The notes under the pieces were generated by a model. The model was not told where the DNA came from, did not search any database, and worked only from the letters and a program-made list of their open reading frames with translations. A stretch of 50,922 bases of DNA, taken from Spirochaetota bacterium. GTDB taxonomy: Bacteria; Spirochaetota; JAAYUW01; JAOAHJ01. Position 1 is the first letter of the stretch; each line of letters opens with the position of its first letter. Shown piece by piece: positions 1 through 50,922 of the stretch. The translations under genes and the position numbers were made by a program. The stretch is from NCBI GenBank assembly GCA_026415295.1, contig JAOAHJ010000033.1, positions 1 through 50,922 on the forward strand, in the 5' to 3' direction.

Positions 1-12
1 GATATAAGAATT

Positions 13-1206
13 ATGGATTATATATATAATTTTAAATTTTTTATATTTTTAATTTTCTATATTATATTTATATTTAGGATAATTAATTTTTACAAATTGA
101 ATAGATTAAAAAATAAAAGTAAATCTAATAATAATGAAAAAGATAATAATATTAAAATTTCTATTATAATACCTATAAGAAATGAAGAAAAAAATATTTT
201 ATATATATTAAATGACTTAACAAACCAAACTTATAATAATTTTGAGATCATTATAATAGATGACAATTCAGAAGATAGATCAGAGGTAGTAATAAAAGAT
301 TACATAATCAATTATAATATTAACTTTTCAAATTATTATTTAAATAATAATATAAAAATAAGCTACTATAAGCTTAACTATAATTTAGAAGTTTTTAAAA
401 ATTGGCAAGGTAAAAGTGCTGCTTGTTATTATGGAACCCTTTTTGCTTTGAATGATTTTCTACTTTTTATAGATGCTGATGTAAGATTGGAAAAAGATGC
501 ATTAGAGTATATTATTAAAAATTACAAAAAAGATTCAATTTTAACTATCCAACCATACCATTATACAAAAAAATTTTATGAACAATTTTCTATGTATTTC
601 AATATAATTGCTTTTATAGGAATGGATCTTGGAAAAATAATAAATACTAATAAGACAAAAAATGGTTTATTTGGACCTTTTATATTTTTACCTAAAGAAA
701 TTTATTATAAAACTAATGGACATTTAAATGTTAAAGAATACATTATAGAAGATATTATGCTCGGTAAATTTTTTGTAAATTTAGGTTACGAAATAATTTC
801 AATACCTCATTTAAAAAAAATTAAATACAGAATGTATCCAAATGGTTTTAAAGATCTAATTAATGGTTGGATAAAGAATATTTCTTTAGGAGCTTTAAAA
901 ACTTCAGTGTGGGTATTTTTAATAATAACATCCTTTATAGCTTTTTCAACTTCTATAACATTAAATTTATTAAGTTCAATATTTAGTTTAAACCTAAAAA
1001 ATATACTAGTAAGTATTTTATTTTATTCTATATTTTCCTTTATTAATTTTTATTCTTTTAATTTTATTGGTAGCTTTAAATTTATAAGTTTAATTATTTT
1101 TCCAATACATTTATTTCTTTTTTTATTGATTTTTATTATTTCGTTTATAATGAAAATATTTAGGATACCTGTAAATTGGAAAAATAGAAAAATTCTTATA
1201 AAATAA
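13..1206 (+). CDS. crtQ: CrtQ-like family 2 glycosyltransferase (4,4'-diaponeurosporenoate glycosyltransferase family)
   Basis: Membrane-bound family 2 glycosyltransferase. In the staphyloxanthin pathway CrtQ esterifies glucose to a C30 carotenoid acid. An N-terminal membrane segment (about residues 7-26) precedes a GT-A domain: IIIPIRNEE near 51, IIDDNSED near 80, GKSAACY at 133-139, DADV at 154-157, QPYH at 180-183, FGP near 220, and ED at 246-247 as the probable catalytic acid region. Hydrophobic helices fill about 290-380. The order GKS-ACY, DADV, QPYHxTKxFYE, FGP, RMYxxGF and GWxK matches remembered S. aureus CrtQ closely, well beyond generic GT2 similarity. The ATG at 13 gives a normal N-terminus, but the window edge leaves only 12 upstream bases, so an earlier start is not excluded. 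The CrtO-like gene follows after 29 bp. The true acceptor lipid is inferred, since no carotenoid desaturase or synthase is visible. Confidence 0.72.
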   Translation: MDYIYNFKFFIFLIFYIIFIFRIINFYKLNRLKNKSKSNNNEKDNNIKISIIIPIRNEEKNILYILNDLTNQTYNNFEIIIIDDNSEDRSEVVIKDYIINYNINFSNYYLNNNIKISYYKLNYNLEVFKNWQGKSAACYYGTLFALNDFLLFIDADVRLEKDALEYIIKNYKKDSILTIQPYHYTKKFYEQFSMYFNIIAFIGMDLGKIINTNKTKNGLFGPFIFLPKEIYYKTNGHLNVKEYIIEDIMLGKFFVNLGYEIISIPHLKKIKYRMYPNGFKDLINGWIKNISLGALKTSVWVFLIITSFIAFSTSITLNLLSSIFSLNLKNILVSILFYSIFSFINFYSFNFIGSFKFISLIIFPIHLFLFLLIFIISFIMKIFRIPVNWKNRKILIK

Positions 1207-1235
1207 ATTTTATATATAAATTAAAAATATCTATC

Positions 1236-1727
1236 ATGTTAAATTTTATTTTTATTTTTTTATTAAATTCATTATTTTGGATTTTTGCCCACTTAATTTC
1301 TGGTTATATTGTTCTTTTAATACCTGATAATTTTTACAATATAAATAATTTTTTATTTAAAATTAAAATTTGGGGCAAAGAGTATTTTTTCTACAAAAAT
1401 ATATTAAAAATTAATAATTGGAAAAACAAATTACCAGAAGGAGGAGAATTTTACAAAATAAAACCATTTAATAAAAAAAAATTAGAGGGTAAAAATATTA
1501 ATTATTTATATAGATATTTATTAGAAACTTGTAGAGGTGAACTTGCTCATTTATTACCTTTTCTATTTTATCCTATTTCAATTATCTGGAATTCATTTCT
1601 TGGAGCTATAATAATGTTTTTATTTTGCTTATTTTTTAACTTACCATTTATTTTTATTTTAAGATACAATAGAATAAGAATTTATAAACTAATAAAAAAA
1701 ATTAAAACATATAATATAAACTCATAG
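1236..1727 (+). CDS. crtO: CrtO-like glycosyl-carotenoid acyltransferase
   Basis: Small integral membrane protein (163 aa), the size of S. aureus CrtO (about 165 aa), which acylates the glucose of glycosyl-4,4'-diaponeurosporenoate. It has an N-terminal hydrophobic segment (about 3-28), the block NNWKNKLPEGG (60-70), the polar motif ETCRGELAH (97-105) and a C-terminal hydrophobic stretch ending in LRYNRIRIYKLIKK. The corresponding S. aureus elements (WKHKI.DG, ETKRAELIHW and QRYNRPRL) align in the same order. Glu102 and His105 are the likely functional pair, by inference. It sits 29 bp behind the CrtQ-like gene, so the two are probably co-transcribed. Its stop overlaps the stop of the convergent nadD by 6 bp, with no room for a separate terminator. 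The family call is good, but the actual lipid substrate is unknown. Confidence 0.72.
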   Translation: MLNFIFIFLLNSLFWIFAHLISGYIVLLIPDNFYNINNFLFKIKIWGKEYFFYKNILKINNWKNKLPEGGEFYKIKPFNKKKLEGKNINYLYRYLLETCRGELAHLLPFLFYPISIIWNSFLGAIIMFLFCLFFNLPFIFILRYNRIRIYKLIKKIKTYNINS

Positions 1728-2393
1728 ATATAAGTTTTTTTCTTCTATATATTTATATACTTCTTCTACCAAAAATTGTTTATATACTTTCCCTTCTTTA
1801 ATATTATTTCTTATTTCTGATGAACTAATAGTTATTGGTCTACCAATTACTATATAATCATCTTCAACTAATATATTTTCAATACATAATTTAGAATTAT
1901 TATTTATACTATTATCAAAATTTTTTGTTAATAAAAACAAATCTTTATTGTATCTATAATAAAGCACTATTTTGGAATTTTTTTTTATAAATTCAATATT
2001 CTTCCAATTCTTCAAATCGTCTTTCCAATCGTACCCAACTAAAATAAAAAAACTACTACAATCATTAATTTCTATATTTTTATAATTTTTTTGATCTTTT
2101 TTAAACTTAGTAAACTTTTCCATAAAATATTCTAAAGTCTTATATGTATAGTTAATTTCTCCTGAATTTATTTCAAAATCTGACACTTCAAAAAATGGAA
2201 AATCTTTAATCATTAAACTAACCATCTTTAACCTTTCTTCAGGTTTAGCATAGACCTGTTTATCTGTTTTATACTTTTTAGTTGGAATAAAATAAACAAT
2301 ATCTAAACTCAACAAATAATAAAAATCACATGCCATTATTAGATGCCCAATATGAGGAGGGTCAAATGATCCTGGAAATAAACCTATTCTCAT
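1722..2393 (-). CDS. nadD: Nicotinate-nucleotide adenylyltransferase
   Basis: Makes deamido-NAD from nicotinate mononucleotide and ATP in NAD biosynthesis. The nucleotidyltransferase signature GSFDPPHIGH is at residues 8-17 (HxGH type) and the C-terminal ISSSEIR (189-195) is the family's ISSTxIR. KPEERLKMV and the LVGYDWKDDLKNW block (usually GxDxLxxLxxW) lie between. At 223 aa it is slightly longer than usual because of Lys/Asn-rich loops before LVGYDW and after YYRYN. It lies 43 bp downstream of obgE in the same direction, the rplU-rpmA-obg-nadD order seen in many bacteria. It ends in TGA, which shows that TGA is a stop codon here. Confidence 0.95.
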   Translation of the reverse strand: MRIGLFPGSFDPPHIGHLIMACDFYYLLSLDIVYFIPTKKYKTDKQVYAKPEERLKMVSLMIKDFPFFEVSDFEINSGEINYTYKTLEYFMEKFTKFKKDQKNYKNIEINDCSSFFILVGYDWKDDLKNWKNIEFIKKNSKIVLYYRYNKDLFLLTKNFDNSINNNSKLCIENILVEDDYIVIGRPITISSSEIRNNIKEGKVYKQFLVEEVYKYIEEKNLYL

Positions 2394-2436
2394 ATAAAAT
2401 ATATTTTATAAAAAATTAAATAATTTCCTAAGGGAT

Positions 2437-3432
2437 TTAAATATTTGAATCCATGCACTTATCATATATTGCTTTTTTTAAATTTTCAAGATTTTCTTTT
2501 GTAAAAGAAGAAAAAGGATAAATTTCATAACCTAATTTTTTCATATATTCTTCAAATTTTAAAACATTTTCAAGATTGATATTTAAATCTATTTTTGAAA
2601 CAGAAATAATCCTTTCTTTCTTAAGTAAATATTTATCAAAATTCTCTAATTCCTGTAAAAGAATTTTGTATTGCATTATTAAATCGTCTTTTTCACTATC
2701 TATTAAAAAAAGTAATACCTTTGTTCTTTCAATGTGTTTTAAAAATCTAATACCAAGTCCTTTCCCCAAAGAAGCCCCTTCTATTAAGCCAGGAATATCA
2801 GCTATAATAAAATATTTCTTGCCATCATATGAAAAAGTTCCTAGATTTGGATAAAGTGTGGTAAATGGATATGGAGCTATTTTAGGATTACTATTTGTAA
2901 TAGTTTTTAATAGTGTAGATTTACCTGAATTTGGAAAACCAACTAAAGCGACATCAGCGATAAATTTTAACTCTATTTTAATTTTTTTACTCTTTCCTTC
3001 TAAACCCCTTGTGCATATTCTAGGAGATTGATTAACAGGAGTAGCAAAATGTTGATTCCCTTTTCCACCTTTTCCACCTTTTAATATAAGAATTTTTTCT
3101 TCTTTAACAAAGTCATAAATTATATTCCCGTTTTCATCTATTAACTGACTACCTATTGGAACTTTAATAATTAAATCTTTTCCTTTTTTACCAGAACAAT
3201 TTTTAGGTTTCCCTTTTTCTCCATTACCTGCTTTATATATGTGAGAGGTAGTAAGATGGCTTAATGTATTAATTTCATTAGTAGCTTCAAAATATATATC
3301 TCCTCCATCCCCACCATCTCCACCATCTGGACCACCTTTAGGCACAAATTTTTCTCTTCTAAAAGAAACTATACCATCACCACCATTACCAGACTTTATA
3401 TTAATTATTATTTCATCTTTAAAATAACTCAT
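2437..3432 (-). CDS. obgE: Obg family GTPase
   Basis: Ribosome-assembly and stress GTPase. Residues 1-158 form the glycine-rich Obg fold (repeated GGDGGDGG near 36-45). The G domain follows with P-loop GFPNSGKST (165-173), switch region PYPFTTLYPNLG, and DIPGLIEGA (212-220). The G4 motif reads SKID (279-282) where NKxD is usual, and G5 is SSF near 308. At 331 aa it is the core form and lacks the C-terminal OCT extension. A rho-independent terminator between rpmA and this gene suggests that it is transcribed partly by read-through or from its own promoter. The Shine-Dalgarno is weak. Confidence 0.96.
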   Translation of the reverse strand: MSYFKDEIIINIKSGNGGDGIVSFRREKFVPKGGPDGGDGGDGGDIYFEATNEINTLSHLTTSHIYKAGNGEKGKPKNCSGKKGKDLIIKVPIGSQLIDENGNIIYDFVKEEKILILKGGKGGKGNQHFATPVNQSPRICTRGLEGKSKKIKIELKFIADVALVGFPNSGKSTLLKTITNSNPKIAPYPFTTLYPNLGTFSYDGKKYFIIADIPGLIEGASLGKGLGIRFLKHIERTKVLLFLIDSEKDDLIMQYKILLQELENFDKYLLKKERIISVSKIDLNINLENVLKFEEYMKKLGYEIYPFSSFTKENLENLKKAIYDKCMDSNI

Positions 3433-3454
3433 AAATTACCAACAATTATTTTTA

Positions 3455-3494
3455 AATTAAAAAAGCCACCTAACTGGCAAGTTAGATGGACTTT
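3455..3494 (-). terminator. Rho-independent terminator after rpmA
   Basis: Read on the minus strand, CCATCTAACT, loop TGCC and AGTTAGGTGG form a 10-bp stem with one G-T pair. Flanking AAAG and CTTT extend it across a bulge, and a CTTTTTT run follows. It is one of the few GC-containing hairpins in the window. It lies between rpmA and obgE, so it would end most rplU-prp-rpmA transcripts. Confidence 0.85.
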
Positions 3495-3586
3495 AATTAA
3501 TTTTTATTTTGTTATTATTAATAATTTAATATTAAATAAAATATTTTATAAATTATTTTTATGTAATAGCTATATATTTAATTAAA

Positions 3587-3853
3587 TTATTTGCTATCAG
3601 GATAAACTGAAACAATTTTTCTGCCTTTTTTCCACTTATGATTTTCAAATTTAATAATCCCATCTATTAAAGCAAATAAAGTATCATCTCTTCCTCTTCC
3701 AACATTTTCTCCTGGAAATAATTTAGTTCCTCTTTGTCTAACCAAAATAGAACCCGCTGTTACAAATTGCCCTCCAAATCTTTTTATACCTAATCTTTTG
3801 GCTTTAGAATCTCTACCATTCTTACTACTTCCCCCACCTTTTTTATGTGCCAT
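3587..3853 (-). CDS. rpmA: 50S ribosomal protein L27
   Basis: Ribosomal protein near the peptidyl-transferase centre. It is 88 aa with the standard N-terminus [16 protein letters not shown] and the conserved [18 protein letters not shown] and [10 protein letters not shown] blocks. AAGGAG lies a few bases upstream of the ATG. The in-frame upstream sequence reaches a stop about 30 bases before the ATG with no ATG, GTG or TTG codon between. The cleavable N-terminal extension found on Firmicutes L27 is therefore absent, although a prp gene is adjacent. A terminator follows the gene. Confidence 0.98.
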
Positions 3854-3920
3854 ATTATTCTCCTTTATTGTTTTTATGATTTACAAATTTTTGTAAAAAT
3901 TAAAGTAAATTATTATTTTT

Positions 3921-4286
3921 TTATTCTATGAAATTATCCTTATAAATTTCTAACTTTATATAATCTTTAAAATTATTTTCAATTAGAATTAAAGAATTAA
4001 TTAAAAAATCATTTAAATATTTTAGTTTCTCATCCTTATATAACAAATTATTATAATTTAATTTATTCAAATCTAATTCAATTAATGCTTCTTTAGGATT
4101 TCTTAATTCAATATTTGTACCATATGTTTTATATATAAAAAAGGAATAACTCTGCACTAAAAATGATATAGATGAGCAAATTATATCATTCCCCTTAGTA
4201 CCAAAACCACTATGGCCTTTTACTATAATTTTGCTCAAATATTCTATATTATCAATAATTTTTTTATATATCTTAATATCTATCAA
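3921..4286 (-). CDS. prp: Prp-like ribosomal-processing cysteine protease
   Basis: Homologue of Prp (YsxB), which in Firmicutes trims L27. The catalytic pair is in place: His25 in KGHSG and Cys37 in DIICSSIS, 12 residues apart as in S. aureus Prp, with the family's Asp three residues before Cys. The position between rplU and rpmA is the classic one. The start is TTG at 4286, since no in-frame ATG precedes the GHSG motif, and no strong Shine-Dalgarno is seen. At 121 aa it is slightly longer than usual, with the C-terminal half rich in Asn, Leu and Lys. Because the adjacent L27 has no extension, its substrate here is unclear. Confidence 0.85.
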   Translation of the reverse strand: MIDIKIYKKIIDNIEYLSKIIVKGHSGFGTKGNDIICSSISFLVQSYSFFIYKTYGTNIELRNPKEALIELDLNKLNYNNLLYKDEKLKYLNDFLINSLILIENNFKDYIKLEIYKDNFIE

Positions 4287-4309
4287 TTTTTAATCTAAAA
4301 GATTTAATA

Positions 4310-4624
4310 TTATTCTATTTTCTCTATTCTAATAACAGAATATTGTTGCCTATGTCCTTTTTTATTTCTATAACCTTTTCTTCTTTTATATTTAAAAGCA
4401 ATTACTTTATCACCTTTAATCATAGGTACAACAATTTTTGCTTTAACATTAACACCATCTAAATAAGGATTGCCTACTTTTATATTACCGTTATCATCCC
4501 TAATCAACAATACTGTATTAAAATTTATTTCATTATCCTTATCCATATTCAAATAATCAACCCTATATTCTTTACCAGTTTCAATCTTATACTGTTTTCC
4601 TTTTATTTCACATATTGCATACAT
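4310..4624 (-). CDS. rplU: 50S ribosomal protein L21
   Basis: Ribosomal large-subunit protein of 104 aa, the usual length. It starts MYAICEIKGKQYKIETGKEYRVDYL and carries the C-terminal basic block KYKRRKGYRNKKGHRQQ, which contacts 23S rRNA. AAGGAG lies 9 bases before the ATG. It is the first gene of the rplU-prp-rpmA unit, 23 bp ahead of prp, and has a recognisable promoter at 4677-4704. Confidence 0.98.
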   Translation of the reverse strand: MYAICEIKGKQYKIETGKEYRVDYLNMDKDNEINFNTVLLIRDDNGNIKVGNPYLDGVNVKAKIVVPMIKGDKVIAFKYKRRKGYRNKKGHRQQYSVIRIEKIE

Positions 4625-4676
4625 ATCTATCTACTCCTTAATCAAATGTAATAAATATTAAATATTAATCTAAAAT

Positions 4677-4704
4677 AAAATATCAAAAATAATTATTTTG
4701 TCAA
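4677..4704 (-). promoter_or_regulatory. Sigma-70-type promoter of rplU-prp-rpmA
   Basis: On the minus strand TTGACA (4699-4704) is followed after 16 bp by TATTTT (4677-4682), about 50 bp upstream of the rplU start. The -35 box begins directly in the T-run of the tRNA terminator, so termination of the tRNA and initiation of the ribosomal-protein transcript are packed next to each other. The assignment is by consensus only. Confidence 0.55.
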
Positions 4705-4731
4705 TAAAAAACCTCCTCTAAATGAGGAGGT
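4704..4731 (-). terminator. Rho-independent terminator of the initiator tRNA
   Basis: The perfect 8-bp stem ACCTCCTC/GAGGAGGT with a 5-base loop (4711-4731) is followed on the minus strand by TTTTT. It begins 4 bases past the tRNA 3' end and separates the tRNA from the rplU unit. Confidence 0.9.
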
Positions 4732-4734
4732 AAT

Positions 4735-4808
<74 letters not shown>

Positions 4809-4818
4809 TCGTTGAATT

Positions 4819-4847
4819 AAATTTATATAGTTAATTTAATTTGTCAA
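4819..4847 (-). promoter_or_regulatory. Probable tRNA-fMet promoter
   Basis: A perfect TTGACA -35 (4842-4847, minus strand) lies 33 bp upstream of the mature tRNA 5' end. The -10 is AT-rich and ambiguous (TAAATT at 16-bp spacing is the best fit). Transcription would begin only a few bases before the tRNA. Confidence 0.5.
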
Positions 4848-4975
4848 GAAAAATTTACTTTTGTTTTAATTTAATCAAAAAAAGATATAAAGAAAACCAC
4901 ATTTTATATATTTTAAAGACAACATAATATTTAGTTTTTATAATTAAATTAATCACCCAAAAAATAAAAAAATTT

Positions 4976-6589
4976 CTAAAACAATCTTAAAATATTTAAA
5001 TACTTTTCAAGTTCTTTTCTAAAAATTAAGACAAAGTCATCAGTTTGATTAAACATTAAGCTTTTATCAATTAATTCTATACTATGAATAAAATTATTAC
5101 AAAAATCACTTATAAACTCATTTAATAAGCTAATATTACTCACAGCATATTTATATTTTTCTGAATCATGAGAAATACTTTTATCTTTAAATTCTCTTGT
5201 AATAAATATTTTTAAATTTCTTGTTTTTTCTTCAATAGATTCAATAATAAATTGAGTTTTATCTATTATTTTCAAGGAATCATTAATAGAATCAATATGA
5301 ACTTTTTCAAAGAGATAAAATTTCTCTCTTAATATTTTATCTATTCTTATCGAAAAAAAAGTTTGCCATACATAAAAATAAAAAGATGTTATAAAACCAA
5401 TTTTTTCAATATAATTTATTAATGGTAAATTATATTCTTCCAAAAATTTATTAATATTTTCATCAAGATTAACAAAATTATATTGTTTTAAGTTTAGCTC
5501 TTTAATTTTATTATATATATTTTCCCTTTCTTTTATTTTAAGATTTTGTTCAACTTCTTTCACTTTCTTCTCTAAATAATTATCTATATATTTTGTAACT
5601 TCCTTAAAAAAATCTATCTTATACCTAACAAATTCATATTCATATACTGGATTGTTATATATTATTTTTAATAAGTTTAATCCTTTATTTTCATATATAT
5701 AAAATAAAATAGAATTAATAAAAAGCTCAATATCTCTTTCTTCTATATCAAAATCGAATTGAATATTTTTATAATATTCAACCATCTGCTTAATTAGTTG
5801 AATAATATTTTCATTTTCAAATGGAAAGTTTAAAACCTTTTTAATAAAAAATGCTATTTGATCTTTTATCTGATTTAGAGGAACTTTTTCATCAAATTTT
5901 TTTGAAAATTCTACTAAAAAATTAATTTCTAAATTAAAAAAATTTATTAAATTAAAAAAAAGATTCAATTTATTATTAAAATTATTTTCAATTTTTCCTC
6001 TCAATGAATTTAAGATATCTTTTTTTATTTCAAACAATTTTTTCTTATAGTTAGAATCTTCATAAATCATCTTTTCAATGTTTTTATCAGAAAAATTTTC
6101 TAATTTTTTCTTGACAGTTTCATCATACAGTGACTCAAGAAAATATAGTAAAATTTTTTCCTTTATTATTTTTTCTTTAAAACCTAAATAAAAATATTTA
6201 AGAAATTCATCATATTTCTTTATAAAATCGCTAATATTATAAATACCACTAAAAAATATTTTATTTAAAGTATCATCAGATAAATTATAGATAATTGTAT
6301 TTTTCGAATTTAAAAGTTTTACAATTTTTTTTATTTCTTTTTTTAAAATATATTTTTCAATATCATAGTATCCAAATAGGGAATTTATAAAAATAATTAT
6401 TGAATCTAATAAAGTTAATTTATAAGACTTAATTAAATAATTTTTACTTTTTTCATTATCTTCCTCAACCTGATCTAATACAGAATCATCAGATATATAT
6501 AATACTCTTGAAAATTTCTCATATAAAATTTTTCTTTCATTTTCAGATAAATTTTTTAGTATTTTTTCAAGATATGTTCCATCACCCAT
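4976..6589 (-). CDS. Large helical protein of unknown function
   Basis: A 537-aa protein with no signal peptide or clear membrane span. It is almost wholly predicted helix, rich in Lys, Glu, Asn, Ile and Phe, with likely coiled-coil stretches near 330-370 (KKVKEVEQNLKIKERENIYN). The N-terminus (LEKILKNLSENERKILYEKF) recalls, from memory only, an uncharacterised spirochaete family (DUF5312-like) that begins with an LSxxER helix. I could not verify this and assign no function. It lies 111 bp downstream of the M23 peptidase gene in the same direction. An AAAGAG Shine-Dalgarno lies about 10 bases before the ATG. No catalytic motif is visible. Confidence 0.8.
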   Translation of the reverse strand: MGDGTYLEKILKNLSENERKILYEKFSRVLYISDDSVLDQVEEDNEKSKNYLIKSYKLTLLDSIIIFINSLFGYYDIEKYILKKEIKKIVKLLNSKNTIIYNLSDDTLNKIFFSGIYNISDFIKKYDEFLKYFYLGFKEKIIKEKILLYFLESLYDETVKKKLENFSDKNIEKMIYEDSNYKKKLFEIKKDILNSLRGKIENNFNNKLNLFFNLINFFNLEINFLVEFSKKFDEKVPLNQIKDQIAFFIKKVLNFPFENENIIQLIKQMVEYYKNIQFDFDIEERDIELFINSILFYIYENKGLNLLKIIYNNPVYEYEFVRYKIDFFKEVTKYIDNYLEKKVKEVEQNLKIKERENIYNKIKELNLKQYNFVNLDENINKFLEEYNLPLINYIEKIGFITSFYFYVWQTFFSIRIDKILREKFYLFEKVHIDSINDSLKIIDKTQFIIESIEEKTRNLKIFITREFKDKSISHDSEKYKYAVSNISLLNEFISDFCNNFIHSIELIDKSLMFNQTDDFVLIFRKELEKYLNILRLF

Positions 6590-6700
6590 TTTAAAATTCT
6601 CTTTAATTAATCTTATAAATAATTTTAATATTTTTTTTTAAAACTTTTTTAATATTATAATATTAATTAATATTTTTAATCTTCTCAGTTTAAACTTACT

Positions 6701-7876
6701 TTATTTTCTTTTAAAAGGTAATCCTCTTATATAAAATCTTGGATTAAGTAATTTATTAAATCTTCTTATTTCAAAATGAAGATGAGAACCTGTCGATCTT
6801 CCTGACGAACCCATATAACCAATAAGTTGTCCTTTTGAAACTGTTTGACCTACTTTAACACTTATTTTACTTAAATGTCCATAAATAGTCTCGTAACCAA
6901 GTGGATGTTTTATTACTATCTTTAAACCATAACCTCCATCCCAGCCCGTATAGATAACTGTCCCAGCATAAGCTGAATAAATCGGAGTTCCATATAAATT
7001 TGCTATATCCATTCCTGAGTGAAATCTTCTTATTCCTATAAAAGGATCTATTCTAAACCCAAAACCAGATGTAATATATCCATAAACTGGTAATCCGAAA
7101 TCAACACCATAAGCTTTCAATTTCTCAGTAATTGGAAGCTCAACATTTGGGAAAAAAACTTTACCTAAAGCAACCAGCTCTTCTTTTGTTGCAACCCTAT
7201 TTGCTATATAGATGGATAAGATATCTACATCATATTCATCTATTTTTTTATTTAAATCATCAATATTTTCAACCTTTATTAAGATACCTGTTTGAGTTGG
7301 AATAACAATTTCTTCTGAAACTTTTAAAGAATGTGCATCTTTTAATTTATCTCTATTTGCAGAATATATAGAATCAACTGAAATTCCAAATCTTTTTGCT
7401 ATATCCCACAATGTATCACCTTTGCCTGTCTTATAAACAACAAAATTAACAGGCTCAAGAATTATATTTGATTCCCCTCCAATTGAATTAATAATTTCAA
7501 AAATTTCTCTGGAATAAATATTTTTAGAGTATATAATTTTGTTTAATAATATAAATGGATCAATTTTTTCATCATTAATTAAATCTGATTCATTTTCATT
7601 TATATTAGCTTCTATATTTGTTAAAAAGTTCGTACTTTTATATTTATCAAAATAAATTTTTGTTATATCTTTATTTTTATAAATAATAAGATTAATTGAT
7701 TCATAAAAAAAAGAAAAATTAAATATTATAAAAAAAATTAAGACAATAAAAAGAAAAGCTGCTAAGCTAAAAGACTCAATATCAAAATTATTCGTTAAAT
7801 AATATTTAACTTTTTTTAAGAATTTTTTTCTTTTATAATAAAAATTATTTTTATCTATATATCCATCATAAAACAT
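6701..7876 (-). CDS. LysM and M23 family murein endopeptidase, membrane-anchored
   Basis: Cell-wall hydrolase or divisome-type peptidase. A basic cytoplasmic N-terminus is followed by one membrane segment (about 36-56), then a LysM peptidoglycan-binding domain (about 146-193, GDTLWDIAKRFGIS...IVIP) and a C-terminal LytM/M23 domain. Zinc ligands are intact: His286 and Asp290 in FHSGMD, and His365 and His367 in SHLHFE. The GHL motif is near 333. All key residues suggest an active enzyme rather than an EnvC-type degenerate activator. Its start lies 26 bp after the mutS stop, so the two are probably co-transcribed. A short CAGGGT ribosome-binding site is present. Confidence 0.93.
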   Translation of the reverse strand: MFYDGYIDKNNFYYKRKKFLKKVKYYLTNNFDIESFSLAAFLFIVLIFFIIFNFSFFYESINLIIYKNKDITKIYFDKYKSTNFLTNIEANINENESDLINDEKIDPFILLNKIIYSKNIYSREIFEIINSIGGESNIILEPVNFVVYKTGKGDTLWDIAKRFGISVDSIYSANRDKLKDAHSLKVSEEIVIPTQTGILIKVENIDDLNKKIDEYDVDILSIYIANRVATKEELVALGKVFFPNVELPITEKLKAYGVDFGLPVYGYITSGFGFRIDPFIGIRRFHSGMDIANLYGTPIYSAYAGTVIYTGWDGGYGLKIVIKHPLGYETIYGHLSKISVKVGQTVSKGQLIGYMGSSGRSTGSHLHFEIRRFNKLLNPRFYIRGLPFKRK

Positions 7877-7902
7877 AATTTACCCTGAGAAAATAAATTA
7901 AT

Positions 7903-10551
7903 TTATTTTTTACTTTTAATTCTTGCAATTCTAGCTTTTAATTCTTCAAGGAATTTTAAACTTTCCAACGGTGATTTATTATATATATCGAAATTTAAAA
8001 TTGAATTTAAAATACTTTCTTTTTCATTTTCAAAAAAATCAAACAAATAATTTTCCTTTTTCTCTTTTTTAATTTCAAAATCAAACCTTATATCATTGTT
8101 TTTAATAATTGAAAGTAATTCATTTGCTCTCTCAATTATATCAAAGGGAATTCCTGCTATTTTAGCAACATAAATTCCATAACTTTTATCTGCATATCCT
8201 TTTTCAATTTTCTTTAAAAAAATAATCTTATCCTCCCACTCTTTAACAAGAGTATGGTAACATTCAACCTGAGGATTTTCATCAAGATGTACAAGTTCAA
8301 AATAATGAGTTGCAAATAAAGTTTTTGCTTTTATTTTATTAATTATATATTCTGATATAGCAAAAGCTAGACTCATCCCATCAAAAGTTGAAGTTCCTCT
8401 CCCAACTTCATCAAGAATTATAAAGGATTTACTTGTTGCATTTTTAATAATATAAGCAGTTTCAGACATTTCTGCTAAAAAAGTAGATTGTCCTCTTGCT
8501 ATATTATCAGAAGCACCTACTCTTGAAAAAATATTATCAAAAACATGCAATTTAACCTTTTTTGCTGGAACATAAGATCCTATATGAGAAAGGTATATTA
8601 TAATTGCATTCTGTCTTAAAAAAGTACTCTTACCAGACATATTTGGCCCAGTTATTATATGAAAAAATTTATCTTTATCCATTTTTAGGTCATTAGGAAT
8701 AAATTGGTCTTTCGATTCTTCTTCTATAAATTTTTTAACAATTGGATGAAAACCCTCCTCAATAATAAGCTCATTTTCATTTATAAACTCTGGTTTTACA
8801 AAATTATACTTCTTTGCTACAATTGCTAAAGAAATAAAAACATCAAGTTCGGCAACTTTATTAAATATGTCATATAAAAATATTTTAATATTCTTTATCT
8901 TTTCACATAAATCATCAAAAAGTTTTTTTTCAAGTTCTATTCTCTTTTCAGAAAAGTTTAAGATTTTTGACTCAGTTTCAATTAAAAATTCTGTTGTAAA
9001 TCTTTCTGCATTAGTCAATGTTTGCTTTCTAATAAAATAATTTGGAACTTTTTCAATGTTTCCTTTTGAAACTTCTATAAAATAACCAAAAACTTTATTG
9101 TATTTTATTTTTAAATTTTGAATATTTGTTTCTACCTTAAGTTTTTCAAGATAGTCAAAAAGAATCTTTTCAGAATCATTATAAAACTTTATTAATTCAT
9201 CTAACTCGTAATTATAACCAATTTTAAAAATACTACCTTCTTCAATATTAAAAGATGGATCATCGATTAAAGCTTTATCAATTAATTCTAAACATTCAAG
9301 TATTTTGGGTGAGATACATAAAAAATTTTTAAATAAACTCAGTTTATCTAACCAAATATTTGATATTTCGTATATTTTATAAATACTGTTTTTGAAATTA
9401 ACAATATCTACTGGACTACATCTTTTAAGATAAATTTTAACAAATAATCTTTCAATATCTTTTATTGTTTTAAACTCATTTTTTATTTTTTGAGTTATTT
9501 CATAATTCTGAAGAAGTTCCTCTATAAAATTCAATCTTCTATTAATTAAATTTACATTTTTTAGTGGAAAAAGCATAAACTCTTTTAACTTTCTTCTACC
9601 CATTGGAGTAGAAGTAAAATCAATAAAATTTATCAATGTTGTATCTTTTTCTCCTGAAAACAAAGGAGAAAAAATTTCTAAATTTCTTCTAGTTCCTTCA
9701 TCAACTTTTAAATAATTATTTTCTTCAATAAATATTACTTTATTTATAAAAGATAAATCTGAAATATGGTTATTCCTAAAATAATTTAGCATTAATATTA
9801 ATAAATAGATTAAATTTTTATTCTTTTCTATACTTTTCCAAGATTCAAAATTATTAGTTTCTAGAACTTCTTTTATAAAATCATTAAACTCAAAAAAAAA
9901 TTCTTCCTTTTCAAAATTGTTTAAATTTAATTCTTCAAAACTTATATTTGAGAAAAAAACTTTATTTTTAAAATTTGATTTTAAATTATTAATAATATTG
10001 TCTTCCTTATTAAAAGTTAGATAAAATATAATTTCTTTAGGTTTATTTTTATATAGATAATCTATTAATTCATCATCATCTCTAAATATTGATAAAAATA
10101 TTTCACCAGTGGAAATATCTGCAAGGGCTATATAATAAATTAGAAATTGTTCATTAGTTACTAAACAATTACATATAAAATTATTCTCTTTTGTTAAAAA
10201 TTCATCATTTATTATCATTCCAGGAGTATAAATTTCAACAACCCCTCTCTTTACAATACCTTTTGCCTTTTTTGGATCTTCAAGTTGCTCACAAATAGCA
10301 ACTTTTTTGCCATTATCGATAAGTTTTTTCAAATATGGTTTATAAGAATGATACGGTACTCCACACATTTTTATACCAGCTCTTTGGGTTAAAACTATAT
10401 TTAATATCAAAGAGGCTTCTTCTGCATCTTTATCAAACATTTCATAAAAATCACCAGCTCTAAAAAAAATAATATAGTCTTTATACCTTTCTTTTATAGA
10501 ATAAAATTGTTTCATCATTGGAGTTAAATTTTTTACATCTAAAAAATCCAT
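7903..10551 (-). CDS. mutS: DNA mismatch repair protein MutS
   Basis: Recognises mismatches and small loops. It is 882 aa, full length. The N-terminal mismatch-binding motif GDFYEMF (Phe-x-Glu) is near residues 32-38. The ATPase has Walker A GPNMSGKST (635-643), DEVGRGTST and the TLFATHYFEL switch region, followed by the helix-turn-helix dimer region near the C-terminus. It carries all MutS1 domains, so it is not a MutS2. mutL is not in this window. It lies 58 bp after the rubrerythrin-like gene and 26 bp before the M23 peptidase gene. No clear Shine-Dalgarno precedes the ATG. Confidence 0.98.
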   Translation of the reverse strand: MDFLDVKNLTPMMKQFYSIKERYKDYIIFFRAGDFYEMFDKDAEEASLILNIVLTQRAGIKMCGVPYHSYKPYLKKLIDNGKKVAICEQLEDPKKAKGIVKRGVVEIYTPGMIINDEFLTKENNFICNCLVTNEQFLIYYIALADISTGEIFLSIFRDDDELIDYLYKNKPKEIIFYLTFNKEDNIINNLKSNFKNKVFFSNISFEELNLNNFEKEEFFFEFNDFIKEVLETNNFESWKSIEKNKNLIYLLILMLNYFRNNHISDLSFINKVIFIEENNYLKVDEGTRRNLEIFSPLFSGEKDTTLINFIDFTSTPMGRRKLKEFMLFPLKNVNLINRRLNFIEELLQNYEITQKIKNEFKTIKDIERLFVKIYLKRCSPVDIVNFKNSIYKIYEISNIWLDKLSLFKNFLCISPKILECLELIDKALIDDPSFNIEEGSIFKIGYNYELDELIKFYNDSEKILFDYLEKLKVETNIQNLKIKYNKVFGYFIEVSKGNIEKVPNYFIRKQTLTNAERFTTEFLIETESKILNFSEKRIELEKKLFDDLCEKIKNIKIFLYDIFNKVAELDVFISLAIVAKKYNFVKPEFINENELIIEEGFHPIVKKFIEEESKDQFIPNDLKMDKDKFFHIITGPNMSGKSTFLRQNAIIIYLSHIGSYVPAKKVKLHVFDNIFSRVGASDNIARGQSTFLAEMSETAYIIKNATSKSFIILDEVGRGTSTFDGMSLAFAISEYIINKIKAKTLFATHYFELVHLDENPQVECYHTLVKEWEDKIIFLKKIEKGYADKSYGIYVAKIAGIPFDIIERANELLSIIKNNDIRFDFEIKKEKKENYLFDFFENEKESILNSILNFDIYNKSPLESLKFLEELKARIARIKSKK

Positions 10552-10609
10552 AGTTAAATACTACTTGTTAATTAAATTATTTTTTGCTTAAATTACTAAT
10601 TAATTTTGA

Positions 10610-11116
10610 TTAAAAAGGATAAAATTTATTTTCAAAATAATAGTTTTCTTCTAGTTCTTTCAATTCTTTATTCAATAAATCATAATGACCAATTTCCCAT
10701 TTTGAAAGAGTTTTAAAAAGATTTTTTAAATCTTCATTTTCAACTTCAAAAGATAATTTTTCATAAAGTTCAAATGAATCTTTCTCAAGTTTTATAGCAA
10801 TAGAAATTGCACTTATTTCAAAATGTTTATTTTTAATATTTTTTTTAAATTCCTCAGAAAATATTGGGGCACTTAATCTATTTTTAGTAAGCAATTTTTC
10901 AAAATCAACTAAATTAAACTTTTCTTTATTTCTTGACCATTCAAAAGCAACCTGTTTCAATGTTTCAAAATGTTTATTTTCCTCATCTGATAAAAAATTA
11001 AAAAATTCCTTTGCCTTTGAATCCTCTGTTTTTTCAGAAATAGTTTTATAAAGTTCTCTTCCCTCAATTTCACCTTTTATAGCAATTTTTAATGCATCAC
11101 TAAAATTAATTTTCAT
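10610..11116 (-). CDS. Rubrerythrin-like diiron ferritin-fold protein
   Basis: Four-helix-bundle diiron protein of 168 aa, probably acting in peroxide or oxygen defence. The first half has EIEGRELY (16-23) and EENKH (45-49), and the second half has KLEKDSFELY and KWEIGHYDLL, giving the paired E...ExxH metal ligands. The rubredoxin C-terminal domain of classical rubrerythrin is missing (no CxxC pairs), so electron delivery must come from another protein. A strong AAGGAGG-type Shine-Dalgarno precedes the ATG. It heads the mutS-M23 gene run and is divergent from the RNA methyltransferase at 11224. Confidence 0.85.
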   Translation of the reverse strand: MKINFSDALKIAIKGEIEGRELYKTISEKTEDSKAKEFFNFLSDEENKHFETLKQVAFEWSRNKEKFNLVDFEKLLTKNRLSAPIFSEEFKKNIKNKHFEISAISIAIKLEKDSFELYEKLSFEVENEDLKNLFKTLSKWEIGHYDLLNKELKELEENYYFENKFYPF

Positions 11117-11223
11117 TTTTAACTCCTTCCTTATGTATTATATTATTGAAAATTTAAATAAAAAGAATAAATTTTCTCTATAAAGATAATTTACTTTTAT
11201 TAATTTTCAATATATTTAAGAAA

Positions 11224-12087
11224 ATGGATTTTAAACTACTAAATTTAAAAGAAATTAAAGAAAAACTAAAAAATAATAAAATTATATTATGTGAAGGTAT
11301 TAACTCTTGTATTGAAGCAATAAAAAATAATCTTGTGCCTCAATTATTTCTAACTGTAGATAAATATGAAAATATCAATAAATTTGATTTACTTAGAAAA
11401 GAATTATACAAAATCCAAAAAATAGAAATTGAAAAAATTTTAATAGTTGATAAAGATTTAAAAATTATAAATAAAATCTCTTCTACAAAAACTCCATATC
11501 CAATATTAGGGATATTTAATTTTCCAGATTTAATAAATATAATAGATGATTCTAATTTTTTAAATCAAAATAATGAAAAACAAAACAAAAACATAAAATT
11601 TGCATTTGAAAATATTCAAGATCCTGGAAATCTCGGAACAATAATAAGAACTTTAGTATCTTTTAATTTTTTTGACATAATTCTAATAGGAAAAGATACA
11701 ACTTCAATATTTTCTCCAAAGGTTATTAGATCTTCATCAGGGAATATTTTTTATCTTAAAAATATTTTTTTATTTAAAAATGATGATAACTTCTTAATTT
11801 TTTTAAAAAAATTTAATTACGAACTTATATCTTTAAGTATTGAAGGAGAAAGTATTTTATCCATAAATAATAAAATAAACTTTTTTGATCAAATTAATTC
11901 AAATGAAAATTTAAATAAAATAGTTTTTATTTTTGGTAATGAGGGGAAAGGGATATCTGAAAAAATATTAAAACATTCATATAAAAAACTAAAAATACCA
12001 TTAAATAATAAAATAGATTCTTTAAATGTTTCTATTTCCTTTTCCATAATAGCATGGGAAATCTTTAAAATATTAAATAATTATTAA
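11224..12087 (+). CDS. TrmH/SpoU-family RNA 2'-O-methyltransferase
   Basis: SAM-dependent SPOUT methyltransferase acting on rRNA or tRNA. The C-terminal domain has the three family motifs: IQDPGNLGTIIR (about 134-145), FGNEGKG (about 239-245) and IPL...DSLNVS (about 258-270). The knotted SAM pocket is complete. The N-terminal half (1-120) looks like the substrate-binding domain of RlmB/TsnR-type enzymes. Asn-rich linkers at about 115-130 and 215-230 lengthen it. The exact nucleotide target cannot be read from sequence. The Shine-Dalgarno is weak. The TIGR02757 gene follows 23 bp downstream. Confidence 0.9.
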   Translation: MDFKLLNLKEIKEKLKNNKIILCEGINSCIEAIKNNLVPQLFLTVDKYENINKFDLLRKELYKIQKIEIEKILIVDKDLKIINKISSTKTPYPILGIFNFPDLINIIDDSNFLNQNNEKQNKNIKFAFENIQDPGNLGTIIRTLVSFNFFDIILIGKDTTSIFSPKVIRSSSGNIFYLKNIFLFKNDDNFLIFLKKFNYELISLSIEGESILSINNKINFFDQINSNENLNKIVFIFGNEGKGISEKILKHSYKKLKIPLNNKIDSLNVSISFSIIAWEIFKILNNY

Positions 12088-12110
12088 AACGAATTGTTAC
12101 ATATTATCAA

Positions 12111-13388
12111 TTGGCAAAAATAGAGGATAAGAAAATAAAAAAAAATGAATTTTTTAATTTAATTCAAAGCATAGAATTTAATAACTTTTTACAAATTATA
12201 TATTTTATTTTAGAGGAAAATTATAAAACAATTTCAGACAACTCTTTTATAAAATTTGATCCTTTATTTTTCCCTAAAACTTTATTTGATGAAAAAAAAC
12301 ATAAAGATAATATTATAGAATTCTATGCCTTATTATCTTCAACATTTGCTTTTGGCAACAGAAAAAGTATAATGAATTTTCTATCAAATTTATTTAATAA
12401 AATCTCTAAAGTACTAGATTTAAATGAAATAATAAATAATAAAGATAATGAAAATAAAATAAATTTTAATGTTTTAAATAAAAAAATCTTAAAAAAAATC
12501 ATTAATTTAAAATATAGATGGTTAGATAGTTATATTATCTCATCATTTATAACAAGTCTATTATTATTTTATAAAGAAAATACTAGTATTTTTAATGTTC
12601 TCATTACAAAAAAAATCGAAACTAATAAAGAATTTTGGCTATCTATTGAAAATATTTTGCAAACTATAAAAAATAATACAAAATATTTTTTTATTTTGCT
12701 AAAAGAAAAAAATAAAAAACAAAATAAATATTTAAAAATTAATAGTGATTATTTAATTAAAAATTATGATTTAAAATATAAAAAAGATTTTATAAAAATT
12801 AATTCTTTAATTCCTTCATTTTCTTCATCATCTCTAAAAAGATTTATGCTTTTCTTAAAATGGTGTAATTTTAAAGATAACCATAACCTAGGAATTTGGG
12901 ATAAAGATTTTAGAGATTATATTTTATATCCTTTAGATACTCACATTCTAAAAAAAACAACTATCCTTTTTTTATTAATTATTTATAATTTTATATATAA
13001 TAATTTGGTAGAAAAATTTTATGAACATTTTATAGATTTAAATAAAATAAATTTAATATCTAGATTGAATAAGATTAATACAAAAAGAGAAATTTATCTT
13101 AACAATTTGAAAAAATTGTTTGAAAACTTTATCGATTCAAATATCCCCTCACTAATTATAAAAAAATACTTTGAAATAGAAAAATTAATAATTACTGATA
13201 ATAATAATTTTCTTTACAATAATTTTGTTTCTTTTTTTATAGAAAACTTCGATATTATTGAAGAAAAATTAAATAAAAAATTTTTATTTAAAAATTGTTT
13301 TAAAGACGCAATTCTAATAAAAGAGTTCTATAAAATATTTTCATCAGAAAACCCATTAAAATATGATTTTTCTTTAACATTTTTATAA
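12111..13388 (+). CDS. TIGR02757 (DUF2400) family protein, enlarged
   Basis: Member of an uncharacterised conserved family. The diagnostic blocks appear in order: FDPLFFP; EFYALLSSTFAFGNRKSIM; YRWLDSYIISSF; PSFSSSSLKRFMLFLKW; LGIWDKDFRDYILYPLDTHI; and C-terminal NPLKYDFSLTFL. From memory, family members are about 250-290 aa. This one is 425 aa, the extra length being Lys/Asn/Ile-rich insertions, mainly about 190-225 and 300-400. The start is a TTG at 12111, because there is no in-frame ATG before the conserved region, and no clear Shine-Dalgarno was seen, so the N-terminus is uncertain. Its function is unknown. Confidence 0.85.
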   Translation: MAKIEDKKIKKNEFFNLIQSIEFNNFLQIIYFILEENYKTISDNSFIKFDPLFFPKTLFDEKKHKDNIIEFYALLSSTFAFGNRKSIMNFLSNLFNKISKVLDLNEIINNKDNENKINFNVLNKKILKKIINLKYRWLDSYIISSFITSLLLFYKENTSIFNVLITKKIETNKEFWLSIENILQTIKNNTKYFFILLKEKNKKQNKYLKINSDYLIKNYDLKYKKDFIKINSLIPSFSSSSLKRFMLFLKWCNFKDNHNLGIWDKDFRDYILYPLDTHILKKTTILFLLIIYNFIYNNLVEKFYEHFIDLNKINLISRLNKINTKREIYLNNLKKLFENFIDSNIPSLIIKKYFEIEKLIITDNNNFLYNNFVSFFIENFDIIEEKLNKKFLFKNCFKDAILIKEFYKIFSSENPLKYDFSLTFL

Positions 13389-13454
13389 AATATATTTTAA
13401 TTTATAAATTAAAAACAAAATTAAAAATAAATAAAAATTTTTTTTCTTCTAAAA

Positions 13455-14642
13455 TTAGTCTACATTATCTATATTAAAATCTTCGCCTAAAATAATTGTT
13501 ACATCTACACCAAGATCAAAATTTTTATTGGTATTTATAGAACCTGTTCTTAAAATAGTTTGAATACTTTTTGCATAAAAAAGATTACCTGTTCTATCAA
13601 TAATAACAGTCTCTTTTAAATTTTTGCTATAATTACCAAAATATATAACATCTATGTTATAATAAACAAGTTTATTTCTTAGTAATTTAGCTAATCCTAA
13701 TTTGTTTGAAGCATTTAAAATTTCAACCCTTATTTTTCCATAATATTTCTTTTCATTGCTAGCAAGAAATTCTCTTAAGTTTTTTAATCTTTCTCTATCA
13801 TAAGTTCCTTTTTGTAAAATTTCAAGGTAATCAGTTCCACCAATCCTTACTGGTTTAGTTAAAACTGTATCATAATAAAAATTTGAAATTTCAATTTTCT
13901 CAAGTTCATTAAGTAATATTTTTACATCTGACAAAGTAAAATTTGTTTTTGTTTTTTTAAAAAGAATATCTACTACTTTAGGAACATTTTTAAAATCAAG
14001 AATCTCTTTTTTTCTTTGTAATAATACATTAAGAAAATTAATTTGTCTGTTGAGTCTTCCAATATCTCCTTCTTCATCACTTCTAAATCTCAAATATTCA
14101 AGAACTTTTTCCCCATCAAGGATTTGCAATCCTTTTTTTAAATTTATATATAAACCACCGGCTTTATCTATATAACTCATATCTTTATCTATATAAATTT
14201 TGATTCCTCCAAGTATATCTACTAAACTTGAAACAAAATCATAATTGATTATAACATAGTAAGGAATAGAAATTTCAAGTAAAGATTCAATAGTTTCTTT
14301 GAGAACTGATATATTATATTTTGAATAAACAGAATTTATCTTATCATATACAGTTTTTGAAGGATCACTTACTTTAACTCTTAAATCTCTAGGTAAAGAA
14401 TATATAAGTACTTTTTTGGTAATTAAGTTAAAAAAAACGACAAAAATTGTATCAGTTCTACCTTTGCTAATCTCTTTAGAATCAACTCCCACAACAAGAC
14501 AAATTAATTCATTTTTATCAGTTGATAACTTCTCTATTGTAGAAATTTTATAATAATTTTTTGTAACTAAAAAAGCAATGTATATTAAAACTAAAATTAA
14601 AATTAATGAAACTATTAAAACAATAAAATTTCTTCTTCTCAT
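13455..14642 (-). CDS. LytR-CpsA-Psr (LCP) family protein with LytR_C domain
   Basis: LCP proteins transfer polymers from undecaprenyl carriers to peptidoglycan or related acceptors. The N-terminal membrane anchor is at about 7-27. The LCP domain (about 48-205) contains LVVGVDSKEISKGRTDTI, IYSLPRDLRVKV, NYDFVSSLVDILGGI and LRFRSDEEGDIGRLNRQ, with the Asp and Arg residues that bind pyrophosphate in the family. A LytR_C-like domain occupies about 305-390 (KIRVEILNASNKLGLA). In many bacteria an LCP gene sits in the obg-nadD cluster. Here it is about 11 kb away. AGAGGT precedes the ATG. It is convergent with the gene at 12111. Confidence 0.93.
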   Translation of the reverse strand: MRRRNFIVLIVSLILILVLIYIAFLVTKNYYKISTIEKLSTDKNELICLVVGVDSKEISKGRTDTIFVVFFNLITKKVLIYSLPRDLRVKVSDPSKTVYDKINSVYSKYNISVLKETIESLLEISIPYYVIINYDFVSSLVDILGGIKIYIDKDMSYIDKAGGLYINLKKGLQILDGEKVLEYLRFRSDEEGDIGRLNRQINFLNVLLQRKKEILDFKNVPKVVDILFKKTKTNFTLSDVKILLNELEKIEISNFYYDTVLTKPVRIGGTDYLEILQKGTYDRERLKNLREFLASNEKKYYGKIRVEILNASNKLGLAKLLRNKLVYYNIDVIYFGNYSKNLKETVIIDRTGNLFYAKSIQTILRTGSINTNKNFDLGVDVTIILGEDFNIDNVD

Positions 14643-14766
14643 AAAACCTCTACATTTTATATTTAATTACTAAAGGTTATAATTTAATAACTTACTAATT
14701 TATTTTAAAATGTAATTAATACTTCTTAAAATAAAAATAATCAAAGTATTTTATTTATAAATATCA

Positions 14767-15855
14767 TTATAAAATAAACATTGCATCTCCATATGAAAAA
14801 AACTTATATTTGTTTTCTTTAGCATATTCATAATATTTAAAAATATTATCATAACCTGCAAAAGCACAAACTAATATTAATAATGTAGACTTAGGTGTAT
14901 GAAAGTTTGTAATTAAACTATCTACAACTTTAAATTCAAAATTAGGCTTTATAAAAATATCTGTTCTATGATAACCTTCTTTTAATTGATTATAGGAAAA
15001 ATAATTTCCTTCTAAAGCTCTTAAAGTAGTTGTACCACAAGCTATTACTTTGTTACCCATTTTTTTCGTTCTATTTATTTTATCTACAAGTTCTTTACTT
15101 AAAAAATATTCTTCCTCATGCATCTTATGATCATTAATATTCTCCGTTCTTATTGGATTAAAAGTTCCAGCACCTATATTCAAAGTTAAATAATCTATTA
15201 ATACACCTTTATTCTTTAATTTCTCTAAAAGTTCATAAGTAAAATGTAGACCAGCAGTAGGTGCAGCAAAAGAACCTGGCTCCTTTGAATAAACAGTTTG
15301 GTAATATTCTTCATCTATTTGAATAGGTTTTCTTTTCAAATATGGAGGAATTGGAATATTTCCATATTTTTCAAGTAAATCATAGTTTACTGGTTTATTA
15401 AATTCTATTTCTACTTTATCATCAATAAATTTATTCACTTTAAAATAAAGTAAAGAATCATTTAAAATAAAATTATTTTCTATTTTATAATGTTTTTCAA
15501 ATTCCTTATTAACTATGAGTATGTCTCCAAATTTTAATTTTTTCCTATTTTTTATAAAAGCTAAATACTTTCTTTCGGAAATAGCTTCAACAAGGTTTAC
15601 ATTAAAAAAAAGGTTTTTGTTATATAAAATAGCATTTAATTGAGATTTAATAACTTTGGTATTATTTAAAATTAATAGATCATTTTCGTTTATAAAATTT
15701 TCTATATCAAAAAAATATGTATCCTTTATTATATCTCCTTTTTTATTAACTATTAATAACTTAGCTCTATCTCTTTCTTTTCTAGGATAAATTGCAATAT
15801 ATGACTCTGGGAGATCAAAATCATATGAACTTAATAAAAATAAATTTTTTTCCAT
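14767..15855 (-). CDS. queA: tRNA preQ1-34 S-adenosylmethionine ribosyltransferase-isomerase
   Basis: Converts preQ1 in the tRNA wobble position to epoxyqueuosine, using SAM as the ribosyl donor. It is full length at 362 aa. Family motifs are GNIPIPPYLKR, YQTVYSKEPGSFAAPTAGLHFT, NIGAGTFNPIR, MHEEEY, ACGTTTLRALE and NFHTPKSTLL. Neither tgt nor queG is in the window. It lies 124 bp upstream of the LCP gene and 69 bp downstream of the second CHR gene. No clear Shine-Dalgarno. Confidence 0.97.
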   Translation of the reverse strand: MEKNLFLLSSYDFDLPESYIAIYPRKERDRAKLLIVNKKGDIIKDTYFFDIENFINENDLLILNNTKVIKSQLNAILYNKNLFFNVNLVEAISERKYLAFIKNRKKLKFGDILIVNKEFEKHYKIENNFILNDSLLYFKVNKFIDDKVEIEFNKPVNYDLLEKYGNIPIPPYLKRKPIQIDEEYYQTVYSKEPGSFAAPTAGLHFTYELLEKLKNKGVLIDYLTLNIGAGTFNPIRTENINDHKMHEEEYFLSKELVDKINRTKKMGNKVIACGTTTLRALEGNYFSYNQLKEGYHRTDIFIKPNFEFKVVDSLITNFHTPKSTLLILVCAFAGYDNIFKYYEYAKENKYKFFSYGDAMFIL

Positions 15856-15924
15856 ATCAAAAGAAATATAAATAACATTCTAAATTAATCAATAATTTAG
15901 ATTCTTATTCATTAAATATTATAA

Positions 15925-16551
15925 TTAAAATTGATAAGATAAATATGAAATAATAATAAAAAATAAACCTGAAAGAAACATTAAATAATATATTTTAATC
16001 TTAATTTTTTTAAAATTTAATATTAATAAATTAGTTATAAAAATAAATATTGTAAAAAAATATTTCATAATAAAATTTTCATTAATAAAACTATCTTTAT
16101 AATATTTATTATTTTCAAAAATAAATGAAAAAATTAAATCTCTTATTTTTTTTAGCTCAAAAATATTATTGAAAAGATTTAAAGCAGTAATAATAATTAA
16201 TACAACAACAGTTTTCAAAATGATATTCAAAAAAATACTATCATTTAAGTTAACTTTTTTAAGAACAATAATTAAAAGTATTACCAATATTATAGAAGGA
16301 GTTATAACTCCTATAGTTGATATTAATGAGCCTAAAAATCCACTTAATTTATAACCAATAAAAGTTGCTGAATTAATAGCTATCGGCCCTGGTGTTATTT
16401 GTGCAATAGAAATAAGATTAAAAAAATCTTCTTTAGAAATCCAATTATATAAATCTACAAAATCATGATATAAAAGACTTATAATAGTATATCCACCTCC
16501 ATATGCAATTAACCCAATCTTAAAAAATATAAAGTATAATTTTATTAACAT
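15925..16551 (-). CDS. Chromate transporter (CHR) family half-protein, second subunit
   Basis: Short CHR-family membrane protein of 208 aa. The signature is near the N-terminus: IGLIAYGGGYTIISLL, then ISIAQITPGPIAINSATFIGYKLSGFLG. About six hydrophobic segments follow. Short CHR proteins work as pairs equivalent to the two halves of full-length ChrA, as in the B. subtilis chromate-transporter pair. The partner is the gene immediately upstream (16660-17211), 108 bp away. Chromate efflux is the family name only, and the natural substrate could be another oxyanion such as sulfate. The C-terminal hydrophobic tail is somewhat longer than in its partner. Confidence 0.87.
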   Translation of the reverse strand: MLIKLYFIFFKIGLIAYGGGYTIISLLYHDFVDLYNWISKEDFFNLISIAQITPGPIAINSATFIGYKLSGFLGSLISTIGVITPSIILVILLIIVLKKVNLNDSIFLNIILKTVVVLIIITALNLFNNIFELKKIRDLIFSFIFENNKYYKDSFINENFIMKYFFTIFIFITNLLILNFKKIKIKIYYLMFLSGLFFIIISYLSYQF

Positions 16552-16659
16552 AATTTATAAATTCTAAATAAAAATTTTTTATATTTTTTAATAAAAAAAA
16601 TATAAGAAATATAATTAAAAAATTAAATAAAGAATCAATTTTTAATGAAGAATATTAAT

Positions 16660-17211
16660 TTATTTTAAATATTCTTTAAATACTTTTGATTTTAAAAAAA
16701 ATATAATTACACCTAAAATCAATAAAATTATTGGATTAATTTTCAAATAATAATATATAAAAACTAAGAAAAAGGTACAAGCTAAGGAAAAAGGATCCCA
16801 ATTTTTTTCTTTTAACAATTTATAACTTAAATTTATCATAACAGCAGTAAGACAAACCTTAACACCATAGAGAAACTCATTAATTATTTTATATTTAATG
16901 AAGTTTTCATAATAGATAGATATAATTAATATTATTAAAAAAGGTGGTAAAATAACTCCTATTCCAGAAAAGAAAGCCCCCCAAAAACCAGCTATTTCAT
17001 AACCCAATATTAAAGATATATTAAAAGCTATCACTCCAGGAATAGCTTGTGATTTAGCAACTATATAATAAAACTTACTCCTTTCAATAAATTTAAAATT
17101 ATTAACAATTTCATCTTCAATAACAGGTATCATAGCATAACCACCACCTATTGTTAAAGAAGAAATTTTAAAAAACATAAAAAAAAGTTTAATAATGTTT
17201 TTACTTTTCAT
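16660..17211 (-). CDS. Chromate transporter (CHR) family half-protein, first subunit
   Basis: Short CHR-family membrane protein, about 183 aa from the chosen ATG. Conserved elements are FFKISSLTIGGGYAMIPVIEDEIV, SQAIPGVIAFNISLILGYEIAG and GVILPPFL. In-frame GTG and ATG codons further upstream (up to 17238) would add up to nine residues, MIGMVYMFF. I chose the ATG at 17211 because homologues begin just before the FFKI segment. No Shine-Dalgarno decides it. Either choice overlaps the 3' end of the cyclase gene (by 11 to 38 bp), which suggests translational coupling. The partner half-protein follows downstream. Confidence 0.85.
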   Translation of the reverse strand: MKSKNIIKLFFMFFKISSLTIGGGYAMIPVIEDEIVNNFKFIERSKFYYIVAKSQAIPGVIAFNISLILGYEIAGFWGAFFSGIGVILPPFLIILIISIYYENFIKYKIINEFLYGVKVCLTAVMINLSYKLLKEKNWDPFSLACTFFLVFIYYYLKINPIILLILGVIIFFLKSKVFKEYLK

Positions 17212-18868
17212 GAAAAACATATACACCATCCCAATCACTAGGTGGTGGATTATCCTTATAATATTTGCATCTATCTATGTAAATCAAAGATGGGCCATCT
17301 TCATTAATTTCATATGCTTGAGCAAAATAATTTATTGCTTTATCCCAATCTCTTGATTTATAATAACTTAAGCCTTTTTTATAAAGCTCAATAACTTTTT
17401 CAAGAGTACTATCTATTTTTTCAAAAGGTTGATAGATAGCAAAAGGAATATTTTTTCCTTTTGGTCTTATCAAATCAAGTTCCCTTGTAGGAAAATGTTT
17501 TTCTATATAAACTTTAGTATACTCTGAAATTAGAATTGGGACTTTATAAGCTTTAGTTAAGCCTTCAAGTCTAGATGCGGTATTTACAGGATCTCCTATA
17601 ACCGTATAATCTACTTTTTGCTCTGAACCAATATTTCCAGCAATTACCTCTCCTGTTGAAATTCCAACTCCTATTTTAAATTTTACCTTACCAAGTTCTT
17701 CTTGTTGTTTATTAAACTCTTTTAATACCTCAATCATTTGAAATCCAGCTTTAACACAATTTAAAGCATCATTTTCATGAACTATTGGAGCACCAAAAAC
17801 TGCCATTATAGCATCACCTATAAATTTATCTATTATTCCATTATTAGCTATGATTTTATCTACCATAAAATTAAAATACCGATTAAGTGACTTTACCAGT
17901 TCATCAGCTTTCATTGATTCTGATATTGTAGTAAAATCTCTTATATCTGAAAATAAGATAGTACAAATTTGTTTATTTCCAATTAAAATTGAAGCATTAG
18001 TAGATTTAATTTTTAACATTTGATCTACTACTTCTTTTGGTACATATTTCTGAAAAACAGTTCTTACTCTCTTTTCGTTTTCTTTTGCTATAATAGCTTT
18101 ATAAGCATAATTTTTAACAGCATTATAAGCTTGATTTAATGATTCTATCATTATATTAAATGAGGCAGATAAATTTCCAATTTCATCATTATAATAAACT
18201 TTTACTTTTTTATTCAAATCATTGGTTTCTATAATATCGTTTATTGTCCCATTTAGAGCTTTAATAGGAAAAGTAATTTTGCTAATAACAAAAGATAATA
18301 CTAAAAAAATAAAGATAATAGTTATGATTCCAACAACTAAAATTTGTATTCTAATTTTTTCTGTTTCTGAATAAAAAGTTTTAGCTTCTTCTGATATAAC
18401 AATATACCATTTCCATGGAGAAAAGGAAATATACATACCTACTCTTTGTACATTATCAGATTTATATTCTATCCATCCAAATTCATTTTTAATTATTTTA
18501 TTAAAAAGTTCAGAATTTTTTATATTTGCTCCTTTATTTCTTGGAGAAATTACTACAAAACCCTCAAAACTAATAACCTCAATATATCCAGTTTTAGATA
18601 ATTTAATAGTTCTAGAATACTCCTCTATACCATCATAAGTTTTTTTTAACATTTCCTGATCATTCAATAGATTTGTTTCTTCTAAAATATCATATTGATA
18701 AGAAATATTCTTATACATATCTTCAAGTTTAAAAGAAAGAAACTCTTTAGCTACCTTAGTTATACCATCATTTGCGGTTTTTGTAGATAAAACTGCTATA
18801 AAAAGTAAAGGAAAAACTATCAATGGAATAGTAACTGATAAGATTTTCTTTTGTATATTCATATACAT
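17201..18868 (-). CDS. Membrane class III adenylate/guanylate cyclase with Cache-type sensor, HAMP and TPR-like tail
   Basis: Sensor cyclase making cAMP (or cGMP). From the ATG at 18868 it has a first membrane segment, an extracytoplasmic Cache-like domain (SKTGYIEVISFEGFVVISPR; WKWYIVIS), a second membrane segment, HAMP, and a class III cyclase domain. Metal-binding Asp residues are in ILFSDIRDFT and IDKFIGDAIMAVFG, and DYTVIGDPVNTASRLEG supplies the base- and ribose-contacting residues. Lys before the second Asp fits ATP preference. The tail carries a TPR-like unit (GLSYYKSRDWDKAINYFAQAYEIN) and ends PPPSDWDGVYVF, common on such cyclases. An upstream TTG at 18922 would add 18 residues with no ribosome-binding site. 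ATGs at 18868 and 18862 sit beside AAGAGA and are preferred. It overlaps the CHR transporter gene. Confidence 0.93.
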   Translation of the reverse strand: MYMNIQKKILSVTIPLIVFPLLFIAVLSTKTANDGITKVAKEFLSFKLEDMYKNISYQYDILEETNLLNDQEMLKKTYDGIEEYSRTIKLSKTGYIEVISFEGFVVISPRNKGANIKNSELFNKIIKNEFGWIEYKSDNVQRVGMYISFSPWKWYIVISEEAKTFYSETEKIRIQILVVGIITIIFIFLVLSFVISKITFPIKALNGTINDIIETNDLNKKVKVYYNDEIGNLSASFNIMIESLNQAYNAVKNYAYKAIIAKENEKRVRTVFQKYVPKEVVDQMLKIKSTNASILIGNKQICTILFSDIRDFTTISESMKADELVKSLNRYFNFMVDKIIANNGIIDKFIGDAIMAVFGAPIVHENDALNCVKAGFQMIEVLKEFNKQQEELGKVKFKIGVGISTGEVIAGNIGSEQKVDYTVIGDPVNTASRLEGLTKAYKVPILISEYTKVYIEKHFPTRELDLIRPKGKNIPFAIYQPFEKIDSTLEKVIELYKKGLSYYKSRDWDKAINYFAQAYEINEDGPSLIYIDRCKYYKDNPPPSDWDGVYVFHEK

Positions 18869-18960
18869 TCTCTTGAAATTATAATTATATATATATAATT
18901 CTATATTTTTTTCTAATTTCAAGCAAAAATAAAAAATAATTAATATATAATTTTTTTAAT

Positions 18961-19818
18961 TTATTCTAAACTATTTTTAATCTCCCTTTTTAATATAATT
19001 CTGATAATACTTCTAGCTATAAAAAACATTATTATTAAAATAAAAATTAAATAAAATTTAATATCAAAAAAATTATTTTCAAAATTATAATTTAGTAATT
19101 GATCATTATAATTGTTATTAAAGATAATAATAATAAATTGAAAAAAATTGATTAAAAAATGGAATATTGTAGTGTACCATAAGTTTTGAGTTTCTACAAA
19201 AACATAACAAAAAGATAATGAAATTATTATTAAGTAAGGTATTCTAACAAAATCAAAATGTAAAAAAGTAAAAAAGAAAGAGGAAGATAAAAAATAAAAA
19301 AAATAAAAATTTTTTTGGTTAAAATTTTTTGAAAATAAGGAAAATAAACCTCGGAAATAAAATTCTTCTGAAATCGGAGCAAGTATCACAATGAATAAAA
19401 AAGAATATATTTTAGAATAATTAATAAAATCAAAAATATTTTTTTGATAACTTTCTGAACTCATTAAACCATTTAAAAACATTATACTAATAATCATTTG
19501 TAGAAAAATAGCAAAAACTAAAGATAAAAATAAGAATTTTATTGAACTTATTAAAGTCTTTAATTTGATAAAAGAATAAAAAGGGATTTTCTTCTCTTTA
19601 AAAATCAAAAAAACAAAAGGAACTAAAAAAATTAATACAAACTGCAATAATAATAATTTAATAATAGAATTTTCTTTATTTTTTAAATTAAAAATAAAAC
19701 TCCATAATTTTTCAAAGTTAAAATTAAAAATTATAAGGAAAAAAAATATTATAATAGTTAAAAAAATTAATGGTGTTAGAATTAGAAAAATATTAAAAAA
19801 TAAATTTTTTTTATTCAT
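18961..19818 (-). CDS. CPBP (CAAX/Abi) family intramembrane metalloprotease
   Basis: Polytopic membrane protein of 285 aa with about seven or eight hydrophobic segments. The three glutamate/histidine motifs of the family are present: SEEFYFRG (EExxxR), FFTFLHF (FxxxH) and IFHFLINFF (HxxxN-type), so an active glutamic intramembrane protease is likely. Bacterial members have varied roles in prenyl-protein processing, bacteriocin self-immunity and membrane-protein turnover, and nothing in the context chooses between them. It follows the cyclase promoter region and precedes no obvious partner gene. Confidence 0.88.
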   Translation of the reverse strand: MNKKNLFFNIFLILTPLIFLTIIIFFFLIIFNFNFEKLWSFIFNLKNKENSIIKLLLLQFVLIFLVPFVFLIFKEKKIPFYSFIKLKTLISSIKFLFLSLVFAIFLQMIISIMFLNGLMSSESYQKNIFDFINYSKIYSFLFIVILAPISEEFYFRGLFSLFSKNFNQKNFYFFYFLSSSFFFTFLHFDFVRIPYLIIISLSFCYVFVETQNLWYTTIFHFLINFFQFIIIIFNNNYNDQLLNYNFENNFFDIKFYLIFILIIMFFIARSIIRIILKREIKNSLE

Positions 19819-19937
19819 ATTTTTTATAAATAATTTAACTATTTTATAATTTTATTATATAATATATATATTGTATAATACCTTATTAATAATTAAAAAA
19901 TATTAATTAAAAATCTTCAAATTTAAAACATAAAAAA

Positions 19938-20774
19938 TTAAATTTTTTTATTTTCATCTATCAAAGGAGCAAAAATAAACCTCATTAAATATTTCTTTAA
20001 TAAATTAAGATCCTTTTTGGTTATATAAGGTGATGTAAAAATTCTATTAAAAAGTCTTTTGAACTTTTCAACATCATTTCGAATAAATAGTTTTTTTCTC
20101 TTAGAAGCTTCAATAATTTCTTCAAAAAATTTTTCCTTATCTTTAGTTGTCGCTAACTTAAATATACTTTCTACCTCAAAATTTAATCCAGAAACTATTT
20201 TTTTTGATTCTTTCATTTCATGATCTTTTTTAATTAAACAATTTTTATATTGTATATTCTCAATATAGTATATTTCACTAAGAATAATACAAACTGCTTG
20301 TGCTAAATTTAAAGATGGTGATTCAGGATTTGTGGGTATATATAAAAGTTTTTCGCATTTTTGAATAATAGAATCCTCAAGTCCTGTACTTTCTTTTCCA
20401 AAAATAAGAGCTACAGTAAAATTTTGATTATTTAACTTATTTTCCATTATTGAATTGTAAAAATTCTGGAAAAATTCTTTGTGATTTGAAGATATTTCTC
20501 TATCTTTACCTGATCTTCGAGTGAAGGCTACCACAATATGTGGTTTTTCATTAAATAAAAAATCATCAAAATCTTTGTAAACTACTCTATTTTCAAATAT
20601 TCTTTTGCCTAAATCAGTATGAGCCATCCACTTACCTTCAGTTTCATCTTTCCATAATGGATTAACTAAAATAAGTCTATTAAAATCAAAATTTCCCATT
20701 AATCTTGCAATTGAACCAACATTTCCTGAAAATTCATTTTCAACAATTACTACCAGATATTTTACATTACTCAT
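19938..20774 (-). CDS. trmJ: tRNA (cytidine/uridine-32-2'-O-)-methyltransferase TrmJ-like
   Basis: SPOUT RNA methyltransferase of the TrmJ group. Motifs are VENEFSGNVGSIARLMGNFDF, HTDLGKRI (usually AxGAxxIL), VAFTRRSGKDR, FGKESTGLED and IPTNPESPSLNLAQAV. The last two form the SAM-binding knot. About 90 C-terminal residues form a helical tail with basic clusters, as in TrmJ. An upstream in-frame GTG at 20783 exists, but the ATG at 20774 has the ribosome-binding site GTGAG 4 bases before it and is preferred. It lies 50 bp downstream of the rdgB-like gene. Confidence 0.92.
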   Translation of the reverse strand: MSNVKYLVVIVENEFSGNVGSIARLMGNFDFNRLILVNPLWKDETEGKWMAHTDLGKRIFENRVVYKDFDDFLFNEKPHIVVAFTRRSGKDREISSNHKEFFQNFYNSIMENKLNNQNFTVALIFGKESTGLEDSIIQKCEKLLYIPTNPESPSLNLAQAVCIILSEIYYIENIQYKNCLIKKDHEMKESKKIVSGLNFEVESIFKLATTKDKEKFFEEIIEASKRKKLFIRNDVEKFKRLFNRIFTSPYITKKDLNLLKKYLMRFIFAPLIDENKKI

Positions 20775-20824
20775 AAAACTCACTTAAGAAGGTAATAAAA
20801 AACATACAATTTAAGTTTTATAAA

Positions 20825-21742
20825 TTAAAAAAAATTATTTAATAACTTATTAATAAATATTTCAAATGCTTCTTGTCTATGAGAAACTAGATTTTTTTCA
20901 CTAATTTGTAGCTCAGCTAAGGTTTTTTGTAATTCAGGTACATAAAAAATAGGGTCATAACCAAAACCATAGTTACCTTTAGGATCAGTAAGGTAACCAA
21001 AAATATAACCATTAGCTTCTATCTCTTTTTCTTCTGACTTAAAGTAAATAGAAGTTGTAAAATATGAAAAAAAGTAATAATCATTATATAACTTGCAGAA
21101 TTTTTCTTCCAATATTAGATTTTTTAATTTATTTAAACTTTTGTTATCTTTATTTTCTTTAAACAGCTCTTCTAAAAAATTAAACAAAAAATTTTTATAA
21201 TCAAACTTAATTTCATCAAAAACAGCATTTTTCAAATAATAAACTAAATTCAACAAAATTTTATTTCTTTCTTCAGTTTCATCTATAAAACAAAACCTTT
21301 TAGAAAAAACCCCAGGTAATATTGATATATCTTTCTCATAAAGAGCAAAATTAAAAAAATCCATTATTTTATTACTAATTAAACCAAAATTATTAAGAAT
21401 ATTTTTAGTTTCAATATATTTTAAAAAATTTTTTAACAAATTATTAATAAAATAATCCTTACCAAAATTTTTAATTGAAAAAGTTAATAATAAATTAGTC
21501 AATCCTGAATCTTCTCCAATAACTGGCTTTTTAAACTTTTCAAATATATATTCACATTTGATTTTAGCATTTTCATTAAATGTTTTTCCACTTTCTTCAA
21601 TATCTTCATAAAATGAAAGATCAGAAAGATTTATAAATTTTAAATTATAAATTATATCATTTTTATTATTAAAAAAACTTTTTAATTTATTATTAACTTC
21701 ATCAATTTTATGTTTATTTTGTGTTGCAAAAATTATTTCCAT
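20825..21742 (-). CDS. rdgB: Non-canonical purine NTP pyrophosphatase (RdgB/HAM1), with internal insertions
   Basis: Hydrolyses dITP and XTP so that damaged purines stay out of nucleic acids. The start is placed at the ATG at 21742, giving [16 protein letters not shown], the family N-terminus. An upstream TTG (21778) would overlap the previous gene and add 12 non-conserved residues. Conserved pieces are [43 protein letters not shown] and SHRQEAF. The protein is 305 aa against the usual 195-210. Two extra segments of about 50 residues each split EDSGL from PGVFSKR and the following helix from the next core strand ([11 protein letters not shown]). Active-site residues appear intact, so the insertions are probably loops. 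Confidence 0.92.
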
Positions 21743-21771
21743 CCAATTACCCTTTTTATTTCTAAAATATT

Positions 21772-23919
21772 TTACCAATATCTTATTATATAACCAAATG
21801 TATCCATAATACTATTATTGTCATAAATTAATTTGTAAAACAAATAACTTCTCATAATTTTTTTAATATAGATTTGTGTCTCAGAAATATTTATAAATTC
21901 AGTATCCAATAAAGTATAAAAAGATCTATTTTGAAATAGTCTTTTTATTCTATTTGGACCTCCATTATAAGCAGCAAAAGAGAGCCCTTTAGAATTTAAT
22001 GTTAAATAAACTTGATTTAAATATTTAATTCCTAAAATAATTGAAGTTTCTGGTTCTGATAGTTTATTAATAAAATCTTTATCATATTTATAAGCTTTTT
22101 TATAATATAAATAATAAGCTGTTGATGGCATTAATTGCATAAGTCCAATAGCTCCTGCAGGAGAAACAGCATCTTTTTTAAAATATGATTCTTCTCTTAA
22201 TAAAGACAATATTTCAAAAGAATCAAAATATTTTTCGACATTATTTTTATCAATTAGATCCATAAAAAAGTACGGAAAAGAAAAAATATATTCATATAAA
22301 TTAGATGAAGCTATAAAATTAAGAAAAATATTCAATATTTCTTCATCAAAATAGAAGGAGTTGTTTAAAAATAAATTCAAATCTTTTTTAGTGGAAAAAA
22401 TTTCATCCTTTGTATGAATGTCTTTTTTTTCTTTAATCAAAAGATTTTTATCACTCATAGAATAAATTTTGTTTTTTATCTTTAAGAAAAATAAAGAATT
22501 ATCTCTAAAATTAATATAAAAGTTTTTAGATTTTTCATTGAAGATTAAATTTTGATAATAAACGGAATAATTTAAATTTCCAATAAAAAAACCAAAATTC
22601 CTATTTATCTCATATAATTTAATTTTATCATCAGATAAAGAAGATAAATAATTAATAATATTGATAAACCTATCAGAAAATCCATGATTAACTAGTATTT
22701 TAAGCAAATCTATAAATTTACTAATTTCTTCGTTATTAAAATTATATTTTTCTTTTAGGATATTTTTAATTAAATGTTCTATTTTATTTTTATTAAAAAA
22801 ATCTTCTAAATCTTTATAAAAGAAATGTTCAAATTTATTAATTATATCTTTGCTCTCATCAAAAAATATCTTTTCTAAATTTATAAATTTTTCATCACTA
22901 TATAGCGAGTTAATAATACCGTATGATAATATTGAATAATAATAATTTCCACCACAAACATAAGCTAAAGCTAAATAATCAAAAAATAAATTATATTCCC
23001 CCTGCAATAAATTTATAAGAGCTAAAAAGTAAAATATTTTTGATATATTAGATAAATTAATTAAATTAATATTTAAAAAATAATTTAATATTTCATACTC
23101 TAAATTTTCGAGACTAGTAAAATAACTATAAATTTTTTCTTCTGTTAAATTTATAATATCAACATTTTTTATTCTCAGCTTTTTGTTCTTTTCTAATTGA
23201 TCTGCAATTGATTTATTTATCTCTTCAGATATTTTTGTATGTAAGAATAATTTTAATTTATTTGTCCTTTCAAAAGAATACAAAGAATTATCTTCTTTTT
23301 TATCAGTATATTTCGAGAATATAATTTCATAAAAACCTTTTAAGATTTCATAATATGTATTAATAAATTCTATATATTTAACATCTATTTTTTTTATCAT
23401 TTCATTTATATATTTTTCTTCTTCTAATTTTGAATTTTCTTGATCATTATTTGCTTTCTTTTGTTTATTAATTAAAGAAGATAAATAATCAACATTTCTT
23501 TGAGATAAAATTAAGTATGGATTTCCATTTATATTTTTAAATATATTATAAGCATTTTCATACTTTTTCAACTTTAATAATAATAAACCTTTAATGTAAT
23601 ATAAAAAATTACTATCAAGTTTATCTGACTCTTCTAAATTATTAATATAGTTAAGAAACTCATTAATCCTATTTTCATCCCAAATCTTCTCTTCAGAATA
23701 TAAATCTTGTAATTCATTAATAAAATTATATATACTAATTTTAGAAATTTCACCTTTTTTAATTTTATTAAAATATTGAGATTCATAAAATTTACTGCAA
23801 TAGTCATTAAAATAATTATAAACATTTTCTATTTTTATACTAGAATTACAATCTATGACTAATAAAAACAAAAGTAAAAAAAACAATTTTAATAATTTAT
23901 TAAAATTTCTAAAATTCAT
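21772..23919 (-). CDS. Lipoprotein soluble-type lytic murein transglycosylase (SLT)
   Basis: Cleaves peptidoglycan glycan strands to 1,6-anhydro products. The N-terminus is a lipoprotein signal (hydrophobic run ending LLVIDC, Cys24). A long helical region (about 50-540) resembles the superhelical domain of Slt-type enzymes and is Lys/Asn/Leu-rich. The C-terminal SLT domain has catalytic Glu577 in [26 protein letters not shown] (shown here as EESYF plus the [10 protein letters not shown] block at 592-601), and AAYNGGPNR near 649. All three family motifs are present. Outer-membrane anchoring is inferred from the lipobox. The stop lies 30 bp before the ATG of the rdgB-like gene. Confidence 0.93.
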
Positions 23920-24213
23920 AATAAAAAATTATAATTAAATTTTTTGTCTTTTATAATTATCTTTTCGTTAAAGCAAATTTACATTTAAATCTTTTTATTG
24001 CAATTAATTTTATTTAGTAGATTTACAAACCTAAATGTTATTTAATTATGTAAAATTAATGTTGACTATTTTATAAATAGAATTATTTTTTTTTTGATAT
24101 TTTAAAAATAATTAAAACTTATTAAATTATTATTTTTAGAAAATAGATTTGAAATATAGCATCAAAATTTATTATTCTTTAATTAAACATTTTATTATTT
24201 TTTAGAGGATATT

Positions 24214-25338
24214 ATGAGTATAAATATAAAAATAGTTAAAAATAAAAAAGATTATCTTGATTTTATAAAAATTCCTTTCAAAATTTATTCAAAAAATAAA
24301 TTTTGGGTTCCACCACTTATAAATTATGAATTTAAGAATCTTTATCCTTATAAAAACCCTTTATATAATTATTGTGAAGCTACTCTTGCAATTGCTTATA
24401 AAAACAATGAACCTGTAGGAAGAATAGCTTGCATTATTAATAATAAAGAATGCCAAATGCTAGATCAAAAAATAGTCAGATTTTCAAGGATTGAATTTAT
24501 CGATGATTATGAGGTATCATCTGCTTTATTAAAATTTGCTGAAAGTTGGGCTACTGAAAAAAAAGCAACCATAATTCATGGACCATTAGGTTTTACAAAT
24601 TTTGATCATCAGGGATTATTAATATATGGTTTTGATAAAATACCAACTGTTGCATCTGTTTATAATCATCCATATTATGAAGACCATATTCTCAAAATGG
24701 GTTACCAAAAAGAGATAGATTGGGTAGAATATAGATTTCCAGTTCCAAAAGAAATTCCTGAAGTTGCAGAAAGAGTTGCAAATGCTGTAAAAAAAAGATA
24801 TAATATAGAGGTTTTAAATTTTAATAGAATAGAAGATATTTTACCTTATACAAAAAGTATATTAAAAATAATAGAGGAAACATACAAAGATATATATAGT
24901 TCAACTTTAATGGATGAAGTAACCGTTAACAGGTACATAAAAGATTATTTAGCAAAGTTGAATCCTGAATTTATAAAAATAGCTGTCAATAAAAATAAAT
25001 CAGTAGTTGGCTTTGTTATAGGAATGCCATCATTGTCTGAATCTTTGCAAAGAATTAAAGGAAATCTTTTCCCGTTCGGTTTTATCAAAGTTTTAGACGC
25101 TATAAAGAAGCCTAAATATCTTGATCTTTATTTAGGAGCTGTCACTCCTCTTATGCAAGGGAAAGGAATCCCAGCTCTTCTTATGATAGAAATGACTAAA
25201 ACTTGTATAAAAAATAAAATAAAATATGTTGAGACAAATTCAGAATTGGAAACAAATACTAAAGTTCAAAGCAACTGGAAATATTTTAATACAGAGTTAC
25301 ATAAAAGAAAAAGATGTTTTATAAAATATCTGACATAG
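24214..25338 (+). CDS. GNAT-fold protein of unknown substrate
   Basis: A 374-aa protein matching, from memory, a widespread conserved family annotated as N-acetyltransferase or hypothetical. Family blocks are FWVPPLINYEFKNLYPYKNPLY, GRIACIINN, RFSRIEFIDDYEVSSALL, GPLGFTNFDHQGLLIYGFD, YNHPYYEDHILKMGY and a second GNAT-like half containing VGFVIGMPSLSESL and GAVTPLMQGKGIPALLM, which resembles the acetyl-CoA pyrophosphate loop (QxxGxG/A). It is probably a double GNAT fold. The substrate is unknown. AGAGG lies 7 bases before the ATG. Its 3' end overlaps the next gene by 25 bp, implying translational coupling with the GT9 enzyme. Confidence 0.82.
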   Translation: MSINIKIVKNKKDYLDFIKIPFKIYSKNKFWVPPLINYEFKNLYPYKNPLYNYCEATLAIAYKNNEPVGRIACIINNKECQMLDQKIVRFSRIEFIDDYEVSSALLKFAESWATEKKATIIHGPLGFTNFDHQGLLIYGFDKIPTVASVYNHPYYEDHILKMGYQKEIDWVEYRFPVPKEIPEVAERVANAVKKRYNIEVLNFNRIEDILPYTKSILKIIEETYKDIYSSTLMDEVTVNRYIKDYLAKLNPEFIKIAVNKNKSVVGFVIGMPSLSESLQRIKGNLFPFGFIKVLDAIKKPKYLDLYLGAVTPLMQGKGIPALLMIEMTKTCIKNKIKYVETNSELETNTKVQSNWKYFNTELHKRKRCFIKYLT

Positions 25339-26639
25339 AGCAAAAAAAAATAAAAATTTTAATAATAAAAATATCATCAGCAGGTGATATAATTCATTCA
25401 ACGGCAGTTATAACAGGTTTGTATAAATATCTACTAAATTTAAAAGATTTGGAAAATAAGAAAGGTAATAACTTTGATTTTCAAATAGACACAGTAATCG
25501 ATCCTCAATATTTAAAATTAGTCCAGGATTTAAATATTTATACTAATTTTTTTTTCTATGATGAGATAAAATATATCAAAATTTTATCAATTATAAGAAA
25601 AAAACCCTACCTTATTTTTAAAAACTTATACTTAATATTTAAAGATATAATAAAAGTGATAAATACAATTAATAAAATTAATTACGATTTTATTTTTGAT
25701 CTTCAAGGTATTGAAAAATCATTAATCTTTTATTTTCTTTGTAAAGGAAAATATAAAAATTGTAAATGGAGTCTACCATACAAATATTTAAAAGAAAATA
25801 AATCAATGCATGCTGTTGATGCAATGGCAATTGTAATAAAAAAGTATTTCAAAGAATTCACTCCCAATAAAATAACAATTAATATTAAAGAAAATCTAAT
25901 ATTAAATAGACTCAAAAATAACAAAAAAGATTTTATAATAAAATTAATTGAAAATGGAAATTATGTTACTTTTTCGCCATTCACAAGATGGAACTCAAAA
26001 AATTTACCACTAATTTATTATATAATATTTTCATACTACTTAAAAGAAAAGCATAATATTAATTCGATTTTTTTAGGCTCTAAATCAGAAAGAGAAATAT
26101 TTTTAAATTTTTTAACAGATCTTTTAAAAGATCCAGAAAATTTTTTAGTCCAATATTACAAATCAAATATTGTATTAAATAATTCTACTAATTTTTTAAT
26201 AAATTTTTTAAATATTGACTTAAAATCTTTTATAAAAATTATTGAAAATGATACTCAAAAATTTAATTTTTTTAATAATTTTGAAAACTATTTATTAAAT
26301 AACAATGCTTTTATTCTTATTGGACTACTTGATTTAGATGAAGTGCCATTAATTATTAAAAATTCAAACTTCTTTGTAGGATCAGATTCAATGAATCTTT
26401 TTATTGCAGATTCCCTAGAAGTTAAAAATTTAGCTTTTTTCGGACCTACATTTCCCGAAAGAGTTGCTCCATATAATACAAAAAACACACAAAAATCTTT
26501 TATATATCAAAAAAAAGAGTTAGATTGTATAAAATGTTATAAAAGAGATTGCCCAAAATTAAAAAATGATTTTATGAGATGCTTATATGAAGTTAATTTT
26601 AATGAAATTATTAGAATTTTTGATAAATTAATTAATTAA
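25314..26639 (+). CDS. Glycosyltransferase family 9 (heptosyltransferase-like)
   Basis: GT-B enzyme of the ADP-heptose:LPS heptosyltransferase family. The N-terminal block IKILIIKISSAGDIIHSTAVITGL has the family's SxxGDxxxxxP/A pattern. YDFIFDLQG lies near 128. The C-terminal half has LIIKNSNFFVGSDSMNLFIADSL, the HxA-like donor region, and FFGPTFPERVAPY. A Cys cluster near the end (CIKCYKRDCPKLKNDFMRC) is a known feature of the family. At 441 aa it is about 80-100 residues longer than usual, with the insertion between the Rossmann halves (about 275-335). The start overlaps the upstream acetyltransferase-like gene. It suggests a lipid-linked or LPS-like glycan; the actual sugar is unknown. Confidence 0.88.
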   Translation: MFYKISDIEQKKIKILIIKISSAGDIIHSTAVITGLYKYLLNLKDLENKKGNNFDFQIDTVIDPQYLKLVQDLNIYTNFFFYDEIKYIKILSIIRKKPYLIFKNLYLIFKDIIKVINTINKINYDFIFDLQGIEKSLIFYFLCKGKYKNCKWSLPYKYLKENKSMHAVDAMAIVIKKYFKEFTPNKITINIKENLILNRLKNNKKDFIIKLIENGNYVTFSPFTRWNSKNLPLIYYIIFSYYLKEKHNINSIFLGSKSEREIFLNFLTDLLKDPENFLVQYYKSNIVLNNSTNFLINFLNIDLKSFIKIIENDTQKFNFFNNFENYLLNNNAFILIGLLDLDEVPLIIKNSNFFVGSDSMNLFIADSLEVKNLAFFGPTFPERVAPYNTKNTQKSFIYQKKELDCIKCYKRDCPKLKNDFMRCLYEVNFNEIIRIFDKLIN

Positions 26640-26746
26640 AATTTATTAAAAATATAAATTAAATAATAAAAAAATAAATATAATAATTTTATTAATAATT
26701 AAAAAATAAAAAATAATTTTTAACAGATTTAATTAGTGGAGGTAAA

Positions 26747-27883
26747 ATGAAATTTGATGTACTTAAATGGGATAAAGAAACCAGAAAATTAAAAATAATC
26801 GATCAAACACTTTTACCTATCGAAAAAAAAATAATAGAACTAACAAAAACTGAAGAAGTAATAGAAGCTATTAAAAAATTAAAAGTTAGAGGTGCTCCTC
26901 TTATTGGTGTTGCTGCAGGATTCGGTGCAGTTATAAGTTATTATGAAGTTATAAAAGAATTAAAAATCAATATTGATAATGACAACATCTCAATAGATAA
27001 AATTAATAATTATTTAGATAAAATAAAGGACAAATTTTTAGAAAAGATTAATCTTATTAAATCTTCAAGACCAACAGCTTACAATATGTTTTTTATATTA
27101 GATCAAATAATTACATATTTTAACGATATGATATTAAGTTTTAAGTCTTCTTATCAAAACACTATCTTTAAAAAATCTGATTTTAATAATTTTATTGAAT
27201 ATATAGGACTTAATCTACAAAAAAAAGCTCAGTTTTTCCAAAGTGAAGATGAAAGTTTATGTGAAAAAATTGGAGAATATGGAATAAACCTCATTAATGA
27301 TGGAGACACAATTTTAACACATTGTAATGCTGGTTCTTTAGCAACTAGTGCATGGGGTACTGCTCTTGCTCCTATTTATAAAGCTTTTGAAAAAGGTTAT
27401 AATATTACTGTTTATTGTGATGAAACAAGACCTTTACTACAAGGAGCAAGGCTTACTTCCTACGAGTTAAATGAAAAAGGTATTAATACTTATGTAATTT
27501 GTGATAATATGGCAGGATATTTAATGCAATTAAAAAAGATAGACAAAATAATAGTAGGAGCTGATAGAATATGTAAAAATGGTGATTTTGCAAATAAAAT
27601 AGGGACATATTCAATAGCTGTATTAGCTAAATATCACAACATTCCATTTTATGTTGCAGCTCCCTACACAACTTTTGATTTAAAACTGGAAGAAGGGAAA
27701 CAAATCCCTATAGAAGAAAGAGATAAAAATGAAATAATTTTTAGTTTTAATAAACAAATAGCTCCTTTAAATATTAATGTATTTAATCCAGCTTTTGATA
27801 TAACTCCAAATCAACTTGTATCTGCTTTTATTACCGATAAAGGAATCTTTTATCCACCTTATAATTTTGAAAAATTAATATAA
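26747..27883 (+). CDS. mtnA: S-methyl-5-thioribose-1-phosphate isomerase
   Basis: Isomerises 5-methylthioribose-1-phosphate to the ribulose form in methionine salvage. Motifs are KVRGAPLIGVAAGFG, THCNAG (catalytic Cys), CDETRPLLQGARLT, VGADRICKNGDFANKIGT (catalytic Asp) and NPAFDITP. The DETRPxxQGxRLT block favours MtnA over the related ribose-1,5-bisphosphate isomerases and eIF2B subunits. A Lys/Asn-rich loop near 85-150 makes it somewhat longer than usual. GGAGG lies 5 bases before the ATG. No other methionine-salvage gene is in the window. Confidence 0.95.
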   Translation: MKFDVLKWDKETRKLKIIDQTLLPIEKKIIELTKTEEVIEAIKKLKVRGAPLIGVAAGFGAVISYYEVIKELKINIDNDNISIDKINNYLDKIKDKFLEKINLIKSSRPTAYNMFFILDQIITYFNDMILSFKSSYQNTIFKKSDFNNFIEYIGLNLQKKAQFFQSEDESLCEKIGEYGINLINDGDTILTHCNAGSLATSAWGTALAPIYKAFEKGYNITVYCDETRPLLQGARLTSYELNEKGINTYVICDNMAGYLMQLKKIDKIIVGADRICKNGDFANKIGTYSIAVLAKYHNIPFYVAAPYTTFDLKLEEGKQIPIEERDKNEIIFSFNKQIAPLNINVFNPAFDITPNQLVSAFITDKGIFYPPYNFEKLI

Positions 27884-27895
27884 AAAATATTAATA

Positions 27896-27921
27896 TTTTA
27901 ATCTTTTTGATTAAAATTTTT
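27896..27921 (+). terminator. Possible AT-rich terminator after mtnA
   Basis: TTTTAATC and GATTAAAA form a perfect 8-bp stem with a TTTTT loop, followed by a further T-run, starting 13 bp after the mtnA stop. The stem has a single G-C pair, so its strength is doubtful in a genome this AT-rich. Confidence 0.4.
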
Positions 27922-28068
27922 AATGTATTTATTTTTAAAAAATATTATTCTTATTTTAGTTATAAAAATCATTAATTAAGCTAAAATTTGATGAAAATAT
28001 CTATTTTATTATTTTATTTTGCAATTAATTTTTTTATTTTGTTATTAAAGATTTCTTATTATTAGTTT

Positions 28069-30168
28069 ATGAGTACAACAAATTTATTAAATGATTTATT
28101 AAATAAAGTTGAATCCTTAAAAATATATAATATCGAAAAAATTAAAAAAGCTATAGATTTTGCTCAAAGAAAACACGAAGGGCAGAAAAGGCTTTCTGGG
28201 GAAGATTATATTACTCATCCAATAAATGTAGCAATGATTTTATTAAACTTAAAAATGGATGAAGATACTATTATAGCTTCAATACTCCACGATATACTTG
28301 AAGATACAGAAACAACTGAAAAAGAGATAATAGAAAATTTTTCAGAAAATATTTTAAAACTTATTCAAGGTGTAACAAAAATAAGCACTATTAAATCTTC
28401 ATACAAATATGTCAAAGAAGAATATAACTTGAGAAATTTCATTTTAGCTTTTATAGATGATATACGTATTCTTTTTATTAAACTAGCAGATAGGTTGCAT
28501 AATCTACAGACTTTGCAATATCAACCTCCTCTTAAAAGAATCCAGATAGCAAAAAATACGCTTGAACTATATGCTCCACTAGCTGAAAGAATAGGAATAG
28601 AGTGGATTAAAAATGAACTTGAAGATAGAAGCTTATACTTTCTAGATCCTAAAATGTATCTTTATATAAAAAATTTAATTGCTCAAAAAAAGAATGAAAG
28701 AGAAAAAGAAATAAATGAAATAATTAATGAAATAGATCAGTTAATTCAAAAACATAATTTAAAAAATTACCAAATTAAAGGAAGAGTAAAACATTTTTAT
28801 TCAATTTATAGAAAAATGAAAGAAGAAAATAAAACTTTCGAAGAAATTTTTGATTTAATAGGAGTAAGAATACTTGCAAATACTGTAAATGATTGCTATA
28901 CAATTTTAGGAATAATTCACAATAACTACAAACCTATAACAGGAAGATTTAAAGATTATATTGCTTTACCAAAAAATAATCTTTATCAAAGTTTACATAC
29001 AACAGTCATAGATAATAAAAAAAGAAAACTTGAAATACAAATAAGAACTTTTGAAATGGATAAGGTAGCTGAATATGGTATAGCTGCTCATTGGATCTAT
29101 AAAGAAAATATAGAAGATATAAATCAAATAAAAGAACAAATTAATTTAATAAATAAAATTAAAAACTGGCAACAAAATGATTTTGATGCAAACCAAATTT
29201 TAAGCAATATAAAATCTGAAATTTTAAAAGAGGATATATTTATTTTTACTCCAAAAGGTGATGTTGTACAGTTACCAAAAGGATCAACTGCTTTAGATTT
29301 TGCCTTTGCTATCCACACTGAAATAGGACTAAAAGCTATTGGAGCTAAAATAAATGGTAAACTCTCACCATTAAGAAAAGAATTAAAGAATACGGATGTT
29401 GTAGAGATAATTACATCTGAAAAAAAACTTCCTTCAACAGATTGGTTAACTTTTGTAAAAACCAAAAAAGCAAAATCAAAATTAAAAAGTTATTTTAATA
29501 AATTGAAGCTTTTAAACAAAGACAATTCAATTATTATTAATTCAAAAACTTTACAATATATTGACAATATTTTAAACCAGACACCTAAAAGTGATTTTAA
29601 AAATAAAACTACAAATTATGATCTTAACAAAAACATTTCCTCTAAATTATTAAATAAATCTGAAATTTTAAGTAAAGAAGAACATAATATTAAAACTATA
29701 ACAGATTCAAATCAAATGATAAAGTCTTTTCAGATATATATAAATAAAGAAAAAAACATAGATTATGAGTTTGCTAAATGTTGCAATCCAATGCCTGGAG
29801 ATCATATAAAAGGGATTGTTTCTATCAGAAAGAAAAAAATTATAATACACAGATCAAATTGTGAAAATCTTATTAATATTAAAAATAGAAATAAACTATT
29901 TGATGTTGAATGGTCAGAAGAATTTAAATATTATTTTGCTAAATTTAATATAACTGGTAAAGGAAATTCAACCTATGTTTTAACTGAAATAATATCTTCT
30001 ATAGATAAATCAAATTTAATACTTGAACATCTCAACTTTCATGTAAAACCCTTTGATAAGGTTGTTTGCTATATAATATTAAAATCAAAAACAAATGAAA
30101 ATATTTCGCATTTTGAATCATTACTTTCAAAATCTCAATACATAATTAATTTTAAAAGAGTTAATTAA
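28069..30168 (+). CDS. rel: Bifunctional (p)ppGpp synthetase/hydrolase Rel
   Basis: Stringent-response enzyme, 699 aa, with all five domains. The HD hydrolase (about 25-180) keeps His50, His74-Asp75 and Glu78-Asp79 (LHDILEDT) and KLADRLHN. The synthetase (about 230-350) has GRVKHFYSIYRKM, FDLIGVRI, ALPKNNLYQSLHT and EIQIRT. Then come TGS (about 385-450, IFIFTPKGDVVQLPKGSTALDFAFAIH), a conserved-cysteine zinc-finger region (AKCCNPMPGD) and a C-terminal ACT domain. Both activities look intact, but residue 305 is Leu where NGYQSLH normally has Gly. An extra linker lies about 480-560. No clear Shine-Dalgarno precedes the ATG. It is the only synthetase seen in the window. Confidence 0.97.
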   Translation: MSTTNLLNDLLNKVESLKIYNIEKIKKAIDFAQRKHEGQKRLSGEDYITHPINVAMILLNLKMDEDTIIASILHDILEDTETTEKEIIENFSENILKLIQGVTKISTIKSSYKYVKEEYNLRNFILAFIDDIRILFIKLADRLHNLQTLQYQPPLKRIQIAKNTLELYAPLAERIGIEWIKNELEDRSLYFLDPKMYLYIKNLIAQKKNEREKEINEIINEIDQLIQKHNLKNYQIKGRVKHFYSIYRKMKEENKTFEEIFDLIGVRILANTVNDCYTILGIIHNNYKPITGRFKDYIALPKNNLYQSLHTTVIDNKKRKLEIQIRTFEMDKVAEYGIAAHWIYKENIEDINQIKEQINLINKIKNWQQNDFDANQILSNIKSEILKEDIFIFTPKGDVVQLPKGSTALDFAFAIHTEIGLKAIGAKINGKLSPLRKELKNTDVVEIITSEKKLPSTDWLTFVKTKKAKSKLKSYFNKLKLLNKDNSIIINSKTLQYIDNILNQTPKSDFKNKTTNYDLNKNISSKLLNKSEILSKEEHNIKTITDSNQMIKSFQIYINKEKNIDYEFAKCCNPMPGDHIKGIVSIRKKKIIIHRSNCENLINIKNRNKLFDVEWSEEFKYYFAKFNITGKGNSTYVLTEIISSIDKSNLILEHLNFHVKPFDKVVCYIILKSKTNENISHFESLLSKSQYIINFKRVN

Positions 30169-30363
30169 AAAATTTGTAAACAAAATTAATTCTTAATTTT
30201 TATTAAAATTTTTATTTTTTTATTAAAATTTAAATATTGAAATAATAAGTTTTTATGATATTTTAATTTTAACAAAATAATATTATTTATTTTAATTAAT
30301 TATTAAAAAATATTATGTCTTCACTAATACTATTTATAAATTTTTTCAGAGCAGGAGGAAAAG

Positions 30364-30546
30364 ATGAAAATTTGGGTTGATAAAGATCTATGTATAGGTT
30401 GTGGAGTATGTACCTCAATGGCACCAGATTGTTTTGAACTAAATGATGATGGTAAAGCTCAAGTAATTGAGGGTTGTGACTTTACAAGTTGCGATATTGA
30501 TGAAGTTATTAATTCATGTCCTGTTGAAGCTATTAAAAAAGAATAA
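30364..30546 (+). CDS. Single [4Fe-4S] ferredoxin
   Basis: A 60-aa electron carrier of the Thermotoga/Desulfovibrio one-cluster type. Cluster ligands are Cys10, Cys13 and Cys16 (CIGCGVC) and Cys52 (SCPVEAI). Three additional cysteines, 23, 38 and 43, lie outside the cluster. In T. maritima ferredoxin a disulfide joins Cys20 and Cys43; here residue 20 is Ala and Cys23 is the nearest candidate. A strong AGGAGG Shine-Dalgarno precedes the ATG. It is convergent with the lipoprotein gene at 30557, 10 bp away. It could serve ferredoxin-dependent fermentation enzymes elsewhere. Confidence 0.95.
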   Translation: MKIWVDKDLCIGCGVCTSMAPDCFELNDDGKAQVIEGCDFTSCDIDEVINSCPVEAIKKE

Positions 30547-30556
30547 ATTTTTCATT

Positions 30557-31408
30557 TTAGTATTTCAAATATATACTATCTATAAATTTAAATTCTTCTA
30601 AAAAATAAATTTTATCGATTTTGTTAATTTCAAAAAAATTTTTTTGAAAAAGTGAAGTTTTTATTTTAATTCCTGTTTTGGAAAAAATTCCAATTTTTTG
30701 ATTCATATGATTTAATTTATCATCAAAATATAGAACTGCTTTATATTTTATATTGTTTCTATCAATAATTTCTATATTATCTTTCAGTATTCTAACTGAT
30801 TTGTCTTTTTTTGAATCATATTTACCATCATTATTTAAATCAAAGTAAATATATAAAGAATAATAATAAAACAAAAAATCATAATAATAAGAAAGATTAT
30901 TCAAGTTTTCATTAAAAATAAATTCAAACGTATATTCATTAATTATATTTAACTTATAGGTTTTATTAAATAAATTTATATCCTCAAAAACTTGATCGAT
31001 AGTTATTTTTTCATATGGCTTAATAATAAAATCTTTATAAAAGAAAGCTTTAATTTTAAATTGGAATTCCTGATTTTCATTAAAAGTCCATTCTTTAGTT
31101 AATATACTATAATAAAAATACTTTCCTGGAACAAGCTTTAATTCTAACTGTTCTTTATTTATATTTTCAATATCCCATATTTTAGAAAAAACTGGTTTAT
31201 ATTTTGAATCAACTATTGTAAAAATAATTTTTATCTTATCATTTTCGTTATAAATATTCTTATTATTGTCAATATTCAAAGATACATTCAATATAGCATT
31301 TGGTGAACAAATAACTTCAAATGAATTTGAGCAGGAATATAATAAAAAAAATAAATTTAAAAAATAAATAAAATAAAATTTATTTAATTTAATATTAATT
31401 CTTTTCAT
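30557..31408 (-). CDS. Lipoprotein of unknown function with a Ca-binding-like loop
   Basis: A 283-aa secreted protein. Its N-terminus is a lipoprotein signal ending LLYSC (Cys26). The mature part is mostly beta-strand in character with alternating hydrophobics. A loop DLNNDGKYDSKKD (about residues 197-209) has the spacing of an EF-hand/dockerin-type calcium loop. I do not recognise the family. It runs in the same direction as the next secreted protein (31594-32844) but is separated from it by 185 bp of AT-rich spacer, so they may form separate transcripts. It is probably surface-exposed. No enzymatic motif is visible. Confidence 0.8.
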   Translation of the reverse strand: MKRINIKLNKFYFIYFLNLFFLLYSCSNSFEVICSPNAILNVSLNIDNNKNIYNENDKIKIIFTIVDSKYKPVFSKIWDIENINKEQLELKLVPGKYFYYSILTKEWTFNENQEFQFKIKAFFYKDFIIKPYEKITIDQVFEDINLFNKTYKLNIINEYTFEFIFNENLNNLSYYYDFLFYYYSLYIYFDLNNDGKYDSKKDKSVRILKDNIEIIDRNNIKYKAVLYFDDKLNHMNQKIGIFSKTGIKIKTSLFQKNFFEINKIDKIYFLEEFKFIDSIYLKY

Positions 31409-31593
31409 AGAATTATTCTTAATTATAAAATTTTATATTATTATACTAAATTTTTTAAAAAAAATTTCAATACTTTTATAAAAATTTTTTGAATAAAATT
31501 TTTGATTAAAATATTTAGAGAAATATTTTTTTTATTTATTTCATTATTGTTTATTTTAGATATTAATTAAAAGAATTGAAAAATTTGAAAATT

Positions 31594-32844
31594 TTACAAA
31601 TTCCCAAAAAAGTTTAAAAAAATAGTTTCCTTTGATGATTTAAAATAAAAATCATCAAGAAATTGATCATATGAAAATGATTTATTAATAACTATAGAAA
31701 AAGAATAATAATAGAGATTTTTAAAAATATTTTCGTTAATCTTAAAATTTTCATCAAAAAAATAAACACTTAAATTCTGGTTTCCATTTTTGTCATAAAA
31801 TATAAACTTTTTTAATTCTTCCTCAAAAACTTCAATATTATAAAAACCAAAAGAAAAATTATTGGATAATCTTTTAAAATTAATTCCTACTTCATAATCT
31901 AAAGAACTAAAAATATAGTTATTAGTATCTTCTTTAAATTCTATTAAATACTCTTCTTCTAAAAGCCTTACAAGAGATATTTCTTTTATTTTACTTATTT
32001 CAAACCTTAAATCTAAAAAAATTTGATAATTCTTAAATACTCTATCATTCTTAGAATATATATTTAATTTCAAATTATTAAAATAATTTTTTTTACTAAA
32101 TTCATTTCCAATATCAGTAAAATAAACAGTATCATTTACAAGTCTTAAAAAATAATATGAAGGATTTTTAAATAAATTTTTTATTGTATAATTTTTCTTA
32201 ATAAAACTAGATGTATAAATATAATTTAAATCATTTTTTATCTCTTCTGGTTGTATTTCTTCAATATATATATTTTCTACATATGAATCTTTATCAAAAA
32301 ATGATTCAATATAAAATATTATTACTTTTTGGTCTCTTGTTATAGTTGTTGAGAACCTTCCATCATTATCTGTCCATACCTCTTTCAATAAACCTGCTGA
32401 TTTAATATAAATTATTGATTTTGAAAGAGGTACTTTATCCTTGTAAAATATACCATTAAACGGAACTTCCTTCTGTGTATTCTTAATTGGCGATAAATTT
32501 ATAGATAAATTTATCAATTTTTTTCTTTTAAGCTGTATTATAACCCTTTCAAAACCATCTTTATTTATTAATAAATACATTGGAAAATTATTGTAAAAGA
32601 TAGTTTTAAATACTCCATCTTGACTTGTAACTCCAATTAAACTATTTTTATCATCATAAATTTGAGTATTTTCTAAAGGACATCCAATATCAGAATAAAT
32701 ATTTAAAACTATTTCTATTTTTTCTCCACCATATATATCATTTATATTTACTAAAAAAATAGATAATGATAAAAAAAATATAATACTTATCTTTTTAATT
32801 TTCATTTTTTTTATAAAAGTATTTAAAGCAAAAAATAAATTCAT
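31594..32844 (-). CDS. Secreted protein with two carboxypeptidase-regulatory-like domains
   Basis: A 416-aa exported protein. The N-terminus has a signal peptide (KKISIIFFLSLSIFLVNINDIYG). A first transthyretin-like/carboxypeptidase-regulatory-like domain at about 45-118 contains the TSQDGVF turn, and a second at about 128-185 contains the TDNDGRF turn. The remaining 230 residues are beta-rich with alternating polar and non-polar residues, which would fit an outer-membrane or surface structure. This last point is inference. An ATG at 32805 would give a tidier signal peptide, but the one at 32844 has a CAGGA ribosome-binding site and is kept. It lies 40 bp downstream of manC, so it may be co-transcribed with it. 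Confidence 0.75.
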   Translation of the reverse strand: MNLFFALNTFIKKMKIKKISIIFFLSLSIFLVNINDIYGGEKIEIVLNIYSDIGCPLENTQIYDDKNSLIGVTSQDGVFKTIFYNNFPMYLLINKDGFERVIIQLKRKKLINLSINLSPIKNTQKEVPFNGIFYKDKVPLSKSIIYIKSAGLLKEVWTDNDGRFSTTITRDQKVIIFYIESFFDKDSYVENIYIEEIQPEEIKNDLNYIYTSSFIKKNYTIKNLFKNPSYYFLRLVNDTVYFTDIGNEFSKKNYFNNLKLNIYSKNDRVFKNYQIFLDLRFEISKIKEISLVRLLEEEYLIEFKEDTNNYIFSSLDYEVGINFKRLSNNFSFGFYNIEVFEEELKKFIFYDKNGNQNLSVYFFDENFKINENIFKNLYYYSFSIVINKSFSYDQFLDDFYFKSSKETIFLNFFGNL

Positions 32845-32884
32845 AAATTTTTCCTGTTTTTTATTTATTTTTCGATTAAAAATA

Positions 32885-34489
32885 TTATTTGATTAGTCTA
32901 TCATATTTATCTTCAATTCTTACAATATCATCTTCTTCAAGATAATCACCTATTTGGACTTCTATAAATACTAAACTTTCTTCATTTTCATTTATTATTC
33001 TATGTAATTGTCCTTTTTGAATAAAAAAATGATCTCCTTTCTTGCAATTCATCTTTTTATCACCTAATTGTATAATTGCAGAACCTTTTACAATAATCCA
33101 ATGTTCATCCCTTTTATTATGAAATTGAAGAGATATAGATTCACTTCCAAAAACTTCAATCCTCTTTATTTTATAACCATCATCAGAATTGAATATTTCA
33201 GTAAAAATTCCCCATGGTCTCTTTATTGTTTTATGATATTTTAAATAATCTGTATTTATAAGCATATTTTCATTTTGAATATTATTTTTATCTGAGTAAT
33301 TTTTTTTATTAATAAAATTAATAAACTCTTTTATATTTGAACTTGTATCTTTCTTTGATATATATAAAATATCCTTCATATCAACAATAATAATATTTTG
33401 AATTTCATTTATAATATAAATTTTTTCATCTCCAAAAATTAATATCTCATCTTTATCTTTTTTATTTATCAATATATTTTCATCCTCTTTTTTATTTCTA
33501 TTTAATTCCAATTTTTCATTACAATAACCATAAAGAGTTACTTCTTTATCTTTAATTAAATATGCCTTACTTCTTTTAATTTCATTATTATTAAAAAAGT
33601 TTGAACTAAAAAAGGGAACTATACTTTTGTTTTTACATAACTCTAATATAGATTCAAATGTGCCAAGATCAGACCAATTACAATCACAATATACTGTCTT
33701 AATTTCAGAGATTTTTTCACAAATTGCTTTATCAAAAGACAAAGGACTAAAGGTAGAATATATATTTTTAATTTTCTCTTCATTAAATATTTGATTATTA
33801 TTATTATTTTTATCAACTAATTCATTTAATTTAATAAGTTCTTTATAAATATTAGGATATAAATTGTTTATTTTATTATAAATAAAAGACTTTTGAAAAA
33901 TAAATATACCTGAGTTCCAAAGAAAATTCCCACTTTCTAAATATCTTAAAGCATCTTTATAATCGGGCTTTTCATAAAATGCTTTGCAATTATAAATATC
34001 ACCATTTTGAAAAATATTATTTAAATTTTCTTTTACAAATTCAATATATCCATATCCCGTTTCAGGTCTATCTGGTTTTATTCCTATTAAAATTAAATTA
34101 TTATTAACACTTTGGATACCTTTTTTTATACAATAATTAAAATTTTCTTCATCTCCAATAAAATGATCAGAGGGTAAACAGACAACAGGTTCATCATTTT
34201 TTATATAACTTAATGTATAGCAAATTGCATAAAAAGTATTTTTCCCTTCTGGTTCATAAATAATTTTTACATCTGGGTAATTTTTAATAATATGATAAAA
34301 TAGATCTCTATGATTTTCTGAACCAACTACATATATTGTTTTTTCTAAATCTACTTTTTTTATTCTTTCAATTGTTGCTTCTATAAAATTTTTACAACCA
34401 AATATATTTATAAATTGTTTTGGGTAATTTTCTCTTGTAAGTGGAAATAATCTTAAACTTTTCCCACCAGCCATTATAATAAAATTCAT
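32885..34489 (-). CDS. manC: Mannose-1-phosphate guanylyltransferase with C-terminal cupin (ManC type)
   Basis: Makes GDP-mannose for surface glycans. The C-terminal cupin suggests a bifunctional mannose-6-phosphate isomerase as well. The nucleotidyltransferase domain (about 1-275) begins IIMAGGKSLRLFPLTRENYPKQF and has PSDHFIGDE, GIKPDRPETGYGYIEF and ESGNFLWNSGIFIF. The cupin (about 425-530) has KRPWGIFTEI, ISLQFHNKRDEHWIIVKGSA and FFIQKGQLHRI. A Lys/Asn-rich linker of about 100 residues (315-415) between the domains is longer than usual. AAGGA precedes the ATG. No other GDP-mannose gene is in the window. Confidence 0.94.
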   Translation of the reverse strand: MNFIIMAGGKSLRLFPLTRENYPKQFINIFGCKNFIEATIERIKKVDLEKTIYVVGSENHRDLFYHIIKNYPDVKIIYEPEGKNTFYAICYTLSYIKNDEPVVCLPSDHFIGDEENFNYCIKKGIQSVNNNLILIGIKPDRPETGYGYIEFVKENLNNIFQNGDIYNCKAFYEKPDYKDALRYLESGNFLWNSGIFIFQKSFIYNKINNLYPNIYKELIKLNELVDKNNNNNQIFNEEKIKNIYSTFSPLSFDKAICEKISEIKTVYCDCNWSDLGTFESILELCKNKSIVPFFSSNFFNNNEIKRSKAYLIKDKEVTLYGYCNEKLELNRNKKEDENILINKKDKDEILIFGDEKIYIINEIQNIIIVDMKDILYISKKDTSSNIKEFINFINKKNYSDKNNIQNENMLINTDYLKYHKTIKRPWGIFTEIFNSDDGYKIKRIEVFGSESISLQFHNKRDEHWIIVKGSAIIQLGDKKMNCKKGDHFFIQKGQLHRIINENEESLVFIEVQIGDYLEEDDIVRIEDKYDRLIK

Positions 34490-34573
34490 ATAACTAAATC
34501 CTTATAAGTAAAATTATATACAAAGACATATAAAACTTTAATTATTAAAAAAAATTATGATTAAAATAATTTA

Positions 34574-35797
34574 CTAAAAAATAATATTATAATGATCAAC
34601 TAAAAATTTAAAAAACTCAAATCCATATTTTAATGCACTTTCATCAGGATTAAAATCTTTTGTATGTAAAGATTGTAGAATACTTAACCCAGGATTTTTA
34701 ACACCAAGAAAAAAGTAAATACCTTTTCCAATATCTCTAATAAAATATGATATATCATCAGCAACCATTACTTTTTTGGTTAATTTTACTTTTGGTAAAT
34801 TTAATCTATTTAAATTATAGAACTTTATATTTTTTTTATTATTTAGAAAATCCATTAATTTTTTTGAAAGTAAAAAATCATTAACAATAGGAATATAATC
34901 TGAAAGAATTAAAAAATCAGATTCTGCTCCATACAATTTTGAAAGATTTTCTAAATATTCTTTTGAAAATATTAATATTCTTTCTTTTATCTCATCCTTA
35001 AAATATCTTAAAGTTCCACCTATTTCAAGGACCGAAGGAATAATATTGGATTTATTTGCACCACTAATCTTCCCACAAGTAATTAGAGCAAGTTCATCAG
35101 CTTCTATTTTCCTAGTTATAAAATTTTGGACTTGCAAATACCAATCTGAAAATATAGATACAAGATCTGAAGTTTCATGAGGATAAGCACCATGTCCACC
35201 TTTCCCTTTTAATTTAATCAAAAATTCTACAGAACCAGCCCAAGCCTCTCCCTCACAAAATGCAACATAACCGGTTTCAAGTGAAGGCCATACATGAAAA
35301 CCAAAGATAGCTTCAGGTTTTCCAAAAATTTCCCACAATCCACAATTAAGCATTAGTTGAGCACCACCACTACCTTCCTCTCCTGGTTGAAAGATAAACA
35401 AAAGAGAACTATCAGGTTTGTGGTTTTTAAAATATATTGCAAGATTCAAAATAATAGACATATGAAAATCATGGCCACATGCATGCATATATCCATCATT
35501 TTTTGAAGTAAAATCCAAATTTGTTTCCTCTTTTATTGGTAGTGCATCCATATCAGCTCTAAAGCATAAAAGAGGCTCTTTATTATTTCCTTCAATATAA
35601 GCAATTATACCAGTTTCTGAAATTCTTCTATACTCTATCTTATTTTCTTCCAAAATACTTATTATATAATTTGCCGTATTAAACTCTTTTAAAGATGGTT
35701 CAGGTATTCTATGTAAAGACCTTCTTATTGATACAAGTAAATCAAAAAAATACTCCTCAATTTTATTATTTTTATTATTAATCTCTTTTTTATCCAT
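34574..35797 (-). CDS. M20D family amidohydrolase (N-acyl-L-amino acid or hippurate hydrolase type)
   Basis: Metal-dependent peptidase/aminoacylase releasing amino acids from N-acyl or small amide substrates. Metal-site motifs are HACGHDFH, PGEEGSGGA and the final SLHTKDF. The lid domain has GKGGHGAYPHE (usually GRGGHGAxPH), GANKSNIIP and GGTLRYF. It is full length at 407 aa with no signal peptide. The substrate cannot be told from sequence. It follows the D-hydroxyacid dehydrogenase gene after 135 bp in the same direction, in a stretch of amino-acid catabolic genes. Confidence 0.93.
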   Translation of the reverse strand: MDKKEINNKNNKIEEYFFDLLVSIRRSLHRIPEPSLKEFNTANYIISILEENKIEYRRISETGIIAYIEGNNKEPLLCFRADMDALPIKEETNLDFTSKNDGYMHACGHDFHMSIILNLAIYFKNHKPDSSLLFIFQPGEEGSGGAQLMLNCGLWEIFGKPEAIFGFHVWPSLETGYVAFCEGEAWAGSVEFLIKLKGKGGHGAYPHETSDLVSIFSDWYLQVQNFITRKIEADELALITCGKISGANKSNIIPSVLEIGGTLRYFKDEIKERILIFSKEYLENLSKLYGAESDFLILSDYIPIVNDFLLSKKLMDFLNNKKNIKFYNLNRLNLPKVKLTKKVMVADDISYFIRDIGKGIYFFLGVKNPGLSILQSLHTKDFNPDESALKYGFEFFKFLVDHYNIIF

Positions 35798-35932
35798 AAT
35801 TATTTGCTCTTATAACCTTTAATTTTTATATAAAGATTTATTACAGTTTTATTTTCAAAAATGTAACTCTTAAATATATTTTTGTTATATGTCTTATTTT
35901 AAAAATGAAGTTAATCAAAACTTAAAAAAAAT

Positions 35933-36844
35933 TTATTTATGTTCAAATCCTTTTATAATTTTAACAATATAATCCCCTATTCTTTTTTCTGCTTCATAAG
36001 TTAAAGCCCCAATATGAGGTGTTAATAAAATTTTATGTTGTAAATCAGATAAACCATTTATCATATCAACATATCTTTTAGACTCAACAGAATCTAATGC
36101 AATACCACCAACAAAGCCATTTATAAGTTTATTTATTAAAATATCCATATCAATTAAACCAGATCTTGAAGCATTAATAATTAAAACCCCACTTTTCATT
36201 TTATCAAACTCTTCTTTTCCAATAATAAATTTATCTTCTTTTATAAGGGGAATATGAAGAGTTATTATATCTGAAGACATTAATAAGTCATCCAAAGAAA
36301 CCATTTTAACTTCTTGTAAACTTAAACTTTTTAAAAACTTATCATATGCAATTACATTCATATTAAAAGATAGAGCTCTTTTTGCAACTTCCCTTCCTAC
36401 TCTTCCAAAACCAATAATCCCAAGAGTCTTTCCAGACAATTCATTACCCAAATAGTCTTTTGAAAGATTAAAATTATTTTTATATTTAAAATTATAAAAA
36501 CACAAATTTCTTGAAAGATTAAGCATAAGTCCAATTGTAAGTTCCGCAACTGAAATACTATGAGCTTCTGGAATACTCATAACTGAAATATTATTATGTT
36601 CTGCAAAATCAATATCAATATTGTCGTTTTCAACATCACAGGAAATTATCATTTTCAAGTTTTTTGCTTTTTTAATTAAACTTTTATCTACTTTATCCTT
36701 ATGCCTTACAATTAGGATGTCATAATTTTCAATTATATCTTCAATTGGAATACCTTTGAAATCTTTATAATACAAAAAAATTTTATGCTCTTTTAATTTG
36801 TCAAAATCAAAACCATATACTTCGCTTAAGAAAAGAATATTCAT
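35933..36844 (-). CDS. D-isomer-specific 2-hydroxyacid dehydrogenase (phosphoglycerate dehydrogenase-like)
   Basis: NAD-dependent D-2-hydroxyacid dehydrogenase. The NAD-binding fold begins LGIIGFGRVGREVAKRA (about 142-158), with the acidic residue of the second strand in YDKFL. The catalytic Arg is in INASRSGLID and the catalytic His in LLTPHIGALT. It has no C-terminal ACT domain (303 aa), so it is the short SerA-like form and could equally be a glycerate, lactate or similar enzyme. It starts 28 bp after the stop of the P5C dehydrogenase gene and has an AAAGAG ribosome-binding site, so the two are very likely co-transcribed. Confidence 0.92.
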   Translation of the reverse strand: MNILFLSEVYGFDFDKLKEHKIFLYYKDFKGIPIEDIIENYDILIVRHKDKVDKSLIKKAKNLKMIISCDVENDNIDIDFAEHNNISVMSIPEAHSISVAELTIGLMLNLSRNLCFYNFKYKNNFNLSKDYLGNELSGKTLGIIGFGRVGREVAKRALSFNMNVIAYDKFLKSLSLQEVKMVSLDDLLMSSDIITLHIPLIKEDKFIIGKEEFDKMKSGVLIINASRSGLIDMDILINKLINGFVGGIALDSVESKRYVDMINGLSDLQHKILLTPHIGALTYEAEKRIGDYIVKIIKGFEHK

Positions 36845-36871
36845 AATAACTCTTTTTGTATTTATTTTTAT

Positions 36872-38500
36872 TTATTCACTTTCCATAAATGGATATCTAT
36901 AATCCTTAGGTGGTATAAAATTTTCTTTTATAGATCTAGTAGAAACCCATCTTAATAAATTTAAATATGATCCTGCTTTATCATTTGTTCCAGATTTTCT
37001 ACCACCACCGAATGGTTGTTGATTTACAATTGCTCCTGTAGGCTTATCATTTATATAAAAGTTTCCTGCTGCATATCTTAAAATATTATTTGCAATTTGA
37101 ATCGCTTTTCTATCTTCTGCAAATATAGACCCTGTTAATCCATAGCAAGATGTATTATTACATATTTCAAGAGTTTCCTCATATTTATTATCATCATAAA
37201 CATAAACAGTTAAAACTGGTCCAAATATCTCTTCTATCATTAACTTTGAGTATGGGTCAGTTGTTTGAATTAAAGTAGGTTTTATAAAATATCCTTTTGA
37301 ATTATCACAATCTCCCCCTATCAAGATCTGATCATTTTTTGAATATTTTGCATAATCTATGTAGGATTTTATTTTATTAAAAGAACTTTCATCTATAACA
37401 GCACTCATAAAGTTCCTAAAATCTTCAACATCACCCATTCTTATAGACGAAATCATATCAATTAAAATTTCTTTTAAATCTGGCCACAAACTTTTAGGGA
37501 TATAAGCTCTCGAGGCTGCAGAACACTTTTGTCCTTGATATTCATATGCTCCTCTAATCAATGCCACAGCTGTTTCAAGAATTGATGCTGATGAATGAAC
37601 AAAAACAAAATCTTTACCTCCTGTTTCACCTACAATTCTTGGGTAATTTTTATAAGTATTCAAATTATTCGCTATTGTTTTCCAAATAGAGTTAAATGTT
37701 TCAGTTGACCCAGTAAAATGAATACCTGAAAAATCTTCACTATTAAAAATAACTTCAGAAGCAACTTTTCCATCACAAGGTACAAAATTAATAACCCCAT
37801 CAGGTAAACCTGCTTTTTGCAAAAGCTTCATTATATGATAAGCAGTATAAACAGCTGAAGAAGCAGGTTTCCATAAAACAACATTTCCCATAATGGCAGG
37901 AGAGGATGGTAAATTTCCCGCAATTGAAGCAAAATTAAACGGTGTTACAGCAAAAATAAACCCTTCAATTGGTCTATATTCAACTCTATTCCAAACACCA
38001 TAAACACTTTCAGGTTGATTTTTATATATTTCTTGTGCAAAATATGAATTGTATCTAAAAAAATCTATAAGTTCACATGCAGAATCTATCTCTGCTTGAT
38101 AACATGTTTTAGATAAATCTAACATAGCACAAGCATTTAACAAACTTCTATACTCAGTTGAAAGAAGCTCTGCTGCTTTAATAAAAACAGAAACTCTTTC
38201 ATCCCATTCAATATTTGCCCAATATTTCCAAGCTTCTTTTGCACTTTCCATAGCCATTTTTAATTCTTTTTCTGTAGCTTTATGATATTTACCAAGTATA
38301 TGATTTTTGTTATGAGGAATTATACAATTTCCAGTTACACCAGTTCTAATTTCTTTTCCACCTATAATAAGTGGTATCTCAATTTGCATCGATTTTAGAA
38401 AATTTAATTTGTCTTTTAATTCTTTTCTCTCTAGAGAACCTGGTTTATATGAAAAAACAGGTTCATTTTTGGGATGTGGTATATTAAAAAAACCATTCAT
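36872..38500 (-). CDS. Delta-1-pyrroline-5-carboxylate dehydrogenase (ALDH4 type)
   Basis: Oxidises P5C/glutamate semialdehyde to glutamate, the second step of proline, ornithine and arginine breakdown. Full length at 542 aa. Motifs are EGFIFAVTPFNFASIAGNLP, WKPASSAVYTAY, HFTGSTETF, VGETGGKDFVFVH (catalytic Glu) and QGQKCSAASRAY (catalytic Cys). The sequence resembles the stand-alone eukaryotic/ALDH4A1-like group more than the RocA/PutA type. No proline dehydrogenase is adjacent, and a hydroxyacid dehydrogenase follows in the same operon. AAGGAG precedes the ATG at 38500. Confidence 0.95.
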   Translation of the reverse strand: MNGFFNIPHPKNEPVFSYKPGSLERKELKDKLNFLKSMQIEIPLIIGGKEIRTGVTGNCIIPHNKNHILGKYHKATEKELKMAMESAKEAWKYWANIEWDERVSVFIKAAELLSTEYRSLLNACAMLDLSKTCYQAEIDSACELIDFFRYNSYFAQEIYKNQPESVYGVWNRVEYRPIEGFIFAVTPFNFASIAGNLPSSPAIMGNVVLWKPASSAVYTAYHIMKLLQKAGLPDGVINFVPCDGKVASEVIFNSEDFSGIHFTGSTETFNSIWKTIANNLNTYKNYPRIVGETGGKDFVFVHSSASILETAVALIRGAYEYQGQKCSAASRAYIPKSLWPDLKEILIDMISSIRMGDVEDFRNFMSAVIDESSFNKIKSYIDYAKYSKNDQILIGGDCDNSKGYFIKPTLIQTTDPYSKLMIEEIFGPVLTVYVYDDNKYEETLEICNNTSCYGLTGSIFAEDRKAIQIANNILRYAAGNFYINDKPTGAIVNQQPFGGGRKSGTNDKAGSYLNLLRWVSTRSIKENFIPPKDYRYPFMESE

Positions 38501-38598
38501 AATTTTGCTCCTTTTTAAATATTTTTTAAATTCAAAATAAAGTTTATTTTTAATTTTTTTTTGTATATATTTCTTTAAGCTTATTTTAATTATTATTT

Positions 38599-40176
38599 TT
38601 ATATTTTCAATTTTTTTATTTCTACAATACCATTTCTATTAATTTCAATTGAATAATAATCAGTTTCAGAACTTTTTTTATAAGTATAATTTACTACTAG
38701 ATAGATAAAGTATGTTTTTAAAGTTTTAACTTTCTCAAGCTTATTTATTTCATTCAATATTAAAATATCTTTTTCAGGATCATCCATTTTTGAAGTAAAA
38801 TTCTGAAATGAAAACCTAATAATATCATCAATACCTTTAATTTCATAATATTGCAAAAAATTTTTAATTAATTTATTTCTTATTTTTATTACTTTCCTAT
38901 AGTGAATAATATCAAAATCACTTTGATTCATAAAACTTGTCTTTAAAAAATTGTAAAGTTTAATTCTTTTTTTATTAATCTGAGAACTTTTAAAAAACCA
39001 AATTCCTTCTTTCATCTTGGCTATGATCTTTTTATTGTTATCTACAATATTAATATTGTAATTATAAATATATTTTTTTAATTTAACAAGCAAATAAAAT
39101 TTAAGAAAATCTTTCAGTCTATCTTTCATAATATAAATAAGAACTATAATTAATAAAATTATTGAAGTAAAATTTAAGCTTATTGATGCTGGATAACCAA
39201 ATTTATTTTGAGAATAAATTGTAAAAATTGTTGCAAGTAGCATAGAAAATCCAGCAGCAATAGAAAAAATAATCTGTTCTAATGCAAATGAAGCACTAGC
39301 TCTTTTAATATCAAGAAATAATATAGAACTAAAAATTTTTTTTAATTTAGCTTTTCTATTTAAAAAATTAGCTGAATTTATTAAAGAATTCTTTTTTGAA
39401 AAAACCGGAATTCCTAATTCTAAACGAAATTTATTTAATTTTTTAACATTTTTAATAATTTCTTTTTCAAGTATTATTAAAGTTTTTTTTTCAAATTTTT
39501 TTTCATTATTATAATATAACTTATCATTTTTATATATTTTTGAATAAGCACCATTAAAATCTTTTAGAATAATTTCTAATAACTTAATGTAAAATTTTTC
39601 AATATAAATTAAGATATATTCGATAGAGTCAAGAATCGATTGTTCTAAATCCTTTATGCTTTTTTTATCATTTATTAATCTTATAGAATTTAAATTAATT
39701 AAAACATTTTTTATTTTTTTATTAAAAATATGAAACCTTTTTGAAATAATCTTTATATCTTTTATATTTTTTAAGCTTGAAATTTTATTTTTTATTAAAA
39801 CACAAAAAGATAAAACAATTATCTTAAAATCATCTTTTACCTTTTTTATATCATTTATTTGTTGCTGTGAACTTTTATTTTTTGTATTATATAATTCTAT
39901 TTTGTTTTTTATTTCTTTAAGTTTATTTACAATTTGATTTGACGATAGAATTGGAGTTTTAAATCTAAAATAATTTTTAAAACTTTTATAAAAATCATTT
40001 AATTCAAAAAATGGTGGAATTATAAAAAGATTTTCAGGAATTATAAAATAAAGATCAAAATTATATTTTTCTTTTCTTTTCGTGTAATTTAAAGGATAAA
40101 AGTTTTTAAGTTCAATTGTAAAAAAATCATGCTTTTTTAAATTTCCTTTTATATTTTTAACTATTAAATTCTTCAT
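38599..40176 (-). CDS. Membrane protein of unknown function with a central two-helix span
   Basis: A 525-aa protein with long charged flanks and two central hydrophobic segments at about 302-322 and 333-352 (SFALEQIIFSIAAGFSMLL; IILLIIVLIYIMKDRLKDF). The motif IYIMKDRLKDF just after the second segment recalls, from memory, a conserved unannotated bacterial family with a similar YMFKDRIKE stretch. The N-terminal half (100-250) is Lys/Ile/Asn-rich and helical. The last 20 residues (YYSIEINRNGIVEIKKLKI) look like a small beta-hairpin. No catalytic motif or partner is seen. It follows a recognisable promoter at 40284-40311 and has a poor Shine-Dalgarno. Confidence 0.75.
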   Translation of the reverse strand: MKNLIVKNIKGNLKKHDFFTIELKNFYPLNYTKRKEKYNFDLYFIIPENLFIIPPFFELNDFYKSFKNYFRFKTPILSSNQIVNKLKEIKNKIELYNTKNKSSQQQINDIKKVKDDFKIIVLSFCVLIKNKISSLKNIKDIKIISKRFHIFNKKIKNVLINLNSIRLINDKKSIKDLEQSILDSIEYILIYIEKFYIKLLEIILKDFNGAYSKIYKNDKLYYNNEKKFEKKTLIILEKEIIKNVKKLNKFRLELGIPVFSKKNSLINSANFLNRKAKLKKIFSSILFLDIKRASASFALEQIIFSIAAGFSMLLATIFTIYSQNKFGYPASISLNFTSIILLIIVLIYIMKDRLKDFLKFYLLVKLKKYIYNYNINIVDNNKKIIAKMKEGIWFFKSSQINKKRIKLYNFLKTSFMNQSDFDIIHYRKVIKIRNKLIKNFLQYYEIKGIDDIIRFSFQNFTSKMDDPEKDILILNEINKLEKVKTLKTYFIYLVVNYTYKKSSETDYYSIEINRNGIVEIKKLKI

Positions 40177-40283
40177 TTAAAAATTAGATTTTTATTTTTT
40201 TTAAAAAGAATATTAAAAAATTTATTAATTTATTTTTTTAATTCTTATAAAAAATTAAAATTCAAAAAAGAATAATTTAGAAA

Positions 40284-40311
40284 AGAATAGATAAATAAAG
40301 ATATTTGTCAA
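40284..40311 (-). promoter_or_regulatory. Possible promoter of the 38599-40176 gene
   Basis: On the minus strand TTGACA (40306-40311) is followed after 16 bp by TATTCT (40284-40289), leaving a leader of about 100 nt. It lies between the hybrid kinase gene and this gene, so the latter can be transcribed independently of the signalling operon. Confidence 0.45.
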
Positions 40312-40328
40312 TAATTTGAGAAGAATAA

Positions 40329-42401
40329 TTAAGAAAATAATTCGTTTATTTTATTTCTTAACTGTTCTATATTAAAAGGTTTTTGTAAAAAATTCATTTC
40401 TCTTATTTCAATATTTTTTCTTAAAAGGTCCTCAAATGAAAAACCAGAAATGATTAATTCTTTAATATTTTTAAATCTTTTTCTTAAAAGTTTAATTAAT
40501 ATATCAGCAGACATATCTTCAAGTAAGAAATCAACTATAATAAGATCTGGTATAAAATTTTCTTCTTCAATTATTCTAAAAACTTCTTTTGCATTTTTTG
40601 CTTTTTTTATAAGAACATTAAATTTTCTTAACATTCTTTCTATTGTTAACGAGACATAATAATCATCTTCAACCAATATAACTCTATTTAATTTTAAAAA
40701 TTTATTATCTTTATTTTCTTCAATTTTTAATGTGCTATCTAAAGGTTTTTCTTCTATTATTGGAAATAATATTATAAATTCAGTTCCTTTATTTATTTCT
40801 GAAGAAACAAAAATATAACCATTTGACTCTTTAATAATATTAGAAACAAGAAACAAACCAAGACCTGTACCTTCTTTATCTTTCTTTCTTGTAAAGAATG
40901 GATCAAATATCATTGGTAAAAACTCTTCCTCAATGCCTGAGCCATTATCTGAAAATTTTATTTCTAAATACTCTCCTGGTAATATACTTTTTTCATTATT
41001 TTCTCTAAATTTAATATTATTGGTCTCTATTTTTATTATACCTCCATTTTCCATAGCATCCTTAGCATTTGAGCATAAATTTATTAAAATTTGTTCAAAA
41101 TTTATAAGATCAATATATATCTTAGTTTTTTCTGCACAAAGTTTATAAATAATATCTATATTTTCTCCTACTAGCTTTTTTAATAACTTATTAGCTTCAT
41201 CAAACTCTTTATGTACATCAATAACTTCAGGAGAAGAATGCTTTTTTTTGCTAAAATCCAAAATCTTTTTAACAAGTTTAGAACCATTAATCGAAGCATC
41301 ATAGATATTTTTAGCTTCCTCAAATAAAGGATTATTCCTATCTAAAGAATCTATAAGATTCTGACTACAATTAATTATAATGGTTAATATATTATTAAAA
41401 TCATGAGCAATTCCACCTGCAAATTTTCCAATAGAATCTATTCTTTGAGAATGCAAAATTTCTTTATACATTATCTCTCTTTGGTAAATTAGATTTTTTA
41501 ACTCTGTTTGATCCTCAAACACAATAATAAATTCTTTGGTAAAGTTATCTTTTAAGACAATTAATTTTATCCTAACATTAAAAAATCTTCTATTATTATT
41601 GGAATCTTCAATAAAAATTTCATAATTATTTATTTCATAATTATTAATTAAAATATCACTTAATATATCTTTTAAATCTGTTTTTTCAAAAATTCTATTT
41701 TTTATTTCAAAAAAGTTTTTATTTTCAATATCTTCTTTAGAATTAAACAATTCTTTGAAAATCAAATTTGCTTTCTTTATTAAATAGTTATCATTTAGAA
41801 TTACTATTGGATTTGGCATAATATCTATCATATTATTTAAATAAAGAAAGTTTTCATATGCTTCATTTTGAGCTTTTTCCTTAGCTAAAATTTCCTCTTT
41901 TAACTTTTTATTTGCATCTTCTAGTTGAAGCATTTTACTCTCAAGTTTTTTTACAAGCACATCATTATACAATTTATAGTAGTTTAACTCATTTTCTACT
42001 TTTTGATGTTCAACTTTTAAAGCTCCTTTACCATATTCATCTAAAACTTCTTTTATAAGTTTATTAAACTCTTCCTTTTCTTTCGGTTTTAATATGTATC
42101 TGCTTGCCCCGCTATTTAATCCTAAATTTATATCCTCTTCATCCGTATATGTAGCCGTATAAAATACAAAAGGAATATTTTTTAATTTTTCATCTTCTTT
42201 AACTACTTTACATAATGTAAAACCATCCATCTGAGGCATTAAAACATCCGATATGATTAAATTAATAACTTTTCCTTTTAATATTTGTAAAGCTTCAACA
42301 CCATTTCTTGCTTCAAATACACAATATCCATCAGATTCAAGGTAAGTTCTCAATAAATAACGATTTTCTTCATAATCATCAACTATAAGAATATTTACCA
42401 T
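40329..42401 (-). CDS. Hybrid histidine kinase: REC, PAS, HisKA, HATPase, REC
   Basis: A cytosolic 690-aa kinase without membrane segments. The N-terminal receiver (1-120) has the phosphoacceptor Asp52 in ISDVLMPQMDG and YTATYTDEEDINLGLNSGASRY. A coiled-coil (about 135-180) leads to a PAS domain (about 190-300). The HisKA domain has GKFAGGIAHDFNN with His333, and the ATPase has LCSNAKDAM, SDNGSGI, FFTRKKDKEGTGLGL. A C-terminal receiver (about 575-690) keeps VEDDYY, the Asp in IIVDFL, and FLQKPF. It is third in a run of three signalling genes (gap 53 bp). The N-terminal receiver suggests that it accepts phosphate from another kinase, presumably the one encoded upstream, before its own output. 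AGGAT precedes the ATG. Confidence 0.95.
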   Translation of the reverse strand: MVNILIVDDYEENRYLLRTYLESDGYCVFEARNGVEALQILKGKVINLIISDVLMPQMDGFTLCKVVKEDEKLKNIPFVFYTATYTDEEDINLGLNSGASRYILKPKEKEEFNKLIKEVLDEYGKGALKVEHQKVENELNYYKLYNDVLVKKLESKMLQLEDANKKLKEEILAKEKAQNEAYENFLYLNNMIDIMPNPIVILNDNYLIKKANLIFKELFNSKEDIENKNFFEIKNRIFEKTDLKDILSDILINNYEINNYEIFIEDSNNNRRFFNVRIKLIVLKDNFTKEFIIVFEDQTELKNLIYQREIMYKEILHSQRIDSIGKFAGGIAHDFNNILTIIINCSQNLIDSLDRNNPLFEEAKNIYDASINGSKLVKKILDFSKKKHSSPEVIDVHKEFDEANKLLKKLVGENIDIIYKLCAEKTKIYIDLINFEQILINLCSNAKDAMENGGIIKIETNNIKFRENNEKSILPGEYLEIKFSDNGSGIEEEFLPMIFDPFFTRKKDKEGTGLGLFLVSNIIKESNGYIFVSSEINKGTEFIILFPIIEEKPLDSTLKIEENKDNKFLKLNRVILVEDDYYVSLTIERMLRKFNVLIKKAKNAKEVFRIIEEENFIPDLIIVDFLLEDMSADILIKLLRKRFKNIKELIISGFSFEDLLRKNIEIREMNFLQKPFNIEQLRNKINELFS

Positions 42402-42454
42402 AAATTTATCCTAAATATAAAATAGTTAAAAATTAATTAATTTTAAAAAATTTT

Positions 42455-42823
42455 TTAATTTATTTTTATAAATTTTTTTATTTCATCAATAAATGTATCT
42501 GGATTTATAGGTTTTTCTATATAACCAATACAACCTGATTCAAAAGCTTTTTCTTTATCACCTGGCATAGCATAAGAGGTTACTGCTATAATAGGTATAT
42601 TTTTTAATGATTCAATATTTTTTATTTTCTTTGCCAAATTATACCCATCTATATATGGAAGTTGTATGTCAAGTAATATAATTTCAGGTTTTATCTCTTT
42701 AAGCTTTTCCAAAGCAATAAATCCATTATTTGCATAATCAACATCAAATCCATTCTTTTCTAAAAGATACTTTATAAGATATAGGTTTTGTTCATTATCT
42801 TCTATTATAAATATTAAAGCCAT
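42455..42823 (-). CDS. Stand-alone receiver (DivK/CheY-like) response regulator
   Basis: A single receiver domain of 122 aa and no output domain. Acidic pocket residues are Glu8-Asp9, phosphoacceptor Asp52 (LLDIQLPYIDG), Thr in AVTSYAM and Lys in YIEKPI. Such receivers work as phosphate shuttles or diffusible regulators. It lies between the two kinases, 35 bp behind the sensor kinase and 53 bp ahead of the hybrid kinase, so it is the natural intermediate carrier. AAGG precedes the ATG. Confidence 0.95.
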   Translation of the reverse strand: MALIFIIEDNEQNLYLIKYLLEKNGFDVDYANNGFIALEKLKEIKPEIILLDIQLPYIDGYNLAKKIKNIESLKNIPIIAVTSYAMPGDKEKAFESGCIGYIEKPINPDTFIDEIKKFIKIN

Positions 42824-42858
42824 TACTACCTTCTTAACTTTTTATTTATCTAATCTTT

Positions 42859-45105
42859 TTAAATATCTTCATAAGGTATTGTAAAAATAAATGTTGATCC
42901 TTTTCCAAATTCACTTTCAAAACATATTTTACCCCCTAAAAGTTCAACTAATTTTTTACATACAGATAATCCAAGTCCTGTTCCTTCATAATTTCTACTT
43001 AAACCTTGATCAACTTGTAAAAAAGGTTTAAAAAGATAAACTTTATCTTCATCTTTGATACCAATACCTGTATCAGCTATAGAGAATACTAAATTTTTAT
43101 CATTTTTTTTACAAGTAAAAGAAATTTTACCAACATTTGTAAATTTAATAGCATTACTAAGAAGATTTATTATAATTTGTTTTAATCTTCTTTTATCTGT
43201 ATTTACAAAAATTAGACTTTCATCAATAAAAAAGTCAAAGCCTAAGCCTTTTTTTTGAATTTGTGGCATTAAAGAGTTAAAAATATCCTCTAAAAATGGT
43301 AAAAGTTCAAACTTTTCATAAACTAATTTAAATTCACCTGCTTCAATTTTTGAAAGATCTAAAACATCATTTATAAGGTCAAGTAAATGTTGTGAGCTTT
43401 TTTTTACCATAGTAAGTTGTTTCTTTTGTTCATCATTTAATTTACCTGGAAGTTCCTGAAGAAGAATTCCTGTAAATCCAATAATTGAATTTAGAGGTGT
43501 TCTTAATTCATGAGACATAGTTGCTAAAAAAGTACTTTTCATTTTATCAGCAAATTGAGCTTTTTCAAGAGCTTCTTCTAACTCTTTTGTTCTTTCATTT
43601 ACTATATGTTCAAGTTCCTTGGAATGTAACAAAATTTTGGAATGTAATATTAAATTATTTAATGAAACAGCTAAATTTGATGCAATTGTTTCTATTAGGT
43701 TTTTATTTTCAAAAAAATTCTTTTCAGTAAATGAAGCTAAAAGTAAAATACCTGTTAAATTTGATAAATACATAAGTGGAATAACTGCAATTGATTCAAA
43801 TCCAGCATCAATACACTCATCCCTTGTAACTAATTTTTCATATTTTAAATTTCTTATAAATAATGATTTTTTTTCTTTTAAAACATTTCCACAAACACAT
43901 TCTCCAATATTATGAATATGTTTAGGATTCCATTTTAGTTTTAAATCTTCAGGTTGAATTTCTTTTACAATAAGATTTTCATTCTCAGTTAAAAATATAA
44001 TTGCCCCATTTATTTTTAAATATTCAATTATCATGGTCAATACATTAGAAAAAAAATTGGAATCTAATAGGTAAAAATTTATTATAGTAGATAATTTGTA
44101 TAAAAAATCAAGTTCATCAACTTTTTTATTTAAACTTTCTATTAAAAACCTTTCTCTATTATGAAATCTCTTGTAATCATTTTCCATTTTATTTTTCATT
44201 CTAACAATATTTCTTCTCATTAAAAAAAAGAAAAATATTAAAATAGAAAAAAATACTATTGAAAAAATAGTTATATATTTTAGTAATATCTCAACTTTGC
44301 TTTTATAAGATACCTCCCATTTTTTTAAAATTCTATAATATGTAGAATTTTTATCTTTTTTTAATTTTTCCAATACAATATCAATGGAATCCAAATATTG
44401 CAAATTTTTGCCTTTTTTTGTTATAAAGAAAAGTTCAACTGGAAATAACTCAATATTTGATGCCCTTAAGTTATATTCTCTAAAGAAATAATTACCAAAA
44501 AAATTATTAACAATTACACAATCTGTTAAACCTTGATATGTTAAAATAAAACCATCTTTAAGAGAATTTACTTTTACAATTTCATAATTAAATAATAAAT
44601 TCTCTTTTAATAATATTAAATTCTTTTCTTGAATAGAAGAACTAAGAACGGCTATCTTCTTACCATTTAAATCTGATAGATTCTTTAAATTTATTTTATT
44701 ATTTGAATAAATTTTAGAAACAGAATATAAAACAGGGACTTTATTAAAACTATAAAGTTCAGCTCTTTCATCAGAATAAGCAACATCAGGCATTAAATCG
44801 ATAACTTCATTTTGAAGATTATCTAAACATTTTTGCCAATCACCAAAAATGAATTCAACATCCCAATTATTTATTTTGGCAATTTCATTTATTAAATCAA
44901 CCCAAATACCAGCTGGTTTTCCCCTTAAATCTAGAAATATTTTTGGTTCATTATTATAAATTCCAACTTTTATTTTTTCTTTAAAATTTTCTGAAAACAA
45001 ATAATAAATCTCATTAAATAATAAAAATGATAAGATAATTAAAAATATTAAAAATTTATTAGCTAATTGAGTTTTTAACTTAATAAAAAGTAAATTATTA
45101 AACAT
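42859..45105 (-). CDS. Membrane sensor histidine kinase: SBP_bac_3, TM, GAF, HisKA, HATPase
   Basis: A 748-aa kinase with an extracytoplasmic solute-binding domain. An N-terminal membrane segment (about 14-36) is followed by an SBP_bac_3-like domain (about 43-265: KVGIYNNEPKIFLD, GIWVDLINEIAKI, DLMPDVAYSDERAELY, LNGKKIAVL). A second segment (about 273-294) leads to a GAF domain (about 335-480) with Cys403, Cys405 and Cys431. HisKA has FLATMSHELRTPLN (His532), and the ATPase has NLLSNAIKFT, DTGIGI and GTGLGLSV. It is first in the signalling operon, and the binding domain suggests sensing of a small solute such as an amino acid. Divergent from rsmD across a 345-bp spacer. Confidence 0.95.
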   Translation of the reverse strand: MFNNLLFIKLKTQLANKFLIFLIILSFLLFNEIYYLFSENFKEKIKVGIYNNEPKIFLDLRGKPAGIWVDLINEIAKINNWDVEFIFGDWQKCLDNLQNEVIDLMPDVAYSDERAELYSFNKVPVLYSVSKIYSNNKINLKNLSDLNGKKIAVLSSSIQEKNLILLKENLLFNYEIVKVNSLKDGFILTYQGLTDCVIVNNFFGNYFFREYNLRASNIELFPVELFFITKKGKNLQYLDSIDIVLEKLKKDKNSTYYRILKKWEVSYKSKVEILLKYITIFSIVFFSILIFFFFLMRRNIVRMKNKMENDYKRFHNRERFLIESLNKKVDELDFLYKLSTIINFYLLDSNFFSNVLTMIIEYLKINGAIIFLTENENLIVKEIQPEDLKLKWNPKHIHNIGECVCGNVLKEKKSLFIRNLKYEKLVTRDECIDAGFESIAVIPLMYLSNLTGILLLASFTEKNFFENKNLIETIASNLAVSLNNLILHSKILLHSKELEHIVNERTKELEEALEKAQFADKMKSTFLATMSHELRTPLNSIIGFTGILLQELPGKLNDEQKKQLTMVKKSSQHLLDLINDVLDLSKIEAGEFKLVYEKFELLPFLEDIFNSLMPQIQKKGLGFDFFIDESLIFVNTDKRRLKQIIINLLSNAIKFTNVGKISFTCKKNDKNLVFSIADTGIGIKDEDKVYLFKPFLQVDQGLSRNYEGTGLGLSVCKKLVELLGGKICFESEFGKGSTFIFTIPYEDI

Positions 45106-45450
45106 TTTAATTCTTTAAAAAATTACTTATTAACAAATAATCAATCTTAAATAAAAATTCTTTTTTTATAAATTTATTTTTTATAATTTTTTTATTTATT
45201 CATATTCTTTTTCTTGCAATATTCTACTAAATTATAAAAATTATTATAATATTTATAATATAAATTTAAAAAAGTTCAATAAAGAATTTTATCAATTTTT
45301 ATTTTTAATAAATTTGTTTAAAATAAAAAAAAATTATGTAAATTTTATTTTAGATAATAATTTTTAATAAATTTTTAATAAATAATATTTTTAACATATA
45401 AAAAAAATTATATTAAAAATTATTTAATAAATAAAAAAATAGAAGGGAAA
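45106..45450. other. AT-rich divergent intergenic spacer
   Basis: 345 bp between the sensor kinase and rsmD. It is almost purely A and T and carries no gene. Short direct repeats such as TTTTTAATAAAT recur (near 45302, 45360 and 45372) but look like composition effects. A GAAGGGA ribosome-binding site precedes the rsmD ATG. Promoters for both flanking genes must lie here, but I cannot pick boxes confidently. Confidence 0.6.
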
Positions 45451-46110
45451 ATGTTTTCTTATATAATTTCCGGAAAATATAAAGGAAGAAAAATTTTTAT
45501 ACCAAAAACAAATATTAGACCAACAACAAACCTAGTAAGGGAAGCTTTATTTTCAATTATTGGAAACAATATTGAAGGTAAAAGTTTTCTCGATGTATTT
45601 GCTGGTTCTGGAATAATTGGAATAGAAGCTCTTTCCAGAGGTGCTTCATATGTAACTTTTGTTGATCTTAATAGAATAGCAACAAACACAATTAAAAGAA
45701 ATCTTAATAATATTTTTCATCCAAATGAAAAAAACTTAAGTTACAACATTCTTGATATTTATAATAAAATGAGAAATAATAAATATGATAATAATAAAGA
45801 TTTAAAAAATTCAGAATCTACTGAAAATAATAGTTCATTATATAAAATATTTAACATCGATTTTAGAAAGTTTTTTAAGATAAACATAGAGAAGTTTGAT
45901 TATATATTTTTCTCTCCTCCATATTTTGAGAATTTTGAAGATGACATTTTAAACTGTTTAATAGAATATAAGCCACTAAAAGAAGATGGTACAGCAATAG
46001 TTCAAATTTTTAAAAAGATAGATTTAAACTTAGAAAATAAAAATCTTATAAAAATAGATGAAAGAAGATATGGAATAACAAAACTTATATTTTTAAAATA
46101 TAAAAATTAA
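45451..46110 (+). CDS. rsmD: 16S rRNA (guanine-966-N2)-methyltransferase RsmD
   Basis: Methylates G966 of 16S rRNA. Features are IISGKYKGRKIF, RPTTNLVREALFSIIG, the SAM-binding motif FLDVFAGSGIIGIEALSRGA and the catalytic motif SPPY (155-158), where the family usually has DPPY. The region between VDLNRIATNTIKRN and FDYIFFSPPY is extended by Asn/Lys-rich sequence, making 219 aa against about 185-200. The C-terminal YGITKLIFLKY is normal. GAAGGGA precedes the ATG. Confidence 0.9.
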   Translation: MFSYIISGKYKGRKIFIPKTNIRPTTNLVREALFSIIGNNIEGKSFLDVFAGSGIIGIEALSRGASYVTFVDLNRIATNTIKRNLNNIFHPNEKNLSYNILDIYNKMRNNKYDNNKDLKNSESTENNSSLYKIFNIDFRKFFKINIEKFDYIFFSPPYFENFEDDILNCLIEYKPLKEDGTAIVQIFKKIDLNLENKNLIKIDERRYGITKLIFLKYKN

Positions 46111-46376
46111 ACTCAAATTAAAATAAACAAAATTTACTAAATATAAAATTTCCTTTCTAAAATGATAAAATTTTTTACTTATGAAATAATTTAATTATAT
46201 ATAACTATTATGATTATTATTATTCTATTATAATAATTAATCAAAATAAAAAGATCCAATGATCAGAAGATAAAAAATAAAATCAAAAAATATTAATGGT
46301 TTATATAATACAACATAATGAAAAATATTAAATAAAAAACAATTTAAAATAAAATGTTTCTTTAAATAAACTTATT

Positions 46377-48266
46377 TTAATCATTAACAAAAAGTTCTTC
46401 GATTAATTTTCTGTACTTTTCTTCTACAACATTTCTTTTTACTTTTAATGTATGAGTAAGCTCAACTCCAGCCTCAAAATCTTTTTCAATAAACTTGAAA
46501 TTTCCTATTATTTCATATCTTTTAAATCCATTTTTAATATTAATTGTATTTGCAATTAAATCTCTATAAAAATTTATAACTTCTTGCCTGCTTAAAAATT
46601 CAGTTAAATTAAATTTTTCATCAACTGTTACATTAAAATGTTTAGTCAAATTATCAATATCAGGAATAATTAAAGCACCTAATCTTCTTTTATCCTGACC
46701 AAGTACGACAACATTCTTTATAAAAATTGATTCCTTCAATTTCTCCTCTATTGGTTCAGGTTCAATGTTTTCACCACCTCTTAAAACTATAGTATTTTTA
46801 GCTCTACCAGTAATTTTTACTCTTTTATTTATATCCATCATACCTATATCACCAGAATTAAACCATTCACCATCCATAACCTCTTTAGTTTTATCTTCCA
46901 TTTTATAATAACCTTTCATAACAATAGGACCTTTGATCCATATTATCCCTTTTTCTCCAAATCCTAATACATTATTTTCAGGATCTCTTATCTGAATATC
47001 AACATCAGGAATTAAATCACCAATCGTATGCATAACAGGGTGTTTAACATGTCTAACAGTTACAACTGGTGCTGTTTCAGTTAAACCATAGCCTTCAAGA
47101 AGCGTAATTCCAATTCCATTAAAAAAATCATCAACTATTCTTGGTAAACCACCTCCACCAGAAACACCAGCTTTAAACCTTTTTCCAAGTTTAGCTTTTA
47201 TTTTTTTAAAAATTAAAATATTGCCTAAAAAATAAAAAGGTGTTAATAAAATATAAGCTATAATATTAAATGGAATTTTGACTTTTCTTAAATATTCATC
47301 TTTATATGAAAAAATTGGAACCCAACCTTTAAATGAAGCATATGCATAATATCTTAATTTTGTAAAAAAATAAAAAAACTTAAAAAGAGCAAAAGTTATT
47401 TTCCCTTTTTTCATTAAATTCTTTAATATACCTTCATATACTCCTTCCCAAACTCTTGGAACAGAAGGCAAAAATTGTGGGTTTTCCTCTTCAAGATCTC
47501 TCAATAAAATTGAAGGAAATGGCTTTGAATAAATTATAGAAGCTTTTGAATATAAAATTATATACTCGACAGTCCTTTCATAAACATGCCATGTTGGAAG
47601 TATTGCTAAAGCTGAGTCTCCCTTTTCAACTCCAATATAATCAGGAAGTCTTATTACATCTGATGCTATATTATAATGAGTTAACATGACACCTTTAGGA
47701 ACTCCTGTAGTTCCCGAAGTATAAATAATAGTTGCTAAATCTTCAGGTTTTACCTTTTCTCTACAATCATTTATTTGTGGTAAATATTTTTGAAGATTTT
47801 GTTCGCTAAAATTTAATAGATCTTTAAAATATATATAATCAAAACTATTATCAATATTTTCTATTTCATCGATTATTATTAATTTTTTAACTACAGGTAT
47901 TTTATTTTTTAAATTTTTTATTTTTTCATAAATATATTTATTCTCAATTATTATATAATTAATTTCTGAATGATTTAAAATATATTCTATTTCTCCTTCA
48001 CTGATATTGCTGCCTCTTGGAACATCAATAGCTCCAATATACTGACAACCCAAATCTGATAATAACCACTCTATTCTATTGTCAGAAAAAATAGCAACTT
48101 TTGTGCCATTTTTAACTCCAATAGAAACTAAATATGATGAAACCTTCATGACTTCATCAAAAAGTTGATTAAAAGTATACTCTTTTTTTTCAGGTTCTTT
48201 AACTTTTACTGCTCGAAAGTCCCCCTCTACTTTAAAAAGATCAATTAATTCTGCTATAGTTTTCAT
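46377..48266 (-). CDS. Long-chain acyl-CoA synthetase (AMP-binding)
   Basis: Activates fatty acids to acyl-CoA through acyl-adenylate. It is 629 aa, the long-chain (FACS/AMP-forming) size. Motifs are TIIYTSGTTGVPKGVM, ALLPTWHVYERT, ESGGGGLPR-like VSGGGGLPRIVDDFF, LEGYGLTETAPVV, GEKGIIWIKGPIVMKGYY, FNSGDIGMMD and ITGRAKNTIVLRGGENIEPEPIE. It has no signal peptide. It lies 43 bp behind the TetR gene, with a strong GGAGG ribosome-binding site, and is almost certainly in the same operon, so TetR probably controls it. Confidence 0.95.
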   Translation of the reverse strand: MKTIAELIDLFKVEGDFRAVKVKEPEKKEYTFNQLFDEVMKVSSYLVSIGVKNGTKVAIFSDNRIEWLLSDLGCQYIGAIDVPRGSNISEGEIEYILNHSEINYIIIENKYIYEKIKNLKNKIPVVKKLIIIDEIENIDNSFDYIYFKDLLNFSEQNLQKYLPQINDCREKVKPEDLATIIYTSGTTGVPKGVMLTHYNIASDVIRLPDYIGVEKGDSALAILPTWHVYERTVEYIILYSKASIIYSKPFPSILLRDLEEENPQFLPSVPRVWEGVYEGILKNLMKKGKITFALFKFFYFFTKLRYYAYASFKGWVPIFSYKDEYLRKVKIPFNIIAYILLTPFYFLGNILIFKKIKAKLGKRFKAGVSGGGGLPRIVDDFFNGIGITLLEGYGLTETAPVVTVRHVKHPVMHTIGDLIPDVDIQIRDPENNVLGFGEKGIIWIKGPIVMKGYYKMEDKTKEVMDGEWFNSGDIGMMDINKRVKITGRAKNTIVLRGGENIEPEPIEEKLKESIFIKNVVVLGQDKRRLGALIIPDIDNLTKHFNVTVDEKFNLTEFLSRQEVINFYRDLIANTINIKNGFKRYEIIGNFKFIEKDFEAGVELTHTLKVKRNVVEEKYRKLIEELFVND

Positions 48267-48309
48267 AAATCCTCCAAACTAAAATTATTTTTATTAGACT
48301 TATAAGCTT

Positions 48310-48906
48310 TTATTGTTTCTTTTTAATACCATTTAAGATAAAAAAAATAAGCTTATCAAAAGCTTTTCTACTTTCAAAAATATCATTAACTTCAAAAAAA
48401 TCAGTCTCAACTATTCTTGAAATAATTGAGTTTAAATAATTAACTAAAATTTCTTCATCAAATTGATCAGAAATATCTATAAAGTTAATTTCTCTAAGTT
48501 TATTTAATATCTTTAAAGTAATTGAACCTGAAAATATTTTAACAACCTCTTTAATATTCTCTCTTGAGGGAATATCTAAAAAATAAACAGATTTAAGATA
48601 AAATTGGTATATATCAGGATACTTTTTATAGAAAGTTCTTAAAAAATTTATAGCTTCATATATTATTTCGTTAGGAATATTGCTTTTTATTTCAAAATTT
48701 GAGACCTCATTTTTAAATATCTCAACAGAATAATTCATTACTTGCTTAAAAAGATTTTTTTTTGATTTAAAATATTTAAATATAGAACCTTTAGAAACTC
48801 TACTTAGTTTAGCTATATTATTTGTAGATGCTTTATAGAAACCATTCTTAGAAAATTCAACCACTGCTGATTTTAATATACTCAGTTTATCAATAATTTT
48901 TCTCAA
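48310..48906 (-). CDS. TetR-family transcriptional regulator
   Basis: A 198-aa repressor. The N-terminal DNA-binding domain (about 5-50) ends in the helix-turn-helix STNNIAKLSRVSKGSIFKYFKSKKNLF. The C-terminal ligand-binding domain is helical. The start is TTG at 48906, with AAAAGG upstream. No in-frame ATG precedes the conserved HTH. A perfect palindrome lies over its own promoter (48950-48963). With the acyl-CoA synthetase gene 43 bp downstream, an acyl-CoA-responsive FadR-like regulator is the natural reading, but the ligand is inferred. Confidence 0.9.
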   Translation of the reverse strand: MRKIIDKLSILKSAVVEFSKNGFYKASTNNIAKLSRVSKGSIFKYFKSKKNLFKQVMNYSVEIFKNEVSNFEIKSNIPNEIIYEAINFLRTFYKKYPDIYQFYLKSVYFLDIPSRENIKEVVKIFSGSITLKILNKLREINFIDISDQFDEEILVNYLNSIISRIVETDFFEVNDIFESRKAFDKLIFFILNGIKKKQ

Positions 48907-48934
48907 ACAGAACCTTTTTTGTAAAATTATAAAT

Positions 48935-48964
48935 TTTATAACCTTATAGTGACCATATGGTCAA
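48935..48964 (-). promoter_or_regulatory. Promoter of the tetR-acyl-CoA synthetase operon
   Basis: On the minus strand the -35 TTGACC (48959-48964) and -10 TATAAA (48935-48940) are separated by 18 bp, and the start codon follows about 28 bp after the -10. The -35 lies within the palindrome at 48950-48963. This is one of the best promoter matches in the window. Confidence 0.65.
48950..48963. promoter_or_regulatory. Palindromic operator for the TetR-family repressor
   Basis: TGACCATATGGTCA is a perfect 14-bp inverted repeat, GC-richer than anything around it. It covers the -35 box and the upstream part of the spacer of the tetR promoter, so repressor binding would exclude RNA polymerase. Autoregulation together with the downstream acyl-CoA synthetase gene is the likely outcome. 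Confidence 0.7.
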
Positions 48965-49281
48965 ATATATTTTAAAACTAATATTTTTTTTGTCAAATGT
49001 TTAATAAAAAAAATTTAATTTAAATAATATTAAAAAATTAAATATTAGATTTTAAACTAAAAATTATTTAAAAGATTTAAAATAACTCACATCTATAAAG
49101 ATAAATTAAAAAAATTTGAAGATATTTGAATTAAAGATAACAAGTTATAAAAAACTTAAATTTTTAATAAAAAAAATACTACACCTAAATTATATTAATA
49201 ATTATTGACTAAATTTAAAATATTTAATAATCAATGGTTTTTATAAATTTTTTTTAATTACTTAGAATAAAACTTATTAAA
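48965..49281. other. AT-rich spacer with no gene
   Basis: 317 bp between the tetR operator and the stop of the secreted Ig-like protein gene. It is nearly all A/T. A further TTGACA (minus strand, 48991-48996) is possibly a second tetR promoter with poorly defined -10. I see no hairpin terminator, RNA gene or small gene. Confidence 0.55.
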
Positions 49282-50328
49282 CTAATTTTCTATAATACCA
49301 AAGTATTTTAAAGTTACATTGAATGAGCCTTTTGTATGCAATTTTAAACGTATTTCTTTTATAGTTTGACCAGCTGCAAATGTTATTTGACCAGGAAAAT
49401 CTTCTGTATTTAATGCAGTTAAACCTACTATTGATATAATTTTTTCATAATCTTGACTAGTTGGAACATTTTTTATTAAGTTTGTTTTTCCATCATGAGA
49501 ACATGAATTACTTGAATCTGTAAGTATTGCAGCAATATAATATGTATTATCAATTTTTAATATTAATTTTAAAGTTCTTTCATAGTAAGGGGCAAATGGA
49601 AAACTTCCATTTCCCATAGAACTTATATTTACAACAATCTTTATTTTAGTGTTTGAAGTAATAGAGTAGTTTAAAGGTTGATACATGTTTATTTCTGTTC
49701 CCTGACCATAATTAACAGTTGCTTGAAAATTTATACTACCTGATGAAATATTAATTTTTACTTTATGATTATAAAAATTTGAATGGTCTGGCACCAAAAA
49801 AATCCATTCTGGAACATAATCTCCACTGTCTTTATTATTTAAATATTGAGTAACTATTGATGAATTATCATAAGTGCTACTATATAAATCTTTCCAACCA
49901 CTTTGTGTAAAGTCAGCATTTGCTACTATATTACTAGCCGGTGTTCCTTTATAAGTAAAAGTAATATATGGAGCTGGAACTGTTTTATTTCCCTGTGAAT
50001 CAACACCTTGCACAACAACTGTATATAGTGTATTTACATTTAATCCTGTTAATGGTATTTCTAGAGTATATCTTCCTGTTGCAATCATTGTGGTTTCAGC
50101 TTGATTTTGTGGTTTCTGTTCTATATACCCAACCACTTTAACTGCATCATTATCTGGGTCATATATTGTTCCAGTAATTGTTATGGATGTCCCTTTAATC
50201 TCAATATTACCAATAGGGTCTATAGAAACTATAGGAGCTTCTCCTTTAATTACTTTTTTACATAGAGCCATAGAAAAAAAAGACATAAAAACTAAAACTA
50301 AAATAAGAATTTTAACTATATTTTTCAT
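49282..50328 (-). CDS. Secreted Ig-like plus C-terminal beta-domain protein of unknown function
   Basis: A 348-aa exported protein. The ATG at 50328 is chosen because of its AGGAGG ribosome-binding site. An upstream in-frame start at 50385 has none. The signal peptide is KILILVLVFMSFFSMALC; the Cys at its end is not in a standard lipobox (Leu at -1), so lipidation is uncertain. Residues about 32-125 form an Ig/PKD or fibronectin-like domain (PIVSIDPIGNIEIKG, YDPDNDAVKVVGYI, YTVVVQGVDSQGN). About 130-348 is a beta-rich region resembling a carbohydrate-binding-type jelly roll. Composition is less Lys/Ile-biased and richer in Thr, Ser and Gly than its neighbours, as expected for a surface protein. 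Confidence 0.78.
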   Translation of the reverse strand: MKNIVKILILVLVFMSFFSMALCKKVIKGEAPIVSIDPIGNIEIKGTSITITGTIYDPDNDAVKVVGYIEQKPQNQAETTMIATGRYTLEIPLTGLNVNTLYTVVVQGVDSQGNKTVPAPYITFTYKGTPASNIVANADFTQSGWKDLYSSTYDNSSIVTQYLNNKDSGDYVPEWIFLVPDHSNFYNHKVKINISSGSINFQATVNYGQGTEINMYQPLNYSITSNTKIKIVVNISSMGNGSFPFAPYYERTLKLILKIDNTYYIAAILTDSSNSCSHDGKTNLIKNVPTSQDYEKIISIVGLTALNTEDFPGQITFAAGQTIKEIRLKLHTKGSFNVTLKYFGIIEN

Positions 50329-50594
50329 AAAAAACCTCCTCTTTTTTATTAAAAAATTTATAGAAATAAAAACCAGAATGCTCAAAAAATTTATTAAATA
50401 GAAAATAAAAAATAATATAATAAAAAATAAAAGGAACTTTAATGATACAAAATTAAAAAGAATATTTTTTGAAACAAAAAATGATTATTTTGAATGATAT
50501 AAATAAAATTATTTAATTTTATATGTATGTAATAACAATTATTTCATTTTAAATTATAGAACAATTTTTAAATTTTTAAACTTTTTTCAAAAAA
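50329..50594. other. AT-rich spacer with no gene
   Basis: About 270 bp, reaching nearly 400 bp with the terminator region to 50724. Apart from the AGGAGG ribosome-binding site of the secreted protein at its start and the terminator described separately, I see only A/T tracts. No coding region is supported. Confidence 0.5.
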
Positions 50595-50636
50595 AATTTT
50601 AAAAATGGGTTATCCCTATTATAAAGGATAACCCAT
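50595..50636 (-). terminator. Rho-independent terminator after the LVIVD-repeat gene
   Basis: ATGGGTTATCC (50605-50615) and GGATAACCCAT (50626-50636) form a perfect 11-bp stem with a 10-base loop. On the minus strand TTTTT and a longer T/A-rich run follow. It ends the partial gene at the right edge and insulates the secreted protein gene. Confidence 0.88.
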
Positions 50637-50724
50637 ATAAATAATTAAAATAGATAATTTAATTTAGTAATTACTATAATAAGAATATTAATTATAAAAA
50701 GTTAATTAAAAAATCTAATTAATT

Positions 50725-50922
50725 TTATGGTCCCAGTATTACCAATCCTTCAGAACCATCTGCAACATAAAAATAATTATTCATGTAATATAAATTATAA
50801 GAAGAACCATTGGTGTTAAATGAATGAATTATTTGAGCAATTGAAAGTGTATTAATATCTATTATTTGTATTCCATAAGATTGATCAGAAACAAAAGCAT
50901 AATCTCCACTTATAAATACACC
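50725..50922 (-). CDS. LVIVD-repeat (beta-propeller) surface protein, C-terminal fragment
   Basis: An open frame enters from the right edge and stops at TAA (50725-50727), giving 65 residues. The content is repeat-like: a GDYAFVSDQSYGIQIIDI unit, then NNYFYVADGSEGLVILGP at the end. YxxVADGxxGLxIxD is the hallmark of LVIVD repeats, which form beta-propellers in secreted or surface proteins. The start lies outside the window, so length, signal peptide and full repeat number are unknown. A strong terminator follows about 90 bp downstream. Confidence 0.85.
   Translation of the reverse strand, partial: GVFISGDYAFVSDQSYGIQIIDINTLSIAQIIHSFNTNGSSYNLYYMNNYFYVADGSEGLVILGP

Follow-up and report, generated by a model that had tools for sequence, protein, structure and literature searches.

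The first two genes of a contig from an AT-rich spirochaete resemble crtQ and crtO, whose products in Staphylococcus aureus glycosylate and then acylate a C30 carotenoid acid. Which lipid does such a pair modify in a bacterium of this kind? A first-pass annotation of the DNA had proposed an acylated glycosyl-terpenoid or similar membrane lipid and had expected CrtM, CrtN and CrtP genes just upstream. Here, we place both proteins in their families, search the host genome for carotenoid biosynthesis genes and compare the pair with its relatives.

Location of the pair and the host genome

The window (the whole stretch of DNA analysed, 50,922 bases) is one entire contig (C33) of a Spirochaetota assembly of 2.10 Mb in 39 contigs, which is 96% complete. 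With a GC content of 21%, the host is indeed the AT-rich, apparently diderm organism described in the first-pass annotation. The features at the beginning of the window are:

13-1206, + strand: CrtQ/HpnB/CruG-like membrane GT2 glycosyltransferase, 397 aa (ATG start, open frame, motifs, profiles)
1236-1727, + strand: CrtO-family (PF18927) putative glycolipid acyltransferase, 163 aa (ATG start, open frame, profile, invariant residues)
1722-2393, - strand: nadD-like nicotinate-nucleotide adenylyltransferase (named from sequence; outside the pair unit)

The first two genes (here CrtQ and CrtO) are co-oriented, intact and separated by 29 bases, and CrtO shares its last 6 bases with the convergent nadD. 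At a GC content of about 18%, their frames are far more open than expected by chance: base-shuffled versions contain about 41 (CrtQ) and 16 (CrtO) in-frame stops and none of 2,000 shuffles of either gene was open. This rules out frames open by chance, and both are therefore real genes. Contamination of the contig was also ruled out: its obgE shows about 60% identity to that of the order-mates of the host, which share the order rplU-rpmA-obgE-nadD.

This nadD-obgE-rpmA-rplU order is found in order-mates without the pair. In the three order-mates, which lack CrtO, LCP and rsfS genes come after nadD, and the synteny of these genomes is consequently silent on the sequence 5' of CrtQ. That sequence is unreadable because the window, as an entire contig, ends there. 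A search for an adjoining contig by contig-end overlap returned only AT-rich noise.

Family assignment and conservation of the two proteins

In profile searches the CrtQ-like protein matches the GT2 family PF00535 (1.1e-20, 74.6 bits). It further gives an end-to-end match to HpnB (residues 14-393) and one to CruG that spans residues 32-329, both scoring far under the equivalog cut-offs. It has the GT2 domain, the C-terminal membrane part and the motifs of the CrtQ/HpnB/CruG type: its translation contains GKSAACY, DADV, QPYHYTKKFYE, FGP and RMYPNGF, and the conserved residues DD (83-84), S86, D88, DAD (154-156), QPYH (180-183), RMY (273-275) and W389 are retained. Judged from these features, the assignment to the CrtQ/HpnB/CruG subfamily is correct, and no curated family claims the protein. 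The host genome contains a single CrtQ copy.

The CrtO protein matches PF18927 over residues 40-155 (1.8e-26, 93.3 bits against a cut-off of 27.3) and contains NNWKNKLPEGG, ETCRGELAH and LRYNRIR. It carries the core signature W..P..ETCRxExxH..RxNR, with all ten invariant positions of a 59-row alignment kept (W62, P67, E97, T98, R100, E102, H105, R143, N145 and R146). The adjacent CrtQ/CrtO-type pair recognised in the first-pass annotation is thus borne out by both its motifs and the profiles. The predicted structure of CrtO is confident (pLDDT 92.5). A fold comparison of this model with solved structures found no relative, so that no mechanism can be transferred to the protein; a search by sequence found no solved homologue, and the literature on PF18927 beyond carotenoids yielded nothing useful. 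PF18927 proteins carry the product name 'glycosyl-4,4'-diaponeurosporenoate acyltransferase'.

Among the copies compared, the window pair departs most at conserved positions. CrtQ keeps 40 of 48 conserved columns and deviates at eight, where other sequences deviate at three or fewer; most of these changes are AT-driven swaps (V/A to I, G to N, T to S) toward AT-rich codons. CrtO deviates at 4 of 25 conserved positions, including E47 to G (position 47 is E in all 58 other rows of the alignment); this change and G50 to Y fall at otherwise near-invariant sites. The pair may be under relaxed constraint.

Carotenoid pathway genes in the host genome

The squalene/phytoene synthase family (PF00494; CrtM or HpnCD-type) has no match anywhere in the 96%-complete assembly. 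The same is true genome-wide for desaturases/oxidases of the CrtN/CrtI/CrtP type (PF01593, Amino_oxidase), a search that matched all 14 of 14 control genomes. There is one polyprenyl synthase, of an ordinary, generic type. PF13450 has eight matches; the loci of six were examined and the readable proteins resemble LpdA, GlpA and ferredoxin/NADH-type proteins, these types having been read from the sequence rather than by profile. Aldehyde dehydrogenases, the class of the AldH that makes the carotenoid acid, are too widespread to be diagnostic in a genome lacking CrtP.

The host therefore shows neither the synthase nor the desaturase/oxidase of the staphyloxanthin (C30 carotenoid ester) pathway, nor the CrtB and CrtI of a CrtB-CrtI-CruF carotenoid glycoside ester pathway. 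Because neither kind of enzyme occurs in the 96%-complete assembly, the organism probably does not build a C30 carotenoid acid of its own to serve as the aglycone; a carotenoid aglycone is not supported by the gene content of this host.

Relatives of the pair

A scan of a genome collection gave 62 CrtO loci in many phyla. CrtQ+CrtO pairs were seen in Bacteroidetes, WOR-3, Dehalococcoidia, Thermodesulfobacteriota, Omnitrophota, Chitinivibrionales, Thiobaca and others, and a search of a plasmid collection gave a single weak match, in Picosynechococcus. The first-pass annotation had stressed a setting outside the usual Firmicutes. This is true of the host but is not new, given the pairs in many phyla and the example of Methylobacterium extorquens (PMC10448405). 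Carotenoids are themselves already known from a spirochaete, Salinispira (PMC4511686).

One Bacteroidetes MAG carries a full set together (desaturase, aldehyde dehydrogenase, desaturase, CrtQ and CrtO) and is a good anchor for a staphyloxanthin-like reading of the family. Among the neighbours of the pairs, only FAD desaturases recur widely (six loci beyond the nearest kin). Several pair-bearing MAGs, whose completeness is not given, have no phytoene/squalene synthase (PSY): those of L010, L011, L014-L017, L020 and L022. In L011 (WOR-3, 3140-9556), CrtO and CrtQ are accompanied by one SDR-like gene and two that resemble FAD desaturases, in a MAG of 1.6 Mb. A Tocopherol_cycl (PF14249) gene occurs near the pair in a spirochaete (L006, 453-1466, + strand) and in a Dehalococcoidia MAG (L015, 5035-6048, - strand).

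In the CrtO tree the window copy groups with G051, G058, G158, G106, UBA6089, G307 and WOR-3 (support 99/99) and in the CrtQ tree with G051, G058, G106 and UBA6089 (100/100). PSY is scattered inside this clade. The nearest relative by identity is G051. In this genome and in G058, G106 and UBA6089, the nearest pair-bearing spirochaetes, no crt genes lie alongside the pair, and G051 has a pigment cluster, CrtI-CruF-CrtB, elsewhere in the genome. Together with the genome-wide absence of PF00494 and PF01593 from the host, this leaves the expectation of CrtM/N/P genes 5' of the pair unsupported. A CruF-like gene also lies near PSY in G405. Given the known role of CruF, these arrangements suggest that the closest relatives that make carotenoids may glycosylate the CruF-made hydroxyl of an acyclic carotenoid and not a C30 carboxyl.

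Co-occurrence of the pair with carotenoid synthase in Spirochaetota

In a survey of 393 Spirochaetota genomes, CrtO exceeded its cut-off in 36 and PSY in 71. No carotenoid synthase was detectable in 30 of the 36 CrtO-bearing genomes. CrtQ adjoins CrtO in nine genomes, a pair being called where the two lie within about 1.5 kb at the loci examined, while a few genomes with weaker CrtO, whose loci were left unexamined, were counted as lone. PSY is present in 6/9 pair genomes against 0/27 lone-CrtO genomes (Fisher p=4.3e-5), and the comparison of pair genomes with all others gives p=0.0015; both values come from genomes that are phylogenetically non-independent.

The pair is intact and full-length in six genomes. 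Five of these have PSY (G013, G051, G058, G405 and G422) and the window genome does not. Of the others, G307 has PSY and an internal deletion across the pair (L155, 9432-10114), which may be a misassembly. G106 (97% complete) has no PSY; its CrtQ is frameshifted (L153, 10416-11526) and looks as if it were decaying. In G158 (82% complete), also without PSY, the pair is truncated by a contig end. The CrtO copies of G158 (L089) and G106 (L093) are nearly identical although the genomes are filed in different families, which would reflect either transfer or a misbinned contig. PSY is likewise absent from the three order-mates of the host.

CrtO without CrtQ

Lone CrtO, in genomes with neither CrtQ nor PSY, is found in Firmicutes and, among spirochaetes, mainly in two families, and forms separate clades in the CrtO tree, outside the pair clade. 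The spirochaete examples include two single-contig assemblies (G244 and G431), and no PSY was found among the approximately 28 lone-CrtO Firmicutes genomes searched. Two lone-CrtO Actinomycetota genomes do carry PSY.

In five Sporolactobacillus loci (L018, L019, L023, L026 and L031) and a Clostridiales MAG (L041), lone CrtO is followed by a diglucosyl-diacylglycerol-synthase/MGDG-synthase-like gene, and no PSY was found in the searched genomes. It is possible that these loci are glycerolipid acylation units. The neighbouring genes give the best pointer, a hint, to CrtO chemistry on glycerolipids. An RsmE-like gene comes after lone CrtO in 18 loci of the Ruminococcus type (L021, L038 and L050 among them), a conserved arrangement.

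Proposed function and alternatives

We consider the odds about even (a probability of roughly 0.5) that the pair makes an acylated glycosyl lipid in two steps, on an aglycone other than a home-made C30 carotenoid acid. In this, the acylated glycosyl lipid proposed in the first-pass annotation is retained as the probable product. The two genes would form one transcription unit for membrane lipid tailoring. On the cytoplasmic side of the membrane, a nucleotide sugar would supply the hexose that the CrtQ-like GT2 attaches to a lipid aglycone; a fatty acyl chain would then be added to this sugar by the CrtO-like protein. Another endogenous lipid would be the likeliest acceptor, for example, a glycerolipid or an alcohol or acid of the fatty or polyprenyl type.

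No carotenoid-making enzyme tested for was found; therefore the pair probably decorates another membrane lipid or is the leftover of a lost pathway. Action on another lipid is favoured by the family placement of both proteins, by intact frames with the catalytic-type motifs kept, by the absence of PF00494 and PF01593 from a genome with one generic polyprenyl synthase and a single CrtQ copy, by the frequency of lone CrtO without a carotenoid synthase and by the pair without PSY in G106. Against it, the pair tracks PSY, which is present in 5/5 of the other intact-pair genomes; CrtQ of the PSY-less G106 is frameshifted; 4% of the host genome is unseen; and it is lone CrtO, outside the pair clade, that gives the glycerolipid hint. 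The window genome is the exception among intact pairs and, therefore, explanations by a missing piece of the genome and by a relict both stay alive.

In the first of these, the pair would modify a hydroxylated acyclic carotenoid from CrtB-CrtI-CruF, or a C30 counterpart, made by genes in the unassembled few percent of the genome. We regard this as unlikely, with perhaps one chance in five or slightly better. The 5/5 association speaks for it, as do the CrtI-CruF-CrtB cluster of G051 and the contig break at CrtQ. However, PF00494 and PF01593 are untraced in a 96%-complete genome and three order-mates also lack PSY. Since the nearest pair-bearing spirochaetes keep the pair away from their crt genes, the break gives no special cause to expect crt genes beyond it.

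Scarcely behind this, and also improbable, is a relict: the pair would have been acquired or inherited with a carotenoid pathway whose synthase and desaturase were then lost, leaving both genes drifting to decay. The deviations at conserved positions, E47G in CrtO among them, fit such drift, as do the damaged pairs of G106 and G307, but G307 keeps PSY and its deletion may be an assembly error. Moreover, both frames are fully open at a GC content where chance stops are dense, CrtO retains its invariant residues and CrtQ its catalytic-type motifs, and most CrtQ deviations are AT-driven. Finally, the pair might act on carotenoids or other terpenoid lipids acquired from neighbours such as phototrophs. 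This would square the association with the missing pathway, but we know of no spirochaete case of carotenoid uptake and modification and regard it as very improbable.

More tentatively, and with the odds against it, PF18927 may mainly acylate general membrane glycolipids (glucosyl-diacylglycerols and others) and have been recruited several times to carotenoids, the window pair making an undescribed acylated glycolipid in a spirochaete that lacks a carotenoid pathway.

If the pair acts on another lipid, the step annotated as 'staphyloxanthin' would be a general route to acylated glycolipids and spirochaetes would be a place to seek them. If it is a relict, the loss of a pathway has been caught midway. 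The broader and more rewarding question is the role of PF18927 in the many genomes that lack carotenoid synthesis.

Comparison with known systems

Like the staphyloxanthin CrtQ-CrtO of S. aureus (crtOPQMN), the window pair combines a GT2 and a PF18927 acyltransferase that match at the level of motifs, for glycosylation and then acylation of a lipid. Unlike it, the host has no CrtM/CrtN/CrtP family protein, and the two genes are adjacent with no other crt gene seen.

M. extorquens, also a diderm, produces an acylated C30 glucosyl ester through META1p3663/3664, where a homologue of CrtQ (27% identity) adjoins an acyltransferase (PMC10448405). In contrast to the window pair, that acyltransferase is of the lysophospholipid-acyltransferase type and not CrtO, and the C30 precursor genes are present (PMC10448405).

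Lone CrtO of Firmicutes and Spirochaetota shares the PF18927 core signature and a genome without carotenoid synthase, but lacks a CrtQ partner and falls in separate clades of the CrtO tree. Pair-bearing Spirochaetota with CrtI-CruF-CrtB and a dispersed pair, such as G051, differ from the window genome, which lacks CrtB and CrtI, and their aglycone would be a CruF-hydrated acyclic carotenoid instead of a C30 acid; they belong to the same phylum and their pair is homologous to that of the window, within one supported clade.
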